In this document: piece by piece, positions 1-64,000 of the stretch
Layout of the letters: each line of letters starts with the position of its first letter
Position numbering within the stretch: position 1 is the stretch's first letter
Assembly (NCBI RefSeq): GCF_900104355.1
Contig: NZ_FNIY01000001.1
Location: 248,001 to 312,000 of the forward strand
Reading direction: 5' to 3'
Source: Phyllobacterium sp. OV277
Lineage (GTDB): Bacteria; Pseudomonadota; Alphaproteobacteria; Rhizobiales; Rhizobiaceae
Length of the DNA stretch: 64,000 nucleotides
The notes under the pieces: generated by a model
The model's database searches: none
The model's input: the letters and a program-made list of their open reading frames with translations, nothing else
Told to the model about the DNA's origin: nothing
Position numbers and translations under genes: made by a program

Positions 1-230
1 TTCCAGTTTGCGCCCTGATGACCCTTTTCCGCAGCAAACCGTAGTGCTTTAACAGCCTCGTCCTTGTGGCCATTCTTGTAGGCAGAAAATCCGAACTTGA
101 AGAGATCGAAGGGGCTTGAATCCTCGTTCATCTCCTTACCTGCATCAAAGGCATGGCACGGCAGCGTCATGACACTCAATGCAAGGCCAATCCCAAACAT
201 GGGGGCTGCGAAACGATCAATGATGAACAT
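1..230 (-). CDS. exoR: ExoR-like Sel1-repeat periplasmic regulator (partial, N-terminal part)
   Basis: Only the first 76 codons lie in the window; the gene runs off the left edge. The start ATG at 230 is followed by a signal peptide ending near LPCHA, then FDAGKEM and the stretch SPFDLFKFGFSAYKNGHKDEA, which opens a Sel1/TPR-like repeat and matches the N-terminus of rhizobial ExoR as I know it. ExoR is a periplasmic protein that holds the ChvG(ExoS)/ChvI two-component system inactive and so controls succinoglycan, motility and acid response. The family assignment rests on this N-terminus only. No operon partner is visible upstream. Confidence 0.7.
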   Translation of the reverse strand, partial: MFIIDRFAAPMFGIGLALSVMTLPCHAFDAGKEMNEDSSPFDLFKFGFSAYKNGHKDEAVKALRFAAEKGHQGANW

Positions 231-793
231 GACAGTGCACTTCCCTTGTCCGGAACGCGTGCGTCGCAGCATCGCCGCGCTCAGCACATCTCGTCAGGAC
301 CTGATATATGGCGACGCCCGCTGTTGTGCGGCTTGCCTTCCAATTTGTACCAGTCAGTGCTGTTCGCGCTGCCGGTGCTGTTATCGAGAAATATTGCACA
401 TCATTCCAGCGATCGTTTGACCGCATTCCGGCAATAGTACGGCCGGTTACATTTGAATCTGATATGCATGAAACAATGGAATCGTACGGGGTGCGCGTCA
501 GTTCCGACATCGCGTAACGGCTATCTGTATAAGCCAGAGGGATCGGTTTTGCGTCCATCATTGCCCCGTGCGGGATATCGGCACCATTGCACGATATATC
601 TTCAACCACTTATCGGTCGCCGCCCTATCGAGTTGCTCCGGGTTTGTGGCGCAAAATGGGCAAAATTGCCCCTTGCCTCCGCCTTGCAAATCATCGCTCA
701 GAAGTGTTGCTGAATCGTCACAAAACGTAATGGAGAATTTCTTACTTTTAGGACGACGTGCATCGCACTGCACAACAAACCAAGGGCCAAATA
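231..793. other. Intergenic stretch without a convincing gene
   Basis: The 560 bases between exoR and the FadL terminator hold only short overlapping reading frames on both strands, none with a good ribosome binding site or family signature. The part next to 230 should carry the exoR promoter, but I see no clear -35/-10 pair. Confidence 0.4.
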
Positions 794-826
794 CTAAAAA
801 GCCCGGTACGAATACCGGGCTTTTCT
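794..826 (-). terminator. Rho-independent terminator of the FadL-like gene
   Basis: An 8-bp GC-rich stem (GCCCGGTA at 801-808 with TACCGGGC at 813-820, loop CGAA) is flanked by an A-run on one side and a T-run on the other, so it can act in both directions. It lies 18 bases past the stop of the FadL-like gene. Confidence 0.85.
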
Positions 827-843
827 GTTCAATCTCAGATTGA

Positions 844-2097
844 TTAGAACTTCAACTTGCCCGAGAGCGAGACCGCGGTGACAAGGTCGTCGCCAAAGTC
901 ATAAGTAGCATCTGTACCGCATTTCTTTGCCGCATTCGGGCAAGCCGTTGGGCCGTAGGAACCTGATGTCAGCATGCCGATTGCACCGCCCAAACGAATT
1001 TCAACGTTCTTGTTGGGCGAATAGGCAACACCACCGGAAAGCAGATAGGTATCGGTCTGAGTTGTCAGGCCTGTTGATGTGCCACGATCCCAGCTAACCT
1101 GCAGCTGGCCGCTCCACTGGTCGTTAAACTTGTGACCGACACCACCAGTAACTGTCCAGCCGTCCTGGAACATCAGATCAAGCGACGTCGCACGTGCTGG
1201 CGAAGCTGGTCCGCAGGCAATTTTTCCCTGCGTGGCAGTGGGGCAGAAAGCGATGACGTTGAGAACACTCCAGTCAACCCATTTGACCGAACCATAGGCC
1301 AGCCAGCCCGGTGCGAAACCGCTCTGCAGCTTGAATTCGACCGACTGTGGCATGGTTGCAGTGCCGTAAACATTGGTGATCCGGCCACCAATGCCGGGCG
1401 CCAGCGGCGACTGCGTCAGATCAAGCGTCCCGGTTACCGTACCCAGATCAACTTCTGAGTTGTAAATCAGGCTGGCGCGCAACGCGATCTCTGGAATTTC
1501 GTAGGCAGCGCCAATGCGCCAGCCAACACCGTTGCCTTCAAGATCAAGACGGCCTGTGCCATCGAAACGACCTGGGAAGCCGGGATGAACCTGACGTTCC
1601 TTGAAACCGGAAACTTCCTGATAGGAGACACCACCGATAATGCGGAAGTCGCCTTTTTCACCGACGTTGAATTTGTAGGAACATGTCAGACCCCAGTCTT
1701 CGCTCTTGACCTTGGTTTCGATGTTCTGATTGACGCCGGCCCAATTGTTGCCTGGGTTGGTGTGAACGCCCCATGGCTGGCTATAGGTGCCCAAGCAATC
1801 CAGATCGGGTGTAATGCCAACCTTCGCGCCAAACTTATAAACCGAATAGTCAGGCGTTTCGTTTGCGGACTTGCTTTTGTTATTGTTGTTGCCATCGCGC
1901 GGATCAGTATCCTTCGCATTCTTGATCTTGCGATCAGGCATAACGTAGATCACGCCACCTTCGGTCGCAAAACGCTCTTCACTGAAGAGGAGATCCCAGT
2001 TGTAACCACCGCGCTCAAGGCCCCCGGCCTGAGCAGCGGTAGCAACACTTGTCAAAAGAAGCGCGCCGCCGATGATTGTGGAAATAGTCTTAGTCAT
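844..2097 (-). CDS. OmpP1/FadL/TodX-type outer-membrane transport protein
   Basis: This 417-residue protein starts with a clear signal peptide (hydrophobic core, cut near AQAGG) and continues as a beta-rich chain with alternating aromatic and Gly residues and a C-terminal LSGKLKF, typical of an outer-membrane barrel. The start AGGLERGGYNWDLLF and the overall length fit the FadL/OmpP1 family, which passes long-chain fatty acids or other hydrophobic compounds across the outer membrane by lateral diffusion. It is monocistronic: a strong terminator follows the stop and its upstream region holds a 27-base inverted repeat at 2153-2179 that may be an operator. The true substrate cannot be read from sequence. 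Confidence 0.85.
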   Translation of the reverse strand: MTKTISTIIGGALLLTSVATAAQAGGLERGGYNWDLLFSEERFATEGGVIYVMPDRKIKNAKDTDPRDGNNNNKSKSANETPDYSVYKFGAKVGITPDLDCLGTYSQPWGVHTNPGNNWAGVNQNIETKVKSEDWGLTCSYKFNVGEKGDFRIIGGVSYQEVSGFKERQVHPGFPGRFDGTGRLDLEGNGVGWRIGAAYEIPEIALRASLIYNSEVDLGTVTGTLDLTQSPLAPGIGGRITNVYGTATMPQSVEFKLQSGFAPGWLAYGSVKWVDWSVLNVIAFCPTATQGKIACGPASPARATSLDLMFQDGWTVTGGVGHKFNDQWSGQLQVSWDRGTSTGLTTQTDTYLLSGGVAYSPNKNVEIRLGGAIGMLTSGSYGPTACPNAAKKCGTDATYDFGDDLVTAVSLSGKLKF

Positions 2098-2152
2098 TAA
2101 GTCCTCCCCGAGACCTGAAAACTTCTGAACGCGCGATCACAGTTCAGCAAAA

Positions 2153-2179
2153 TTGTTACCAATACGTAATAGGTAACAA
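2153..2179. promoter_or_regulatory. Perfect 8-bp inverted repeat upstream of the FadL-like gene
   Basis: TTGTTACC (2153-2160) and GGTAACAA (2172-2179) are perfect inverted copies separated by 11 bases that contain the palindrome TACGTA. The site lies 56 bases before the FadL start codon, where an operator would be expected. No cognate regulator is encoded next to it. Confidence 0.5.
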
Positions 2180-2414
2180 AGCGCGCGAATCCTGCAACTT
2201 GTTTAAAACAGGAGGTTTTCGATGGTCGGAGGCATGAAATTCAAAAACGTGGAGCTTTCGTGTATTTTCACCCATGTTTTTTAGAATTTCGCAATGCACA
2301 ACCCCGCATTGAAGCCAGAAACGGGCCGTTTTCAGCCAGAAAGCGTCAATGTTGCTCAAATGCAACGGCGCTCAAAAATGACCGAATTGGGGCGGATAAC
2401 TGTCGAAAGTAGGA

Positions 2415-2444
2415 TGCGCTCCCCACCTATTCAAGGGGAGCGCA
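2415..2444. terminator. Hairpin downstream of valS
   Basis: TGCGCTCCCC (2415-2424) pairs perfectly with GGGGAGCGCA (2435-2444) around a 10-base loop. It lies 51 bases past the valS stop. No strong T-run follows, so it may be a weak terminator, an mRNA 3' stabiliser or a small repeat-type palindrome. Confidence 0.5.
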
Positions 2445-2494
2445 GATTAATTCAATTAAATTGAGAATCAATTAGCCAGAAATGGCTAGTTTGC

Positions 2495-5281
2495 TCAACT
2501 TGCCTCGCTTACACGGCGAATGGCGACTTCGATCTTCTCAATCGATGCTTGCAATTCGATGAGGCGCTCGCGTTCGGCTTCGACAATCTCGGGCTTGGCA
2601 TTGGCGACAAACTTCTCATTGCCAAGCTTCTTCTCGATCTTACCGATTTCCTCGTTGATTTTACCGGCTTCCTTGCCAAGGCGAGCAACCTCAGCCTTCA
2701 CATCGATCAGGCTGCCCAGTGGCAGGCAGGCGGTCGCTTCGCCGATAACAAACTGAGCCGAACCCTTTGGCGCCTCATCAGCCAGATTGATCGTTTCAAC
2801 GCGGGCGCGCCATTTGATCGATGCCTCATGGCGCACCAATCGCTCCTTGGTGGCATCACTGGTTCCAACGACAACGAGCGGAGCTGTTGCGGATGCCGGA
2901 ACATTCATTTCAGCCCGCACCGAGCGGATACCTGTCACAAGATCAATCAGCCAGTTGATATCGGCTGCGGCTTCGGCATCGAGGAAATCCGGCTCCGGCC
3001 AGCCCGCATGGCAAAGCAAGGTATCACGCACCTGCCCCTCGCCTGCGGTATGCGCCCACAACTCTTCCGTCATGAAAGGCATGAACGGATGCAGCAGCTT
3101 GTAGATTTCATCGAGAACATAGGCAGCGCAGACCTGCGCTTCGGCCTTGGCTTCCGCATCTTCGCCGTTGAATACCGGCTTCAGCAGTTCAATGTACCAG
3201 TCGCAGAACTGATTCCAGACGAAACGGTAGGCAGCGCCAGCCGCTTCGTTGAAGCGATAGCTGGTAATGCCATCGGTAACGTCGCGCACCGCATTGGTGA
3301 GTTCTGTCAAAATCCAGCGATTGACCGTCAGCTTGGCATTCTCGGGGCGAAATGCCGGATTGCGTGCCACGCCGTTCATCTCGGCAAAGCGCGTGGAATT
3401 CCAGAGTTTTGTTCCGAAATTGCGGTATCCGGCAATACGGCTCGGGTCGAGCTTCACATCGCGCCCCTGTGCCGCCATGATCGCAAGCGTGAAACGCAGC
3501 GCGTCAGCCCCGTATTCCTCGATCAGTTCCAGCGGGTCGATGATGTTGCCTTTCGACTTCGACATCTTCGCACCGTTCTTGTCGCGAACAAGCGCATGCA
3601 TGTAGATCGTGTGGAATGGCTCTTCATCCATGAAGTGCAAGCCCATCATCATCATCCGGGCCACCCAGAAGAAGATGATGTCAAAGCCTGTCACGACCAC
3701 ATCGGTCTTGTAGTACATGGCAAGCTCGGGCGTCTTATCAGGCCAGCCCAATGTGGAGAACGGCCACAGAGCCGACGAGAACCACGTATCGAGCACGTCC
3801 TCATCACGGGTGAGAAGTTCGCCCGGCTTGAAGTCTTCAAGCAGGTTCTGCACATAGGCCTTCATCGGCCCTTCATGCGCAAGATAATGCTGAACAGCAG
3901 CGCTCAAGGCCTCTTCTTCGGTTTTTTCGACAAAAACCTGACCATCTGGACCATACCACGCCGGAATCTGGTGCCCCCACCAGAGCTGACGGGAAATTGT
4001 CCAGGGCTGGATATTCTCCATCCAGTCAAAATAGGTCTTTTCCCAATTTTTGGGCACAAAGTTTGTGCGCCCTTCGCGGACACTGGCAATAGCAGGCTTG
4101 GCGAGTTCACCGGCATTCACATACCACTGATCGGTCAGATAAGGCTCAATCGGCACGCCGCCGCGATCGCCATGCGGGACCATGTGCGTATGATCGTCGA
4201 TCTTCTCGAGATAGCCGCCCTCTTCCATCATGGTGACGATCAGCTTGCGCGCTGCAAAACGGTCCTTGCCATCAAGGGCATGGATCAGTTGATCGAGATG
4301 ACTCGATTTCTCCAATCCTTCGAGGAAGTCGTTGTTATCCTTCAGGAAGATCGATGCATCCATGTTCAGGATATTGATGACGCGCAGATCGTTACGCTTG
4401 CCAACCTCCGCATCATTGAAATCATGGGCAGGCGTGATCTTGACTGCACCTGATCCGGCTTCCGGATCGGCGTAATTATCAGCAACGATAGGAATCAGGC
4501 GGCCAACCAGCGGCAGAACAACATTATTGTCCAGAACCGCGTGATAGCGTTCGTCTTTTGGGTTAACCGCAACGCCCGTATCACCAAGCATGGTTTCCGG
4601 ACGAGTCGTGGCAACCACAATATAGGTGTGCGGATTTTCCGGATCGAATGCGACATTCTCAAGCGGATAACGAAAATGCCACAGATGGCCTTTAAGCTCA
4701 CGCTGCTCGACTTCGATGTCGGAGATCGTTGTCAGCAATTTCGGGTCCCAGTTGACCAGACGCTTGTCCTTGTAGATCAGCCCCTGCTTGTAGAGGGTGA
4801 CAAAGACTTCAAGAACGGCCTTCGAAAGCCCCTCATCCATGGTGAAACGTTCACGCGACCAGTCACAGGATGCGCCAAGGCGCTTCAGCTGATCGACGAT
4901 AATGCCGCCGGATTCCGACTTCCATTCCCAGACCCGCTCGATGAATTTTTCGCGGCCCATGGCACGGCGGCCCGGCTGCTGGCGTTCCATCAACTGGCGC
5001 TCGACCACCATCTGTGTCGCGATACCTGCGTGATCCAAACCCGGCTGCCACAGCACATTCTTGCCGCGCATACGCTCGAAGCGGACAAGAATATCCTGAA
5101 TCGTATTGTTCAGCGCGTGGCCCATATGCAGCGAGCCGGTCACATTGGGCGGAGGAATAACAATCGAGAAAGGATCAGCGCCGGGCTTTGAACCAGCTCC
5201 AGCCTTGAATGCTCCAGCTTCATCCCAGCGTTCTGCGATCTTCGGCTCTATAGCCCCGGCGTCATAGGTCTTCTCAAGCAT
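2495..5281 (-). CDS. valS: Valine--tRNA ligase
   Basis: This 928-residue class I aminoacyl-tRNA synthetase attaches valine to tRNA-Val in the cytoplasm. The HIGH signature is HMGH at residues 52-55 after PPPNVTGS, and the KMSKS loop is KMSKS at 572-576. The connective insert between them is the editing domain that clears threonyl-tRNA-Val. The C-terminal 70 residues form a charged coiled coil (KINEEIGKIEKKLGNEK) typical of the ValRS tRNA-binding arm. Length is normal for the family. The gene lies 266 bases downstream of the PopZ-like gene in the same direction. A 634-codon open frame on the opposite strand is a coding shadow. Confidence 0.98.
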   Translation of the reverse strand: MLEKTYDAGAIEPKIAERWDEAGAFKAGAGSKPGADPFSIVIPPPNVTGSLHMGHALNNTIQDILVRFERMRGKNVLWQPGLDHAGIATQMVVERQLMERQQPGRRAMGREKFIERVWEWKSESGGIIVDQLKRLGASCDWSRERFTMDEGLSKAVLEVFVTLYKQGLIYKDKRLVNWDPKLLTTISDIEVEQRELKGHLWHFRYPLENVAFDPENPHTYIVVATTRPETMLGDTGVAVNPKDERYHAVLDNNVVLPLVGRLIPIVADNYADPEAGSGAVKITPAHDFNDAEVGKRNDLRVINILNMDASIFLKDNNDFLEGLEKSSHLDQLIHALDGKDRFAARKLIVTMMEEGGYLEKIDDHTHMVPHGDRGGVPIEPYLTDQWYVNAGELAKPAIASVREGRTNFVPKNWEKTYFDWMENIQPWTISRQLWWGHQIPAWYGPDGQVFVEKTEEEALSAAVQHYLAHEGPMKAYVQNLLEDFKPGELLTRDEDVLDTWFSSALWPFSTLGWPDKTPELAMYYKTDVVVTGFDIIFFWVARMMMMGLHFMDEEPFHTIYMHALVRDKNGAKMSKSKGNIIDPLELIEEYGADALRFTLAIMAAQGRDVKLDPSRIAGYRNFGTKLWNSTRFAEMNGVARNPAFRPENAKLTVNRWILTELTNAVRDVTDGITSYRFNEAAGAAYRFVWNQFCDWYIELLKPVFNGEDAEAKAEAQVCAAYVLDEIYKLLHPFMPFMTEELWAHTAGEGQVRDTLLCHAGWPEPDFLDAEAAADINWLIDLVTGIRSVRAEMNVPASATAPLVVVGTSDATKERLVRHEASIKWRARVETINLADEAPKGSAQFVIGEATACLPLGSLIDVKAEVARLGKEAGKINEEIGKIEKKLGNEKFVANAKPEIVEAERERLIELQASIEKIEVAIRRVSEAS

Positions 5282-5547
5282 GCGAATAGTCCGTCATTTT
5301 TGCGGAAAAGGATTAGCTACGGTGTAAACCGAATGGCTGGACATAAGTCAATGATAACTGGCGAATGTCGTCGGAATGGCTTTGACTCGCGGGTAGAAGA
5401 ACTCCGTGAGTATCATCGTATCGCACATTGCGCTTACATCAAGGCGAATGCCGTCTCGCAAGCTATAGCCACAAGCGGACGCGGAGTCTGCGGAGCGCGA
5501 TTATATACGCTCTCGCGATTGTTGGGAGAATGTAGTCCGGATCCATA

Positions 5548-6369
5548 TTAGCGTTTGGCGCCACGCGCCACGCGCTCAATTTCCTCACGTACAAGACGCT
5601 CGACGAGATTTGGCAGATTGTTATCCAGCCAGTCCTGCAGCAAGGGCCGCATGATTTCCTGTGCGATCTCGTCAAAAGAACGCCGCTGCTCGTTCTGCAC
5701 CGCAAAGGAAAGATCACCGAAAGCGGCACTGACCTGACGTTCCGTCGCTTCAGACAGGATCGGCTCCAATGCACGCTCCAGATCCAAAGACACTTCGTCA
5801 CCTATGGTTGCCTCTGATGCATCAGAGACGGCTTCAACGGGCTCCGGAGTAAACGTCTGCTCTTCCGCCTTGATCTGCTCCGGTTCAATGGCAGGCTCCT
5901 CGTAGGGTACAGGCGCGACGACAGGGGTTTCGATAATCGCTTCCGGTACTTCAAAGGTCTCTGCCTCATGCCCATGATAGTCCATTGGCTCATGCACAGA
6001 CGTTTCGGGAATGACGGGTGTCTCCAGAACTTCAGGCTGCACGACTGATTCCGTTACGGTAGCTTCGCGTTCAACGAGTTTCGACTGAAGCGGCGAGAAT
6101 GGCCGGCTCAGCGGTGCCTCAAAGGATTGCGGGGCCGGATGCGAAACGGCAATGCCTTCGCGTGGCGGCAATTCCACCTCTTCGTCGGCTAGATCATAGG
6201 ACTGAGGCTGCACCTGCATTGCAGCGGTCTGAACAGGGACATCTGAATTAACGGGTGTAGGCACAACATCATCCGTGCGCGTCGTATCACTCTCTTCGAT
6301 GATGCGACGGATCGAGGCGAGAATCTCTTCCATAGAAGGTTCGCGCGCCACGCTGGATGATTGTGCCAT
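5548..6369 (-). CDS. popZ: PopZ-like polar organising protein (DUF2497)
   Basis: The protein (273 residues from the ATG at 6369; an upstream ATG at 6420 would add 17) has the family layout: a short conserved N-terminal helix EPSMEEILASIRRIIEESD, a long acidic Pro/Glu-rich disordered middle, and a C-terminal helical block ending LVREEIERVARG that drives oligomerisation. PopZ in Caulobacter forms a polar scaffold that anchors the chromosome origin and recruits cell-cycle proteins; in polar-growing Rhizobiales it sits at the growth-derived pole. It precedes valS and follows tolC on the same strand, an order I recall from Brucella relatives. Confidence 0.88.
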   Translation of the reverse strand: MAQSSSVAREPSMEEILASIRRIIEESDTTRTDDVVPTPVNSDVPVQTAAMQVQPQSYDLADEEVELPPREGIAVSHPAPQSFEAPLSRPFSPLQSKLVEREATVTESVVQPEVLETPVIPETSVHEPMDYHGHEAETFEVPEAIIETPVVAPVPYEEPAIEPEQIKAEEQTFTPEPVEAVSDASEATIGDEVSLDLERALEPILSEATERQVSAAFGDLSFAVQNEQRRSFDEIAQEIMRPLLQDWLDNNLPNLVERLVREEIERVARGAKR

Positions 6370-6524
6370 GATACTCTCGCCTACTACATCTTGTTTCGCT
6401 GCCAAGCAACGAATCTGCATTCAGTGTAGAGGCTTACATTGTCTTTGAGAATCCCTCGGGCCGACAATCCGGTCTAACCCACAGACTTTTCTGGCCATCG
6501 CGAAAAACCTGATATCTCAATCCA

Positions 6525-6560
6525 CAAACGCAAATGCCGCCGGAAGTTGACCGGCGGCAT
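6525..6560 (-). terminator. Terminator-like hairpin after tolC
   Basis: ATGCCGCCGG (6534-6543) pairs with CCGGCGGCAT (6551-6560) in a 10-bp perfect stem with a 7-base loop, 33 bases past the tolC stop. On the minus strand the stem is followed by TTTGCGTTTG, a moderate U-tract. Confidence 0.7.
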
Positions 6561-6592
6561 CTGAATAATCTCGAATGAATGGACCCAAAAGC

Positions 6593-7987
6593 CTAACGGC
6601 CGTCTGGCGTCCGCAGTCCGAACCACTTGTCCTTGACGGCTTCGTAATGCTCTTCCGGCTTGTATTGAGCCACTTGCAGCCCGATCCGTTCCGGCGAAAG
6701 CCGTCCAACGGCCAGAAGTACAGCATAACTTGTGACGACGCTGTCACGTTCAGCTTGCGCCAAAGCGATCTGTCCGGAAAGAACCTGAGCCTGCTGCTGC
6801 AATACGTCGAATGTCGTGCGCTGGCCAACCTTGCGTTCTTCAATCACACCGTTCAAGGCGAGCTGTGCGGCGGAGATAACGGTCTTCTGCGCAACAATGG
6901 ATGCCTTGGCGGCTTCAAGCTGCGACCAGGACTTGGCAATCGCCTGACGCACCGTATCCCGCTGTACATCAACTTCAATCCGGCGCTGGGCCGCAGTTTC
7001 CTTGGCCTGACGAACCAGTGCTGGCGTGCGACCACCGCTGTAGATCGGAATGGTCAGCGTGATGCCTGCCGATGCCGTGGTGTAATCATTTGACGAGCCC
7101 GGCGTGCCGCCCGTGTAAAAATCATTGCGGTTCACGCTACCGCTCAACCCAACTTGCGGCAGCAAAGCACCTTCGTTGGATTTTACGTCATAGCCAGCTG
7201 CGTCAAGTGCATACTGCGTCGCCAAAATCGCTGGGTGATCGTTAGCTGCAATGGCAAAAGCCGAATCCATGGACTTGGGCAAGTTCTTCGACGCAATACT
7301 TGCCGACTTGAGGCCAGTCGGCGAAGCGCCAACAATCTGAATATATGTCGCTTCGGCGGTCTTTGCATCTGAACGCGCTACGTTAAGCGTGGCGATAGCC
7401 GCCGCTTTCTCCGCGTCAGCCTGCGCAACGTCTGTTCGCGTGCCTTCACCAACATCAAACCGAGCCTTGGCAGCACGCAGCTGCTCATCAAGGAATTCAA
7501 GGTTCTTTTGCCGCAGAACAACGATCTGACGTGCCAGATACACGTCCATGTAGGCCTGTGCAGCACTGAAAAGCAGATTCTGAGTGTTGTTCCGCAGATT
7601 CTCGCGAGCAGCCAAAACCTGCGTCTTGGAAGAAGCTACTTTGTTCTGTGTTTGAAATCCGTCAAACAACGTCTGGTTGACCGAAATACCATATGTTCCA
7701 CTGGTGGAATCATTGGTGCTGCTGCCATCATTCCGGCGCGCAGCAGCGGTCAAATTCGCTGTGGCTGAAATTGTCGGACGATAACCGGATTTGGCAACGG
7801 CAACACCCTCATCCGTCACGCGCACACCGGCACGATCAGCATTAAGCGTCGAATTGTTGCCATATGCCTTGGCCATGGCGCCAAGGATCGTTTCTGCCAG
7901 TGAAGGCGTAGATGTCAAGACCGTCGCCGACAGCAGCGCCGCGGTGAGTACTCGCTTACCCGCTATGAACACCATAAACCCCTTCAT
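6593..7987 (-). CDS. tolC: TolC-family outer-membrane efflux/secretion channel
   Basis: The 464-residue product has a signal peptide cut near SLAETILG and the two-fold repeated coiled-coil layout of TolC: the first half carries TISATANLTAAARR and ARENLRNNTQNLLFSAAQAYMDV, the second repeats ARFDVGEGTRTDVAQAD and VGQRTTFDVLQQQAQVL. TolC trimers form the outer-membrane duct of RND pumps and type I secretion systems; the Brucella orthologue is BepC. No pump genes lie beside it, as is common, so it probably serves several partners encoded elsewhere. The PIMT gene upstream is on the same strand after about 150 bases. Confidence 0.95.
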   Translation of the reverse strand: MKGFMVFIAGKRVLTAALLSATVLTSTPSLAETILGAMAKAYGNNSTLNADRAGVRVTDEGVAVAKSGYRPTISATANLTAAARRNDGSSTNDSTSGTYGISVNQTLFDGFQTQNKVASSKTQVLAARENLRNNTQNLLFSAAQAYMDVYLARQIVVLRQKNLEFLDEQLRAAKARFDVGEGTRTDVAQADAEKAAAIATLNVARSDAKTAEATYIQIVGASPTGLKSASIASKNLPKSMDSAFAIAANDHPAILATQYALDAAGYDVKSNEGALLPQVGLSGSVNRNDFYTGGTPGSSNDYTTASAGITLTIPIYSGGRTPALVRQAKETAAQRRIEVDVQRDTVRQAIAKSWSQLEAAKASIVAQKTVISAAQLALNGVIEERKVGQRTTFDVLQQQAQVLSGQIALAQAERDSVVTSYAVLLAVGRLSPERIGLQVAQYKPEEHYEAVKDKWFGLRTPDGR

Positions 7988-8135
7988 TCTCTAAAATCTG
8001 TAAACCCCAGACCGAACCGACTGGTTCGACCACATGTCGTTCATTAGCTTTCAATTTGCAAGATGGACCACAGACACATTTTTCGATATCCGAACAAAGT
8101 GGTCAACCGTTGCACTTTTGTCTCATGCGCGACAG

Positions 8136-8810
8136 TTAAAACTCGAACTCAGGCACTTTCTCAAAACCGGGAAGCAGCTTCACGGCAGAGTTGAAAGCAG
8201 GACGACCGGACACAACTCCATCATTCTTGACGTAGATCATGGCCTTGGCAGAATTGCCCGCGCCCTCAACGGCGACAAGACGTCCCCCATCCTTCAGCTG
8301 GTCGAATAATGGACCAGGAACATGATCAATACCACCCTCAAACAAAATCACGTCGTAAGGTGCTTCTGAAGCGTAGCCATTTTGCAACGGCGCGCTAACC
8401 ACAACCACATTGTCATAACCAAGTTCCGCCAGCGTCGTGGTTGCCTGCTGTGCAAGGCTCTGATCGTTTTCGAGCGCAATGACTGACCCGGCGATTCGCG
8501 AAAGCACACCAGCCGAGTAACCAGTTGCACAACCAATATCGAGCACGACATCGTCAGGCTGCACATTTGCCAATTGTACAAGCTTGGCGAATGGCGAAGG
8601 TTGCATCAGATAACGTGGGCCTGATTCCGCAGTAGCCGCAGCCACAAGCACATCCTCGTCAATGTAAGCCAGAGGCACACGCGCGGCCGGTACAAATTTT
8701 TCGCGGGGGACATCAAGGAACGCCTGAAGCAGTGGTTTGTCGGTCACATCAGTCGTACGCAACTGATTGTCGACCATCTTGATGCGAAGATCTTCAAAGT
8801 TCAGCGTCAT
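8136..8810 (-). CDS. pcm: Protein-L-isoaspartate O-methyltransferase family protein
   Basis: The 224-residue protein (ATG at 8810) carries the family signatures LRTTDVTDKPLLQAFLDVPRE near the N-terminus and the SAM-binding loop VVLDIGCATGYSAG around residue 80. PIMT enzymes methylate isoaspartyl residues in aged proteins so that they can revert to aspartate. In Rhizobiales this short version next to tolC is often annotated as PIMT although its activity is untested, so the exact substrate is uncertain. A longer start at 8846 adds 12 residues without family similarity. Confidence 0.88.
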   Translation of the reverse strand: MTLNFEDLRIKMVDNQLRTTDVTDKPLLQAFLDVPREKFVPAARVPLAYIDEDVLVAAATAESGPRYLMQPSPFAKLVQLANVQPDDVVLDIGCATGYSAGVLSRIAGSVIALENDQSLAQQATTTLAELGYDNVVVVSAPLQNGYASEAPYDVILFEGGIDHVPGPLFDQLKDGGRLVAVEGAGNSAKAMIYVKNDGVVSGRPAFNSAVKLLPGFEKVPEFEF

Positions 8811-8846
8811 GGTCCACAAGCTTTCCTGGCAAGGCACTTGCAACAC

Positions 8847-9400
8847 AGAGCGCTTGCAAGCGCGTAACAGGCCTCCGCCGGATGATTACAGCAGAAGCAA
8901 TAATTTAGGACAGGATGTGGCAAAAAATTAAGCCATCGTCAATCAATGTCTGCCCTGACGAGATGACATAGCTGTCATTTTTCACGAATATCAACCATTT
9001 CTCGCGAGCCGTAATCTTTGTGCAACTCTTGTCGCGTTTTTCAGGGGACGGAACGCCGGGGGTCATCGTCTTGCGATTGATTCTTTGGTGACCCGTAACA
9101 GCGATAAATTTTGAGATTCGAAACATCTGGTACCGCGTCTAACGTCATTGTGAATTGATATGAGCAGCGTAATTGCGCGACTAACTGAATGCGACACATC
9201 TTAAAGTATAACAAAAACAGGCGTCGAACTGGTTGAAAATCCGTGGTAAAGTAAAACGCACTGAAGCTGCTTTTATTTACCTTGCTATTGTTTTCCGCTC
9301 ACGCATGTACTCAATTCTGTGATTGAACTGACAGCACGCACCTGCCATTGTCATACGCAGGCAAAAGGAATCGGTAAGCGGTAATAGGAATTAGGCGTAA
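8847..9400. other. Intergenic stretch between PIMT and GGDEF genes
   Basis: About 550 bases separate these divergent genes. The sequence is AT-richer than its surroundings and must hold both promoters, but I see no gene, tRNA or strong palindrome in it. Confidence 0.4.
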
Positions 9401-9952
9401 ATGATTGATTTCAAAGGACTGGGCGATTTTCCCGTCAGTCACGACGAACTCACCGGACTGGCCGACAGGGATGCGCTTGAAGAACATCTGGATAGTCTTT
9501 GCGCATCTTACGGCGAAAGTGACTTCGTTGACCGCATAGAATTTGCCGTTCTTTGTATCGATATTGACAGCTTCAAGACCATCAACGAACAGTATGGCCG
9601 CAGCGACGGTGATAATCTTCTGCGACTGGTAGCAGACCGGTTGCAGTCCTGTTTGCGCAAGAACGATGTGGTTTACCGTCTGGGCGGCGACGAGTTCGCC
9701 ATTGTGCTCGTTCAGGTAACGGCAGAAGAGACCGCCCGCGTTGCCGACAGGATCATCGGATCGATCTCTCAGCCCTACGATCTGGGTGGAGACGCCCCCA
9801 TCCGAATAACGGCGACAATCGGTGCCGCACTTGCCCCGCGTGACGGCCAGACACCGGAAAGCCTGCTTTGGTGCGGTGATGCCGCGCTCTACATTGCAAA
9901 AAACGCCGGCAGAGGTGTATATCGCCGCTATTCGGAACGCCGGTCCAGCTAA
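9401..9952 (+). CDS. Stand-alone GGDEF diguanylate cyclase
   Basis: This 183-residue protein is almost only a GGDEF domain. It begins with DELTGLADRDALEEHL, has the metal-binding CIDIDSFK motif, the active-site GGDEF in YRLGGDEFAIVL, and an intact inhibitory I-site RKND five residues before it. Such enzymes make cyclic di-GMP from two GTP and are feedback-inhibited through the I-site. No sensory domain or membrane segment is present, so activity would have to be set by expression or by a partner protein. It is not in an obvious operon; the next gene (TPR-like) starts 64 bases later on the same strand and may be co-transcribed. Confidence 0.9.
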   Translation: MIDFKGLGDFPVSHDELTGLADRDALEEHLDSLCASYGESDFVDRIEFAVLCIDIDSFKTINEQYGRSDGDNLLRLVADRLQSCLRKNDVVYRLGGDEFAIVLVQVTAEETARVADRIIGSISQPYDLGGDAPIRITATIGAALAPRDGQTPESLLWCGDAALYIAKNAGRGVYRRYSERRSS

Positions 9953-10016
9953 TTCCGGGTCTGGTTCAGCACTGTAACGTCAGTGCCGTCGCCGTTAATG
10001 CTCCGATACGGTAAAA

Positions 10017-10454
10017 ATGGCTGACTCGATGAATCCCACAGAACGGCAGGCTTTCGATCAGGCAAATGAGGCAATTCGCCTCGGCGCCACCGGCAACCAT
10101 TTGCTTGCGGTCAAGCATTGGGAAAAGGCTTCGCGCATTGCGGATGAACATTTACCGCAGACAGATATCAATTTCTGGATCAAGAGCGGATTTGGTGCGG
10201 CTCTCTTTGACGCAGATCGTTTTGACGAAAGCATCGCCATATCGCAGATGGCGCGTGACTGGTGTCTTGGCCATAAGCAGCCACTGGCATCGCTCTCCAT
10301 TGCGCGCTCATACCTTGCCCTTGGTCAAACCACGGCCGCAACGACTTACTTGCGCGAAATTCACACCCTGATCGGTAACGATATATTCGCAGCGTTCAAT
10401 GATTCCGACGAGGTTAAAATACGCGCGGCCCTCTCGGACAGTGAACAAAATTGA
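10017..10454 (+). CDS. TPR-like small cytoplasmic protein
   Basis: The 145-residue product has no signal peptide. It consists of paired amphipathic helices with TPR-like spacing (EAIRLGATGNHLLAVKHWEKA, then GFGAALFDADRFDESIAIS and SIARSYLALGQTTAATTYL), so a protein-interaction role is likely. It lies 64 bases after the GGDEF gene and could act with it. I do not recognise a named family. Confidence 0.65.
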   Translation: MADSMNPTERQAFDQANEAIRLGATGNHLLAVKHWEKASRIADEHLPQTDINFWIKSGFGAALFDADRFDESIAISQMARDWCLGHKQPLASLSIARSYLALGQTTAATTYLREIHTLIGNDIFAAFNDSDEVKIRAALSDSEQN

Positions 10455-10668
10455 AATAAAACGAACAATACCAATATTTTAATCGATTTTACTGTGTGTT
10501 TTGCAGTCCAGTATTATTGACAGCGGAACACTTGTTTAAAATTGAAATTAAAATCTTCGCCGCCACAATGATTTTTGTAATAGACCGTCGCAATTGTTGA
10601 TTTGAACTGCAGAACTCTTGCCTATTTTGATCGCTACCACGTCCGGCAGTTCAATTCGGAGTCACAGA

Positions 10669-10836
10669 ATGACGATCAAGACCGTTCCACAGGAAGTCTA
10701 CCAGCGCCATGAGCGCGAATGGCAGTTGCTTCGTGAAGCCTTGGCTAAAAACAAGTCCGCGAGCGACGCCCAGCCGGGTATCAATGTTGAACCGAGCATG
10801 CCTGCAGAGGCTATTCCGGGCGCATTCCCGCAGTAA
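10669..10836 (+). CDS. Small hypothetical protein, 55 residues
   Basis: An ATG at 10669 with GGAG about eight bases upstream starts a 55-residue hydrophilic protein: a charged helix (QEVYQRHEREWQLLREALAKNK) followed by a Pro-rich tail. A strong terminator directly follows the stop, which supports a real transcript. Function unknown. An ATG-less longer frame from 10618 is less likely. Confidence 0.6.
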   Translation: MTIKTVPQEVYQRHEREWQLLREALAKNKSASDAQPGINVEPSMPAEAIPGAFPQ

Positions 10837-10852
10837 TCCGGCAGACATATAA

Positions 10853-10896
10853 CCCGCGCGGTCAACATTATTGGCCGCGCGGGCTTTATTTTATCC
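10853..10896 (+). terminator. Rho-independent terminator
   Basis: CCCGCGCGG (10853-10861) pairs with CCGCGCGGG (10875-10883), followed by CTTTATTTTAT. It ends the transcript of the 55-residue protein. Confidence 0.85.
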
Positions 10897-10980
10897 GTAT
10901 TAATATCAATTGAATTGACAAACAGCAGCTTCTAATTTCGTTTGAGCGACCAAATCCGGGATTAGAAACGGTAACACTAT

Positions 10981-11241
10981 ATGAGGAAAATCCTCATCAT
11001 CGCATTGTCTGTCATTGCCGCTTCGAGTGTCGTGCTCGTCAGCAGCGCTGAAGCCGCGCGATTCGGGTTTAGTTTCGGTGGACCTCGTGGCCACGGGAGT
11101 AAGCCGAGTGGCAAGGCCAGCAGCATGAACCCCGGCAAGGGGAATAACGTTGGCCCCGGCAAGGGAAGCGGTACCGGCCCTGGCAAGGGCAGCAGCACCG
11201 GCTCTGGCAGAGGGGGCCCTCAAGGCGGGCACAGGCGATAG
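10981..11241 (+). CDS. Small secreted Gly-rich repeat protein
   Basis: The 86-residue product has a clean signal peptide (MRKILIIALSVIAASS, cut near AEAARF) and a mature part of low complexity with repeats of the type (P/S)GKGS/N: NPGKGNN, GPGKGSG, GPGKGSS. The chain is basic and Gly-rich and carries no Cys. Similar small exported proteins occur in Rhizobiales with unknown role; surface or cell-wall association is an inference. The next gene begins two bases after the stop, so the two are probably co-translated. Confidence 0.6.
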   Translation: MRKILIIALSVIAASSVVLVSSAEAARFGFSFGGPRGHGSKPSGKASSMNPGKGNNVGPGKGSGTGPGKGSSTGSGRGGPQGGHRR

Positions 11242-11243
11242 TC

Positions 11244-11627
11244 TTGGATACTATATGGACACTAGCGTTAATTATTGTCCCGTCCATGGGTTTCATTTTG
11301 ATGCTGGCGACGCTCGCGGCCTTCTTCGGATGGCTCTTGCGCAAGGTCATAGCTATCTCAATTGAAGCGTCACACCTTTATAGCCTGCTTTTTGTGAGCG
11401 TTCTGGCTGCATGGCTTTATGGGATTGAGACTTATAAAGGGCTTGGCTTTTCCGCGGTCTTAGTAATGTGTATATTTTTAAGCATATTTGCCTATTTTGC
11501 ACTTTTCATCATTCAATGCTCTTTAGCATGGCGATCGGACAGGGCTTCATTATCGCTTCAATCTCAATCTTCCCTAAAGACAGCGCCGCCTTCCTCTCAC
11601 GACACAACACCTATTTCGCAAGCCTGA
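11244..11627 (+). CDS. Small inner-membrane protein, about 3 transmembrane segments
   Basis: The frame opens with TTG at 11244, two bases after the stop of the Gly-rich protein; an internal ATG at 11286 is the alternative start. Up to 127 residues hold three hydrophobic segments (around residues 5-30, 42-62 and 70-95) and a polar Ser-rich C-terminal tail. No family recognised. Its tight spacing to the secreted Gly-rich gene suggests a joint role. Base composition in its 3' half is more AT-rich than neighbours. Confidence 0.5.
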   Translation: MDTIWTLALIIVPSMGFILMLATLAAFFGWLLRKVIAISIEASHLYSLLFVSVLAAWLYGIETYKGLGFSAVLVMCIFLSIFAYFALFIIQCSLAWRSDRASLSLQSQSSLKTAPPSSHDTTPISQA

Positions 11628-11761
11628 ATAATGTTCGGGCGATAGCTTTGGCAAAAATCCAGATAGGTTCTGACAATTGTCGATTGATGGCAATGCGGGG
11701 GATAGATCAGCTTGATAGACCATTCAGGCAACGGATAACGCGGCAGCAATGGTATGAGACC

Positions 11762-12499
11762 TTAGTCAGCCATAGTCGCATCGAGCAATCCTTGGATCAG
11801 TTTCGAGTTTACTCCGTCCGGGTTGTGCAAGCCGTAATTATCGTACCAATCCTGAGGTGCTTCGGGATGAGGCCCGATCAGCGTTGCACTGCCTTTGCCA
11901 TAAGAGTAGCGTGCGGCTGCCACATCCCCGTTCTGGTAGTGCGCAAGTGCCAGAAAGCCTGAATTCGCATCATTTTTTGGAAGATATGGGCCATCCTGGT
12001 AGTATGTCCATAACTGAGAACCCTTCCATTTAATGGGCACCACGTAATCACCGATATCGGAAACTGGAAACCCCGGTCTTCCAACCTCGGAATCGGTTTC
12101 ACCTTCCACAATATGAAAACCCAGATCCGTGGCGAGATACGCGCCCATGCAAATTCCCAGATACCGCCCGCCTTTGGATACGAAATCCCTGACAGACTGG
12201 ATGCCAGCTTTTCCAAGGCTTTTTCTCGCCCCTTCAATATCCTGTCCACCGCCGGGTTGGACATACAATGAAGCCCCGATGAAACTGGATGGTTCCAACT
12301 TCAACTTTTCATTCGGGCCGATAAACTGAACGTCAAAATGAAAGGTACTGTTCTTTAAGGCGTCGGCGATTGCAGAAGAACAATCATCACATCCGGCAGG
12401 CCCGCGATACACAAGAGCCAAACCGCCCTGCGATGCATTTGCAGGGCTGTTCAGCACGAGAAAACACAAGAGAAGTGCATATTTTGCTCCGCCAAACAT
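11762..12499 (-). CDS. Exported BPL_N (glutamine-amidotransferase-like) domain protein
   Basis: The 245-residue product has a signal peptide (cut near ANASQ) and then a class I amidotransferase-like fold. The nucleophile elbow is GICMGAY, with the Cys in place, and a downstream GPHPEAP supplies the His and Glu. VQPGGGQD precedes the elbow as in the BPL_N family (biotin-protein-ligase N-terminal domain). Enzymes of this family are uncharacterised in most bacteria; a periplasmic hydrolase is a fair inference, but no substrate can be named. It stands alone on the minus strand. Confidence 0.75.
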   Translation of the reverse strand: MFGGAKYALLLCFLVLNSPANASQGGLALVYRGPAGCDDCSSAIADALKNSTFHFDVQFIGPNEKLKLEPSSFIGASLYVQPGGGQDIEGARKSLGKAGIQSVRDFVSKGGRYLGICMGAYLATDLGFHIVEGETDSEVGRPGFPVSDIGDYVVPIKWKGSQLWTYYQDGPYLPKNDANSGFLALAHYQNGDVAAARYSYGKGSATLIGPHPEAPQDWYDNYGLHNPDGVNSKLIQGLLDATMAD

Positions 12500-12697
12500 A
12501 ATCGAATTCCCAATTGATCTGATCCTGCGCGCCCTACCCTATGTCAAATTGCGGTTTAATTTTGTGAAGCAGCCAACCCATACAGAAGCTCTCCGGATGT
12601 GACGGAAGCCCCGCTTTTGTTTCACGGATGAAGTACTAGAATGACGAACTCTGCCGTGCGGTGCCGAAATGCAATGCTTCTTACGGGAGGAATCACG

Positions 12698-12940
12698 ATG
12701 GAAAACAACAATGACAGCCTGATACTTGATCTGGTTGAATGGGTGGCCCGGGAACCGCGACAGTATGCAGATGCGATGGACGCATGGAAAACTTCCTGCC
12801 CCCGGCTGACAATTTGGGAAGATGCGATTGATCGCGGTTTCATCGACCGCTCCGCGTCACACTCAAGGACAACGCAAATCGTAGTGACCGCATCTGGAAA
12901 ACAATTTCTCGCAGCCAATCATAGGCTGCAAGCCCACTAA
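12698..12940 (+). CDS. Small winged-helix-like protein of rhizobial type, 80 residues
   Basis: An ATG at 12698 with GGGAGGAA eight bases upstream decides this start; a longer frame from 12641 is unsupported. The protein has the pattern LVEWVAREPRQYADAMDAWKTSCPRL, IWEDAIDRGFIDR, then VTASGKQFL, which looks like a recognition helix plus wing and is widespread in rhizobia as a small hypothetical protein. A DNA-binding role is an inference. Confidence 0.7.
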   Translation: MENNNDSLILDLVEWVAREPRQYADAMDAWKTSCPRLTIWEDAIDRGFIDRSASHSRTTQIVVTASGKQFLAANHRLQAH

Positions 12941-13190
12941 CCCGCCCTGATACACCTGGCAGGCCATAGACCCACAGCGGACTGAAGCCATCTGCTTAGG
13001 TTGGGTTTGACTGGCAAGTGTTTTCTGGCCGTAGGTCCGCACTGGGAATTTGTACCAGTACCCCGAGCCCAGTTGCACAAACATCCGTTATGAACGTTCA
13101 TGGTACTTATGTTAGTCCTTTGAATTTGCCGTACAAAACTATGCGATAACGTTAAGGGATGTCATTTCAAATGCGAGACCACGTTGTCCG

Positions 13191-14066
13191 TCAGCTATTA
13201 TTCTCCTCGGAGGCAACGAATCCCAGCACTTGTATAACCAGTCTTGCTGCTTCATGGCCCACTGCCCTGACATACATATTGTATAAAACAACTGCCTCAC
13301 GAGGGGCGAACATTTCGCCACCAAATTCTTTGGCGAGACTTTCAAGACTGCGGTAAGCCCTCAACCTACCCGCGCCGACAGTTCGGTCGATGTAAAGTAT
13401 CTCACCAAATGGGCCGCGGTATGCATAGATCGCATGCGCTCCTGCGGTTTTTCCTTCTCTGATCAGATTGACACCTATCATGACGACACTGCCGTCGCGG
13501 GGAACCAACTGCTCCAATTCCTTAACACTTGAAATGTTTTTCCAAGGGCTGACCTTGACGCCAAGTTGGGTGAGAAAGCTAACACCCACCTTCAGATCGG
13601 CGATGGCTGGCAGGTGCCCCATCTTCAATCCCAGGGCGGCAGCAATATCATCAACACTGGCAAAAAGTCGCCCCTCAAATTTATGACCTAATTGCGCGAG
13701 TGCCTTGGCGGAGGCGACCCAGAAACACCCGCCCGTCGCCGCCTGGGCCGGGATATCAGCAATGAGACGCACGCGAATGGCGCCTTTTACGGCCTGCAGA
13801 GCTTCAGCTGCTTTACCTACCGGGAAAATAGCGACAACGCGCAGTGCATCTTTGCCAACGCCGCCAAGTGTGCCTTCCTTGACACCATCACCCAATCTGA
13901 GGATGTCCACAAAGCCTTGACCAAAGGTCATCACAGCGGATGCGCCCGCACCGACAATCATCGCGCTTTGACTGTAGTGCGAGTCCTCCACCCATTTGTC
14001 GATTATTCCTTGGGATTCGTTCTTTTGGCCATCCCACCAGTCAGCGATCTCAGTGAATTTCCACAT
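13191..14066 (-). CDS. Papain-fold, polymorphic-toxin-like protein
   Basis: The protein (291 residues from the ATG at 14066; a TTG at 14090 would add 8) has two parts. Residues 35-90 hold a Gly-rich hydrophobic stretch with FVDILRLGDGVKEGT and GVGKDALRVVAIFPVGKAA, a type of segment I associate with the region before toxin domains in polymorphic toxins. Residues 105-290 look like a papain-fold cysteine protease: GGCFWVASAKAL with Cys114, GAHAIYAY with His211, and LYIDRTVG with Asp227 in the right order and spacing. No signal peptide is seen. No adjacent immunity gene is obvious. Toxin function is inference from architecture; a housekeeping cysteine peptidase is the alternative. Confidence 0.6.
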   Translation of the reverse strand: MWKFTEIADWWDGQKNESQGIIDKWVEDSHYSQSAMIVGAGASAVMTFGQGFVDILRLGDGVKEGTLGGVGKDALRVVAIFPVGKAAEALQAVKGAIRVRLIADIPAQAATGGCFWVASAKALAQLGHKFEGRLFASVDDIAAALGLKMGHLPAIADLKVGVSFLTQLGVKVSPWKNISSVKELEQLVPRDGSVVMIGVNLIREGKTAGAHAIYAYRGPFGEILYIDRTVGAGRLRAYRSLESLAKEFGGEMFAPREAVVLYNMYVRAVGHEAARLVIQVLGFVASEENNS

Positions 14067-14320
14067 GCGCGCGCCCCCAAGCAAACTCAATTAGATGTCA
14101 ACGAATATCCGTTAAAACGTCGATACTCGACGGTGATGAATTACTGCGCGGCAGTCAAACGCAATCTATTGCATTGGGGGTGCTGCTTTTGGAACGGAAG
14201 AGCTTGCATGTGAAATAATGGGAATTCTGTGCAGGTAAACGCCCCTCACTAAACGCAGCGATGAAAGCGTGCAATGTGGCATTTAATTGCCTCGGTATAT
14301 TTAGTTCGTATAATTCTGAC

Positions 14321-14941
14321 CTATCTTAAACGGCGCCGCCGTTGGACACCAAAACCGACGGCACCCAATGCCAGACCCAAGACAAGACCACCTGTGTGTG
14401 CCCAGTTTGCCACCGGTCCAAGAACATTTGTCCAGCACAAGATAAACCAACCAAACATGATGATAACGTTGTTATGCGTGATAAAATAAGCGCTTGATCC
14501 CTCTGCCCGGACACGAATGAATACGTAGCCAAAGAGGCCATAGACCACTCCGGACATCCCGCCAAAAGAGGGGTTCTGCAGTAAATATTGCGTAATGTTG
14601 GACACAAGCGCGAGCATCATAACTAATATGATAAACCGGATATATCCAATGCGTTGCTCAATCTGGCCGCCCAAATCATAAAGCCAGAACATATTGAAAA
14701 TCAGGTGCATCGGGCTGAAATGTAGAAAGATGGGTGTGAACAGACGCCACACTTCGCCATTCATAATATCATGAAACCTATAGTCAGACTGGCTGGCTAT
14801 CATAAGTTCAGACGTGACTTCTGGATTGTCTCCCAAACGGGTAACGATCGCAATGACAACACAAACCAGAATAAGGATCAACGTCGGCGTGGGCGATTTA
14901 ATAACAGGCAAGGTAAAATCCCAACTGTATCCGAATGGCAT
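14321..14941 (-). CDS. Rhomboid-family intramembrane serine protease
   Basis: The 206-residue protein has six to seven hydrophobic segments and the rhomboid landmarks: WRLFTPIFLHFSPMHLIFNM in the L1/TM2 region (HxxxN type), the nucleophile motif GMSGVVYG (GxSG) in TM4, and the catalytic His in ANWAHTGGLVLG in TM6. It cuts membrane-spanning proteins within the bilayer. The start ATG at 14941 has only a weak ribosome binding site. The toxin-like gene follows it on the same strand after about 255 bases. Confidence 0.93.
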   Translation of the reverse strand: MPFGYSWDFTLPVIKSPTPTLILILVCVVIAIVTRLGDNPEVTSELMIASQSDYRFHDIMNGEVWRLFTPIFLHFSPMHLIFNMFWLYDLGGQIEQRIGYIRFIILVMMLALVSNITQYLLQNPSFGGMSGVVYGLFGYVFIRVRAEGSSAYFITHNNVIIMFGWFILCWTNVLGPVANWAHTGGLVLGLALGAVGFGVQRRRRLR

Positions 14942-15026
14942 CCATTATCGATGAGACAGAGATACCGGTTGCTACATCCATGAAAATACAAGCAATAACA
15001 AATAGATAACTAATTGTGGAAAGAAT

Positions 15027-15100
15027 TGGAGGCCTCGCCCGGAATCGAACCGGGGTGCAAGGATTTGCAGTCCTCTGCGTAACCACTCCGCCACGAGGCC
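15027..15100 (-). tRNA. tRNA-Cys (GCA)
   Basis: The minus strand folds into a full cloverleaf: acceptor stem GGCCTCG/CGAGGCC, anticodon loop CTGCAAA (GCA), T-loop GGTTCGATTCC, discriminator T and encoded CCA. It is transcribed alone from a rhizobial-type promoter at 15148-15176. Confidence 0.97.
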
Positions 15101-15147
15101 TCATTGACTGGGGACAGGACACAAGTCCATGAATCTCCGGTGCCGTT

Positions 15148-15176
15148 CTCTAGGAGACCAATCTGGCGCCGTCAAG
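15148..15176 (-). promoter_or_regulatory. Promoter of tRNA-Cys
   Basis: On the minus strand CTTGAC (15171-15176), a 17-base spacer and CTAGAG (15148-15153) fit the CTTGAC-N17-CTATAT housekeeping promoter of Rhizobiales. It lies 48 bases before the mature tRNA. Confidence 0.6.
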
Positions 15177-15312
15177 TCATTCCCGACAAAATCCTGTCGC
15201 TATGGCAAACAGAATTTTCCGAGGCAAAAAGTATGGATGCTGGGCATGACATTGCTTTTTTCGAGATTGATTGACTGCTGAATGACAGCTTGCTCGCCTA
15301 TGCGGATCAATT

Positions 15313-15780
15313 ATGATTCAAACTATGGAAGTGACCCCATCCCCACACAATGACAACGGGCCCTCGGCGTCAGCCCTGCGATTTCCGCTCAAGCGCATTG
15401 CGCGTGTCAGTCTTTTCTTTGCGGGACTTCTGATCGCATCCTATGTCGCCAGCGCCCTGTTCTATCTGTGTCTTGCCGGTTGGGATTCTTTCAGCAAACC
15501 AGAATCCATCGCCAAGCTCTCAGATGTCAGCCAATGGTTCAACATCGCACCGCTTATAGCAATCATCGCGTTCCTGCCTGCCCTGCTGGCAGTGACCATT
15601 GATCAAGCCAGGCAACGAAGCTCCGCGCTGTTCTTCATGGTCTGTGGTGCGCTCCTTGGTGTTATTCTCGCCGCCGCTATCCGAAACATCACAGCCATAG
15701 TGATGATCGGGAGTATAGGTGCCGTAGCTGCGCTCATCTTCTGGCTTATTGCTGTTCACTCCACCCGCAGGTTTCTCTAG
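15313..15780 (+). CDS. Inner-membrane protein with four predicted transmembrane segments
   Basis: The 155-residue product has a polar N-terminus of about 30 residues and four hydrophobic segments (roughly 30-52, 73-93, 105-121, 125-147). No catalytic motif or named family is visible. Its stop codon overlaps the stop of the convergent GNAT gene by four bases. Function unknown. Confidence 0.6.
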   Translation: MIQTMEVTPSPHNDNGPSASALRFPLKRIARVSLFFAGLLIASYVASALFYLCLAGWDSFSKPESIAKLSDVSQWFNIAPLIAIIAFLPALLAVTIDQARQRSSALFFMVCGALLGVILAAAIRNITAIVMIGSIGAVAALIFWLIAVHSTRRFL

Positions 15781-16526
15781 ACGGGTGAAATCTCGTCACC
15801 CTGCCCCAGCGCTCTTTGCATCAGCACCGTATCCACCCACTGTCCAAATTTGAAACCAACAGAACGCAATGTTCCCACCGGCTCAAAGCCAAGCCGCTCG
15901 TGCAGTCTCAACGAACCTGCATTGCCGCTATTGCCTATTATGGCCACCATCTGCCGCCAATCGCCTGCCTCGCATCGCCTGATCAATTCACCCAGCAACA
16001 ACGACCCTATACCGCAGCCGGACATTCCATTGGCGATGTAAACTGAATCCTCCACCGTATAACGATAGGCAGGGCGTGGCCTATAGAGTGTAGCGTAGCT
16101 ATATCCGACGATATGCCCGCCCGCCTCGGCCACCAGATAGGGCAATCCGGCAGTGAGAACGCCTGCCTTGCGCGCCATCATGTCATCCAGCGATGGAACC
16201 TCAACTTCAAAAGAAGCGATACCATTGAGCACATGATAGGCATAAATGGATTGAACTGCTGCCATGTCGCGATCATCAGCATCACGTATATGCAAGGCAG
16301 CGGAATCAAACTGCGAGGCCTTTGATTCAAACAATTGATTATTCAACAGATTATCCTTCGGGGTTCCGCGCAGGACATCGGCTGGCGTCAGGCCGATATC
16401 ATCAAGCAAGTCTGGTTCAAGCCCGCGCAACGCGGCAAGTTGATGGATTCGTGATTGGGGTGCAGCTGTCAGATACCAGTTCATCTGCTGCAACAACGCG
16501 CGGATTCTGCCCACCTGTACCGCCAT
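15777..16526 (-). CDS. DUF1127-GNAT fusion: phosphinothricin-type N-acetyltransferase
   Basis: The 249-residue protein joins two modules. Residues 1-55 look like a DUF1127 domain (RIHQLAALRGLEPDLLDDIGLTPADV), normally a stand-alone short Arg-rich protein. Residues 78-240 form a GNAT acetyltransferase of the phosphinothricin/methionine-sulfoximine type: DADDRDMAAVQSIYAYHV, GIASFEVEVPS, YRYTVEDSVYI and the CoA loop GCGIGSLLLGELIRR. The enzyme half would acetylate amines such as methionine derivatives with acetyl-CoA. The fused DUF1127 part may bind RNA or partners; its role is unknown. Divergent from the LysR gene, which may control it. It overlaps the convergent membrane-protein gene by four bases. 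Confidence 0.82.
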   Translation of the reverse strand: MAVQVGRIRALLQQMNWYLTAAPQSRIHQLAALRGLEPDLLDDIGLTPADVLRGTPKDNLLNNQLFESKASQFDSAALHIRDADDRDMAAVQSIYAYHVLNGIASFEVEVPSLDDMMARKAGVLTAGLPYLVAEAGGHIVGYSYATLYRPRPAYRYTVEDSVYIANGMSGCGIGSLLLGELIRRCEAGDWRQMVAIIGNSGNAGSLRLHERLGFEPVGTLRSVGFKFGQWVDTVLMQRALGQGDEISPV

Positions 16527-16552
16527 TTTACCGCATCCTGCCCATCCTTTTC

Positions 16553-16565
16553 ACCGACCATCGGT
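16553..16565. promoter_or_regulatory. Short inverted repeat between the GNAT and LysR genes
   Basis: ACCGA and TCGGT are inverted copies around CCA, 27 bases before the GNAT start and 81 before the LysR start. A dimeric regulator could bind here; the evidence is symmetry and position only. Confidence 0.3.
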
Positions 16566-16645
16566 CAAAAAGCTGATGACACTGTGATCCCATTCACAAT
16601 ATAAAAGAAGCTTTGGTAGACTATACGAATTATAAGGAAATCTTT

Positions 16646-17542
16646 GTGTCGTCCCTTAGCCTTGATCAACTTGCAACCTTCGTGGAGGTTATCGAACTCG
16701 GCAGTTTTTCAGCCGCTGCAGACCGATTGAACATCAGCCAACCGGCCGTGAGCCTGCAGGTGCGCCAACTCGAAAAGCGGCTCGGCGTTCTCCTGATCGA
16801 GCGAATCGGTCGCAAAGCCACCCCAACAGCTGCCGGTACTGAACTTCTCGCCCATGCCGGGCGCATTAACCGGGAAGTCTCAGGCGCTTTGGATGCCATG
16901 GCCCGATATACGACAGACACAATCGGGCGTGTGAGGCTCGGCACTGGCGCGACCGCCTGCATCTACCTGCTGCCGCCGCTCCTGCGCAGTCTGCGCCAGG
17001 GTTTTCCCTCGCTGTATATTACCGTCAGTACTGGCAACACCATAGATTTGGTCAAGGCGGTGGAAGACAATGTGCTCGACGTAGCACTTGTGACCATGCC
17101 CGCATCGGGTCGTATGCTCGAAATTAAATCAATCCTGCGAGAGGAATTCGTCGCAATCGCACCGGCTGGTGTAGTCATGCCGCCGCAGGTCACGGCTGCG
17201 GAACTGGCCAAGAATCCGCTGATTCTCTTTGAATCTTCCGGTAACACGCGCCGGGTCATTGACCGATGGTTTGAGCAGAGTGGCATAACCTTGCAACCTG
17301 TCATGTCACTGGGAAGCGTGGAAGCAATCAAGGAGTTGGTCCGAGCCGGACTTGGTTGGGCTATCGTTCCCGCAGTGGCTGTGCGGGAACCGGAACAAAG
17401 GCGGGCCTTTACGGTGCGCCCGCTCATCCCCAATCTGCACCGCGAGCTGGCACTCATTATCCGACAGGACAAGATAGTAACCCGCGGCCTGCGCGCATTG
17501 ATCGCTGCGATCTCCGAAAGCGGCACACGCAGACAGATCTGA
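16646..17542 (+). CDS. LysR-family transcriptional regulator
   Basis: The GTG at 16646, with AAGGA seven bases upstream, is the best start (298 residues); the frame could also open at a TTG at 16613. Residues 3-60 form the LysR winged helix (LATFVEVIELGSFSAAADRLNISQPAVSLQVRQLE), followed by the two-lobed effector-binding domain. LysR proteins often control a divergent gene, here the DUF1127-GNAT fusion. The effector is unknown. Confidence 0.9.
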   Translation: MSSLSLDQLATFVEVIELGSFSAAADRLNISQPAVSLQVRQLEKRLGVLLIERIGRKATPTAAGTELLAHAGRINREVSGALDAMARYTTDTIGRVRLGTGATACIYLLPPLLRSLRQGFPSLYITVSTGNTIDLVKAVEDNVLDVALVTMPASGRMLEIKSILREEFVAIAPAGVVMPPQVTAAELAKNPLILFESSGNTRRVIDRWFEQSGITLQPVMSLGSVEAIKELVRAGLGWAIVPAVAVREPEQRRAFTVRPLIPNLHRELALIIRQDKIVTRGLRALIAAISESGTRRQI

Positions 17543-17562
17543 GATTCAAAACCTGTACTGAA

Positions 17563-17802
17563 TTACAGCCATTGCCTGCCATCGCCGCCCGCGCAGCCAT
17601 AGGGTGGCAGATTATTGCCAAAATTCTTCTTCAGCTGGGCGCAACCCCACTGCCTGATCGGGACGGGCATATAATTATTGAGGCTGATTCCAACCTCATC
17701 ATAGGGGCTCGTGGTGTTTGTTATGTACTGGTACCAGCGCCCGCCGATAATAACGACCAGCGCAATCACAGCGACAAGCAATATCCGCACGAATCTCATC
17801 AT
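17563..17802 (-). CDS. Small membrane-anchored protein, 79 residues
   Basis: An N-terminal membrane segment (residues 5-22) is followed by a periplasmic part with conserved-looking WGCAQLKKNFGNNLPPYGCAG containing two Cys that may pair. The pattern of two Cys around a basic stretch and the LPPYGC motif recur in Rhizobiales hypothetical proteins as I recall them. GGGAGGGG lies just upstream of the start. Function unknown. Confidence 0.6.
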   Translation of the reverse strand: MMRFVRILLVAVIALVVIIGGRWYQYITNTTSPYDEVGISLNNYMPVPIRQWGCAQLKKNFGNNLPPYGCAGGDGRQWL

Positions 17803-17934
17803 CCCACCCCTCCCTCAGGCAAAGAACCAATAGGAACAGGGGTAGCAGCGCAAAAGAACTGCGCCAAGATAGAACGAATCAAATTTTTGAATCAGAAATC
17901 GCACGGCTCATGAATACGGCCAAACAGCCTGAAA

Positions 17935-18264
17935 TCAGGCCTTGCTGTTGCTGGCAGAGGATCGATTCCCCTTCCAGCGCCGTCCAAGCTTCACTTCGAG
18001 CTGGCGTCGCTTGCGCCGGACGATCGTGGAATCATGCGAAAGCACGACAAGACCGAGCGGAATCATCCAGAAACCGAGAATCGGCAGGAAACCGAGTATT
18101 CCGCCAACAATAAGCGTACCACCCAGCGTGCGACGCATTGCCACCGATTGCGGTATTGGCACATGACGGCCAAAGATACGCATATGGCGGCGTTTTGGCG
18201 TCGTGGAATGCTCTTTAGCACCGTTTGACGTATGATTACCGGTGTTTTCGGGGCGTTCGGTCAC
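17935..18264 (-). CDS. Small conserved membrane protein with basic ends
   Basis: The 109-residue product starts with GTG. A basic, polar N-terminal third is followed by a hydrophobic hairpin (LGGTLIVGGILGFLPILGFWMIPLGLVVL) and a very basic tail (RRKRRQLEVKLGRRWKG). The pattern GILGFLPILGFWMIPLGL is a type of two-segment membrane protein common in Rhizobiales without assigned function. It ends 165 bases before the tRNA-Asn gene on the other strand. Confidence 0.65.
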   Translation of the reverse strand: MTERPENTGNHTSNGAKEHSTTPKRRHMRIFGRHVPIPQSVAMRRTLGGTLIVGGILGFLPILGFWMIPLGLVVLSHDSTIVRRKRRQLEVKLGRRWKGNRSSASNSKA

Positions 18265-18373
18265 TCAGCAGCTCTTTCGTATTTCGTGTTCAACAGACCC
18301 CCGATGTAGGGACGCCGGACGGGCATTTCATCCTTTCCTGTGAACATTATATGAAAAAAAGCGAAATGGTCCT

Positions 18374-18401
18374 TTGCAAAAGCGAAACCCTTTTGCTATA
18401 G
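18374..18401 (+). promoter_or_regulatory. Promoter of tRNA-Asn
   Basis: TTGCAA (18374-18379), a 16-base spacer and CTATAG (18396-18401) lie 28 bases before the tRNA. CTATAG matches the rhizobial -10 CTATAT well; the -35 is weak. Confidence 0.45.
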
Positions 18402-18429
18402 GCCACTTCGCTGATGACTGAGTAGCTAT

Positions 18430-18504
18430 TCCCCGGTAGCTCAGTGGTAGAGCAACCGGCTGTTAACCGGTTGGTCGCTGGTTCGAATCCGGCCCGGGGA
18501 GCCA
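18430..18504 (+). tRNA. tRNA-Asn (GTT)
   Basis: A full cloverleaf is present: acceptor TCCCCGG/CCGGGGA, D-arm AGCTCAGTGGTAGAGC, anticodon loop CTGTTAA (GTT), T-loop GGTTCGAATCC, discriminator G and encoded CCA. A terminator hairpin follows at once. Confidence 0.97.
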
Positions 18505-18512
18505 GTCACCTC

Positions 18513-18550
18513 AAAGGCTTAGCAGCTCACGCTGCTGAGCCTTTTGCTTT
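18513..18550 (+). terminator. Terminator after tRNA-Asn
   Basis: AAAGGCTTAGCAGC pairs with GCTGCTGAGCCTTT around the loop TCAC, followed by TGCTTTT. The stem is long with one mismatch-type pair. Confidence 0.85.
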
Positions 18551-18672
18551 TAGAGCTATTTTCGAACATTTACCGCGCTATAACCACTCACCAATCAGAC
18601 GCGAGCCCCTTACCGTTCACGGGTAATCGATGCTATAGATCGCGACAACAACACCGATCCCCCGGAGACGAT

Positions 18673-19290
18673 ATGTTCCTGCTCACTGTTGCAACAATCT
18701 GGACTATTGCAGCGCTGACACCGGGGCCGAATTTTTTCATGGTTGTACGTTGCACCCTCACCGGCTCGCGCAAGATCGCGATCTCTGCCGTCGCAGGCAC
18801 CATAACGGGAACACTGTGCTGGGGGCTTGCCGGGTGGCTGGGCGTCGGTTCATTGTTCATGGCCGCGCCGATTGCCTATATGGGTTTGAAAATTGCTGGC
18901 GGTATCTATCTTCTTTGGCTTGGTCTTCGGCTGCTCTGGCAGGTACGCCAGCCAAAGGGCGACATGATTATTCCTGCAAACAAGGTCAAGCTGACACCCA
19001 TGGGTGCATGGCGTCTCGGGCTTGCCACCAACCTCGCCAATCCAAAATCCGCGCTGTTCGTCGCCAGTCTGTTCGCAGCAACCATGGCACCGGGTACACC
19101 CTGGACCCACGGCGCCGCAGCGGTGGTCGTCATGGTGACCATATCAACCATCTGGTATGCCGGCCTTGTCGCCGCCCTCAGCCATCGTACGGTTGCTGAC
19201 GCCTATCAGCGGGCGCGGCGCGCCATCGATGCCTTCGCTGGCACAATCTTTATTGGTTTTGGCTTGAAACTGGCATTGTCTGATCGGTAG
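18673..19290 (+). CDS. LysE/RhtB-family amino-acid exporter
   Basis: The 205-residue protein begins at ATG 18673 with CGGAGA upstream; longer readings of the frame run into the tRNA terminator. It has six hydrophobic segments and the family signature TIAALTPGPNFFMVV near the N-terminus, then GWLGVGSLF, GGIYLLWLG and NLANPKSALF. LysE/RhtB exporters move amino acids or homoserine lactone analogues out of the cell. The substrate is not predictable. It appears to be monocistronic. Confidence 0.92.
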   Translation: MFLLTVATIWTIAALTPGPNFFMVVRCTLTGSRKIAISAVAGTITGTLCWGLAGWLGVGSLFMAAPIAYMGLKIAGGIYLLWLGLRLLWQVRQPKGDMIIPANKVKLTPMGAWRLGLATNLANPKSALFVASLFAATMAPGTPWTHGAAAVVVMVTISTIWYAGLVAALSHRTVADAYQRARRAIDAFAGTIFIGFGLKLALSDR

Positions 19291-19404
19291 TCAGAGCCGA
19301 GCCAAGAACTAGTATAGCTCACTTTTTCAACACGAACTTTTGTACTTATGTATAATTGAAAGTGCCCAATCTCCATGTTAGCCCTAGTGCTTGGAGATGA
19401 TTTG

Positions 19405-19482
19405 ATGTCCGTTTTAGCAATCACGATTCTTTGTATTGTTGCCACATGGGTGGCCTGCTTTCTGTTTCCGCATCTTGACTGA
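19405..19482 (+). CDS. Possible 25-residue single-span membrane miniprotein
   Basis: ATG 19405 follows GGAG at a spacing of eight bases and opens a 25-codon frame, MSVLAITILCIVATWVACFL plus FPHLD, which is one hydrophobic helix with a short polar tail. The good ribosome binding site and the purely hydrophobic sequence argue for a real small protein, but the length is too short for certainty. No family known to me. Confidence 0.4.
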   Translation: MSVLAITILCIVATWVACFLFPHLD

Positions 19483-19554
19483 TGAGCCGGGTCTGATGGC
19501 CTGCGCTTCCCGCTCAGCGAAGCAGCGGCAATCCTGACCACATGCGCCGCGATA

Positions 19555-19815
19555 TCAACGCACCCATGTGGTGTTCTCGACATAAATATCGGCTTCCATA
19601 GTAGCCTGAACAAAGATCGATCGTACCATGGCGGGCGAAGCATGGCCCTCCATTGCCTCGGTGCAGGCCATTTGGGCGAGAAGGTAAATCCTCCCCCGCT
19701 CACCCGGCCAATCACTCGATAAAAACTCGGCGGCTTCAGCCACGGAACCGATGTTCCGCAGCTTGAACGAATGAAGTGACTCCACGGTCACCGGTTTGAA
19801 CTGAGCGTTTTTCAT
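19555..19815 (-). CDS. DUF982 family protein
   Basis: The 86-residue product has the DUF982 pattern: FKLRNIGSVAEAAEFL, then SDWPGERGRIYLLAQMACTEAMEG and VRSIFVQATMEADIYV. This short alpha/beta family is abundant in rhizobia, often in several copies per genome, and its role is unknown. No operon partner is seen. Confidence 0.8.
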   Translation of the reverse strand: MKNAQFKPVTVESLHSFKLRNIGSVAEAAEFLSSDWPGERGRIYLLAQMACTEAMEGHASPAMVRSIFVQATMEADIYVENTTWVR

Positions 19816-20057
19816 GGCTTAGAAACGCGGATCGTTAAAACTGGTTCCAATCTGAAAAGCGCCTGTGGCAAAATTGCGATGCTTGCGCTTATCGCAAAGC
19901 CGTTCCCATCACATGCACGTTATCAGCTAAGTCGCAGATTTGCGTATTCAGCAGAGCTCCGCATGTCTGTCGTCATGAAACACTCGAAGCGATAGCCTCT
20001 TATATCCTCTATTAAGTCCATTCTCCCAACTCGCAGAAGTATCTGGCAAATCGTAAA
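19816..20057. other. Intergenic stretch
   Basis: No gene or strong structure is visible between DUF982 and the terminator of the DUF1127-like gene. Confidence 0.4.
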
Positions 20058-20094
20058 AATCACTTGCCCCGGCGTCTATCGAGATACCGGGGCA
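20054..20094 (-). terminator. Terminator of the DUF1127-like gene
   Basis: TGCCCCGG (20065-20072) pairs with CCGGGGCA (20087-20094); the loop contains a smaller TATC/GATA pairing. On the minus strand AAGTGATTTTTA follows. It lies 27 bases past the stop of the small gene. Confidence 0.7.
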
Positions 20095-20121
20095 TGCAGC
20101 CAGTCTCACAATGGGTAGCGT

Positions 20122-20322
20122 CTAGAACGGTTGACGGAAATCCAGCCAGCGTCGATCACTATCCGGGAATTTCAGGTAGGAGCGCATGCTGGGGCTCAGA
20201 TTGATATCGCAAAGCAGGTGGCCATTGAGGTCAGACAGACTGCCCCCAGGTCCATTGCTATGCTTTGCCGCCGCAGGAATCATCCACGACAGATTAAGGC
20301 CAAAATATCGAACTTCAGTCAT
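20122..20322 (-). CDS. DUF1127-like small protein, 66 residues
   Basis: The start ATG at 20322 has AGGAG seven bases upstream and a clear terminator follows the stop, so a real gene is likely. The segment LSDLNGHLLCDINLSPSM resembles the core of DUF1127 proteins (LxxLdDrLLrDIGLsRsD), though the flanks differ and the Arg-rich start is missing. DUF1127 proteins are short RNA-binding or regulatory proteins in Alphaproteobacteria. It diverges from the LysR gene at 20438. Confidence 0.55.
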   Translation of the reverse strand: MTEVRYFGLNLSWMIPAAAKHSNGPGGSLSDLNGHLLCDINLSPSMRSYLKFPDSDRRWLDFRQPF

Positions 20323-20437
20323 TTCAGACTCCTAAAGTCATCAAGCTCTTTTCTATGTCTGGAGAAATAGTTCTTTATTTCTGGGATCACCAACGTAAAA
20401 TGACGCATAAGCCATCAAGCCATTTAATGGGTAAATC

Positions 20438-21319
20438 ATGTCATCCCTGCCGCTTCCAGCCATCCGCGTGTTCGAATCCGTTGCTCGCCTGCAGAACTTC
20501 ACCAAAGCGGCTGAAGAACTGAACATGACCCAATCAGCGGTAAGCTATCAGGTGAAGCTGCTGGAGGAATTTGCCGGGGCACCGTTGTTTCACCGGCTTG
20601 CCCGCGGCGTCTCCTTGACTGATAAGGGCGACCTCGTAGCGCCGGTGATCCGCCGTGCGCTGGCCGAACTCAGTGAAACCTTTCGCGCTATCCGCGAGGA
20701 GCAGAATTCGGTTCTGCTGGTTTCGGTCATACACACTTTCGCCAGCAATTGGCTGACGCCGCGCATTGTGGATTTTCAAACCCGGTTCCCGGATATATCG
20801 GTACGCTTCGATATTGCGTCGCGGATGGTGGACTTTGTGGCCGAAGGTATCGATTGCGGCGTCAGGATGGGTAAGGGAAGCTGGCCGGGATTAAAAGCGC
20901 ACCGGTTGCTTTCCGGGGGCTTTACCCCCCTTGCCAGCCCCGCTTATCTCGAAAAATACGGCCGGCCACAAACACCTGTGGACCTGCTCAACTATCATCT
21001 GATCACCCCTAATGATGATTGGTGGCCCATCTGGTTTCGTCAGGCAGGCGTGGAAGGACCACTTGTTATGGCCAAGCCGGGTGTTGGCATCGACACCCAA
21101 CAGATCATCGCCAACCTCGCCCTATCAGGCGGCGGCGTCGCGCTCGTTTCAGAAGGCATATTCAAAGACGAAATTGATTCCGGCAGGCTCGTTCAACTGT
21201 TTGATGTCTGCGCCTCAACCGGCTCGGATTTCTACCTCGTTTATCCCGAAGGCAGGCAGTTGCAGCCGAAAACGCGGCTCTTCCGGGACTGGATACTGGA
21301 ACAGGCGGGCGTCCTCTGA
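20438..21319 (+). CDS. LysR-family regulator, GcvA-like
   Basis: The 293-residue protein has the LysR winged helix at residues 5-64 (AIRVFESVARLQNFTKAAEELNMTQSAVSYQVKLLE) of the GcvA/AmpR-like class with QSAVSYQVK. The effector domain includes GIDCGVRMGKGSWPGL, also typical for the GcvA branch. Targets are unknown; the divergent DUF1127-like gene is the nearest candidate. A class A beta-lactamase lies 2.2 kb away, but there is no shared intergenic region as in ampR-ampC. Confidence 0.92.
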   Translation: MSSLPLPAIRVFESVARLQNFTKAAEELNMTQSAVSYQVKLLEEFAGAPLFHRLARGVSLTDKGDLVAPVIRRALAELSETFRAIREEQNSVLLVSVIHTFASNWLTPRIVDFQTRFPDISVRFDIASRMVDFVAEGIDCGVRMGKGSWPGLKAHRLLSGGFTPLASPAYLEKYGRPQTPVDLLNYHLITPNDDWWPIWFRQAGVEGPLVMAKPGVGIDTQQIIANLALSGGGVALVSEGIFKDEIDSGRLVQLFDVCASTGSDFYLVYPEGRQLQPKTRLFRDWILEQAGVL

Positions 21320-21976
21320 TTATTTCCTGCCGTAGGCTGCCATAAACACGCTTACGCCTTGCTCGGCATGTCGGCGCAACGCGTCAAGTTTCGGAATGGC
21401 CCCATCACCCAACAGCATAACCTGATTGACGGGCTCGGCCATGACGAGCCAGTTGAAATGGGATGCGGCAATTGCCGGGTCTTCAATCTCAAGCAAGCCA
21501 CGTTCGGCGAACACAGCAAAATTTGCCGCCAGAGCCATCATCGCGCGCTTCGGGCCGCGCTCATAAAGCACCTTGGCCAATTCAGGAAAACGGCTGACCT
21601 CCCCGATCACAAGGCGGCGCAGCTGCATGAGTCTCGGCGTCAGAACGACTATCAGCTGTTGATATGCATAATTCGAAAGATACTCCGCAAGATCTTCGCT
21701 GCCTTGAAACTCCGGAATTTGACTGTGGACCCTGTCACCGGCAACGCTGACCATGCTGGTCACGATCTCAACAAACAGCGCTTCCTTGCTCTCGAAATGC
21801 TTGTAGACCGTTTGCTTCGAAACAGCCGACCGCGCAGCGATATCGTCCATATTGGTGCCAAGATAGCCGTTCTGCAGAAACACCTCTGTCGCCGCATCAA
21901 GGATCGCCTTGTGCTTGCGCTCGGAACGGTTTGGTTCCGCTGTGCCCGCTGGATGAATTGAAGTCACTTTCGTCAT
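21320..21976 (-). CDS. TetR-family transcriptional repressor
   Basis: The 218-residue protein from ATG 21976 holds a TetR helix-turn-helix (ILDAATEVFLQNGYLGTNMDDIAARSAVSKQTVYKHFESKEALF) and an all-helical ligand domain of the AefR/AcrR C-terminal type. It diverges from the alpha/beta hydrolase gene. Between them lies ACTGGACAGT inside a promoter spacer, which is probably its operator, so the hydrolase and VOC genes are likely its targets. The stop codon abuts the stop of the convergent LysR gene. Confidence 0.9.
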   Translation of the reverse strand: MTKVTSIHPAGTAEPNRSERKHKAILDAATEVFLQNGYLGTNMDDIAARSAVSKQTVYKHFESKEALFVEIVTSMVSVAGDRVHSQIPEFQGSEDLAEYLSNYAYQQLIVVLTPRLMQLRRLVIGEVSRFPELAKVLYERGPKRAMMALAANFAVFAERGLLEIEDPAIAASHFNWLVMAEPVNQVMLLGDGAIPKLDALRRHAEQGVSVFMAAYGRK

Positions 21977-22039
21977 AAAACCGCTTACCCGCAATTGCTG
22001 CACCCTAGCATGATTCCCGATGGGATCGAGTGTGTACCG

Positions 22040-22068
22040 TTGACACATAGTACTGGACAGTCTAGTTT
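22040..22068 (+). promoter_or_regulatory. Promoter with TetR-type operator before the hydrolase gene
   Basis: TTGACA (22040-22045), a 17-base spacer and TAGTTT (22063-22068) form a promoter. The spacer contains ACTGGACAGT (22052-22061), an inverted repeat ACTG-GA-CAGT of the type bound by TetR dimers, so repressor and polymerase would compete. Confidence 0.5.
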
Positions 22069-22161
22069 GATTCAAGGAGATCAATACACATACAGGTTTG
22101 CTCAGTTCACGAAGACTGTTGGCCGGATGCGTGCCAACGGCTTATCAACAGGAGTTGCACA

Positions 22162-23001
22162 ATGACGTTTCCTACCAAGACAGGTACATTGAAAGTGCCG
22201 GGCGCCAAAATTTACTATGAAGCCCAAGGCTCTGGGCCTCTCCTGCTGCTCATTGCCGGAGGCCCCACGGATGCAGGGGTTTTTGCCGGACTTTCACATT
22301 ATCTCGCCGACCGCTACACGGTGGTGGCTTACGATCCTCGCGGGAATTCACGCAGTCCCTTCGATGGCAAGCCTGAAGCATTGCAGCTTGATGTTCACGG
22401 CGACGATGCCGCCCGGTTGATTGAAGCATTGGGCGGCGGACCTGCCTTTGTGATGGGTAATAGCGGCGGCGCGCAAATCGGGCTCAATCTGGCCGCGCGG
22501 CATCCGGAAAAGGTGCGCGCACTGGTAGCGCATGAACCGCCATGTCTGATGTTGCTTCCCGATCCCAGCGAGGCCTTGGCCGGTAACAAGGAAATTCACG
22601 ACACCTATCAGCGCGAGGGCGTGGAAGCGGCGATGCAAAAGTTCATGGCCATGGCTGGATTGGACGAGCACGGTGAGGAGGAAGCGCCGCAAGCGCCTCC
22701 CCCGCCCGAAGCTCTGGAGACATTCGAGCGGATCAACGGAAACATGGAGTATTTTCTCGCCCATGGCCTCATGCCGCTTTCGCTGTACCAACCGGAGATT
22801 GATACACTGCGTACGGGTAAACCCGGTGTAATCGTTGGCGTTGGCGAGCAAACCGTCGGAGAAATTGCCAATCGTACGGGCGTAGCACTGGCTGAAAAGC
22901 TTGGCACGCAACCCGTGCAATTTCCCGGTGATCATGGCGGCTATGGCCCTCACGCCGAAGCTTTCGCAAAAACGCTTCACTCAGCATTCGCACAAGCATG
23001 A
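22162..23001 (+). CDS. Alpha/beta-hydrolase
   Basis: The 279-residue product is a cytoplasmic alpha/beta-hydrolase: oxyanion region LIAGGPTDAG, strand VVAYDPRGNSRSP, nucleophile elbow GNSGGAQ (Ser), and C-terminal DHGGYGPH with the catalytic His. A cap region with HGEEEAPQAPPPPE is unusual and acidic-proline rich. The acid residue is not certain. The substrate may be an ester or lactone sensed by the divergent TetR repressor. The VOC gene follows after 75 bases and may be co-transcribed. Confidence 0.88.
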   Translation: MTFPTKTGTLKVPGAKIYYEAQGSGPLLLLIAGGPTDAGVFAGLSHYLADRYTVVAYDPRGNSRSPFDGKPEALQLDVHGDDAARLIEALGGGPAFVMGNSGGAQIGLNLAARHPEKVRALVAHEPPCLMLLPDPSEALAGNKEIHDTYQREGVEAAMQKFMAMAGLDEHGEEEAPQAPPPPEALETFERINGNMEYFLAHGLMPLSLYQPEIDTLRTGKPGVIVGVGEQTVGEIANRTGVALAEKLGTQPVQFPGDHGGYGPHAEAFAKTLHSAFAQA

Positions 23002-23008
23002 ACAGCTT

Positions 23009-23042
23009 AGAGCGTCGCGCCTTACCCGCGGCACGACGCTCT
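23009..23042. repeat. Palindromic repeat-like hairpin between hydrolase and VOC genes
   Basis: AGAGCGTCG (23009-23017) pairs with CGACGCTCT (23034-23042). Palindromes with AGAGC...GCTCT ends are a common intergenic repeat type in Rhizobiales genomes as I know them. No T-run follows. Confidence 0.45.
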
Positions 23043-23076
23043 GACAGCCGTCAAAGACAATCTGGAGAACGAACCC

Positions 23077-23442
23077 ATGCATATACAGTTTGCCGAGCTT
23101 CCTGTGTTCAATCAGGACCGTGCGAAGAATTTCTACATTGATCATTTCGGCTGCACGGTTGCAGCCGACGTTCCCATGGGCCCGGATGGATGGCGATGGA
23201 TAGAGCTTAAATTTGCGGGTTCGGAAACAAACCTGCATTTTATCAAAAGAGCGGACGATGAAGCGGCCAGCCAACCTGTGATGGTTCTTGTGGACGACAA
23301 CGTTGCCGGCACCGCTGGAACCCTCAAATCAAAGGGTGTCGAAATCATCACCGAACCGCAGGCTGCGCCCTACGATCCCGGACGCACCGTCGCCGAATTC
23401 AGGGACAGCGAAGGCAACCGCATGGTGATCAGCAGCCGCTGA
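23077..23442 (+). CDS. VOC-family (glyoxalase/bleomycin-resistance fold) protein
   Basis: The 121-residue protein has the paired beta-alpha-beta-beta-beta layout of the VOC superfamily: FAELPVFNQDRAKNFYIDHFG, then WRWIELKF, and in the second half VLVDDNVAGTAGTLKSKGVE and RTVAEFRDSEGNRMVI with Glu as likely metal ligand. GGAGA precedes the ATG. Members are metal-dependent lyases, dioxygenases or binding proteins; no specific reaction can be given. It probably shares the TetR-controlled transcript of the hydrolase. Confidence 0.85.
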   Translation: MHIQFAELPVFNQDRAKNFYIDHFGCTVAADVPMGPDGWRWIELKFAGSETNLHFIKRADDEAASQPVMVLVDDNVAGTAGTLKSKGVEIITEPQAAPYDPGRTVAEFRDSEGNRMVISSR

Positions 23443-23548
23443 TTAGAAAACAAACCGGCGCGCCAGTATATGCCCCCGCGCCCTCACCTCGTCCAATCCC
23501 TGCAACATTCCTTCGCGGGCGAATACGGATAGTCGCTGCCAACTCCCG

Positions 23549-24547
23549 TCAGCGATAGGCTTCGGTTACGGCTTGGGCTGCGCTCGCAATGATCATTGCA
23601 CGCAGGGTCGGCGTTTCGCGGGAATCCGCCACAAAAACGCTGATTGCAACTTTGCCACCATCGGGTGCGGTCAAGATACCCACATCGTTTGTCGCCACGT
23701 TGACACCCTTCCAGGTGGGGCTGGTTCCTGTCTTGTGCGCAACGCTCCAGTCCTTGCCAACGCCAGCACGCAGCCTGTCCGGAAATGTCGACGTCTCGTT
23801 CATGATGGCAAGCAGCCGATTGGTTGAACCTGTAGAGATGAGCTTGCCATTCATGAGCGCGGCGAGAAATTCTGTCATCGCGCGCGGCGTAGCCGTATCG
23901 CGCGGATCTTTCTGATAAGCGTCAAAGGCAGTATCGCGCTCCACCTCCGGTACAGCCTTGATTGCCCGTTGCAGCACCTTCGCATCCACATATTCCCGCT
24001 TCCATTGCAGCCCGACAATATCCGTTTGCAGATGCCGTTCGTCGCGATCAATCCGAATACCACTGATCGCTTTGCCTGCGAGAAACGAATTGATCGTCCC
24101 GGTTCCGCCCAACCGGTCAATCAGTATATCCACGGCAGCCGAATCGCTGTCCACAATGGCGCGGCGCACAAGATCAGCGGCGTTGGTCCGAAAGAAACCG
24201 TTCCGTTCGACAATCTTCGCGAGAGGCTGCTTCATAAGGCTGAGATTTTCAGATCTGATGATAATCGGGTCTTCGATATTCACAGCGCCATGATCGGCAG
24301 CATCGAGCGTTGCTGCACCCGCAATCAGCTTCACAACACTCTGCAACGAAAATCGCTCGTCCCCCCGCACGCAGACGGACGTTCCTGCTTGGTCCAGCGC
24401 GCAGATACCAATGCGCGCATCCTTGCCCGTAGCCAATTTTTCGAGACGTTGTTGAAGCGCTGCAGGGTCTGCGATTCCTCCTGCATAACTCACATGGGAT
24501 ATACCCAAAGCAGACACAGCGGCAATCGCAAGTGCAAATGGCTTCAT
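23549..24547 (-). CDS. Class A beta-lactamase, subclass A2-like
   Basis: The 332-residue protein has a signal peptide (cut near SYAGG) and the serine beta-lactamase motifs in order: SVVK with Ser70 and Lys73 (literal numbering), SDS at 134-136 in place of the usual SDN, the omega-loop Glu170 in RDERHLQTD with a Q where most class A enzymes have N, and KTG at 272-274. The omega loop pattern ExxLQxDxxxLQ recalls the A2 group (PER/VEB/CfxA-like). Enzymes of this type hydrolyse beta-lactams in the periplasm; the spectrum cannot be read. No AmpR-type gene is adjacent. Likely an intrinsic chromosomal gene. Confidence 0.9.
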   Translation of the reverse strand: MKPFALAIAAVSALGISHVSYAGGIADPAALQQRLEKLATGKDARIGICALDQAGTSVCVRGDERFSLQSVVKLIAGAATLDAADHGAVNIEDPIIIRSENLSLMKQPLAKIVERNGFFRTNAADLVRRAIVDSDSAAVDILIDRLGGTGTINSFLAGKAISGIRIDRDERHLQTDIVGLQWKREYVDAKVLQRAIKAVPEVERDTAFDAYQKDPRDTATPRAMTEFLAALMNGKLISTGSTNRLLAIMNETSTFPDRLRAGVGKDWSVAHKTGTSPTWKGVNVATNDVGILTAPDGGKVAISVFVADSRETPTLRAMIIASAAQAVTEAYR

Positions 24548-24737
24548 GGCTCGGCATGCCTTTCCGGTCAGTTCAATTCCCGATCTTTTATAAAACCAAG
24601 ATTACGGCAGCCTTACTGGCATCTGATCTTCGGAAGGCAGTTGCAAGGATCGCGCTTGCTCCAGACCCGGTACAGCGCGTAATCTTTGACCTGATGGCTT
24701 GGGGAAAAGCATGCGGGCAACGCTCGGATAGATATTG

Positions 24738-24989
24738 GTGATTTTAGGCGCCTGCCTCGTCGCAGCAGCCATGTGGATATGGGTGGGCCACGACTATCTG
24801 TTGATCGATCCATTCTGGATCAGTTGGGCCATCTTCACGTTTTTCAGGCCAGCAAGCATCCCCCAGACATTCTATGACGTGCTCGTCGGCGTGACCGCTT
24901 CACTTGGAATTGCCGCATACAGCCAGGGAAAATACCTGCTTCGCCCGAAACAACCGGCAATGGGTGAGACTGGTCCCGAACAGCCATAG
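24738..24989 (+). CDS. Small membrane protein, about 83 residues
   Basis: The frame opens at TTG 24735 or GTG 24738. It has two hydrophobic segments (ILGACLVAAAMWIWVG; DVLVGVTASLGIAAYS) and a polar tail. No family recognised; the start is uncertain. Confidence 0.45.
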   Translation: MILGACLVAAAMWIWVGHDYLLIDPFWISWAIFTFFRPASIPQTFYDVLVGVTASLGIAAYSQGKYLLRPKQPAMGETGPEQP

Positions 24990-25089
24990 CCGAACCTTAT
25001 ATTTTCTTGAGATTCAGCGAAGATACCCGGAATCGAATCCTTACATCGCATGGAATATGCTTGGTTGAAGAATAACAACGGTTCCGACC

Positions 25090-25275
25090 ATGCACGCCCT
25101 TACGCTTTTACTGGCTGTTATAGCGGCTGTCCTGCTCGCCTTTCAGGCAAATCCGCGCCGCGAGCACAGTTCAACAAATACCAGCGGCACGCGCTACAAC
25201 GACGCTGACATTGCAGTGTTTGTGTTTGCATTCGCTCTGGTGATGGTCATTACGATGATGGTCTGGTCGCGCTAA
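25090..25275 (+). CDS. Small membrane protein, 61 residues
   Basis: One N-terminal hydrophobic segment (ALTLLLAVIAAVLLAF), a polar middle and a second C-terminal segment (IAVFVFAFALVMVITMMVW). Function unknown; it may be co-transcribed with the cupin gene 64 bases downstream. Confidence 0.5.
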   Translation: MHALTLLLAVIAAVLLAFQANPRREHSSTNTSGTRYNDADIAVFVFAFALVMVITMMVWSR

Positions 25276-25339
25276 CCTCTTGATGCCTACATGGCATTCT
25301 GTCACGCTGTGCCAGAACGGTTATCCCCAAAGGTCATCA

Positions 25340-25672
25340 ATGAAACTCCCAAAGCTGCCATTCACCGTGACGGACTGGAACAAAGTGCCGGTCACAGAAC
25401 ATTCGGGTGAACAGGGAAAAGCACTCTGGCGCAGCTTCACGACTGATGATTTGCGAGTACGAATTGTCGAATACACGCCGGGATATCTGGCCGATCACTG
25501 GTGTGACCGGGGACATGTTCTCTATGTTCTTGAAGGCGAGCTTGATACCGAACTGCGCGATGGCCGCACGTTCAAGCTGACAACTGGGATGAGCTATCAG
25601 GTTTCAGATTATGGTGATGAAGCACACCGGTCTTCAACGAAAACAGGTGTGAAACTCTTCATCGTTGATTAG
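25340..25672 (+). CDS. DHCW-motif cupin-fold protein
   Basis: The start ATG at 25340 follows AAAGG. The 110-residue protein shows YLADHWCDRGHVLYVLEGEL and a second beta motif GMSYQVSDYGDEAHRS, matching small cupins of the DHCW-motif type. The His, Cys and Glu could bind a metal. The family has no firmly known reaction. Length is normal. Confidence 0.85.
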   Translation: MKLPKLPFTVTDWNKVPVTEHSGEQGKALWRSFTTDDLRVRIVEYTPGYLADHWCDRGHVLYVLEGELDTELRDGRTFKLTTGMSYQVSDYGDEAHRSSTKTGVKLFIVD

Positions 25673-25694
25673 ATCACGAGCCGTAACCAACCCG

Positions 25695-25943
25695 CTATTT
25701 GTCTGATGCTTCTTCCTCGAACATCACGGCTACATCGGCATTGGCCGACAGCCGGACCTTGTTGCCCTCGACCTCTGCGACAAGCGACGTCGAAATATAG
25801 TGATGATGGCCCTTGTGCGAGCCCTCGCCGCTATCTTTCTTGGTTAGCTTGATACGGGCACCTTCCACGTGATCCACCGTACCAACATGGACACCATCGG
25901 CGCCGATGACTTCCATATGTTCTTTGATCTGTGTTGCAGGCAT
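25695..25943 (-). CDS. DUF2171 family protein
   Basis: The 82-residue product has the DUF2171 pattern: IKEHMEVIGADGVHVGTVDHVEG, IKLTKKDSG, HHYISTSLVAEVEGNKVRLS. The fold resembles a PRC-barrel. It is frequent in Rhizobiales, and its role is unknown. It diverges from the NAD(P)HX repair gene. Confidence 0.85.
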   Translation of the reverse strand: MPATQIKEHMEVIGADGVHVGTVDHVEGARIKLTKKDSGEGSHKGHHHYISTSLVAEVEGNKVRLSANADVAVMFEEEASDK

Positions 25944-26130
25944 GATTTTTCTCCAAAAAGGTTACGAAGCAGAACGCGCAAGACGCGCTTTGGATGCATT
26001 GCCCCGGCGAAATTGTTTACAGCACCAGATGGGTTATTCGAATGGACGGCAATAGATGCTTGTATCCCGCTTGATCGCCTCCTACCATTCCTGACAACGG
26101 GCATAGTGTCAGGAAAGCATTGATTCAAAA

Positions 26131-27615
26131 ATGGCTGACGAGATTCTCACACCAGCACAGATGGGCGAAGCCGACCGGCTAACCATCGCCGCCGGACCGA
26201 TTGACGGATATGGATTGATGTTGCGGGCGGGCTATGCGGTTGCCCGCCACATCCTCACCAATTATGGCAGCGCGACCGCCTTTCACATTCTTTGCGGCCC
26301 CGGCAATAATGGCGGTGATGGCTATGTTGTTGCCAGCCTTCTTAACGAGAGCGGCGTCAAGGTGCATCTATGGAGCGATGACAAGCCGAAAGCTGGTTCC
26401 GATGCAGCCTTTGCCCGGCGCGATTGCAGTGTCAAAGCCGCGCCTCTTGCCGGCTTCAAGCCAGAACCCGGCAGCGTCGTCATTGACGCCTTGTTCGGTG
26501 CCGGTTTGAACAAGCCTCTTACAGGAAAAGCAGCCGTTGTAATCGAACGCAGCAACGAAGCCAGTGTCACCCGCATTGCCATCGATGTGCCATCCGGCCT
26601 TGATGGCACAACCGGCGTGCCGCTTGGTCCAGTGCTGAAGGCCGATTGCACCATTACCTTCTTTCGCAAGAAACCGGCACATCTGCTCTATCCCGGACGA
26701 AGTTTATGCGGCGAAGTCGTGGTTGCAGATATCGGCATCCATGAAGACGTGCTTTCCACAATCCATCCGCTGTGTTTTGAGAACCTGCCACAACATTGGC
26801 GACTGCCCGCTCCCGGCGTGGACACGCATAAGTACAAACGCGGCCATGTCGCCGTGTTTTCAGGCGGGGCGACATCGACAGGAGCGGCGCGACTTTCGGC
26901 ATTGGCGGCCGCGCGCAGCGGTGCAGGTGCGGTCACCCTGCTTTCCCCGGCGGAATCTCTGGCTGTCAACGCCGCACATCTGACCTCAATCATGCTCAAC
27001 CGCTGTGAAACCGACCACGAACTTCGGTCATTCCTGGACAGGCGCAAACCTTCCGCAATGGTGCTGGGTCCCGGTTTTGGTATAGGCGCGCGTACCCGCT
27101 CAATTGCGCTCGCCTTGCTCAAGGAACAGCTGCATCTGGTTTTCGATGCCGACGCGATCACCTCGTTTCAGGACCACCGCGACGAGTTGTTCAATGCCAC
27201 ACGCCGTGCATCCGAGGTCCGGCTGGTGCTGACGCCGCATGAGGGCGAGTTCACGCGGCTGTTCCCCGATATTGACGAAGACAATACGCCTTCGAAGGGA
27301 GAGCGCGCCCGTGCCGCAGCCCGGCAGGCCAATGCGATTATCATCTATAAAGGGCCTGACACAGTCATTGCTTCGCCCGATGGCCGCGCTGCGATCAACA
27401 GCAATGGTACCCCGCTTTTAGCCACTGCGGGCTCCGGCGACGTTCTATCGGGCATCACCGCTGGTCTGATGGCGCAGGGAATGGCACCCTTTGAAGCCGC
27501 CTGCGCAGCGGTGCACATCCATGCGCAGGCGGCGCTTGATCTTGGTTTTGGCCTGATAGCCGAAGATCTGCCCATTGCCGCAGCGAAGGTGATCGCACGG
27601 CTACATCATCGCTGA
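26131..27615 (+). CDS. nnrD: Bifunctional NAD(P)H-hydrate epimerase / ADP-dependent dehydratase
   Basis: The 494-residue protein joins the YjeF_N epimerase (residues 1-210; GPGNNGGDGYVVA binds the nucleotide) and the kinase-like dehydratase (residues 220-490; GHVAVFSGGATSTGAA and ATAGSGDVLSGITAGLMAQG). Together they repair NADHX and NADPHX, the hydrated damage products of the cofactors, using ADP. Length and domain order are normal for the fused bacterial form. In many rhizobia this gene stands near glnB; here the neighbours differ. It ends one base before the convergent MFS pseudogene. Confidence 0.96.
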   Translation: MADEILTPAQMGEADRLTIAAGPIDGYGLMLRAGYAVARHILTNYGSATAFHILCGPGNNGGDGYVVASLLNESGVKVHLWSDDKPKAGSDAAFARRDCSVKAAPLAGFKPEPGSVVIDALFGAGLNKPLTGKAAVVIERSNEASVTRIAIDVPSGLDGTTGVPLGPVLKADCTITFFRKKPAHLLYPGRSLCGEVVVADIGIHEDVLSTIHPLCFENLPQHWRLPAPGVDTHKYKRGHVAVFSGGATSTGAARLSALAAARSGAGAVTLLSPAESLAVNAAHLTSIMLNRCETDHELRSFLDRRKPSAMVLGPGFGIGARTRSIALALLKEQLHLVFDADAITSFQDHRDELFNATRRASEVRLVLTPHEGEFTRLFPDIDEDNTPSKGERARAAARQANAIIIYKGPDTVIASPDGRAAINSNGTPLLATAGSGDVLSGITAGLMAQGMAPFEAACAAVHIHAQAALDLGFGLIAEDLPIAAAKVIARLHHR

Positions 27616-27616
27616 G

Positions 27617-28852
27617 TCACGCAAGCGCGGGAACAGCTCGCGCTCCAGCAACGATTTTCTGCCGCCAGCCTAAAAACAACCCCAGCGCTATAATGGCGAC
27701 GCCGCCATGAACGTAATAGGCCAGACTATAACCACCACGCTGGACCAGCCAACCGGCGACAACATTACTGAACGAGGCACCAATACCCTGCACTGTCATC
27801 ACGGCTGCAAGGCCCACATTGAACCGTCCGCTGCCCGAGAGCAGCCGTTCAGCGGCAACGGGGGTGACGATGCCAAGAAATCCAGCACCAAGGCCATCCA
27901 ATATCTGGACAGGATAAACTGACTAGAAGTCTGCGACAGAGCCCGCAATCGCGCCACGCACCGGCAAGGCAATCAGTGCAATAAAAAACACGAAGGATAA
28001 TCCGAAACGCCGGATCAGAAACGGAGCAATGGCGGCGGCGGCAATCATGGTGAGCTGTGATATGCCGGTAATCAGTGCAGTTGTGCGGAACGGTGTGCCA
28101 AGTTCGATGGAAAAGGCCTGAGCGATCAGGCGGCTCATCGGTGCATTGCCAAAATGGAAAACCATAAGGATAAGAGCGAGCAGGATCAGTCCCGGCGTCT
28201 CGATCAATACGGAATAACCAGATGGCCCCGGCTTGCCATCATCCTTTGCCAGCCCACGCGCCACCTTGTGGTCAATTTCAGCCGGATCAATCATCAGGGT
28301 TGCCGCAATGGCACCCGCGGCAGTGACAATCATCATGCCGATGATGCCGTACTGCCCCCACAAAACTGTCGTAATGTATACACCAACCAGTGAGGCGACA
28401 TTACCCGCATGATTCCAGAATTCGTTGCCCGATACCTGATCGGAGAATTTTGCCTCGCCAACCAGACCGAGCGTGAGACCCATCAGGGCGGGCCCCACCA
28501 CAGCGCCAACAATCGCCGTCATTGCCTGCCCGCCAACCACCACAGAAACGTTCGGCACATTAAGGGTTAGAAGTGCGGCAATCGTAACCAGCAATACAGG
28601 AATGACAATCAGCGCCCGTTTATACGGCGTGCCGTCGACCAATGCCCCGAATAGCGGCGTTGCGACCATTCCAAGAATACCGCCGCCTGTCGCAATGATT
28701 CCCAATGACATCGATGTCCAACCATGGGTAGCCAGATAGGCATCAAGAAAAGGTCCAAGCCCATCCCTGGCATCGGCGAGAAAGAAATTAAGTGCAGCAA
28801 GTGCAATGAGTGACGGAGTTAACCGATCGCCAAAACGCTCAGATGTTTGCAC
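27617..28852 (-). pseudogene. MFS transporter gene with in-frame TAG stop
   Basis: From the GTG at 28852 (GGAG eight bases upstream) the frame encodes about nine membrane segments of a major-facilitator protein (LNFFLADARDGLGPFLDAYL, GALVDGTPYKRALIV) and stops at TAG, 27923-27925. The same frame continues without another stop to 27617 with VYPVQILDGLGAGFLGIVTP and two to three more membrane segments, so a normal 12-segment protein of about 410 residues is cut by one codon. This may be a true nonsense mutation or a sequencing error. The family includes drug and sugar efflux carriers. A truncated nine-segment product is unlikely to transport. Confidence 0.8.
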
Positions 28853-29055
28853 GCAGTTGTCTCCGAACAAGAGAAAGATGTGTTATCAACGGACAAAAAT
28901 GGTTCAGGAGCCGCATTGTTCCCGTTCTGTTATGCCTGTTGGGATATTCGCCTCCCAACTTTTTAAAATTACCCGTTTGAATTAACTCTGTCTTTACCTT
29001 GATCGGGCACTTTCAATTCAAGCGCGATTTGTACTGCGTACGCGCTTCCTTAATT

Positions 29056-29202
29056 TTGTGAGCGTCATTATTCTGTCGTAATATCAGGGTATTCATTCTC
29101 ACGTAGCGAACAGCTTGTTTCCATTTTTGACCACGGATGTACTGGCACTGGTGTTGAGGCAAGTTTAGGAAGGTCGGGTAGCTCCCGGCCTTTTGCTTTT
29201 TT
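29056..29202 (+). ncRNA. Candidate small RNA with own promoter and terminator
   Basis: A promoter TTGTGA (29056-29061), 17-base spacer, TAATAT (29079-29084) predicts a start near 29091. A strong terminator lies at 29172-29202: GGTCGGG pairs with CCCGGCC around TAGCT and is followed by TTTTGCTTTTTT. No plus-strand gene lies between or just upstream, since the MFS pseudogene is on the other strand. A transcript of about 110 nt would result. I cannot assign it to a known family. Confidence 0.5.
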
Positions 29203-29291
29203 AGCCCATCTCCTTTTCGCTACCAAGATCAATACTTTATGTTAGCATTCCTGCTGATACTGATTGCCTTGGCTGAGGGGCACTATCGGCA

Positions 29292-30536
29292 ATGATTGCA
29301 CTCAATATCCTGTTGCTTATGATCGAGGCGCTTGTCTATTTCGCCGTGATGACAGCTCTGCTGCATTGGCGAAAGCGCTACGGCCTCGGGGTTTTTCTGT
29401 GCGCCCTCGGTGTGATGCACTTCCTTGAGACCTATCTCGCCGCTTTTTTCTACATTCAGCTGCCGTTTGGCATCATCTCCCCCGGCTCTACTGTCCTGTT
29501 CAGTGGCAAGCTGATGATGATCCTTCTCCTTTATATCAAGGAGGATGCACTCACGGTCCGCCAGCCTATCTATGGCCTTCTTATCGGCAATTTCCTGCTG
29601 ATCGGGCTCCTTTTCATCGCACGCAATCACGAAACGGTTCAGCTGGTGACCAGCCGTCAGCCTGATCTCGATTTTGTCGATGAAATGGGCATGCTGATGG
29701 TTCTGGGTACTGCTCTCCTCTTTATCGACGCCATCGCCATTATCCTGTTTTACGAAAAGCTCGGCCGCTTCTTTGCGCGACATCAGGCAATACGTATTTT
29801 CATCGTTTCGGCTGTCATCCTGAGCTTCGACCAGATCGGCTTCTTCGTGGCACTGCACTATGTCGCCGGTACGCCCGTGTCCGCGCTATGGGGCGGCTGG
29901 GTGGCAAAGCTTGGTGCGGCGCTGGTCTATAGCCTGATGGTGACGGCCTATCTGCGCTGGTTCAAGGATGAGCCGCAAAATGAACGGCGGGCGAGCCTGC
30001 GCGGTGTATTCGAAACCCTGACTTACCGGGAAAAATACGAACGGCTTCTGGAAGAAACCGGACGTGACAGCCTGACCGGTGCGCGCGACCGGCGCAGCCT
30101 GACGAGTGAAGGTCCACGCCTTTTTGCCGAAGCGCGCAAGGAAGGATCAACATTCAGCCTGATCGCCATTGATCTCGACGATTTCAAAAGCATCAATGAT
30201 ACCTATGGCCACCAGACCGGCGACATGGTGTTGCAGCAAACGGCGCGCAAGATGCTGGCCAATACCCGCAAGACCGATCATTTCTATCGCTATGGCGGTG
30301 AGGAATTCATCGGAATCTGTCAGGGACTTTCAAGTCAGGGATCATCCGCCCTCGCCGAGCGACTACGCACGGCAGTCGAGGCGTCACCTTATCAGAACGT
30401 GAAAAACGTCACGATCAGCATCGGCGTGGCTAATTTTCCGGGAGATGGCGAGAATTTCGATCAGCTCTTTGCCAAGGCTGATGAGCGGCTCTACCGCGCC
30501 AAGCGCACAGGCAAGAACAAGGTCATAACGCTTTAG
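29292..30536 (+). CDS. Membrane-bound diguanylate cyclase (GGDEF)
   Basis: The 414-residue protein has six to seven transmembrane segments in residues 1-225, a short linker helix and a C-terminal GGDEF domain. The active-site motif is GGEEF in YRYGGEEFIGIC, the metal motif AIDLDDFKSIND, and the I-site RKTD sits five residues before the active site. It should make cyclic di-GMP in response to a membrane or ligand signal. Its 3' end overlaps the end of the convergent pilus adhesin gene by four bases, which places a c-di-GMP enzyme next to a biofilm pilus operon; a functional link is plausible but not shown. Confidence 0.94.
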   Translation: MIALNILLLMIEALVYFAVMTALLHWRKRYGLGVFLCALGVMHFLETYLAAFFYIQLPFGIISPGSTVLFSGKLMMILLLYIKEDALTVRQPIYGLLIGNFLLIGLLFIARNHETVQLVTSRQPDLDFVDEMGMLMVLGTALLFIDAIAIILFYEKLGRFFARHQAIRIFIVSAVILSFDQIGFFVALHYVAGTPVSALWGGWVAKLGAALVYSLMVTAYLRWFKDEPQNERRASLRGVFETLTYREKYERLLEETGRDSLTGARDRRSLTSEGPRLFAEARKEGSTFSLIAIDLDDFKSINDTYGHQTGDMVLQQTARKMLANTRKTDHFYRYGGEEFIGICQGLSSQGSSALAERLRTAVEASPYQNVKNVTISIGVANFPGDGENFDQLFAKADERLYRAKRTGKNKVITL

Positions 30537-31501
30537 TAGGTTACCGTGACAATGATTGTGTCATCGTAATTACCCGGCGCCGGTGTTGTCTGCGGTGGAA
30601 CACGCCCATAGACAATGATGGGTTGTGATGTGCCAGTGCCAGTGCCCGCCACAGTATTTGTTCCTATCGTATTTCCCCAAGGCAACGTGCGGTTCGTGTC
30701 CCGGTAGAGGCCATAGGTGACGACACCGCCAGTCCCGGTCATTTTACGCGCCGTCGGGCTCGTTCCGGTCCCACCGAGACTGAGCGAAACCGTATATGGC
30801 ACGGTCGGTGTGCAGGTTACGTTCACCTGACCGGTCTGATCAATATTGGCATTGAGCAGCCCCCTGTTACCGAAATCAATATTCTGCGCCGTGACGAGGC
30901 AATCATTGGCGAGCGTGATCTGTGCGGTGAACGCGGGCGGCGAACCCGTCAACCCCGAGGCGGCCGTACAGCCTGCACCATCATCATAACGGAAATGAAA
31001 TGTGGCATTGGCACCCGTAAATGTCGAGATATAGGTCCCGGCAGGCGCGGCTTGCTGGCTGGCAAGAATTTGGCCGTAAAGAGTGATCGTGGTCGAGCCA
31101 CTACCGAGCAACGGACCCAAGATTGTCGTAAATTCCACCAAAAATCCGGGGGCGCGACCGGCGTAAGGCCATGTTGCCGAACCCCACACGATGGAGCGCG
31201 CGGCATCCTGAAACAGCTGATAATTCAGCACATTGGCACCACTCAACATCTTGCGCGCGCTGGCGGTTGCTCCGCCGCTGCCTTCGTTCAAATCAGGGCA
31301 AACCAGCACTTTGCGGCCAAGACCGAGCAGACCGGAGCAATCCGCTTTCACCGTCGTCATGCTGTTGATGACATTGCCCGGAATCGTACTCCCGGAGAAC
31401 ACTATACCAGGAACTGTAAAGGTGCAGGATTGCGCCCAGACAACAGCGGGCAGCAGCAGGACGCCGACGAAAAAGACAAACCGGAGCAGCCAGTTCCTCA
31501 T
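30533..31501 (-). CDS. Csu-type pilus tip adhesin with two spore-coat-U domains
   Basis: The 322-residue product (ATG 31501) has a signal peptide cut near VWAQS and two SCPU domains. Each carries the pattern DxxS/T...VxCT...PYTVSLS...ARKMTG...WGN and ends with a YGxxPxxQ...G.Y.DTI.VTVTY donor strand. In archaic chaperone-usher systems the two-domain subunit (CsuE) is the tip adhesin. Its ATG overlaps the usher stop (ATGA), showing translational coupling. It is the last gene of the operon. Confidence 0.88.
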   Translation of the reverse strand: MRNWLLRFVFFVGVLLLPAVVWAQSCTFTVPGIVFSGSTIPGNVINSMTTVKADCSGLLGLGRKVLVCPDLNEGSGGATASARKMLSGANVLNYQLFQDAARSIVWGSATWPYAGRAPGFLVEFTTILGPLLGSGSTTITLYGQILASQQAAPAGTYISTFTGANATFHFRYDDGAGCTAASGLTGSPPAFTAQITLANDCLVTAQNIDFGNRGLLNANIDQTGQVNVTCTPTVPYTVSLSLGGTGTSPTARKMTGTGGVVTYGLYRDTNRTLPWGNTIGTNTVAGTGTGTSQPIIVYGRVPPQTTPAPGNYDDTIIVTVTY

Positions 31502-33924
31502 GAGCACACCACATTGCTGATTTTGACCTGCGTGCCCGGCTGGGCGCGATAGGTGAACTGCGCTTTGCAACTGCGACCATCCAGACGCTCGATGATGATT
31601 ATATTCTGGGCACGCAGTTTCTCGATGAAGGCTTCACCGTCATAGCCGACGACAAATTCGTCCGTTGAACCGTCAATATGTCCGCGCAAACCAGCCTCCA
31701 GCGGTTTGCCGGCCCCATCCACCAGGCTGACAATGGCCGAGGCAGACGTCTGGCTCACATGGAAATCGACGACGACGCCGCTGCGGTCAGCCGGCACAAC
31801 GATATTGCGTGTTGATCCTATGCTTGCGTCAACGGGAAGATTTTTTGGATCGATGGCCACTGTGTTTGGCTCATATGAATTCAGGTCAGGCACAAGAATC
31901 TTGCCGCTCCGGTTGGTTCTGCCAACCGGGCGATTTTCCGAGAGAACCTCAACATCAGGCGCGCCGACATCCACGACCGCAAAGGCATCATTGATGCGGT
32001 TTGTGGCGAATACACCACCGGCGGCCACCGCAAGCGCGCCATCAATCTGCGCGCTCGCGCGGGTATTCCCGTCAAACTGCTCGACATCACCCTGTACGCG
32101 CGCATAGCGCCCGCGATAACTCGCCGAGGCCAGCCGGTCTGGATTGTCACCTTCACGGGTGCGTAGACGCCAGCCATAACTGCCCTCTTCCAGGCGCTCG
32201 GACTTGGCGATATCGACGACGCCGGAGGCACCGCTTGCCGTCTGTTCGTAGCCGGTTGTTACGGTGATGTTGTTGTCAAACGGAATGGTGAGGCCAGCAA
32301 AAACACCAAAGCTGTCGCTATTTTCGAGATCGGTGAAAGCAGTTGCATAGAACGAACTGTTCTTGAACACCGTCTGACTGAAGGAAGCACCGATGATACG
32401 GTTCTTCTCTCCGTTTGCCGCTTCAATCTGCGTAAAAGACAAATTGAGATTAGAGCGTTCAAATGGCCCCGGCGCGGACACGGTCACCTGTGCCAACGAG
32501 CGCGGCACGCGTGGACTGAAGATGGCAACCCCCGCTGGATCAAAGACCGAAAGCCGGCTTGTATCGGCGGAAACCGACGCAACGTCATCATAATTGCCGA
32601 ATGCCTGCTGCATGCGGGCAAAGACAGTATAATTGCGATAGCTGAGCTCCACCGAGCCATTGACGAGAAAACCTGTATCGCCGTCATGACTGCTTCCCGC
32701 CACCGCCAGAGAACTGACACCATAGCCGCCAATCGGAAACGCAACGCCGACACCGCCATTGAGCAGATCAACACCGCCCTCAAAATGTCCTTCCAGCGTC
32801 AGCAAATCACTGACACCATAGCGGACAGTGGCGATCCCCATCGCGTCACCGGCATAGTCGCTTGATTCAGTACCGAAATCACGCCGGGGAAACCCAACCT
32901 CACCGGAGAAGTCCAGAAGACCTTTGCGCAGCAAAAGACTGGATGAGTAAAAAGGCAGCGTGGTTTTGGTTTCGCGGCCAAGCGTATCACGCAGCACCAC
33001 TTGCGCCTGTCCCGATCCGGTGAACACCGGGAAATTGGTCACCTGAAACGGGCCAGAGGGTACCGTGCCGCTATAGGTCTTGACGTTCTGTGTATAGACT
33101 TCAAGCGTCGACGGTACGGCGGCAGAGCCAGAGATAACGGGTATCGGAATGGTGACCAGATCAGAGCGCAGGTGAAAATTGCGCTGCACCTGCAGGCCGC
33201 CAAGATAAACGGGGCGGGTCCACTGCAAACCACCGGAAATGAAATCACCAGCCCGATAGGTAATCAGCCTCTCCGTGTCCGAATAGGTATACGTTGTATT
33301 GAGGCGCTTGAACCCCTGCAAATCCGTATCGCTGGCGCTTGATGTGAAAGACTGAGTGAGTGTGCCGAAGGGACTGAAGAACCGGGCATCAAAACCGCCG
33401 GATATTCCCTGAAACGGCTTGGCATTGCCCGAGAACAGGTTGTCACTGCTGGCAAAGAGCGAGTAATTCAGTACCGCACCGTAACTTGATTGCGGTTTTG
33501 GATGGTCGTCATCCGGCTTTGGATTGATATCGATCTGTTTGGCTGCCCGTGCCTCGTCATTGGTGGTCACGTAAAGGCGCTGGTTTTCCATATCCACGCG
33601 GTATTGGACGTCAGGCAGGCGATCAACCCGGATCGAGCCATCCTTGTCCCGGGCGCTTGACACCGGCTTCAGTCCAACTTCCTTCAATTCCTCAGCACGT
33701 GCTGACAGCCCGCCATCCGCCAGCTGCCGAAAAGCGCCTGCCAATCCGGTCGGTTCATCATTGATGAAGACCTCTAAATAGAGGTCCTGTGCGATGCCGG
33801 GCTGCGGCACGGTCTGCTCCGCTTCTACAGCATTGGTATCTTGAGCCCGTCCAGAGGTAAGAATGCACGGGCTTATGCAGAGTGCCACAACAAGACTAGC
33901 GGCCGCTGACCGCAACGCTGACAT
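31498..33924 (-). CDS. Archaic (Csu-type) fimbrial outer-membrane usher
   Basis: The 808-residue protein has a signal peptide cut near GRAQDT, an N-terminal chaperone-binding domain (LYLEVFINDEPTGLAGAF) and a long beta-barrel with plug (YQVTNFPVFTGSGQAQV and RDTLGRETKTTLPFY) and two C-terminal domains. Ushers thread subunit-chaperone complexes through the outer membrane. The length fits CsuD. Translation is coupled to the chaperone gene upstream (29-base overlap) and to the adhesin gene downstream. It is needed together with the three neighbours to make a pilus. Confidence 0.93.
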   Translation of the reverse strand: MSALRSAAASLVVALCISPCILTSGRAQDTNAVEAEQTVPQPGIAQDLYLEVFINDEPTGLAGAFRQLADGGLSARAEELKEVGLKPVSSARDKDGSIRVDRLPDVQYRVDMENQRLYVTTNDEARAAKQIDINPKPDDDHPKPQSSYGAVLNYSLFASSDNLFSGNAKPFQGISGGFDARFFSPFGTLTQSFTSSASDTDLQGFKRLNTTYTYSDTERLITYRAGDFISGGLQWTRPVYLGGLQVQRNFHLRSDLVTIPIPVISGSAAVPSTLEVYTQNVKTYSGTVPSGPFQVTNFPVFTGSGQAQVVLRDTLGRETKTTLPFYSSSLLLRKGLLDFSGEVGFPRRDFGTESSDYAGDAMGIATVRYGVSDLLTLEGHFEGGVDLLNGGVGVAFPIGGYGVSSLAVAGSSHDGDTGFLVNGSVELSYRNYTVFARMQQAFGNYDDVASVSADTSRLSVFDPAGVAIFSPRVPRSLAQVTVSAPGPFERSNLNLSFTQIEAANGEKNRIIGASFSQTVFKNSSFYATAFTDLENSDSFGVFAGLTIPFDNNITVTTGYEQTASGASGVVDIAKSERLEEGSYGWRLRTREGDNPDRLASASYRGRYARVQGDVEQFDGNTRASAQIDGALAVAAGGVFATNRINDAFAVVDVGAPDVEVLSENRPVGRTNRSGKILVPDLNSYEPNTVAIDPKNLPVDASIGSTRNIVVPADRSGVVVDFHVSQTSASAIVSLVDGAGKPLEAGLRGHIDGSTDEFVVGYDGEAFIEKLRAQNIIIIERLDGRSCKAQFTYRAQPGTQVKISNVVCS

Positions 33925-34615
33925 CAAGCGGTCCAGAATCGCTCTGCGCCTTCAGGGCAATGGAACCGGCAGACACCGCTTTACCGCCACCCACTGGCCA
34001 TTGCATTGAAGCGCCACCAAGGACGTAGCCGACCAATCCCTTTCGTGTACCGATTTCACGCCCGCCCTGCATCAACTGCACATCGGAAAGGCGCAGCCGT
34101 GAGTCGCCATCGTTGCGCGCAGCAAGCACAAGCCCGCCGCCAGAGCGTTTGATCGTCCAGGCTACCTTCGGTGCCGACGCATCAGCGTCCTTGAAGAACA
34201 CTGGAATGGAATAACGCATGACCAGCGTGACGGTGCCGCCCTTGCGACGCGACGGATCAGGCAATTCGTCAACGATCACCCGGTAGCTTTCCTCACCCGC
34301 CACCGGCTTTTTGCTGACCCTGATTACCCGTACCAGATAATCCTTATTGCCAGTCAGAACGGTTGATGGAGGACTTGCCACCACATCACTTGTTGGTTCG
34401 AGTTGCTCGACACCATTGACCTGAGTCCAGCGGAAAACACGCACCTGCACGTTAATTGGTCGCTTCGCCTGATTTGTCAGCGTCAGTACAGCAGCGCTTC
34501 CCGGTGCAGTCAGATCAAGGCTGGTGGGTGCTACACGCAGTGAAGCCGCATTGGCTGTGCTGCAAAACAGCATAAAGAGCCCCATCGCTCCGATGCGTTT
34601 AAGCATGGATCGCAT
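33896..34615 (-). CDS. Periplasmic pilus chaperone (Csu-type, PapD-like)
   Basis: The 239-residue protein has a signal peptide cut near ANAAS and two Ig-like domains. LRVAPTSLDLTAPGSAAVLTL in the first strand, the Arg and Lys of the subunit-binding cleft (NKDYLVRVIRVS) and VDELPDPSRRK belong to the chaperone family. It caps pilus subunits in the periplasm by donor-strand complementation. AAAGGAG precedes the ATG. It follows the major subunit gene by 24 bases. Confidence 0.93.
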   Translation of the reverse strand: MRSMLKRIGAMGLFMLFCSTANAASLRVAPTSLDLTAPGSAAVLTLTNQAKRPINVQVRVFRWTQVNGVEQLEPTSDVVASPPSTVLTGNKDYLVRVIRVSKKPVAGEESYRVIVDELPDPSRRKGGTVTLVMRYSIPVFFKDADASAPKVAWTIKRSGGGLVLAARNDGDSRLRLSDVQLMQGGREIGTRKGLVGYVLGGASMQWPVGGGKAVSAGSIALKAQSDSGPLDVSVAVSGR

Positions 34616-34639
34616 CTCGTTCTCCTTTTTGTCTAAGCT

Positions 34640-35146
34640 TTAGTAGGTAACGGTCACCGTTATCGTATCGTTATAGGTGCCGATTGCCGGGGTGGTCTGA
34701 GCCGGAACAAGCCCATAAACCGTGAGTGGTTGTGCAGCACCATTGCCTGTACCGCCCACCGTGTCGGTACCCACCGTATTTCCCCAGACAGTTGCATGGG
34801 TTACTTCCGTATACAGCGAGTAATTAATGGTTGCAGAAGCCGGGCCAGTCATTTTGCGAACCGCTACCGTTGCACCCGCTCCGGTTCCGGCATTCAATCC
34901 AACATTATAAGGCGTTGCATTGGTGCACTGGACCGACAGTGCGCTTGTGGACGGAACATCCGCTGCAATAACGCCTGTATTGGGAAAGGTCATGTCAGTC
35001 GCACTGACCAGAATACAGGACGACTGGATGGTGATGTGAACACCAAAGCTACCGGTCGCCGTGGCGGCAAGCGCCGGACTGGAAAAGCCAAAGATAGCTG
35101 CCAATCCCACTGCGGCGAATCTACGTGTTGAATATCCGAAACTCAT
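34640..35146 (-). CDS. Csu-type major pilus subunit (spore-coat-U domain)
   Basis: The 168-residue product has a signal peptide cut near ALAAT and a single SCPU domain: FGVHITIQSSCILVSATDMTF, then VQCTNATPYNVGLNAG, VRKMTGPASATINYSLYTE and the donor strand GTYNDTITVTVTY. A strong AGGAGG precedes the start. Being first in the operon it should be the most abundant, rod-forming subunit. Archaic pili of this class mediate attachment to abiotic surfaces in other bacteria; that role here is inferred. Confidence 0.92.
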   Translation of the reverse strand: MSFGYSTRRFAAVGLAAIFGFSSPALAATATGSFGVHITIQSSCILVSATDMTFPNTGVIAADVPSTSALSVQCTNATPYNVGLNAGTGAGATVAVRKMTGPASATINYSLYTEVTHATVWGNTVGTDTVGGTGNGAAQPLTVYGLVPAQTTPAIGTYNDTITVTVTY

Positions 35147-35159
35147 TCATCCTCCTCAA

Positions 35160-35799
35160 GGTATACGTGCCAGCGGCAACTACCTCTGATTCATTACAAA
35201 TGACCCAGTAGTTATTCTGTATACAATACTTATGCCTTATATCTTTAAAATAACTTATCGAACAGTCAAAAATCTTATGTAATTGAAACGATGTCGTGTC
35301 GCTATGTGTTTGTTTGTACAAATAACGTCACCTACACACTCGTTATCATCATAAATATTGATATTCTAAAATTTTACGCACTCTTTGAATTATTTGGATA
35401 TTTTCGTATATCTTGATTTATTCTACTATCAAAAAAATTCTATTGTTCTTTAAGTTGATCAAATGTTCGCATAATCATTCGTCAAAGCAACGGCAATATC
35501 ATCAACGTTTTATAATTCACTATTGTATATCGGCAACTAATCCACGTGTTTATTCGCACATGGCGTAAAATCGAATCAAAAGTATTATTGAATTTACTTT
35601 TGTTGCTCTTGGAAGAACCATAAAGATTACAGCCTCCCCCCTCGCGAGCCGTGGCCATCCGCCTGTCCTCTTATTGTCATCGGAACAGAGCGTTGTTTCG
35701 CCAGCTAATCCAAGCGTCACGCAGCAACCCGATGAATTGCTCTTGAACATTTGCTTTTTGACGGCGAAGATTGCTTCATAAGCATGGAAGAAAACGCAC
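35160..35799. promoter_or_regulatory. AT-rich region upstream of the pilus operon and cfa
   Basis: About 640 bases without a convincing gene separate the divergent pilus and cfa genes. The segment from about 35200 to 35540 is strikingly AT-rich compared with the surrounding sequence. Such tracts in Alphaproteobacteria attract MucR/Ros-type silencers, so it probably holds the pilus operon control region. A short minus-strand frame at 35550-35825 overlaps the cfa start and is not convincing. Confidence 0.55.
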
Positions 35800-37062
35800 A
35801 TGGCACAGCAACGAAAAACCAACACATCCGACGCTCTGGGGCAGCTTAAATGGCTTACGCCCGAGAATGTTGGCGCTGCGTTGAAAGGCCTGCCACTAAA
35901 GGTTCAGGCGGCACTGCGCGCTGCAGCACATTTGCCACGCGGAACGCTGACGATCACCACGCCGGACCAGCGGATATTCAAGGTTGGGGGTAAGGCTTCG
36001 GGCCCGGATGCAGCATTGGTGCTGCACAACTGGAACCTGCCGCGCCGTGCATTTTCATCCGGCACCATTGGCGTTGCGGAATCCTATATGGATGGTGACT
36101 GGGAAAGCCCCGATGTGACAACCTTTCTGGAACTCTTTGTGGTGAACAACCAGATCGGTGAAAGCATTGCGGGCGGAACAAACTGGTTCGTCAACACCGT
36201 GCAGAGATTGCGTCACTGGCTGAACGAAAACACCCGCAGCCGTTCGCGCAAGAATATCTCGGCGCACTATGATCTGGGCAATGCGTTCTACCGCGAGTGG
36301 CTCGATCCAACCATGACCTATTCCTCGGCGCTTTTTGCCGAGGGCGCCAATGACCTTGAAACCGCGCAGACAACAAAATACCGCGCCCTCGCCCGCAATA
36401 TCGGTATCACCAGAGATAGTAAGGTGCTCGAAATTGGCTGCGGCTGGGGTGGTTTTGCCGAATTTGTGGCGCGTGAAATCGGTGCCCGCGTCACCGGGCT
36501 GACCATCAGCCGCGAACAGTTCGATTTTGCCACGGAAAGAATGCGCAAGGCTGGCCTGTCGGACAAGGTCGAAATCAAGTTTCAGGACTATCGCGACGAA
36601 ACAGGCAAGTATGACCATATTGCCTCCATCGAAATGTTCGAGGCCGTTGGCGAAAAATACTGGCCGGTGTTTTTTGGCAAGGTAAAGGAATGCCTTGCTC
36701 CCGGCGGAAGCGCCGGCATGCAGATCATCACCATCAACGAGAACTCGTTTGAGCGTTACCGTAAGCGCCCGGATTTCATCCAGCGTTATGTATTTCCGGG
36801 CGGCATGCTGCCAACTCCGGAAAAGTTGAAAAGTCTTGGCAGAGATTTTGGCCTTGATCTCTATCGTGAAAGCATTTTTCCGCAGGACTACGCCCGTACC
36901 CTTGCCGAATGGCGCGAACGTTTCTGGGGCTCGTGGGACAAGCTGAAACATTTGGGCTTTGACAGCAGATTCAAAAAGCTCTGGGAATTTTACCTGTATT
37001 ATTGCGAAGCCGGGTTCAGGTCGGAATATATCGACGTGCGCCAGGTATTTTACAGATCATGA
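35800..37062 (+). CDS. cfa: Cyclopropane-fatty-acyl-phospholipid synthase
   Basis: The 420-residue enzyme methylenates cis double bonds of membrane phospholipid acyl chains with S-adenosylmethionine. An N-terminal lipid-binding region is followed by ISAHYDLGNAFYREWLDPTMTYSSALF, the SAM loop VLEIGCGWGGFAEFVA, EMFEAVGEKYW and the family motif RPDFIQRYVFPGGMLPT. GGAAG precedes the ATG by nine bases. Its stop overlaps the YjbR start (ATGA). Cyclopropane lipids help acid and osmotic tolerance in Brucella relatives. Confidence 0.95.
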   Translation: MAQQRKTNTSDALGQLKWLTPENVGAALKGLPLKVQAALRAAAHLPRGTLTITTPDQRIFKVGGKASGPDAALVLHNWNLPRRAFSSGTIGVAESYMDGDWESPDVTTFLELFVVNNQIGESIAGGTNWFVNTVQRLRHWLNENTRSRSRKNISAHYDLGNAFYREWLDPTMTYSSALFAEGANDLETAQTTKYRALARNIGITRDSKVLEIGCGWGGFAEFVAREIGARVTGLTISREQFDFATERMRKAGLSDKVEIKFQDYRDETGKYDHIASIEMFEAVGEKYWPVFFGKVKECLAPGGSAGMQIITINENSFERYRKRPDFIQRYVFPGGMLPTPEKLKSLGRDFGLDLYRESIFPQDYARTLAEWRERFWGSWDKLKHLGFDSRFKKLWEFYLYYCEAGFRSEYIDVRQVFYRS

Positions 37063-37421
37063 CCGAAGTGTCGCTCAATACGGTTTTCGTGCGGATATGG
37101 GACTTGGCGGAAGCCCTGTATCTGCCGGAACTGAACCAAAGCACGACGCACGGTACGCCATCGCTGAAACTCAAGAGCGCATTCCTCGGACGTCTCAAGG
37201 ATGCCGATACGTTTGCAATCCATTGTCCGCTGGAGGAAAAGCCGCTTCTGATGGAAAGTGCCCCCGATATCTATTTCGAGACGGATCACTTCAAAGGCTG
37301 GCCCTATATATTGATCCATCTCGATACCATCACGGATGCAGAGCTTTCACACCGCATCAAGCTTGCATGGCTGGCAAAAGCGCCAGCCAAATTGAAGAAA
37401 CTCATTGAGCCTAAAGCGTAA
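37059..37421 (+). CDS. MmcQ/YjbR family protein
   Basis: The 120-residue product starts at the ATG overlapping the cfa stop, so it is translationally coupled. It has the YjbR fold pattern: RIWDLAEALYLPELNQSTTHGTPSLKL, AIHCPLEEKPLLME, FETDHFKGWPYILIHL and the C-terminal ELSHRIKLAWLAKA. The family adopts a CyaY-like DNA-binding fold, function unclear. Its 3' end overlaps the convergent cpdB gene by 11 bases. Confidence 0.85.
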   Translation: MTEVSLNTVFVRIWDLAEALYLPELNQSTTHGTPSLKLKSAFLGRLKDADTFAIHCPLEEKPLLMESAPDIYFETDHFKGWPYILIHLDTITDAELSHRIKLAWLAKAPAKLKKLIEPKA

Positions 37422-39387
37422 TGCGATAACGGGCAAAACCGTTTTCGCCGTCTCCCGCTTCCTCGATCTTCAATGTTTTCACATCAGCGATGAAATTCTT
37501 GCCCTTTGGGCCGGTATCAAACAGCACGGACGCACCTTTCACCGGCGCGAACTTCCAGTTGTCATCCGCCGACGGGTTGATTGTCTTCTGGTCGATAATG
37601 TAGCGCACAATGACGTCGCGGTTGGTATCAGGCGCAACGAATATAACCTTGCTCTCGTTAATCCCCGGGAAATTGCCACCGCCTCCTGCCCGGTAATTGT
37701 TTGTCACAACAACAAATTTCTGTGCAGGATCAATCGGTTTGCCATTAAAGGTCAAGTTGACAATACGATTGCTGTCGGCGTGAGTGAGTTCCCCCTTCGA
37801 ACCATATTTCGCTGGCTGCGACAGATCGATTTCATAGGAAACGCCGTCGATCACATCAAAATTATAGGACGGGAAACTGGTATCAATCAGCGGTTGGTCG
37901 GCTTTGCCTGCTTCCACAGTCTTAAAAATACCCGCTGACATTTCCAGCCACTCTTTCACATCCGTCCCGGTGATGGCCACAGCCCGCACCGTATTGGGAT
38001 AGAGGTAGAGATCAGAAACATTCTTGATGGCGATGTCACCTGCCGGAACGTCCGTATAGTAATCAGCACCGCCGCGACCACCCGCCTTGAAAGGCGCGGC
38101 AGCGGAAAGGACAGGCAAATCTTTCCATTGCGTGTCCTTGAGCATGTCCTTGATGTACCAGGTCTGTGCATTGGACACGATCTGCACCGATGGATCATCG
38201 GCAACCAGTGAGAAATAGGAGTAGAGCGGCGCCGACGTCTTGCCTACCGGGCGGCGGACATAGGCAAGCGTCGCCTCGTGATCGGCCTTGGCTGCTTCCA
38301 GCACATCGGCACGGCTTTCGACCAGCGGCTTTACTGTCTTTTCGACACGCTCATAGATCGGCCGTGCCTCGGTCGTGAAATCAACGACCTTCCACTTGCC
38401 ACCATCACGCTCAAGCAGAAGGTCTATCAGCCCCATATGCGAGCCCCAGAAACCAGCCATGACGGCTGGCTTGCCCTGCAATGTGCCCTTCTTGACATCG
38501 ACACCTTCAATACCGGCAAAATCCTTTGGATCAGGGAAAACCAGATGCTGATGCCCCGTGACAACGGCATCAATGCCCTCAACGCCTGCCACATAGAGCG
38601 AGGCGTTTTCCATGCCGTCACTCTGTCCCGCGGCAATGCCGGAGTGCGACAGCGCGACAATAATGTCAGCGCCCTCTTGTTTCATTTTCGGCACCCACGC
38701 CTTGGCCGCCTCAACGATATCACGGGTAACAACCTTGCCTTTGAGATTTTGCGCATCCCAAAGCGTGATCTGCGGCGGGACGAAACCGATAAAGCCAACT
38801 TTAACAGGTAGTTTCTGTCCGGCACCGTCAGCAATCTCATATTGCTTGATCAGATAGGGCTTCATGTAAAGCGGATCATCGGTTGGTTTTGCCGCCAGTT
38901 CGCCCTTGACCAGATTGGCGCAGACATAAGGGTAGCCAGCACCGGCCAGAACCTTGTCCATATAGTCGAGGCCATAATTAAATTCATGATTGCCAAGCGT
39001 CCCAACCTCATAGCCGATGGTATTCATGGCCTTGATGATCGGATGAACATTGCCATCCTTCGTGCCCTTCTCATAGGCGATGTAATCGCCCATGGGATTG
39101 CCCTGCAGAAAGTCTCCATTGTCGACGACAACCGAATTGGTTGATTCAGCACGAATCTTGGCAATGATTGATGCCGTGCGCGCAAGACCCATCGTGTCAT
39201 TCGCCTTGTCGGCGTAATAATCATAAGGGTAGACATTCACATGCAGGTCAGTCGTTGCCACGATGCGCAGATGCGCCTGCGAAGCAGCAGCCAGCGCTGA
39301 AAATGGATGCAGGATTGCCGCCGCACCGGCTGCGGCCGTGCTTGCAAGAAATGAACGGCGGGTGAGAGCAGATAAGAGTTCTTGCAT
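37411..39387 (-). CDS. cpdB: Tat-exported 2',3'-cyclic-nucleotide phosphodiesterase / 3'-nucleotidase
   Basis: The 658-residue protein starts with a twin-arginine signal (TRRSFLASTAAAG). The metallophosphatase domain has ATTDLHVNVYPYDYY, DNGDFLQGNPMGDY, GNHEFNYGLDYM and GHQHLVF, giving the two-metal site; the C-terminal 5'-nucleotidase domain holds NNYRAGGGGNFPG for substrate binding. It degrades cyclic and 3'-nucleotides in the periplasm so that nucleosides can be taken up. Length is normal for CpdB. It converges with the YjbR gene. Confidence 0.93.
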   Translation of the reverse strand: MQELLSALTRRSFLASTAAAGAAAILHPFSALAAASQAHLRIVATTDLHVNVYPYDYYADKANDTMGLARTASIIAKIRAESTNSVVVDNGDFLQGNPMGDYIAYEKGTKDGNVHPIIKAMNTIGYEVGTLGNHEFNYGLDYMDKVLAGAGYPYVCANLVKGELAAKPTDDPLYMKPYLIKQYEIADGAGQKLPVKVGFIGFVPPQITLWDAQNLKGKVVTRDIVEAAKAWVPKMKQEGADIIVALSHSGIAAGQSDGMENASLYVAGVEGIDAVVTGHQHLVFPDPKDFAGIEGVDVKKGTLQGKPAVMAGFWGSHMGLIDLLLERDGGKWKVVDFTTEARPIYERVEKTVKPLVESRADVLEAAKADHEATLAYVRRPVGKTSAPLYSYFSLVADDPSVQIVSNAQTWYIKDMLKDTQWKDLPVLSAAAPFKAGGRGGADYYTDVPAGDIAIKNVSDLYLYPNTVRAVAITGTDVKEWLEMSAGIFKTVEAGKADQPLIDTSFPSYNFDVIDGVSYEIDLSQPAKYGSKGELTHADSNRIVNLTFNGKPIDPAQKFVVVTNNYRAGGGGNFPGINESKVIFVAPDTNRDVIVRYIIDQKTINPSADDNWKFAPVKGASVLFDTGPKGKNFIADVKTLKIEEAGDGENGFARYRITL

Positions 39388-39484
39388 GACGGGGCTCCTG
39401 CTTGAATGGAATATAAGCGGCTTTGTTAGCCGCCATAGATCACCGAATTATGATGAGTTTGTCACGGCCTATCGCAGTCAGCAA

Positions 39485-39973
39485 TCAGCTACCGGCAATT
39501 TCGATGAGCGCGGTTTCAACACCAAGGCCGGTACGATCCGCCACCTCACGCAAAGCGAAGGAGGAGTTGATCTTCGTCACATGCGGCATGGCGGAAAGCC
39601 AGAACTTGTGAATGCGCTCGTAATCTTCCAGATCCTTGGCAGCGATGCGCAGGAGATAATCATATTCCCCGGACATCAGATAGCAGACGAGCACGTTGGG
39701 ACAACGACGCACCGCAGTCTCGAACTCACGTAATTGTTTGTCCGCCTGCCCCGACAGGGATATATTGACGATTACCGTAACGGGATGGCCAAGCATCTTA
39801 TTGGAGAGGCGCGCATGATATCCCCTGATAACGCCCGTCTTCTCCAGAATATCCAGTCGGCGTGAACAGGCGGATTGTGAAAGCCCGACCTTTTCCGCCA
39901 ACGTCGCATTCGACATACGGCCATCTTTTTGCAGGCTATCGAGGATAGCGATATCAATCCTGTCTAGTGTCAT
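39485..39973 (-). CDS. Lrp/AsnC-family regulator of alanine dehydrogenase (AldR-like)
   Basis: The 162-residue protein (ATG 39973) has an N-terminal helix-turn-helix (LDSLQKDGRMSNATLAEKVGLSQSACSRRLDILEKTGVI) and a C-terminal RAM ligand domain (VLVCYLMSGEYDYLLRIAAKDLEDYE). It is divergent from ald, and such AldR/BkdR-type proteins sense alanine and switch ald on. The intergenic region carries the palindrome GAATATTC in an AT-rich tract, a typical Lrp-type site. Confidence 0.92.
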   Translation of the reverse strand: MTLDRIDIAILDSLQKDGRMSNATLAEKVGLSQSACSRRLDILEKTGVIRGYHARLSNKMLGHPVTVIVNISLSGQADKQLREFETAVRRCPNVLVCYLMSGEYDYLLRIAAKDLEDYERIHKFWLSAMPHVTKINSSFALREVADRTGLGVETALIEIAGS

Positions 39974-40012
39974 TGTTCGATCTTTCTTCGACAAATAGCT
40001 ATTTTGACGCAA

Positions 40013-40020
40013 GAATATTC
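40013..40020. promoter_or_regulatory. Candidate Lrp/AldR binding site between the regulator and ald
   Basis: The 8-base palindrome GAATATTC lies in an AT-rich part of the divergent intergenic region, 40 bases from the regulator start. Lrp-type proteins prefer such sites. No footprint data. Confidence 0.35.
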
Positions 40021-40128
40021 GAAAAAATCCTTTCCGTCGATATTGCTTAGCAAGGACATGCGAAGCGATTCATGGTGTCATACGCACCTCAAACGGGAAC
40101 TTTGAAGAACACTCAAGAGGAGGCGTAA

Positions 40129-41244
40129 ATGCGTGTAGGCTGCCCGAAAGAAATCAAAAACCATGAATATCGCGTCGGTCTCACTCCGGGGGCCGTACGC
40201 GAATATGTTGCACATGGCCACACGGTCATTATCCAGTCCGGAGCTGGAGCTGGAATAGGCGCCGATGACGGAGCCTATCAGGCGGCTGGCGCAAAGATCG
40301 TCAAGACTGCCGAAGAAGTCTTTCTGCAATCGGATATGATTGTGAAAGTGAAGGAGCCGCAGCCGTCCGAATGGGCGCAACTGCGCGAAGGTCAGCTCCT
40401 CTATACCTATCTCCACCTCGCCCCCGACCCGGAACAGACCAAAGGCTTGCTCGCATCAGGCGTGACGGCCATCGCCTATGAGACGGTCACCGATGATCGT
40501 GGTGGACTGCCACTGCTTGCACCAATGTCAGAAGTTGCTGGACGCCTTGCCATTCAGGCCGGTGCAACGGCACTTCAGAAGGCCAATGGCGGACGCGGCG
40601 TATTGCTCGGTGGCGTCCCCGGCGTTCTGCCCGGCAAAGTCACGATCATTGGCGGCGGCGTTGTCGGCATCAATGCGGCGCAGATGGCCGCTGGCCTTGG
40701 CGCAGATGTGACCATTCTCGATCGTTCGATCCCTCGCCTGCGTCAGCTCGATGATCTGTTCCATGGCCGAATCCACACACGGTACTCGACTATTGAAGCC
40801 CTTGATGAGGAAGTATTCTCCGCCGATATCGTCGTGGGTGCCGTACTGATCCCCGGGGCAGCAGCGCCGAAGCTCGTGACCCGCGAAATGCTTTCGGGCA
40901 TGAAAAAGGGTGCTGTGATTGTTGACGTGGCCATCGATCAGGGGGGTTGCTTTGAAACATCCCACGCCACAACCCATTCCGAGCCGACTTACGAAGTCGA
41001 CGGTGTGATCCATTATTGCGTTGCCAATATGCCCGGTGCCGTGCCTGTCACCTCTGCCCATGCACTGAACAATGCCACCTTGCAGTATGGCCTGCAGCTG
41101 GCAGATCGCGGCGTCAAGGCTCTGGTCGACAACCCGCATTTGCGCAACGGCCTCAATGTTCACAAAGGCCGCATCACCAATCAGGCCGTCGCTGAAGCAC
41201 TCGGTCTGGAAATGGTGGAAGCCAAGGCAGTTCTCGCCGCCTGA
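40129..41244 (+). CDS. ald: Alanine dehydrogenase
   Basis: The 371-residue enzyme interconverts L-alanine and pyruvate plus ammonium with NAD. It shows the substrate-site residues in [20 protein letters not shown], the catalytic Lys and His in [11 protein letters not shown] and YTYLHLAPD, and the NAD loop [20 protein letters not shown]. Strong AGAGGAGG ahead of the ATG. A bidirectional terminator follows. Regulated by the divergent Lrp-type gene. Confidence 0.97.
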
Positions 41245-41262
41245 CATGCCATTTAGTAAAAG

Positions 41263-41289
41263 AAAAGCCCGGGCCATACCCGGGCTTTT
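41263..41289. terminator. Bidirectional terminator between ald and DUF1203 genes
   Basis: AAAAGCCCGGG (41263-41273) pairs with CCCGGGCTTTT (41279-41289) around a 5-base loop. A/T runs on both sides allow use by the two convergent genes. Confidence 0.92.
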
Positions 41290-41297
41290 GTTCTGTT

Positions 41298-41789
41298 TCA
41301 GATAGCAAAACTAAATTCATGCAGATCGATCCTGCACTGGAAACAATTATTCCTGGCCGAACGCATATGCACATAAGCCACCTCGTCACGTCTCAGAAGT
41401 TCCGCTGCCCGCACTGCAATATTGTCGGTCGCAATCACGCCGCCTGTGCCATAGACAATCCGGTCCTGACGGGAATAACCGCGCAGGATGTAGTCACTGT
41501 TCTCGCGAAACATCTCGGGCATGTCTGATATTTCATCATAGCGCCCGCATTCTTCCGCATGCAGGAAAATCGGACCAGTTTCCGCGTAGGGTTGCGGTGC
41601 CGGGAACGGCCGGTGCGAAAGAACAAGATATTTATCACCAGCTTTCACATTCTGCAGGCAGTGACGGCAAGGTACGCCGTCACCATCTGAGGTATGTGTT
41701 TCCGGCGTCTGGCCGTTGGCGTCGACACCACCGGCCTGATAGTGGCGGGCGAGTGTTGTTGTCATTGCAGTAAACTGGATCGTGCTCAT
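41298..41789 (-). CDS. DUF1203 family protein
   Basis: The start ATG at 41789 has AAGGAG upstream. The 163-residue product carries the DUF1203 pattern GDGVPCRHCLQ...YLVLSHRPF, PYAETGPIFLHAEECGRY and a C-terminal CFQC pair. Its four or more Cys and several His suggest metal binding, but the function is unknown. It is convergent with ald and follows the SDR gene on the same strand after 76 bases. Confidence 0.87.
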   Translation of the reverse strand: MSTIQFTAMTTTLARHYQAGGVDANGQTPETHTSDGDGVPCRHCLQNVKAGDKYLVLSHRPFPAPQPYAETGPIFLHAEECGRYDEISDMPEMFRENSDYILRGYSRQDRIVYGTGGVIATDNIAVRAAELLRRDEVAYVHMRSARNNCFQCRIDLHEFSFAI

Positions 41790-41865
41790 GGGAATCTCCT
41801 TCGTTACATCGAAGAAAACACCCAAACACAGGAGCAAACCACCCGATTCCTGCTGATCTCGATAA

Positions 41866-42714
41866 TCACCAGCTACCGTCAGGACCATCGGTGTTCAGCG
41901 ACAACTGGCGCCAGAGCTCAAGCTCGGCCTGCATCGTGGCAAGCTTGGTTGCAGCGTTGTTGACAGCCATGGCACCCGCAGCAAATCGCATTGGCGGCTT
42001 AGCTTCTTTGGACAGGAGCACCATCGCATCGGCAAGTTTCTCAGGATCGCCAGGCTGCGAACCATTGCGGGCTTCAAAACTGGCGCGCATGCTTTCCCGC
42101 CTGACGTCATAATCAGCGATCGCATTCTCATCCCCGATGCGTAGCGAATCTCCAGTGAGGAAATCCGTGCGAAAAGGTCCTGGCTCGACAATTGTCACGA
42201 AAATCCCGAAGGGTGCGATCTCCAGAGCAAGCGATTCCGAAAAGCCCTCAAGCGCAAATTTGCTTGCACTGTAGAGCGAACCAAATTCGCCGCCGCGAAG
42301 CCCGGCAATCGAGGAGATGTTGAAGATGCGGCCTTTGCGGGCAACGCGCATGACCGGCAGTACTGCCCAGGTGACATTGAATACCCCATGCACATTTGTC
42401 GCGAACTGTGTGTTGACCGTTTCCGCCGTGTTTTCTTCGAAGAAGCCGAGCTGACCATAACCGGCATTGTTCACCAGCACGTCGATTGTACCAAAACGCG
42501 ATACTGCCGCCTGCACGGCACTTTGTGCCTGATCTGCATTGGTGACATCCAGTTCAATCGCCAATAATTGCTCACTATCCGGTCCGAGCGCTTCCGTTAC
42601 AGCGCTTTTCTTGCGACCTGTGGCAACCACGCGATCTCCGGCCCGGATCGCCGCCTTTGCGATCTCAACGCCCAGTCCACGCGAAGCACCTGTAATAAAC
42701 CATGTTTTCTGCAT
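41866..42714 (-). CDS. Short-chain dehydrogenase/reductase
   Basis: The 282-residue protein is a classical SDR: TGASRGLG cofactor motif, NNAGYG, Ser in SSIAGLRGG, the YSASK catalytic Tyr/Lys motif and PGPFRTDF. It reduces or oxidises a small carbonyl or alcohol with NAD(P). The Arg residues after the first strand favour NADP. It diverges from the AraC-type gene, probably its regulator. Confidence 0.92.
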   Translation of the reverse strand: MQKTWFITGASRGLGVEIAKAAIRAGDRVVATGRKKSAVTEALGPDSEQLLAIELDVTNADQAQSAVQAAVSRFGTIDVLVNNAGYGQLGFFEENTAETVNTQFATNVHGVFNVTWAVLPVMRVARKGRIFNISSIAGLRGGEFGSLYSASKFALEGFSESLALEIAPFGIFVTIVEPGPFRTDFLTGDSLRIGDENAIADYDVRRESMRASFEARNGSQPGDPEKLADAMVLLSKEAKPPMRFAAGAMAVNNAATKLATMQAELELWRQLSLNTDGPDGSW

Positions 42715-42865
42715 TTTGGGTCTCCATGAATTGAACCTTATGGAACCATGCCAAACCGGAAAACGGATAGATCAAAGCGCGCGCATTCTTGCACAATCCT
42801 ATCAACCCTGCGCGTATTGTGCGCTTCGTTCTTGCGCTCTTGCATTCATCTTGATTGAGTAGGCT

Positions 42866-43765
42866 ATGGAACAGCTTGCCGAAATTCGATCCCTCATTGC
42901 GCGCCATATCGGAACTGACGGTCAGGCCACACTGCTTCCGGGAGTCAGACTACTGTGTTCAACCGTTCCGACAGAGCCGATCAACGGCTTTTACGAGCCT
43001 GCCTTCGGGCTCGTCGCTCAAGGCGCGAAACGGACATTGGTCGGCAACAGGCTGTTTGAATATGGTGCCGGTCAATATCTTATCGTCTCCCTCGACCTCC
43101 CGATTGCTGGCCACGTCATTGAGGCAAGCGCCGAGCAGCCCTATCTTGCATTCCGGTTAAGTCTCAACCCGTCGGTGATCGCATCACTTTTATTGGAGGC
43201 AACAACTGGCCATCAGAAAAACGGCGAGGCTATCGGGTTAGCAGTCAGTGTCGCTCCAACCGAGTTGCTTGACGCAGTCACGCGGCTTTTACGATTGCTT
43301 GATAAGCCAGATGACCTCGCAGTCCTGTGGCCCATGCTGGAGAGGGAAATACATTGGCGTCTTCTCAATGGTGAACAGGCAAGTTCGGTGCGCCAGATCG
43401 GCCTCGCGGACAGCCGTCTTTCGCAGATCAACCGCGCCATCCGCTGGATTCGTGCCCATTATGCGGAGATTTTCCGGATTGAAGATTTAGCGGATGTAGC
43501 AGGAATGAGCGTCTCCGCCTTTCACCGCCATTTCAAAGCAATCACAGCGATGAGCCCATTGCAGTATCAAAAGCAAATTCGATTGCAGCAGGCGCGCGCA
43601 TGGCTGATAGCGGAATCCCGTGACGTTGCCTCTGTCGGCTTTGCGGTGGGCTACGACAGTCCATCGCAATTCAGTCGCGAATATCGGCGGCTCTTCGGCG
43701 TTCCACCCGGCAAAGATGTTACGCGGATAAGATCAATTCCTATCCCAGAACCGGCACTCGCCTAA
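42866..43765 (+). CDS. AraC-family transcriptional regulator
   Basis: The 299-residue protein has an N-terminal AraC-type cupin-like domain (EPAFGLVAQGAKRTLVGNRLFEYGAGQYLIVSLDLP) and a C-terminal double helix-turn-helix (RIEDLADVAGMSVSAFHRHFKAITAMSPLQYQKQ, then VASVGFAVGYDSPSQFSREYRRLFG). This AraC_N class often controls a divergent SDR gene, as here. The inducer is unknown. Confidence 0.93.
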   Translation: MEQLAEIRSLIARHIGTDGQATLLPGVRLLCSTVPTEPINGFYEPAFGLVAQGAKRTLVGNRLFEYGAGQYLIVSLDLPIAGHVIEASAEQPYLAFRLSLNPSVIASLLLEATTGHQKNGEAIGLAVSVAPTELLDAVTRLLRLLDKPDDLAVLWPMLEREIHWRLLNGEQASSVRQIGLADSRLSQINRAIRWIRAHYAEIFRIEDLADVAGMSVSAFHRHFKAITAMSPLQYQKQIRLQQARAWLIAESRDVASVGFAVGYDSPSQFSREYRRLFGVPPGKDVTRIRSIPIPEPALA

Positions 43766-43865
43766 GGGTACGATTCTGACATGCATGCCCCTTTTTTAGG
43801 GGAAACTCAGACACATGCCAGAACCAGAGACGGCGGCGGCGCAGCCACCTCTCATGTCCCCAAAG

Positions 43866-44309
43866 CTATTTCGTTACAGTAATGTTAAACGAATAATACT
43901 CGTAATATTGGTCATAACCCGCAAAATTGCTGGAAAGCGTTACCGTGTCGGTGCCGACGAAGCCCGGTGCAGGCGTATATGTTGCAGCCACAGCGATAAT
44001 ACGCCGGGAATGACATTTATTGGGCGTTGGTCCCGGTCCCTTCGGCATGAGCCCTGAAACATTGCTGAAACGAACAGTTCCATGAGACGGTGCCGATGAA
44101 ACCTTTACCTTGGGCGCGCGGCTTATCGAGCAGTCAGGGTTCTGTCCAACAACATTCGTTAAACCCACTGATTTTCCAGCTGATGTTTTAACTGATCGAA
44201 TACTTGAACCCTCCGTGACCTTTCCCGGGACAGTTGGCGTCGAACATCCGGAAACCACTAGACCTGATGATATCAACACCAAACCCGCAAACGCTTTACC
44301 AACTTTCAT
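43866..44309 (-). CDS. Ig-like-repeat lipoprotein, array copy 1
   Basis: The ATG at 44309, preceded by GAGGAA, gives 147 residues; a TTG further upstream is less likely. A lipobox (LVVSGC) marks a lipoprotein, followed by a short Ser/Thr linker, then an Ig-like repeat with NPDCS, SHGTVRFS, NKCHSRR and PAPGFVGTDTV. Two Cys beyond the lipid Cys may form a disulfide. It is the most distal and, with copy 4, shares the PAPGFVGTDT form. Function unknown. Confidence 0.75.
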   Translation of the reverse strand: MKVGKAFAGLVLISSGLVVSGCSTPTVPGKVTEGSSIRSVKTSAGKSVGLTNVVGQNPDCSISRAPKVKVSSAPSHGTVRFSNVSGLMPKGPGPTPNKCHSRRIIAVAATYTPAPGFVGTDTVTLSSNFAGYDQYYEYYSFNITVTK

Positions 44310-44371
44310 GTTGTCATTCCTCAATGATTGAAGCCCAGTCCGTATTGGCGACGGAGAACGTCGCGATCAAT

Positions 44372-44809
44372 CTAATTCGTAACGTTGATAGTGAAGTTCA
44401 CATATGAATAGAAATCACTGCCCGCGGTCTTGGACGAGATCGTCACGGAGTCCTTGCCAACAAAACCTGATGTTGACGTGTAGCTCACATAAATCTTGGA
44501 AACGTTCTGCGAATTGCATTTGTGCCGGCGTTCACCTTCCCTGAATGAAGGGCGGGAACTGCCACGGGAGAAATCAATCGTTCCGTGCGAGGGTCCAGAA
44601 ACGGCCTTCAATTCAGGAGGAACACGACTGGAACAATCGTCATTCACTTTGTAAAAGCCTGAAAGTTGGGTTTTCACGCCCGATTTTACCGAAGCGGTCT
44701 CAGAGCCAGAGCCAGTTTTTGTCGCAGTTGGATCAGCAGTTTGACATGCGGACATCAATAGGCCCGATGACACCAATACAAGGCCAGTCAATACTGTCGT
44801 AAATTTCAT
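44372..44809 (-). CDS. Ig-like-repeat lipoprotein, array copy 2
   Basis: The 145-residue product has a lipobox (LLMSAC) and the same layout: NDDCS, SGPSHGTIDFSRGS, HKCNSQN, SGFVGKDSV, and ends in TINVTN. The first 80 coding bases are identical to copy 3 (44730-44809 versus 45234-45313). GGGGGA precedes the ATG. Together with copy 3 it is the most recent duplicate of the array. Confidence 0.78.
   Translation of the reverse strand: MKFTTVLTGLVLVSSGLLMSACQTADPTATKTGSGSETASVKSGVKTQLSGFYKVNDDCSSRVPPELKAVSGPSHGTIDFSRGSSRPSFREGERRHKCNSQNVSKIYVSYTSTSGFVGKDSVTISSKTAGSDFYSYVNFTINVTN
44730..44809 (-). repeat. 80-base perfect repeat, copy A (5' end of array copy 2)
   Basis: The sequence is identical to 45234-45313. 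It encodes the signal peptide and lipobox of lipoprotein copies 2 and 3. Confidence 0.9.
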
Positions 44810-44875
44810 ATCGTATCCCCCGATAAGTGATATGTCTCGCTAGTACAGCGACCAAAATTCGCTGCAGCTTTATTG

Positions 44876-45313
44876 TCATTTTGTAACGTTGATTTCGAAT
44901 TTGACGTATGAATAGAAATCACTGCCGGTGGTCTTGGACGAAACAGTAACGACATCCTTACCCACAAAACCCGCTGCCGACGTATATTCCACGAAGATCT
45001 TCGAAATGTTGTGTGAATTGCATTTGTATCTACGTTCGCCCTGCGCAAATTTGGGGCGGCCACTTCCACGGGAAAAGTCAATTGTTCCGTGTGAAGGCCC
45101 AGATACCACTTTCAGTTGGGGAGGTATCTGGCTCGAACAGTCGTCATTCACTCCAGCAAAGCTTAAAAGCGTGGCTTTCTCCCCAGATTTGGCCGTCGCC
45201 TTTTCAGTACTTGATCCAACTTTTGCTACAGTCGGATCAGCAGTTTGACATGCGGACATCAATAGGCCCGATGACACCAATACAAGGCCAGTCAATACTG
45301 TCGTAAATTTCAT
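44876..45313 (-). CDS. Ig-like-repeat lipoprotein, array copy 3
   Basis: The ATG at 45313 matches the start of copy 2; an upstream ATG in frame at 45331 is less likely. The 145-residue product has lipobox LLMSAC, NDDCS, SGPSHGTIDFSRGS, YKCNSHN and GFVGKDVV. It is about as close to copy 2 as two recent duplicates can be, differing mostly in the linker. The next copy starts just upstream. Confidence 0.78.
   Translation of the reverse strand: MKFTTVLTGLVLVSSGLLMSACQTADPTVAKVGSSTEKATAKSGEKATLLSFAGVNDDCSSQIPPQLKVVSGPSHGTIDFSRGSGRPKFAQGERRYKCNSHNISKIFVEYTSAAGFVGKDVVTVSSKTTGSDFYSYVKFEINVTK
45234..45313 (-). repeat. 80-base perfect repeat, copy B (5' end of array copy 3)
   Basis: Identical to 44730-44809. 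The identity stops at the linker after the lipobox, where the two genes diverge. Confidence 0.9.
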
Positions 45314-45332
45314 TTTTATCCCCAAGATCATT

Positions 45333-45773
45333 CTAATTCGTTACGGTGATGCGGAAGCTGTAATAGTCAAAAGACCGGTTATCTCCCATGATCGTGCTCG
45401 AAATATCGATCGTGTCCGTACCGACGAAACCCGGCGCAGGCGTGTACACAGGTGCGACCGCGGAAGCACGGCGCGAATTGCATTTATGCAATGCGTGACC
45501 AGCGCCAAATGCCGGGAAAATGGACGAGCGCGTGATCTTCACTGTGCCATGCTGAGGACCGGAAACCACCTTAAGCGTCGGATGCCACGTCGTTGAGCAG
45601 TCGGGGTTAATTTTATAAACATTGGTCAACAGGACTTGCTGCCCCGCTTTGGTCGAAACCGCATAAACGGTAGACCCTGTTCTCGTAATGGATTGATCTG
45701 ATGTTTGACACGCGGAAACCAACAGGCCCGATGATACCAACACCAAGCCAATCAATGCTGTGTTCAACTTCAT
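45333..45773 (-). CDS. Ig-like-repeat lipoprotein, array copy 4
   Basis: The 146-residue product is the most upstream copy. Lipobox LLVSAC, then NPDCS, SGPQHGTVKITRSS, HKCNSRR and PAPGFVGTDTI, ending FRITVTN. CGGGGGG lies ahead of the ATG, as before copy 2. It may carry the promoter for the array, since the gaps to copies 3, 2 and 1 are short. Confidence 0.76.
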   Translation of the reverse strand: MKLNTALIGLVLVSSGLLVSACQTSDQSITRTGSTVYAVSTKAGQQVLLTNVYKINPDCSTTWHPTLKVVSGPQHGTVKITRSSIFPAFGAGHALHKCNSRRASAVAPVYTPAPGFVGTDTIDISSTIMGDNRSFDYYSFRITVTN

Positions 45774-45926
45774 ATGTTACCCCCCGATAAGTAATACACC
45801 CTATGTAAATGGATATTTATCGGACCGCCAGAAGACAAACAGCAAATAAAAAGGTTTTTCTACGGAAAGAATACAATATGGAAGCGGCGGGCGGCATGGG
45901 CTGCGCCGCTTCCCTCACCAAACAGA

Positions 45927-46487
45927 TCAGCGGATGAAATCGGTGACCCGGCGGATCGTAACGCGCCGGTTGCGCCAGTCTTCATACTCAGTCTGAACAA
46001 GCAAATATTCCTCGCCATAACCAACTGTCTCGAGCGCACGCGGTGGAACACCGAAATAACGCACGAGATCGCGCTTGAGCGATTCAGCTCGCTGCTCGGA
46101 AAGAATCTGATTTGACTCGTACGATCCTACCGCATCCGTATGCCCCTCGATCAGGAAAACCTCGTTGCGGCGCCGCCGTCTCAGAACGCGGTTCAGCCCA
46201 TCCGCAATACGCTCTACCTTGTCCTGCTCCGAACGAGGAATAGCCGCTGAACCAAAGGCAAAGTTGATCGACTGTATATCAATCGACGGTGCATAACGGC
46301 GCAGTTCGGGACGGCGCTTGAATTCACGCACAGTCACACGGCGTTCGTCAGGCAAACGCATGCGCGGAGCGGCTTCAAGGCGCCGCTCTATCTCATCAGC
46401 ACTGGGCATCTGACGCGATTGCGCAAAAGCAGGTGCAGCAACGGTTGCTGCAGCGAGACCAAACAACAGGCCGCGACGATTGATCAT
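45927..46487 (-). CDS. OmpA-family C-terminal domain protein
   Basis: The ATG at 46487 has AAGGAGAG upstream. The 186-residue protein has an exported N-terminus (NRRGLLFGLAAATVAAPAFAQ, which has a twin-arginine pattern) and an OmpA-like peptidoglycan-binding domain: INFAFGSAAIPRSEQDKVERIADGL, EGHTDAVGSYESNQILSEQRAESL and VGYGEEYLL. No beta-barrel is present, so it is a periplasmic peptidoglycan-binding protein. The lipoprotein array lies downstream on the same strand. Confidence 0.88.
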   Translation of the reverse strand: MINRRGLLFGLAAATVAAPAFAQSRQMPSADEIERRLEAAPRMRLPDERRVTVREFKRRPELRRYAPSIDIQSINFAFGSAAIPRSEQDKVERIADGLNRVLRRRRRNEVFLIEGHTDAVGSYESNQILSEQRAESLKRDLVRYFGVPPRALETVGYGEEYLLVQTEYEDWRNRRVTIRRVTDFIR

Positions 46488-46601
46488 AGACGTTCTCTCC
46501 TTCCAGACAGGCAGTTTCCACTGCATTGATTGTTGAAGAAGAAATAGCGCAGCAAAAATGAAGCGGGCATGAACGCCCCACTCCACAACCGAAGATTGTA
46601 G

Positions 46602-47138
46602 TTACAACCAAGCCTCTATTTCCGCATCAGCAAATCCAACAGGATTGAACCCCATCCGCTGATACATTTGCAGGGCGCGCGGACTGTCGAGCGTATTGGT
46701 TTCGATAATCACCTTTTCCGGGCTGCTCATCCACGCGGCAGAAATGGCTTCGTTCAGGAAAAATTTGGCAAGTCCCCGCCCCTGAAACTCCGGCACAAGC
46801 CCAAAATAAAGGATTTCCGCGACACCCGGTTCCTCATTGAGCACCAGTTCGAAGAACCCGGCTGGCGAGCCATCCACATACAATACATGAATGGCAACGC
46901 AATCCCGGTGAATGATCGCGGCCAAGGCTTCGTCGCTAAGGTTCCTGTGCACGAACCAATGATGCGGTTTGCCGACCTGCTCATAGAGAAACCGGTAAAA
47001 TGGCAGGGAAATATTCGTTGCCGACATGATCGCCAGTTTGAAGCTGGCTGGAGTTGCAACGGAATAAACAGGCCGGTTGGTCATCTCAAGCAGCGTTACA
47101 CGCGTCTTTAAAATCTTTGGCTTGTTTGCCTCGGCCAT
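46602..47138 (-). CDS. GNAT-family N-acetyltransferase, last gene of the cysK operon
   Basis: The ATG at 47138 overlaps the sseA stop (TAATG), so translation is coupled. The 178-residue product has the GNAT fold with CoA loop VPEFQGRGLAKFFLNEAI and IIETNTLDSPRALQMYQRMGF. The acceptor is not known; the operon context suggests an amino acid or thiol-related amine. An alternative start at 47195 lies inside sseA. Confidence 0.87.
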   Translation of the reverse strand: MAEANKPKILKTRVTLLEMTNRPVYSVATPASFKLAIMSATNISLPFYRFLYEQVGKPHHWFVHRNLSDEALAAIIHRDCVAIHVLYVDGSPAGFFELVLNEEPGVAEILYFGLVPEFQGRGLAKFFLNEAISAAWMSSPEKVIIETNTLDSPRALQMYQRMGFNPVGFADAEIEAWL

Positions 47139-47998
47139 TATTCTGCTTCGCCTGTCGCAACAGGCGTTTCCTTGTACGCGCCCCACTCGCTCCACGATCC
47201 GTCATAGAGGATATTATCCTTGTGGCCGAGAGATTCGAGCGCAAGGGTAATTACGGCAGCAGTGATGCCCGAACCACAACTCGTGACGATGGGTTGGGAC
47301 AGGTCAATACCGGCATCGTCAAACATCTGACGCAAACCCGGCAAATCCTTCAGATAGCCTTTGTCGGCCAATGTCGAAGACGGCACATTGCGCGCGCCGG
47401 GCATATGACCGGAACGAAGGCCCTCGCGTGGTTCCGGGTCCTTGCCGACAAAGCGTCCTGCCGCCCGCGCATCGGCGACCTGACGCGATCCACTGTCGAC
47501 GATCTCTCGCATATCGGCGAAGCTTGCCACCTTGTCCGCCTGAAACTTTGGTACAAAGGCCGACGGCGCAATCTTGGTTACCTCATCGGTCACCGGCCTG
47601 CCGTCATTCTTCCAATTGTCGAAACCGCCATCCAGCACAAACACATTCTTTGCGCCCATGGTGCGCAACATCCACCAGACACGCGGCGATGTGTTCATGC
47701 CGGGGCCGTCATAGACAACAATCGTATCATCATTCGTGATGCCCATGCTGCTGACTGCCGCGGCGAAAGTTTCAGGCTTGGGCAATGTATGCGGCAAAGA
47801 CGAATTCGGATCGGATAGTTTTTCGTGATCGAAAAACACGGCCCCCGGAATATGAGCGGCCTTGTATTCACCTTCGGCATCACGATTGAGAAAGGGAAAA
47901 TACCAGGAGGCATCGAGAATGCTTAAGCCCGGTTGACCCAGCCGTTCCTGCAACCAGTCGGGGGAAACCACAAACGCGCTCTTGTCTGCCACGGTCAT
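47138..47998 (-). CDS. sseA: 3-mercaptopyruvate sulfurtransferase
   Basis: The 286-residue protein holds two rhodanese domains. The active-site loop is CGSGITAAV in the second domain, the hexapeptide form typical of mercaptopyruvate sulfurtransferase rather than thiosulfate rhodanese. It moves sulfur from mercaptopyruvate (from cysteine) to thiols or cyanide. The ATG overlaps the alaX stop (ATGA). Its placement after cysK fits cysteine turnover. Confidence 0.93.
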   Translation of the reverse strand: MTVADKSAFVVSPDWLQERLGQPGLSILDASWYFPFLNRDAEGEYKAAHIPGAVFFDHEKLSDPNSSLPHTLPKPETFAAAVSSMGITNDDTIVVYDGPGMNTSPRVWWMLRTMGAKNVFVLDGGFDNWKNDGRPVTDEVTKIAPSAFVPKFQADKVASFADMREIVDSGSRQVADARAAGRFVGKDPEPREGLRSGHMPGARNVPSSTLADKGYLKDLPGLRQMFDDAGIDLSQPIVTSCGSGITAAVITLALESLGHKDNILYDGSWSEWGAYKETPVATGEAE

Positions 47999-48741
47999 TC
48001 TCCTTCCGGCAAGGCGCCGAAGCGGATACGCAACCGCCGGTTTTCCTTGCCCTTCTTTTCTATTTTTCCAATGTGGATCGCACCAACTTCGCCTGTTGTA
48101 GCCGTATGGGTTCCGCCGCACGGCTGCGAATCGATGGAAGCATCCTTACCGATACAGACAAGACGGATACGGCCTGTCCCACTGGGCGGACGCACATTCT
48201 TTGACTTGATAAGACCGGGATTGGCCGCAAGTTCTTCGTCCGTAATCCAGCGCGTGAAAATCGGATGGTTGGCTTTGACCAGTTCCATCAGCTTTTCGGT
48301 CACGCTTTCCTTGGTCACACCAGCATCCGGCCAATCAAAGTCAACGCGGCTGTCATCTTCGGCAACCGAAGCGCCAGTGATTGGAAACGGGCAGACAACA
48401 CTCAGCAAATGACAGGCCGCATGCATACGCATCAGCTTGTAGCGCCGGTCCCAGTCAATGCGCAGGGTCAGCTTTTCGCCGATAGCAGGCACCTGTTGAT
48501 CGGGTGCGGGCACATGGATAATTTCTTCCTTGGTCTCACCCGTAACGGTCGCAGCGATGACAATTATGCTGCCATCATCGCGGACAAAAACACCGGTATC
48601 GCCGGGCTGACCGCCTGATGTCGCATAAAAAATCGTCCGGTCGGTGAGAATACCACCACGCTCGTTGATCGCAAGAACCGTGGCTTCCGTCTCTTTCAGA
48701 TAGGAATCGTCGCGGAAAAGAATTGTCGTGTCATATGCCAT
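47995..48741 (-). CDS. alaX: Alanyl-tRNA editing protein (AlaX type)
   Basis: The 248-residue free-standing editing domain clears mischarged seryl- or glycyl-tRNA-Ala. It shows FYATSGGQPGDTGVF at the start, the zinc-binding HAACH and the C-terminal QPCGGTHTATTGEVG (CxxxH). The ATG at 48741 lies five bases after the cysK stop, and its stop overlaps sseA. Linkage to cysK is notable, since serine is the precursor of cysteine and serine is also the main misactivated substrate of AlaRS. Confidence 0.92.
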   Translation of the reverse strand: MAYDTTILFRDDSYLKETEATVLAINERGGILTDRTIFYATSGGQPGDTGVFVRDDGSIIVIAATVTGETKEEIIHVPAPDQQVPAIGEKLTLRIDWDRRYKLMRMHAACHLLSVVCPFPITGASVAEDDSRVDFDWPDAGVTKESVTEKLMELVKANHPIFTRWITDEELAANPGLIKSKNVRPPSGTGRIRLVCIGKDASIDSQPCGGTHTATTGEVGAIHIGKIEKKGKENRRLRIRFGALPEGE

Positions 48742-48746
48742 TAAAG

Positions 48747-49775
48747 TCAGCCTTCGAACGGAACGGATATGTTTACTTTCGCTTCCATCCAGCGGGGAAC
48801 TGGCAGGTCTTTGGAGCGCAGGAATTCCGGATTGAACATTTTTGACTGGTAGCGGTTGCCATAGTCGCAGAGGATGGTGACGATGGTGTGGCCGGGACCA
48901 AGATCGCGTGCCAGACGGATCGCCCCGGCAATGTTGATGCCGGAAGAACCGCCAAGGCAAAGCCCCTCTTCTGTCACCAGATCAAACACCACATCCAATG
49001 CTTCCGCATCTGGTATCTGATAGGAAAAGTCAGGGATAAAGCCTTCCAGATTGGCCGTCACCCGGCCCTGCCCGATACCTTCAGTGATCGAACTGCCCTC
49101 AGCCTTGAACTCACCTGTTGTATAGTAGGAGTAAAGCGCCGCACCCAGCGGATCGGCAAGACCGATCTTGACGTCCTTGTTGCGAGCCTTGAGCCCGGCA
49201 GCGGTGCCAGCCAGCGTTCCACCAGAACCCACCGCGCAGATAAAACCATCAACCTTGCCATTGGTATCGCGCCAGATCTCCGGCGCTGTGGTTTCCACAT
49301 GGGCCAACCGGTTGGCAACATTGTCGAACTGATTGGCCCAGACAGCGCCATTCGGCTCAGTTTTTGCCATCTGCTCGGCAAGACGGCCAGAAACTTTCAC
49401 ATAATTGTCGGGGTTCTTGTATGGAACCGCCGGAACCTCGACCAGTTCTGCACCGAGCAGGCGCAGCGCGTCTTTCTTTTCCTGACTTTGCGTCTCGGGA
49501 ATAACGATGACCGTTCGGTAGCCCAGCGTCTTGGCAACCATCGTCAGGCCAATACCGGTATTTCCAGCCGTACCCTCAACGATGACGCCGCCCGGGCGTA
49601 GCAGGCCGCGATTCTCAGCATCGCGGATAATATAGAGTGCTGCCCGGTCCTTGACTGATTGTCCGGGGTTCAGAAATTCAGCCTTGCCGTAAATATCGCA
49701 CTCGGTCAAAGCCGATGCCTTGCTCAGGCGGATTAGCGGCGTGTTTCCGATGGCGTCGATCACTGAATTCAACAT
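48747..49775 (-). CDS. cysK: Cysteine synthase A
   Basis: The 342-residue PLP enzyme makes L-cysteine from O-acetylserine and sulfide. PLP binds Lys42 in NPGQSVKDRAA; TAGNTGIGL and the GSGGTLAGTAAGLK loop hold phosphate and substrate, and the C-terminal SSGINIAGA closes the site. The length (about 30 longer than E. coli CysK) fits a rhizobial subgroup. First gene of the four-gene operon cysK-alaX-sseA-GNAT. Confidence 0.94.
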   Translation of the reverse strand: MLNSVIDAIGNTPLIRLSKASALTECDIYGKAEFLNPGQSVKDRAALYIIRDAENRGLLRPGGVIVEGTAGNTGIGLTMVAKTLGYRTVIVIPETQSQEKKDALRLLGAELVEVPAVPYKNPDNYVKVSGRLAEQMAKTEPNGAVWANQFDNVANRLAHVETTAPEIWRDTNGKVDGFICAVGSGGTLAGTAAGLKARNKDVKIGLADPLGAALYSYYTTGEFKAEGSSITEGIGQGRVTANLEGFIPDFSYQIPDAEALDVVFDLVTEEGLCLGGSSGINIAGAIRLARDLGPGHTIVTILCDYGNRYQSKMFNPEFLRSKDLPVPRWMEAKVNISVPFEG

Positions 49776-49910
49776 GGGCCAAGTCCTCATTCTGCTTGGC
49801 TTGAACCTATTTGCCCCTCGCGCGCCGTTCAAGCGCCGAATGGCAGAAAGTCATGAAAATGCAGGTCTTTATTTCTTGGCAGGAAAGCAGGACGCCAAGC
49901 ACGCCCCAAC

Positions 49911-49945
49911 AAAAAGGCCGCCGATACGATGCATCAACGGCCTGA
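49911..49945 (-). terminator. Probable terminator of the helicase gene
   Basis: On the minus strand AGGCCG and CGGCCT (49915-49920, 49938-49943) form a 6-bp stem with a long loop, followed by TTTTTG. It lies 21 bases past the helicase stop. Confidence 0.6.
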
Positions 49946-49965
49946 TTGGTTATCTCTAAAGCAGC

Positions 49966-51342
49966 TTATGCAGCCTTGGCGCCAAAGCTCTTGCGCTTGG
50001 CACGGCGGAACGGACGCTTCTGCGCCGGAGCGCCGCCATCATTGCTCCAGACCTTTTCGCCGCGTGGCTCGCGTGGCTCGCGTGGCTTGCCCGGTGCCTG
50101 ACCGCGATGCGGCTTCTTGCCCGGTGCGCCATTGCCGCCTTCGCGGCGTGCTGGACGCTGGTCATTGCTGGCAACGCGTGCTGGAAGCGTCGACAGATCA
50201 ATAGGCGAATCGGCAAGTGGCAGACGCATGCGCGTGACGCGTTCGACGGCCTTGAACTTGGATGCTTCTTCGGCTGGATCATAGAGCGTGATCGCATTGC
50301 CCGATGCACCGTTACGGCCTGTACGGCCAATACGGTGCACGTAGCTTTCCGGCTCATCCGGCAGGTCGAAATTGATGACGTGGCTGATACCGACGACATC
50401 AATGCCGCGAGCGGCAATGTCAGTGGCAACGAGAACGCGGACAGAACCGTCCTTGAAACCGTTCAGCGCGCGCTGGCGGGCATTCTGCGACTTGTTGCCA
50501 TGAATGGCAGCCACATCATAGCCGTCCTTTTCCAGAACACGGGTCACTGCATCAGCACCATGCTTGGTACGGGTAAAGACGATAACCGAAGACAGCGTTG
50601 CATCTTTCAGCATGGCCGAAAGAACCTGCTTCTTCTGCTTGGTCGGGATCATGTGCACGACCTGCTTGATTTCGGCAGCCGTAGTGCCCTGTGGTGCTAC
50701 TTCCACGCGAATAGGATTACGCAGCAGGCTTTCAGCCAGTGTTGCCACTTCCTTGGGCATGGTTGCGGAGAACAGCGCGGTCTGGCGATCGCGGTGTGTG
50801 CCCTTGGCAATGCGCTTCACATCATTGATGAAGCCCATGTCGAGCATACGGTCGGCTTCGTCGAGAACGAGCCAGCGTGTTTCCGACAGATCAATGCGGT
50901 TGTCACGCACGAGATCGGTCAAACGGCCGGGCGTTGCAATGAGAACGTCAACACCGCCCTGCATCTTGTTGATCTGCGCCACGCGGGATACGCCGCCAAG
51001 CACAAGAGCCGTCGAGATATGCGCGCCCTTGGAGAGCTTGCGAACAGTTTCTTCGATCTGCACGGCAAGTTCGCGGGTTGGTGCGAGGATAAGAGCGCGG
51101 GCAGTCTTGCCCTTGCGCTTGTCGCCGATGGTCAGGATTTTCTGCAGGATCGGCAGGCTGAAAGCCGCCGTCTTGCCGGAGCCTGTCTGAGCAATGCCGA
51201 GAATGTCCTGACCAGCGAGCTGTGCCGGGATGGCCTGTTCCTGGATTGGCTTGGGAGTAGCCATTCCAGCTGCCTCAACTGCTTTGAGCAGGATGGCATT
51301 CAGACCCATGGCGGCAAAGCCGGTGTTTTCTATATTTTCCAA
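49966..51342 (-). CDS. DEAD-box RNA helicase, RhlE-type
   Basis: The 458-residue helicase has all motifs: Q-motif F...PIQEQAIP, Walker A AQTGSGKT, PTRELAVQ, VLDEADRMLDMGF (DEAD), SATMPKE, and HRIGRTGRNG in the second domain. The tail is basic, Gly/Arg-rich (PREPREPRGEK, KKPHRGQAPG) and would bind RNA. RhlE-type enzymes remodel RNA during ribosome assembly and mRNA decay, often at low temperature. Monocistronic by spacing. Confidence 0.95.
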   Translation of the reverse strand: MENIENTGFAAMGLNAILLKAVEAAGMATPKPIQEQAIPAQLAGQDILGIAQTGSGKTAAFSLPILQKILTIGDKRKGKTARALILAPTRELAVQIEETVRKLSKGAHISTALVLGGVSRVAQINKMQGGVDVLIATPGRLTDLVRDNRIDLSETRWLVLDEADRMLDMGFINDVKRIAKGTHRDRQTALFSATMPKEVATLAESLLRNPIRVEVAPQGTTAAEIKQVVHMIPTKQKKQVLSAMLKDATLSSVIVFTRTKHGADAVTRVLEKDGYDVAAIHGNKSQNARQRALNGFKDGSVRVLVATDIAARGIDVVGISHVINFDLPDEPESYVHRIGRTGRNGASGNAITLYDPAEEASKFKAVERVTRMRLPLADSPIDLSTLPARVASNDQRPARREGGNGAPGKKPHRGQAPGKPREPREPRGEKVWSNDGGAPAQKRPFRRAKRKSFGAKAA

Positions 51343-51631
51343 TTCAATCTTCTTTCATTGGCCAAGCGTGATGGGAGATCACGGACCATAAACACATCAC
51401 AGGGCGCAACCTGCATGTAACTTATTCGGGATGAACGACGAGACGCGGGGAACCAAAGATTCCATGCGACTTGCGCAGCCGTGCCTGAGACAGTGTGCCA
51501 ACAGGACTTAGACGCCACGAAGTCCGCAATCGGAAGACCGGAGTGTCCGGTCCAAGCGCCTGAGCCGCATATGGGCTTTCTTTGGCAAAAAAGCAAACGA
51601 TTTTATTGTGCGCCGCGAAATGGCACTCTGA
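51343..51631. other. Intergenic stretch between helicase and HPP-CBS genes
   Basis: About 290 bases upstream of the helicase. It should hold the helicase promoter and the 3' region of the HPP-CBS gene; I see no further gene. Confidence 0.4.
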
Positions 51632-52828
51632 TCATCCGGCTAAAGTCAGCGGCTCATCCGGACGTCCGGCACTCAGATTGCTGTTATAAAGCGCAGCAAT
51701 CACATCGGATTGTGTGACTATGCCGACAAGCTTCTCATTCTCATCGGCCACCGGCAAATGATGCAGTCCCCAATCCGCCATCGCTGGCACCAGCTCCGTC
51801 ACCAATGTCTCTGGCCGGACGAAGTGAACCTCTGAGGTCATGATGTCGGCCACCGTGCGCTGCGCCCGGCGATCCAGCTTGACGGCCCGGCGCAGACGGC
51901 GCGCAAGACCAATGTTCAGATCACCGTCGCGATCCCAATTGGCATTCTCCATAAAATCCGTCTGCGTCACGATACCGATGATGTTGCGATGGGCGTTGAC
52001 CACAGGCAGTGCCTTGATGCGATGCTTGACCAGCAAGGCCCAGGCGAGATGCAAAGGCGTATCAGCTTTTACCGTTGCAAGGTCAGTAGACATGATCTGT
52101 TCACAACGTACTTCGCCAAAGCGGCTGCGATACGCCTGCATCTCGGTCTTATGCAGGATAGCATCTAGATCATCAGGGCTGATATTGAGCACTTCATCAT
52201 ATTGCCGAAGCACCGTATCCAAATCAGCAGGTGTAAAGCCCAGTCGACGTGTTGGCAAAGGATCAGCGGTTTTGTGTACGTTGACAGCCGGTGCTGGAAC
52301 AATATGCGGATAGCGACGGCCTGTCAGATTATTATAGGCCAAGGCTGCAATCAGCAGCAGCAGGGAATTGAGCCCCACCGGCCACAACACAAACCCATAG
52401 CCAAGATTATGAACGACGGGACCACCGAGAACCGCGGTCAAGGCCACTGCGCCGCTTGGCGGATGCAAGGAGCGGGTAGCGATCATTGCGAGAATAGCCA
52501 GCGAAACACCAACAGCCGAAGCGATAACCAGATCAGGAATCCAGATGGCGCAGGTAACGCCGATCAAAGCAGCAATTGTGTTGCCGACAATAATCGACCA
52601 CGGCTGTGCCAGAGGACTGGACGGCACAGCAAACAAAAGCACAGCCGACGCCCCCATTGGTGCAATCAGTAGTGGCACTGCGGTGGTGGGACCTAGAGCA
52701 GTCTCGCTGACAACGCCGGTGATGAACACACCAAGCAGAGCACCGAAACAGGCGCGCAGCCGTTCCATCCCGCTGACCGGAGCCAATGCAGGCAAGAACC
52801 GCTCCAACGCGATTATCCATGATTTCAT
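51632..52828 (-). CDS. HPP-family membrane protein with two CBS domains
   Basis: The 398-residue protein has an N-terminal HPP domain with four to five membrane segments and the signature SLHPPSGAVALTAVLGG, then a cytoplasmic pair of CBS domains (CEQIMSTDLATVKADTPLHLAW and VADIMTSEVHFVRPETLVTEL). HPP proteins have been linked to nitrite transport in chloroplasts and cyanobacteria; in proteobacteria the role is open. The CBS pair probably senses adenine nucleotides. The ATG is at 52828. Confidence 0.9.
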   Translation of the reverse strand: MKSWIIALERFLPALAPVSGMERLRACFGALLGVFITGVVSETALGPTTAVPLLIAPMGASAVLLFAVPSSPLAQPWSIIVGNTIAALIGVTCAIWIPDLVIASAVGVSLAILAMIATRSLHPPSGAVALTAVLGGPVVHNLGYGFVLWPVGLNSLLLLIAALAYNNLTGRRYPHIVPAPAVNVHKTADPLPTRRLGFTPADLDTVLRQYDEVLNISPDDLDAILHKTEMQAYRSRFGEVRCEQIMSTDLATVKADTPLHLAWALLVKHRIKALPVVNAHRNIIGIVTQTDFMENANWDRDGDLNIGLARRLRRAVKLDRRAQRTVADIMTSEVHFVRPETLVTELVPAMADWGLHHLPVADENEKLVGIVTQSDVIAALYNSNLSAGRPDEPLTLAG

Positions 52829-52951
52829 GATGCATTCCTGAAGCTGCGCATTACATGCGCATACCTTTTGCTGCATCAACTGGCAAAGAATGAATTACTC
52901 AAGATTCAGAATAATTCAGAATAACAATCCAAGATTGCATCCAGAACCCGC

Positions 52952-53815
52952 CTATCTGGCAAATCGCTTTGCGCCTGCCACGCACAGGATGACAGCCATC
53001 GTCACAAGGATCATCGACCAGCCAACGGTCTCATGCAGCAGTGTTGCCGCCAGAACCAGTCCGAAGAACGGCTGCAGCAACTGCAACTGCCCCACCGCTG
53101 CGATGCCGCCCTGTGCAAGACCGCGATACCAGAAGATGAAACCAATCAGCATGGAAAACAGCGAGACATAGGCCAGTCCCAGCCATGCACCCTGCCTGAT
53201 CGAGCCCCAGTCATGCGGCATGGTATAAAGCGTCAACAGCAGCATTAGCGGCAAAGACAAGACCAGCGCCCATGAGATAACCTGCCAGCCGCCGAGCCTG
53301 CGGGAAAGTTGGGCACCCTCCGCATAGCCAAGACCGCAGACAATGACCGCCGCAAACATCAGAAGATCACCAGTCAACGAGGCAGTCACGCCCTGGAACA
53401 GCGCAAAGCTTACGACGAACAGACTGCCAAGACAGGAGAATATCCAGAAAACCGGACGCGGACGCTCGCCGCCGCGCAGCACACCAAAAATAGCCGTCGC
53501 CAATGGTAACAGACCGATGAACACAATGGAATGGGCAGATGTGACGTGCCGAAGCGCCAGCGCCGTCAGCAGCGGGAAGCCGACGACAACACCGAGCGCC
53601 ACCACGAACAACGACATGAGGTCCGCCTTTGCCGGACGCTTCTCACGAAAGGCCAGCAACATGGCCAGCCCGAGCAGCCCGGCAATGGTGGCGCGGGCGA
53701 CGGTCAGGAAAACCGGATCAAAATCGGCCACGGCCACGCGTGTAGCCGGAAGAGAACCACTGAAAATCAGCATTCCTACAAATCCGTTGATCCAGCCACT
53801 CGTCATCTTGTCCAT
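52952..53815 (-). CDS. EamA-type (DMT) transporter
   Basis: The 287-residue product has ten hydrophobic segments in two EamA halves (LIFSGSLPATRVAVADFDPVFL in the first, SLFSMLIGFIFWYRGLAQGGIAAVGQLQLLQPFF in the second). It exports or imports a small metabolite, often an amino acid. GAGG lies seven bases before the ATG. Divergent from the MocR-type gene, which is the probable regulator and hints at an amine or pyridoxal-related substrate. Confidence 0.9.
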   Translation of the reverse strand: MDKMTSGWINGFVGMLIFSGSLPATRVAVADFDPVFLTVARATIAGLLGLAMLLAFREKRPAKADLMSLFVVALGVVVGFPLLTALALRHVTSAHSIVFIGLLPLATAIFGVLRGGERPRPVFWIFSCLGSLFVVSFALFQGVTASLTGDLLMFAAVIVCGLGYAEGAQLSRRLGGWQVISWALVLSLPLMLLLTLYTMPHDWGSIRQGAWLGLAYVSLFSMLIGFIFWYRGLAQGGIAAVGQLQLLQPFFGLVLAATLLHETVGWSMILVTMAVILCVAGAKRFAR

Positions 53816-53851
53816 TATCGCACCTCATCTTCCCTGCCGCATTTTCGCTCA

Positions 53852-53868
53852 GACAGAATCGTTCTGTC
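53852..53868. promoter_or_regulatory. Palindrome in the EamA-MocR intergenic region
   Basis: GACAGAA and TTCTGTC are perfect inverted copies around TCG, 37 bases before the transporter start. Confidence 0.4.
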
Positions 53869-53923
53869 AGGCAGGAACTGCTCCAGAGATATCGACGGAT
53901 AGGCATGGATTTTCCAGAGACGG

Positions 53924-53948
53924 TACAGTACAATATATTCAAACTGTA
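53924..53948. promoter_or_regulatory. Inverted repeat in front of the MocR-type gene
   Basis: TACAGT (53924-53929) and ACTGTA (53943-53948) are inverted copies 13 bases apart; a further AGTACA lies just before the ATG. Repeats of this spacing are typical for GntR/MocR dimers. Confidence 0.4.
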
Positions 53949-53969
53949 ATGGGATAATGAGCAGTACAG

Positions 53970-55382
53970 ATGGATATTTCTCCGCAGGACGGCACCCTTG
54001 TCGAACAGGTGATGCAAGCTATTCGCCAGCGGATTGCCGGACGAACGCTTGGCCCCGGCGCGCGTCTGCCGTCAATCCGCAGCTTTGCCGTCATCATGCA
54101 GGTATCTAAATCGACCGTTGTCGAAGCCTATGACAGGCTTGCGGCTGATGGCACAATCCAGTCGCGCCGCGGTTCCGGCTTTTATGTTGCCGGCCATATG
54201 CCGCCATTATCATTATCGGAAATCGGACCACGGCTTGATCATGCCATCGATCCGCTCTGGGTTTCGCACCTGTCGCTTGACGCGGATGAGGATATGCCCA
54301 AACCCGGATGTGGCTGGCTGCCCGCGTCCTGGATGCCAGAGGCTGGTGTACGGCGTGCGCTGCGGACACTCGCCCGTGCCGAAGATGCACTCCTCACCGA
54401 TTATTCAACGCCGTTGGGATTGAAGCCACTGCGTCAACTGCTGTCGCGGCGCATGGCCGAACATGGCATCGACGCGGCACCTGATCAGATCATCATCACC
54501 GAATCCGGCACGCAGGCCATTGATCTGCTTTGTCGCTTTCTGGTCGAACCCGATGACACAGTCATCGTCGACGATCCCTGCTATTTCAATTTCCACGCGC
54601 TGTTGCGCGCACACCGGGTCAAGGTCATCGGTGTACCCTATACGGCCAATGGACCAGATCTGGACCGCTTTGCCGAAGCCTTGGCGGAACATCGCCCTCG
54701 CCTCTACATCACCAACTCGGCCCTCCACAATCCGACAGGCGCTGTACTTTCGCCGGTTATCGCCCATCGCCTGCTCAAACTGGCAGAACAACATGACCTC
54801 ACCATCATCGAGGATGATATTTTCGCCGATTTCGAGCATGAACCTGCTCCACGCCTTGCAGCTTTTGATGGGCTGGAGCGCGTTGTTCACATGGGCAGCT
54901 TCTCAAAATCGCTATCCGCTTCGGTGCGGTGCGGTTTCATCGCTGCGCGGCGGGATTGGATCAGTGGTCTCGTTGATCTGCGCATAGCCACCTCGTTTGG
55001 TGGCGGACGGCTATCATCAGAACTGGTTTTGCTCATGTTGAAAGACGGCACCTATCGCAAGCATATGGACCAGTTGCGCGCACGTCTTGCCCAGAACATG
55101 GCTGAAACAGGCACGAAACTAAAGGCGCTCGGACTGGCGCCATGGATCGAGCCACGCGGCGGTATGTTTCTGTGGTGCAAATTGCCCGATGGGGTCGACG
55201 CAGCGAGTGTAGCCCAAGCGGGACTTAAGGAGAGAATAGTTTTCGCTCCCGGCAATGTCTTCAGCCTCACCCAATCGGCGCACAATTATATGCGCTTCAA
55301 TGTGGCTCAATGTGCTGATCCGCGTATTTTCACGGTGTTGGAAACCGCCTTAAACAGCCGCGAGCATGTTCTGGAGCGTTAG
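53970..55382 (+). CDS. MocR-type regulator: GntR domain fused to aminotransferase
   Basis: The 470-residue protein has an N-terminal GntR winged helix (LVEQVMQAIRQRIAGRTLGPGARLPSIRSFAVIMQVSKSTVVEAYDRL) and a class I aminotransferase domain with the PLP Lys in GSFSKSLSASVRCGF and the NPTGAVLS loop. Such proteins sense PLP and an amine and regulate adjacent genes, here probably the divergent EamA transporter. Its 3' end overlaps the DUF1697 gene by 33 bases. Confidence 0.93.
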   Translation: MDISPQDGTLVEQVMQAIRQRIAGRTLGPGARLPSIRSFAVIMQVSKSTVVEAYDRLAADGTIQSRRGSGFYVAGHMPPLSLSEIGPRLDHAIDPLWVSHLSLDADEDMPKPGCGWLPASWMPEAGVRRALRTLARAEDALLTDYSTPLGLKPLRQLLSRRMAEHGIDAAPDQIIITESGTQAIDLLCRFLVEPDDTVIVDDPCYFNFHALLRAHRVKVIGVPYTANGPDLDRFAEALAEHRPRLYITNSALHNPTGAVLSPVIAHRLLKLAEQHDLTIIEDDIFADFEHEPAPRLAAFDGLERVVHMGSFSKSLSASVRCGFIAARRDWISGLVDLRIATSFGGGRLSSELVLLMLKDGTYRKHMDQLRARLAQNMAETGTKLKALGLAPWIEPRGGMFLWCKLPDGVDAASVAQAGLKERIVFAPGNVFSLTQSAHNYMRFNVAQCADPRIFTVLETALNSREHVLER

Positions 55383-55886
55383 CACCGTGCGCCAATTGCG
55401 CGCCGTCAACGGCACTTTCAACACTTTGTCGAGTGCTTCTGCCATTTTCGACGTGCCGAATCCGTCAGGCGTGTAGAGATACAGCACGCGATTGCGAACG
55501 GTGAACTCTTCCGTATCACCGGCCTTGCTGGCAAGTTCCACCAAAGCAGCATCGGTCGGGTCATCTTCCATGATCACCACATGCAGGTTTTTCGGATTAT
55601 CCAGCGCCTGCGGATAGGCGTTCTTGTTCACCATGCAGTTCCACTCATCCTCGCTGCGGATGGTCACGCGCGACGAAAACCCAAAGGTTCGTGGAAAAAT
55701 CTCAGTGATGGTTTCAGCAACCCGTCGCGCAGTCTGGTCAGATGTCAAAATCACATTGCCACTTTGAACATAAGTCCTGACATCGCCAAATCCAGCGACA
55801 GCCAGAATTGTACGCAATGTCTCCATTTTGACGATCTTGTTGCCGCCCACATTGATGCCTCTGAACAGAACAATATATTTGGTCAT
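55350..55886 (-). CDS. DUF1697 protein, copy 1
   Basis: The 178-residue protein (ATG 55886) has the DUF1697 start YIVLFRGINVGGNKIVKM, TYVQSGNVIL and C-terminal LTARNWRTV. The family is a small alpha/beta protein of unknown function. The ATG overlaps the stop of copy 2 upstream (ATGA), so both are translated together. It overlaps the convergent MocR gene by 33 bases. Confidence 0.9.
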   Translation of the reverse strand: MTKYIVLFRGINVGGNKIVKMETLRTILAVAGFGDVRTYVQSGNVILTSDQTARRVAETITEIFPRTFGFSSRVTIRSEDEWNCMVNKNAYPQALDNPKNLHVVIMEDDPTDAALVELASKAGDTEEFTVRNRVLYLYTPDGFGTSKMAEALDKVLKVPLTARNWRTVLTLQNMLAAV

Positions 55887-56431
55887 GGTGCCCCCTTGTC
55901 GATTTGCTCCGCCAATTGCGCCAGCTTCAACACGGTGTTCCAATTGCGTGCCGTTGCCGCGACCTTGAGCGTTGTCTCGATCTTGCTGAAGAGTTTGGAT
56001 TCCGATGCGCCCTGCGGCGGATAGTAATAAAGCACCTTGCCGTCGACCGCGAATTGCTCCGGTCCTGCGTTCTTCCTCTCAAGTGCTTCTACAGCCGCGA
56101 TGTCAGGTTCTTTTTCCAGAACATAGGCGTGAAGTTTATTGCCTTCGGCGCCAGAAAATGGATTGCCGGCAATCAGCTTTCTCCAATTGGCACGGCTGAC
56201 AATCATGATGGATTTGGAAAAAGCAAACTTTTCCAAGGTGATATCAGCAATTGTTTGGACGATTTGTCTTCGTGTTCGGTCAGATACGAGCACGACATTG
56301 CCGGTATTGATATAAGTGGCAACCTTTTCGAAGCCATCCTCCAACAAGGCAGTCTTCAACGGCTGCACCGGCAGCAATGTTGCACCGCCGACGCCGCGAA
56401 ACAGAATGATATAGGTCGTTCTACGCCCCAT
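55883..56431 (-). CDS. DUF1697 protein, copy 2 (divergent)
   Basis: The 182-residue paralogue starts YIILFRGVGGATLLPV, so the usual GINVGG loop is changed, while TYINTGNVVL and ATARNWNTV are kept. GAGG precedes the ATG. Tandem and translationally coupled to copy 1. The loss of the signature loop suggests that the two copies have different roles. Confidence 0.87.
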   Translation of the reverse strand: MGRRTTYIILFRGVGGATLLPVQPLKTALLEDGFEKVATYINTGNVVLVSDRTRRQIVQTIADITLEKFAFSKSIMIVSRANWRKLIAGNPFSGAEGNKLHAYVLEKEPDIAAVEALERKNAGPEQFAVDGKVLYYYPPQGASESKLFSKIETTLKVAATARNWNTVLKLAQLAEQIDKGAP

Positions 56432-56532
56432 GCCACCTCAGACCTGACGCCGGGATTTTCCCCTCGTATCCGTCAATTCATTACCCCTGTAGCAATCTTA
56501 CAGGCGATTCAACCAACTGCAACCACAACAAA

Positions 56533-57792
56533 TCAGATAATCAGCCCAGCGATTGTCTCGTTGTCGGTGATATCCTGATAGGCCCAGCCTGCTTCATCAA
56601 AGCGCTGGAACAGGGCATCAAAGTTCGCCTTTTGCTTGGTTTCGATGCCGATCAGAACCGAGCCGAAGTTGCGCGCAGATTTCTTGAGGTATTCAAAGCG
56701 CGCCACATCGTCCTCGGGTCCAAGCAGATCGAGGAATGAGCGCAAGGCACCCGGACGTTGTGGGAAGCGGAAGATGAAATACTTCTTCAGCCCCTCATAG
56801 CGCAGCGAGCGTTCTTTCAGTTCCGGCAGGCGTTCGAAATCGAAATTGCTGCCTGAAATGACGAGGATGATGTGCTTGCCTTTCAGCTCGCTCTTCTTGA
56901 AATCTTTAAGCGCATCAATGGCAAGAGCGCCAGCGGGCTCCACGACGATACCTTCAATGTTCAACATCTCGATAATAGTTGAACTCAGCCGGTTTTCCGG
57001 AATCAACATCACAGAGTCTGCTGTGAACTCTTTGAGAAGCTTGAAATTTTCCCGGCCGATCTCGGCAACAGCAGCACCATCGACAAAATTATCGACCGTA
57101 TCGAGCTTGACCCTCTTACCCGCCTCCAGACTGCGTTTGAGGCTCGGTGCTCCCGCAGGTTCGACAAAGCGGAAACGCGTTTCCCAGCCAAGATCGCCCA
57201 GATAACGGGTGACACCAGCCGATAGACCACCGCCGCCCACGGGCAGAATGATCAGGTCCGGTTTGCGCTTGTCGGGAAGCTGCGCCGCAATTTCATGCGC
57301 AACAGTTGCCTGCCCGGTGATGATGTCAGCATGATCAAAGGGGGGCACCATGACCGCACCCTTTTCCGCAGCAAAATCTTGCGCAGCGGCATAACATTGG
57401 TCGAAAATATCGCCGACAAGACGGATTTCGATGAACTCACCGCCAAAAGTCCGCGTCTTGTCGATCTTTTGCTGCGGGGTTGTGACAGGCATGAAAACCA
57501 CGCCATGTTTGCCAAAATGGCGGCAGATGAACGCAAAACCCTGTGCATGATTGCCAGCGGAAGCACAGACAAACGTCGAATCCTCCGATTTGTGCTCGTT
57601 CAGATAATGGGCAATGAAATTGAACGCGCCACGGATTTTGTAGGAACGAACCGGCGATAGGTCCTCGCGTTTCAGCCAAATCTGCGCGCCGTACTTCTGC
57701 GAGAGATAATGATTGAGTTGCAGCGGTGTTTCCGGGAACAGCGCGCGCATCTTTTCCGTCGCGCGGTCCACAGCTTTGATGAATGCAGTCAT
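56533..57792 (-). CDS. ilvA: Threonine ammonia-lyase
   Basis: The 419-residue PLP enzyme turns threonine into 2-oxobutanoate and ammonia. PLP binds Lys52 in SPVRSYKIRGAFNF; SAGNHAQGFA and the GGGGLSAG loop bind the cofactor phosphate. The C-terminal ACT-like domain (FIFRFPQRPGALRSFLD) is single, as in the shorter, isoleucine-sensitive or biosynthetic group. The ATG overlaps the adenine deaminase stop (ATGA). Confidence 0.93.
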   Translation of the reverse strand: MTAFIKAVDRATEKMRALFPETPLQLNHYLSQKYGAQIWLKREDLSPVRSYKIRGAFNFIAHYLNEHKSEDSTFVCASAGNHAQGFAFICRHFGKHGVVFMPVTTPQQKIDKTRTFGGEFIEIRLVGDIFDQCYAAAQDFAAEKGAVMVPPFDHADIITGQATVAHEIAAQLPDKRKPDLIILPVGGGGLSAGVTRYLGDLGWETRFRFVEPAGAPSLKRSLEAGKRVKLDTVDNFVDGAAVAEIGRENFKLLKEFTADSVMLIPENRLSSTIIEMLNIEGIVVEPAGALAIDALKDFKKSELKGKHIILVISGSNFDFERLPELKERSLRYEGLKKYFIFRFPQRPGALRSFLDLLGPEDDVARFEYLKKSARNFGSVLIGIETKQKANFDALFQRFDEAGWAYQDITDNETIAGLII

Positions 57793-59603
57793 AGGAACAG
57801 GTCAACCTTCTCGAATGTTCTGACATCGATAATGCCGACATCGGAAATACGCAATTCAGGAATGACCACAAGTGCCAACAGCGAATGCTGCATATAAGCG
57901 TTGTTGAGACTGCATCCCATGGCCCGCATGGCATTGACAAGCTTGTCGGCTTTTGCGGCAACAACTTCCGCCCGTTGGTCCGACATGAGACCAGCAATCG
58001 GCATTTCCACCAGCGCCAGTTCCCGCCCTTTTGAGAACAGCACCACACCGCCGCCGACTTCACCCAGACGATTGGCGGCCTTGGCCATATCATCCTTGTT
58101 GGTGCCGACAACAATCATGTGATGGCTGTCATGGGCGACAGTCGACGCCATGGCACAGTCAAGTGTGTAACCAAAGCCGGAGACAAAACCGTTGACCACC
58201 GCCCCAGTACCGCGATGCCGCTCGACAAGCGCGATCTGGCACACATCATTGCGGCGGTCCATCTGCACGATGCCATCGGAAACCGACAGTTCTGCCTCAA
58301 GCGCCTTGGTCGGTGCCTGATTTTCGATAACGCCGATCACCCGTGCCGTAACGTGTTTGGAGGGTCTCGGCGCCTTGATATCGAAATCCTTGGCATTGAG
58401 CTTCTTGCCAAGCTTGATCGTGTTCTTGGCAAAGGCCGGATAGTTATAAACAGGGATCTCCGCTGCAAGCTTGCCTTTTTCCGCCAGAAGCACACCGCGA
58501 CCATAGACGCGGTCGATAGTGAGATTAGCAAGGTCAGACACAATCAGAAAATCAGCGAGACGACCGGGCGCGATCGACCCGATCTCGCGCTCCATGCGAA
58601 AATGCTGAGCGGTATTGAGCGTTGCCATCTGGATTGCAGTTATGGGCTTCAACCCCTGCGCAATGGCATGGCGCACCACCCGGTCCATATGACCATCATT
58701 AACAAGCGTACCGGAATGGCTGTCATCGGTGCATAGGATGAAATTGCGTGGATCAATCCCCTGCTCCGTCACCGCCTTGATCTGGCTGGCCACATCATAC
58801 CACGCCGAGCCCAGACGCAGCATGGCGCGCATGCCCTGACGCACGCGGGCAATCGCATCCTCCATGCGTGTGCCTTCATGGTCGTCCTCGGGTCCGCCTG
58901 CCACATAGCCGTGGAAAGCGCGTCCGAGTTCCGGTGAAGCAAAATGCCCGCCAACGGTCTTGCCCGCCTTGACGGTCGCATCGATACCACCACGCATGGT
59001 TGCGTCATTATTGGCGACACCGGGGAAATTCATCACCTCACCCAGCCCGACAATATTAGGCCAGGTCATGGCCTCAGCCACATCATCAGGGCTGATGGAT
59101 GCGCCAGCATTTTCGAGACCAGGAGCTGAAGGGACACAACTTGGCATCTGCACATGCACATTGATCGGCATGGCCAACGCTTCATCATGCATGAGCCGGA
59201 CACCTTCTAAACCGAGCACATTGGCGATTTCATGCGGGTCAATGAACATGGAGGTCGTGCCGTGCGGAATGACGGCGCGCGTGAATTCGGTGACGGTCAC
59301 CATGCCGCTTTCGACATGCATATGGGCATCGCAAAGACCCGGCACGAGGTAACGTCCGCCCGCATCGATAACCTTGGTCTTCGGCCCGATGCAATGTTCC
59401 GCACCATGGCCAACAAAGGCAAACCGTCCGGCAACGACAGCAATATCAATGCCTGCGATGATTTCACCCGAATAAACACTGACAAGACGGCCATTGCGCA
59501 CGACAAGATCGGCGTGACTGCGGCCCATGGCGACATCCACCAGCAAGGGGGCTGATTCTGTCCATGCCTGCGGTTTGTTACCGGTTGGCGCTTGTCTGCT
59601 CAT
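57789..59603 (-). CDS. ade: Adenine deaminase
   Basis: The 604-residue amidohydrolase turns adenine into hypoxanthine and ammonia. Metal ligands are in CDAHMHVESGMV, the second metal region in HDSHHMIVVGTNKDDM, and TDDSHSGTLVNDGHMD marks the barrel's C-terminal end. GAGG precedes the ATG. It is coupled to ilvA downstream, so both nitrogen-releasing deaminases share one transcript. Length is normal. Confidence 0.95.
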   Translation of the reverse strand: MSRQAPTGNKPQAWTESAPLLVDVAMGRSHADLVVRNGRLVSVYSGEIIAGIDIAVVAGRFAFVGHGAEHCIGPKTKVIDAGGRYLVPGLCDAHMHVESGMVTVTEFTRAVIPHGTTSMFIDPHEIANVLGLEGVRLMHDEALAMPINVHVQMPSCVPSAPGLENAGASISPDDVAEAMTWPNIVGLGEVMNFPGVANNDATMRGGIDATVKAGKTVGGHFASPELGRAFHGYVAGGPEDDHEGTRMEDAIARVRQGMRAMLRLGSAWYDVASQIKAVTEQGIDPRNFILCTDDSHSGTLVNDGHMDRVVRHAIAQGLKPITAIQMATLNTAQHFRMEREIGSIAPGRLADFLIVSDLANLTIDRVYGRGVLLAEKGKLAAEIPVYNYPAFAKNTIKLGKKLNAKDFDIKAPRPSKHVTARVIGVIENQAPTKALEAELSVSDGIVQMDRRNDVCQIALVERHRGTGAVVNGFVSGFGYTLDCAMASTVAHDSHHMIVVGTNKDDMAKAANRLGEVGGGVVLFSKGRELALVEMPIAGLMSDQRAEVVAAKADKLVNAMRAMGCSLNNAYMQHSLLALVVIPELRISDVGIIDVRTFEKVDLFL

Positions 59604-59848
59604 CTCATCACCTCATTCACTGCTTTCACAATGCATATACCAATAAAGACGCTTTCGCGGCGCATTCATCAAAAAAAATCGCAATACCAATGAATTACTT
59701 GACATGGGCGCTCTGGTTAAGTCCGATAGGATCAAGTGCAAGGCGCCGCAACGAGACTGCCAATATCCTCGGAGGAACAATGGATATGGCAGCCATCACG
59801 GCAAAAACCATTGCACTGATATAAACGCATTGCTCGGGGAGGAATTTA

Positions 59849-60826
59849 ATGCGCGGACTCTCAATCTCATTTGCGGCCACGGCTGCCATCACCCTGCTTT
59901 CAACCGGCGCTTACGCGGCTGGTTATCCGGAACGCAATATCACGATGGTTGTACCGTTCTCGGCTGGCGGACCAACTGATACGGTGACACGTCTTGTGGC
60001 TGAAACCATGTCAAAAGATCTCGGCCAGCAGATCATCGTTGAAAACGTCGGCGGTGCCGGTGGCACGCTTGGTGCATCGCAGGTGGCCAAGGCGGAAGCC
60101 GATGGCTACACGCTGCTGTTGCATCACATCGGCATGGCAACCAGCGCAACACTCTATCGCAAACTGCCCTACGACACCCTCAATGCCTTTGAATATGTCG
60201 GGCTTGTTACGGATGTTCCGATGACCGTTGTCGCCAAGAAGGATTTTGAGGCAAAGGATCTCAAAGGTCTGGTTGATTACGTGAAAGCCAATGCTGACAA
60301 GGTCAGTCTCGCCAATGCCGGTATCGGCGCAGCATCGCACCTCTGCGGCATGCTGTTCATGAGCGAAATCAAGACGCCGCTGGTAACAGTTCCCTATAAG
60401 GGCACCGGGCCAGCCATGACCGACCTTCTGGGCGGACAGGTCGACCTGATGTGCGATCAGACGACGAACACGACAAAGCAGATCAAGGGCGGCACCATCA
60501 AAGCCTATGCCGTGACATCGGCCAAGCGCCTTGCCGCTCTACCAGATGTTCCAACCGTAGCCGAGGCAGGTCTGCCCGGTCTTGAAGTCGGTATCTGGCA
60601 TGGCATTTACGCGCCGAAGGGCACACCGAAAGATGTCACGGAGAAGCTGTCGGCATCGCTTCAAAAGGCTCTGAAGGACCCGAACATTATCGCCCGCTTT
60701 GCCGAGCTTGGTACTGTGCCCGTCAGCGATGCGGAAGCAACACCTGCCGGTCTCAAGAGCAAGCTAGAAAGCGAAGTCACACGCTGGAAGCCTGTGATCG
60801 AAGCAGCCGGACAGTACGCCGATTGA
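59849..60826 (+). CDS. tctC: Tripartite tricarboxylate transporter, binding protein (TctC type)
   Basis: The 325-residue periplasmic protein has a signal peptide cut near AYAAGY and the family start YPERNITMVVPFSAGGPTDTVTRL, VENVGGAGGTLG and TVPYKGTGPAMTDLLGGQVDLM. It delivers a carboxylate to the membrane pair TctB/TctA. GGGAGGAA precedes the ATG. A stem-loop (60856-60881) lies between it and tctB. Confidence 0.94.
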   Translation: MRGLSISFAATAAITLLSTGAYAAGYPERNITMVVPFSAGGPTDTVTRLVAETMSKDLGQQIIVENVGGAGGTLGASQVAKAEADGYTLLLHHIGMATSATLYRKLPYDTLNAFEYVGLVTDVPMTVVAKKDFEAKDLKGLVDYVKANADKVSLANAGIGAASHLCGMLFMSEIKTPLVTVPYKGTGPAMTDLLGGQVDLMCDQTTNTTKQIKGGTIKAYAVTSAKRLAALPDVPTVAEAGLPGLEVGIWHGIYAPKGTPKDVTEKLSASLQKALKDPNIIARFAELGTVPVSDAEATPAGLKSKLESEVTRWKPVIEAAGQYAD

Positions 60827-60855
60827 ATAAGCGGCCTTGCCGTTTTTTACCAAAA

Positions 60856-60881
60856 CATCTCCCCTTAAACCGGGGGAGATG
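60856..60881. repeat. Stem-loop between tctC and tctB
   Basis: CATCTCCCC (60856-60864) pairs with GGGGAGATG (60873-60881) around a 9-base loop. It may stabilise the tctC message or attenuate read-through, giving more binding protein than membrane parts. Confidence 0.5.
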
Positions 60882-60929
60882 AACTGGGGTATCGGTCACA
60901 AAAAGCCAAAAAGGCACTGTGGGGGTTCT

Positions 60930-61391
60930 ATGAAATCGTTGAGTTTCAGTTCACGCGATCTGATTTGCGGGCTTCTGTTCATTGCAGCGGGCCTTGTTTT
61001 CGCCATTCAGGCTTACGGCCTCGAACTCGGCACGGCATTCCGCATGGGTCCGGGTTATTTTCCGCTCGTCCTTGCCTGTATTTTGATCGTGCTGGGTGTC
61101 ATCATTATCATTCAGGGAACACAGCTCGAACATGAGCCGATGGGCCCAATCGCCTGGCGCGGTATTCTTTTCATCCTGCCTGCACCGGTTATCTTTGGTT
61201 TGACGGTACGTGGGCTCGGCTTTGTGCCTGCACTGTTCATAACTGCCCTTTGGGCCGCTTTTGCCAGCGTCAAAATGAAACCGGGTCTGGCGCTCATTCT
61301 GGTGGGTGGCCTGACGCTGTTTTCCGTGATCGTTTTCAGCTACGCGCTCGGACTGCCCTTCAGGCGGTTCGGGCCATGGCTCGGACTGTGA
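60930..61391 (+). CDS. tctB: Tripartite tricarboxylate transporter, small membrane subunit (TctB type)
   Basis: The ATG at 60930 with GGGGG upstream gives 153 residues with four membrane segments (for example ICGLLFIAAGLVFAIQAYG and FILPAPVIFGLTVRGLGFV). RMGPGYFP is the family signature. It ends ten bases before tctA. Confidence 0.92.
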   Translation: MKSLSFSSRDLICGLLFIAAGLVFAIQAYGLELGTAFRMGPGYFPLVLACILIVLGVIIIIQGTQLEHEPMGPIAWRGILFILPAPVIFGLTVRGLGFVPALFITALWAAFASVKMKPGLALILVGGLTLFSVIVFSYALGLPFRRFGPWLGL

Positions 61392-61401
61392 GGGGCTGAA
61401 C

Positions 61402-62907
61402 ATGGATCTTTTGAACAATCTCGTCCTCGGCTTCGTGACCGCCGCCTCGCCGTGGAATCTGTTCTTCTGCTTTATCGGCGTCATCCTTGGCACACTGATC
61501 GGCGTGCTGCCCGGTATCGGCGCAACGGCTACAATCGCGATGCTGTTGCCGATCACCTTTCAGCTTGAGCCGGTTTCGTCGCTGATCATGCTCGCTGGCA
61601 TCTATTACGGCGCGCAATATGGCGGATCGACCACCGCAATTCTCATCAATATGCCGGGGGAGTCTTCTTCCGCTGTCACCGCTATCGACGGCTATCAGAT
61701 GGCGCGAAAAGGCCGGGCCGGTGCGGCTCTCGCCATTGCGGCCATTGGCTCCTTCTTTGCCGGAACGGTCTCGACCTTTCTCGTTGCGGTCTTTGCGCCG
61801 CCACTAACCATTATTGCCCTGAAGTTTGGATCAGCCGAATATTTTTCACTGATGATCGTCGGCCTTGTCTCCTCCATCGCCCTCGCCCATGGCTCCGTGG
61901 TCAAGGCGCTCGGGATGGTGGTTCTTGGCCTGTTGCTGGGGCTCGTCGGCACCGATATCTATACGGGAACGCCACGTTTCAATCTCGGCATTCTTGAACT
62001 GTCCGATGGGCTCAACTTTGTCGCCGTTGCCGTTGGTGTATTCGGCATTGCTGAAATCCTGCGCAATCTCGAAAACGAGCATGACCGCGAGGTTATGATC
62101 AAAAAAGTCACCAATCTCTGGCCAACGCGGCAAGACTGGAAGGAAATGACAGCGCCAATCCTGCGCGGTACGGCCATAGGCTCAGCGCTTGGCATCCTGC
62201 CCGGCGGCGGCGCGATCCTCGCTTCCTTCGCCTCCTACACCGTCGAAAAGCGCATGTCGAAAACCCCGGAGGAATTCGGCAAGGGCGCCATTGCAGGCGT
62301 TGCCGGTCCGGAATCCGCCAACAATGCCGGTGCACAGACATCATTTATCCCGATGCTGACGCTTGGCATCCCCGCCAACCCTGTCATGGCACTGATGATC
62401 GGTGCAATGATCATTCAGGGCATTGTCCCCGGCCCCAATGTGGCAATAGAGCAGCCTGCCCTGTTCTGGGGCATCATCGCTTCCATGTGGATTGGCAATC
62501 TGATGCTCATCCTGCTCAATCTGCCACTGATCGGCCTATGGGTGAAGCTGCTGACAATCCCCTATTACATGCTGTTCCCGGCGATCATCGCCTTCTGTGC
62601 GATTGGCGTTTACAGCGTCAACTCAAACGTGTTCGACCTCTTTGCGGTCGCCTTCTTCGGCCTGATTGGCTACGTTCTCGCCAAGCTGCGCTGTGAACCG
62701 GCACCTTTGCTGCTTGGCTTTGTGCTCGGGCCGCTTCTGGAAGAGCATTTGCGCCGGGCCATGATCATGTCACGCGGCGATCCATCGACCTTCGTCACCC
62801 GTCCTATCAGCCTGTCGCTATTGCTGCTTGCAGCCGCAGTGCTGGTGGTTGTGCTGCTACCGAGCATTCGCAAGAAACGCGACGAGGTGTTTGTCGAGGA
62901 AGTATGA
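61402..62907 (+). CDS. tctA: Tripartite tricarboxylate transporter, large membrane subunit (TctA type)
   Basis: The 501-residue protein has about twelve membrane segments and the family motifs [39 protein letters not shown] and [15 protein letters not shown]. It is the sodium-coupled channel subunit of the three-part uptake system. The substrate may be citrate, tartrate or another carboxylate; TctC specificity decides. Confidence 0.95.
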
Positions 62908-62914
62908 GAGCATC

Positions 62915-62940
62915 GTTCCGGCGCCTTAGCGCGCCGGAAC
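62915..62940. terminator. Hairpin at the convergent ends of tctA and the glycosyltransferase
   Basis: GTTCCGGCGC (62915-62924) pairs with GCGCCGGAAC (62931-62940) in a 10-bp stem. The glycosyltransferase stop codon lies in the loop. No T-run follows, so termination strength is uncertain. Confidence 0.55.
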
Positions 62941-64000
62941 AATCACGTAGCTCACAATTTTGGTCTGATCAGGATAATATTTATAGCTCAACTTCACCTG
63001 TTTGACCTCAGTGGGCGGGTTGGTGACGCCAGCGCTTTGCATGAGCCCCTGCACCACCGGGTTCATGCCTTCGCCAAACCAGACAAACAGCGCCGGAAAC
63101 TGGATACGCGCCGCAGCATTGGGCATTTCCCAATGCACGGGACTGACAGTTCCATCAAACAGGCGCAAATTGCCCGGTAATTGCGGTCCATCCGAAACAA
63201 CGGTGAGGTAATTTCCGTCGGCGCGCGTTGCAGCGAAGAGTTTTGCATAGTCCAATTGCCCGATGGAAGGCACGCCGCCATCACGCGCGTGGAGGATGTT
63301 AAAGGCCAGAACCGGAATAACAGCCAGACCACAGAGCGCGCCGACGATCGCGAAGCGTTTGAGCGGCAGGTCTGACGCAATATAGCGCCCAAGCAAAAGC
63401 GCCAGATAAAGCGGCGACAGGAACAGCACCGGCTGCAGCCAGCGGTCCTTGACCTCGGCGGCACCGCTGATCAGAACACCAATGAAAACACAGACCAGCG
63501 CAAACATGATGATACGGCCGACAAAGGTTTCACCGTCGGTCCAGCCAGCCTTCGGCGTGACCTGTTGCGCGCGGCTGCGCCACCAGGCAACCGCAAAAAA
63601 CACCAGAGCAACACCGGAGAAGAGAATACCGTTGAGGAAGAGTTTCCACTCACCATGCAGGCGGCTGATCAAAAACTGGCTTTGGTTGAACTCGAATTTG
63701 CGTGTTCGCGCCAGCAGACTATCCATATGGGACAACGCCCAAAGTCCTGTCGGCGTTATGGCCCCTAAAAAGACCACGAGGGTCAGGATGGACTTGGGGG
63801 ACAGAAGAACAGCGCGGTAGGCAGGGACGGAAAATCCGGCCAGAATCAGGCCAATGAGGAAGAAGCCTGCGTTGAATTTTCCAAGAATACCGGCGGCAAT
63901 GCCAAGCCCCAGCAGCGCCGCGGAAAGCCACGAGCGGGATTTCATATGCCATGCGAAAGCCAGAAATGCCCATGCGCAACCAGTGGTGGCGCCGACGGAA
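62926..64000 (-). CDS. Membrane glycosyltransferase-like protein (family 39/83 type, partial)
   Basis: The C-terminal 357 residues are in the window; the frame stays open to the right edge past an ATG at 63945, so the true start is outside. Several membrane segments (LLGLGIAAGILGKFNAGFFLI and IIMFALVCVFIGVLISGAAE) and WLQPVLFLSPLYLALLL match the ArnT/PMT-type family that moves sugars from polyprenyl phosphate to lipid A or glycans. The catalytic N-terminal loop is not in the window. No neighbour fixes the acceptor. Confidence 0.75.
   Translation of the reverse strand, partial: SVGATTGCAWAFLAFAWHMKSRSWLSAALLGLGIAAGILGKFNAGFFLIGLILAGFSVPAYRAVLLSPKSILTLVVFLGAITPTGLWALSHMDSLLARTRKFEFNQSQFLISRLHGEWKLFLNGILFSGVALVFFAVAWWRSRAQQVTPKAGWTDGETFVGRIIMFALVCVFIGVLISGAAEVKDRWLQPVLFLSPLYLALLLGRYIASDLPLKRFAIVGALCGLAVIPVLAFNILHARDGGVPSIGQLDYAKLFAATRADGNYLTVVSDGPQLPGNLRLFDGTVSPVHWEMPNAAARIQFPALFVWFGEGMNPVVQGLMQSAGVTNPPTEVKQVKLSYKYYPDQTKIVSYVIVPAR

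What the first reader, a model, noticed from the sequence alone, without database searches (positions are those of the whole stretch)
43866..45773. Tandem array of four paralogous Ig-repeat lipoproteins
Four genes in a row on one strand encode 145-147-residue lipoproteins with the same plan: lipobox, short variable Ser/Thr linker, N(P/D)DCS, HGT(I/V), KC(N/H)S and GFVG(T/K)D. Two extra Cys are kept in all copies, so a disulfide-bonded single domain is likely. Copies 2 and 3 are recent duplicates while 1 and 4 are older. Local amplification of small surface lipoproteins suggests selection for dosage or for variation, for example adhesion or immune evasion. I know of no named family for this layout.
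Basis: partly seen in the sequence, partly recalled or inferred. Interest (0 to 1): 0.7.

Follow-up and report, generated by a model that had tools for sequence, protein, structure and literature searches.

The report
Tandem polymorphic Ig-like lipoprotein genes
A plant-associated bacterium carries four side-by-side genes for small lipid-anchored, Ig-like proteins at a spot where its relatives have one, none or a very different version; the pattern fits old variants that come, go and are probably swapped behind a shared signal sequence better than a recent copying of one gene.

Summary
The four genes are real: 145-147 aa, one strand, lipobox, shared Cys pair. They belong to an unnamed family, almost confined to the order, of secreted one-domain proteins related to the bacterial Ig domain Big_9 but below Pfam's cut-off. 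C59 and C98 are invariant in 26 of 26 aligned members; AlphaFold gives copies 2 and 4 the same Ig-like strand order. At this site, of 20 genus genomes, one has four copies, 14 have one (two decayed), 5 none. 'Recent local amplification' fails: one clade for the four is rejected (p-AU 7e-5), and copies 2 and 3 differ at 61% of silent sites in the mature part although their first 80 nt are identical. Against the closest genome, 94% DNA identity ends just past the lipobox of copy 4; neighbours differ at 17% of silent sites, the mature part at 77%. Best reading: a birth-and-death locus of stand-alone Ig-like binders, with mature parts exchanged through signal-sequence DNA, resembling staphylococcal tandem immunity lipoproteins in behaviour, not homology. 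Ligand and function remain untested.

The parts
45333..45773 (-). c4, first gene of the array, lipoprotein of 146 aa
   Evidence: AlphaFold model
44876..45313 (-). c3, lipoprotein of 145 aa
44372..44809 (-). c2, lipoprotein of 145 aa
   Evidence: AlphaFold model
43866..44309 (-). c1, last gene of the array, lipoprotein of 147 aa (one search also lists a TTG start 15 nt further up)
45234..45313 (-). first 80 nt of c3 (signal sequence, lipobox), identical to the first 80 nt of c2
44730..44809 (-). first 80 nt of c2, identical to the first 80 nt of c3
45695..45773 (-). first 79 nt of c4, up to which the flank identity with genome G012 runs and then stops
45774..45796 (-). leader just before c4 with a G-rich ribosome-binding site; similar stretch before c2 (44810-44832)
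   Evidence: ribosome-binding role inferred
46602..47195 (-). GNAT acetyltransferase gene, upstream edge of the site in the genus (an OmpA-family gene lies between it and c4 here and in G012)
41298..41888 (-). DUF1203 gene, downstream edge of the site in the genus
42866..43765 (+). AraC-family regulator gene, convergent with the array; variable content of the site
41866..42714 (-). SDR oxidoreductase gene; variable content of the site

Best explanation
The locus is a fixed chromosomal site, between a GNAT acetyltransferase gene and a DUF1203 gene, where genes for small lipoproteins are gained, lost and exchanged. Each protein is one Big_9-like Ig domain behind a lipid anchor and a short linker, very probably held by a disulfide between C59 and C98, and probably works alone as a binder. 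The leader and signal-sequence DNA serves as a homology arm: recombination there keeps ribosome-binding site and export signal and attaches a different, long-diverged mature domain. The window's genome holds four such variants at once. Shown here: gene content, similarity to Big_9, two 5' breakpoints, saturated silent divergence of mature parts beside little-diverged neighbours, absence or decay in other species. Inferred: the disulfide, outer-membrane location, binding as the activity, and that diversity of the ligand is what is selected. My best guess for the ligand is a variable foreign protein that acts on the envelope.
For: c4 against G012: neighbours pS 0.17, signal part 0.12, mature part 0.77; flank identity of 94.4% ends at nt 79; break at nt 71, 69/71 against 193/367, 0 of 2000 permutations. 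c2 against c3: 80/80 then 253/355, 0 of 2000. G002 against G010 and G014: whole gene replaced between flanks of 86-92% identity. One clade rejected for c1-c4. Vertical pairs G010-G014 and G007-G009 show that the gene's silent clock is normal. Copy number at the site 4, 1 or 0 in 20 genomes. Small tandem sets recur in the order. No constant partner gene at the loci looked at.
Against: No binding or location data. The 5' break is seen in two comparisons only; in G010-G014 the break runs the other way (5' part more diverged, 1 of 2000) and in G007-G009 there is none. c1 does not share the homogenised signal sequence (44-47 of 66 nt). No near-identical mature domain was found in two different flank backgrounds, which would prove exchange. 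Variability is not concentrated in loops. Two R. etli strains show 98% identity through flanks and genes, with no swap. An ancestral larger array with differential loss explains much of the same data.
Confidence: 0.5

Rival explanations
1. Orphan immunity array, a more specific form of the best explanation: each lipoprotein neutralises an envelope-acting toxin or lytic enzyme of competitors, and the array stores protection against several variants, as TilA/DUF576 lipoproteins do in S. aureus.
For: Variable copy number, non-identical tandem copies and shuffling through a conserved stretch match the description of TilA (PMC10730906, passages). The genome encodes type VI genes (VipB family, 6 of 20 genus genomes), and none of those six has the uniform gene type of seven other genomes.
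Against: No toxin or secretion gene beside the genes at the loci looked at. The type VI association was noticed after the fact and the six genomes are mostly close kin. Two of the six (G016, G011) lack the gene at this site.
Confidence: 0.2
2. Birth and death only: the ancestor of the clade had a larger old array, and species kept different members; the G012 gene arose by a deletion between two signal sequences. No exchange between strains and no selection for diversity is needed; the protein is a dispensable envelope component.
For: 5 of 20 genomes lack it at the site and two more are decayed; unequal crossing-over explains the c4-G012 break; vertical pairs are under purifying selection; R. 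etli Mim1 has an N-terminally shortened copy beside an intact one.
Against: All four mature parts of the window are at pS 0.77-0.79 from that of G012, so the ancestor would have needed at least five old copies; the whole-gene replacement in G002 adds another old type. Not excluded.
Confidence: 0.3
3. Surface adhesins or antigens, varied to fit or escape the plant host.
For: Big_9 repeats occur in a calcium-dependent biofilm adhesin (PMC12153261, passages); lipid anchor plus linker would suit display.
Against: One small domain, purifying selection in vertical pairs, no surface evidence, variability not gathered on loops.
Confidence: 0.1
4. Recent local amplification of one gene for dosage or variation.
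For: Four tandem copies here, one in the closest genome; c2 and c3 are nearest relatives within the genome (84/59).
Against: One clade for c1-c4 rejected, p-AU 7.3e-5; mature pS 0.61-0.86 between copies against 0.17 to the sister genome for neighbours.
Confidence: 0.03
5. Chagasin-like (I42) protease inhibitors.
For: Best solved structure in the fold search is amebosin (6cjz, E 1.1e-4, TM 0.49 by target length), with EhICP2 and chagasin in the list; that amebosin belongs to the chagasin family is recalled.
Against: TM-scores in the listed rows reach 0.51 at most and cadherins, RET and phage collar proteins score alike; no Pfam inhibitor family matched.
Confidence: 0.04

Closest known systems
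Big_9 bacterial Ig domain (Pfam PF17963)
   Same: Profile-profile match over the C-terminal half (prob 92%, E 5.7e-7); P-HGT, YTP and GF-G-D motifs; Ig-like strand order
   Different: Below the Pfam cut-off; one domain instead of repeats; an extra stretch carrying an invariant Cys; mostly in small secreted proteins
Staphylococcal tandem lipoproteins, TilA/Lpl/Csa (DUF576)
   Same: Tandem, non-identical lipoprotein genes of variable copy number, shuffled through a conserved DNA stretch (paper passages)
   Different: No DUF576 match in Pfam; the shared stretch is the 5' signal sequence, not the middle of the gene; no toxin gene nearby
Rhizobium etli p42e pair RHE_RS26265/RHE_RS26260 and other 'hypothetical proteins' of Rhizobiaceae
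   Same: Same family by profile, same Cys pair and length, also in tandem
   Different: One of the two lacks a lipobox; no sign of swapping between two strains, 98% identity throughout
Chagasin-family inhibitors
   Same: Small Ig-like fold among the best structural matches
   Different: Weak TM-scores, no family match, lipid anchor and Cys pair

Membership tests
Big_9 (PF17963) | score above the curated cut-off of 23.6 bits | tested here: not met
   14.9 and 15.9 bits for c1 and c4, none for c2 and c3; 5 of 24 family members match at E up to 1, best 4.6e-4
Big_9 (PF17963) | profile similarity to known Big_9 domains | tested here: met
   hhalign against six Big_9 domains of the own genome: prob 92%, E 5.7e-7, 56 columns; one of the six, L116, is weak
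Big_9 (PF17963) | Ig-like beta sandwich | tested here: inconclusive
   confident all-beta models of c4 and c2, generic Ig or cadherin matches of TM up to 0.51
TilA/DUF576 tandem lipoproteins | sequence family DUF576 | tested here: not met
   no such match among Pfam results
TilA/DUF576 tandem lipoproteins | tandem lipoproteins of variable copy number | tested here: met
   4, 1 or 0 copies at one site in 20 genomes
TilA/DUF576 tandem lipoproteins | shuffling through a conserved DNA stretch | tested here: inconclusive
   5' breaks in c2-c3 and c4-G012, not in G007-G009, reversed in G010-G014
TilA/DUF576 tandem lipoproteins | cognate toxin gene adjacent | tested here: not met
   none beside the array nor at other loci looked at
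TilA/DUF576 tandem lipoproteins | neutralises a toxin | not testable with these tools
   needs a bench test
Chagasin (I42) inhibitors | Pfam family match | tested here: not met
   no match
Chagasin (I42) inhibitors | same fold | tested here: inconclusive
   amebosin E 1.1e-4, TM 0.49 by target
Bacterial lipoprotein | signal sequence with lipobox Cys | tested here: met
   VSGC, MSAC, MSAC, VSAC at residues 19-22, judged by eye; no lipidation data

The most novel reading that the evidence does not exclude
A conserved chromosomal site across Phyllobacterium holds polymorphic, disulfide-stapled Ig-like lipoproteins that act as stand-alone recognition or immunity factors, and the signal-peptide DNA itself is the recombination handle by which mature Ig domains are swapped between array members and between strains.
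Probability: 0.22. Interest if true: 0.65.

Novelty: new variant of a known kind. Interest (0 to 1): 0.4.

Why it matters
It points out an unnamed family of one-domain Ig-like proteins, widespread in one bacterial order and marked by an invariant Cys pair. It also gives a clear case in which neighbouring genes tick normally (pS 0.17) while one small gene beside them is saturated (pS 0.77), with the break at the lipobox. If exchange is right, these loci are a small and testable system for how plant-associated Gram-negative bacteria diversify an envelope binder, and a counterpart to the staphylococcal tandem lipoproteins. If it is only birth and death, it still corrects the reading as a recent duplication.

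Tried and rejected
Recent tandem amplification: rejected by the tree (p-AU 7.3e-5) and by silent divergence. Positive selection as the sole cause of divergence: silent sites are saturated too, and vertical pairs are conserved. Phage origin: copy 3 matched no phage record, PHROGs gave weak short matches only, the viral fold library gave generic matches, best E 2.9e-6 with TM 0.42. Signal-sequence cassette shared with other genes of the genome: beyond c4, c2 and c3 the next best was E 0.04 over about 30 nt. A solved relative by sequence: none at E up to 10. Neighbours at other loci: no recurrent partner in what I looked at (47 ORFs listed at 12 loci, of which 10 were scanned; five annotated plasmid stretches; one search had no annotation), apart from a GMC oxidoreductase gene beside the pairs of both G271 and G366. 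Promoter and terminator scan: no more than shuffles give. Composition: GC of the four genes 0.47-0.52 against 0.55-0.58 for five neighbours, but single-copy relatives in the genus range from 0.44 to 0.58, so this was not used as evidence of foreign origin. Papers: PMC10730906 (12 of 16 places shown) and PMC12153261 were seen as passages only, the rest only in search listings. In those listings I saw nothing on this family; one search listed 15 of 51 papers and 15 of 81, so this is no proof that it is unpublished. Rows dropped: G004 and G018 (decayed) and the five non-syntenic genes were left out of the gene comparison and mature-domain tree; one search printed 45 of 120 pairs; both trees used the simpler LG+G4 model.

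Full report
What is there. Four same-strand genes (c4, c3, c2, c1 in reading order) between 45773 and 43866 encode lipoproteins of 145-147 aa. Gaps of 19, 66 and 62 nt suggest one transcript; a promoter and terminator scan gave no more than shuffles. The own genome (5.33 Mb, 26 contigs) shows no further copy at E up to 1 with copy 3 or 0.01 with the four-row profile.

What the protein is. No Pfam or NCBIfam cut-off is reached by any of the four; PHROGs and PADLOC gave weak short matches only. Big_9 comes closest, below its cut-off, and a profile-profile comparison with six Big_9 domains of a 2235-aa frame in the same genome gives prob 92%, E 5.7e-7 over 56 columns. AlphaFold predicts the same order of strands for c4 (mean pLDDT 83.7) and c2 (82.4), with block means of 79-98 from residue 31 on and low confidence before it; one strand at 46-53 is continuous in c2 and broken in c4. 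Foldseek finds generic Ig-like or cadherin-like matches, best E 1.1e-4, TM at most 0.51 in the 50 rows listed. In an alignment of 24 members C59, G76, C98, Y110, G118 and D120 (c4 numbering) are invariant; in one of 26 members D58, C59, P73, G76, C98, Y110, G118 and D120. C59 and C98 (C60 and C99 in c1) are the only mature Cys in the four copies, so a disulfide is likely but was not measured. Some distant members lack a lipobox: the Cys pair, not the lipid, marks the family.

Where it occurs. With the 24-member profile at E up to 1e-4, matches were found in 67 of 394 genomes of the same family, 60 of 297 drawn from the order, 6 of 289 drawn from the class (three of them in the same order, own included) and 25 of 299 drawn from the phylum (the draws overlap). 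The seven genomes outside the class match only in open frames of 837-5523 aa, that is, inside large proteins. Small tandem sets recur. In one search, besides the window's genome, G127 has four and G271, G366, G163 and G333 two each (sequences checked). In one search, by coordinates only, eight more: G485 (two pairs), G508, G661, G627, G454, G677, G689 (second piece a fragment) and G565. Among plasmids, 15 records match c4 and 27 match a Rhizobium relative; R. etli p42e has a tandem pair annotated as hypothetical proteins.

The site in the genus. Of 20 genus genomes 17 have a match. At the syntenic site the window's genome has four copies, 14 have one and 5 have none: G016, G008, G017 and G001 with the neighbours in place, G011 with the DUF1203 gene not found. 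Two of the 14 are decayed: in G004 the signal sequence is missing, in G018 the frame is broken. Five genomes have a more distant relative elsewhere: G013, G016, G008, G014 and, broken, G002. The genes beside the array vary as well: G016 has AraC and SDR genes but no lipoprotein gene, G013 has the SDR, G012 has neither except a 34-nt AraC remnant.

Age. Silent (pS) and replacement (pN) differences were computed after Nei and Gojobori. Vertical pairs set the scale: G010-G014 neighbours pS 0.20, mature part pS 0.19, pN 0.01; G007-G009 0.29, 0.35, 0.06. Against these, c4-G012 has neighbours 0.17, signal part 0.12, mature part 0.77; c2-c3 has signal part 0 and mature part 0.61; c2-G013 and c3-G013 have 0.74 and 0.71 against neighbours 0.37; G002 against G014 and G010 has 0.70 and 0.72 against 0.21 and 0.23. 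So mature domains that now sit side by side, or at the same site in sister species, separated long before those species did. The flank tree (15 genomes, 2029 columns) joins G000 with G012 at 100/100; the mature-domain tree (16 genes, 124 columns) joins c1 with G012 (100/99) and c2/c3 with G013 (100/98). One clade for c1-c4 is rejected (p-AU 7.3e-5), and so is one for G002, G010 and G014 (5.7e-4). These groups were tested after the tree had been seen, which makes the p-values optimistic.

Breakpoints. DNA identity of 94.4% between G012 and the window runs from 1.5 kb upstream to nt 79 of the gene, just past the lipobox, and stops. A maximum chi-square scan puts the break at nt 71 (69/71 against 193/367, 0 of 2000 permutations); for c2-c3 it is at nt 80 (80/80 against 253/355, 0 of 2000). 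Two other pairs do not show this: G007-G009 has no break (763 of 2000) and in G010-G014 the 5' part is the more diverged one (107/129 against 294/306, 1 of 2000). In G002 against G010 and G014 the whole gene is replaced, with about 96 nt before it and about 70 nt after it.

How it most likely works. Shown: similarity to an Ig domain, signal sequence with lipobox, variable gene content at a fixed site, two 5' breakpoints. Inferred: the domain binds a partner by itself, since no gene was seen to travel with it at the loci looked at, and variety is useful. The residue after the lipobox Cys is Ser or Gln, not Asp, which by the E. coli rule (recalled) suggests the outer membrane. The nearest precedent in behaviour is the staphylococcal lipoprotein TilA, described as immunity to the lipase TslA, with variable copy number and shuffling through a conserved stretch of about 130 nt (PMC10730906, passages). 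There is no homology to it and no toxin gene here. Type VI genes occur in 6 of 20 genus genomes including this one, and none of the six has the uniform gene type shared by seven others; the six are mostly close kin and the link was noticed afterwards, so it weighs little. Against a diversified binding face, variable residues are spread over the whole domain.

Verdict. The site holds an old, diverse set of small Ig-like lipoproteins that come and go and probably swap mature parts. Differential loss from a larger ancestral array remains a serious rival.

Noticed in passing
window 45927-46586 (-): OmpA-family gene with a twin-arginine-like signal between the GNAT gene and c4. Among the genus loci examined it was found only here and in G012.
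   Followed up: partly
L044 8640-8673: In the closest genome, G012, a 34-nt remnant of the 3' part of the AraC gene marks a deletion of AraC and SDR.
   Followed up: partly
L159 4414-6291: Genome G016 keeps the AraC and SDR genes at the site but has no lipoprotein gene there.
   Followed up: partly
window 47138-48121 (-): The sulfurtransferase ORF is probably called too long: family matches begin at residue 49, and 3 of 5 relatives have a TGA within the aligned stretch, whose place I did not look up.
   Followed up: no
G000 contig C22 259322-263902: A 2235-aa open frame with six Big_9 domains above or near the cut-off elsewhere in the genome.
   Followed up: partly
L096 247-5574 (-): A 1776-aa protein with DUF4082, Calx-beta and Glucose/Sorbosone dehydrogenase domains lies near a lipoprotein relative.
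   Followed up: no
G013 contig C2 591621-592536: One of the VipB-like genes of G013 is interrupted: a TGA in one piece and a second overlapping piece.
   Followed up: no
L120 3589-3888 against L118 4830-5351: In R. etli Mim1 the first gene of the pair lacks its N-terminal part, while the second is intact.
   Followed up: partly
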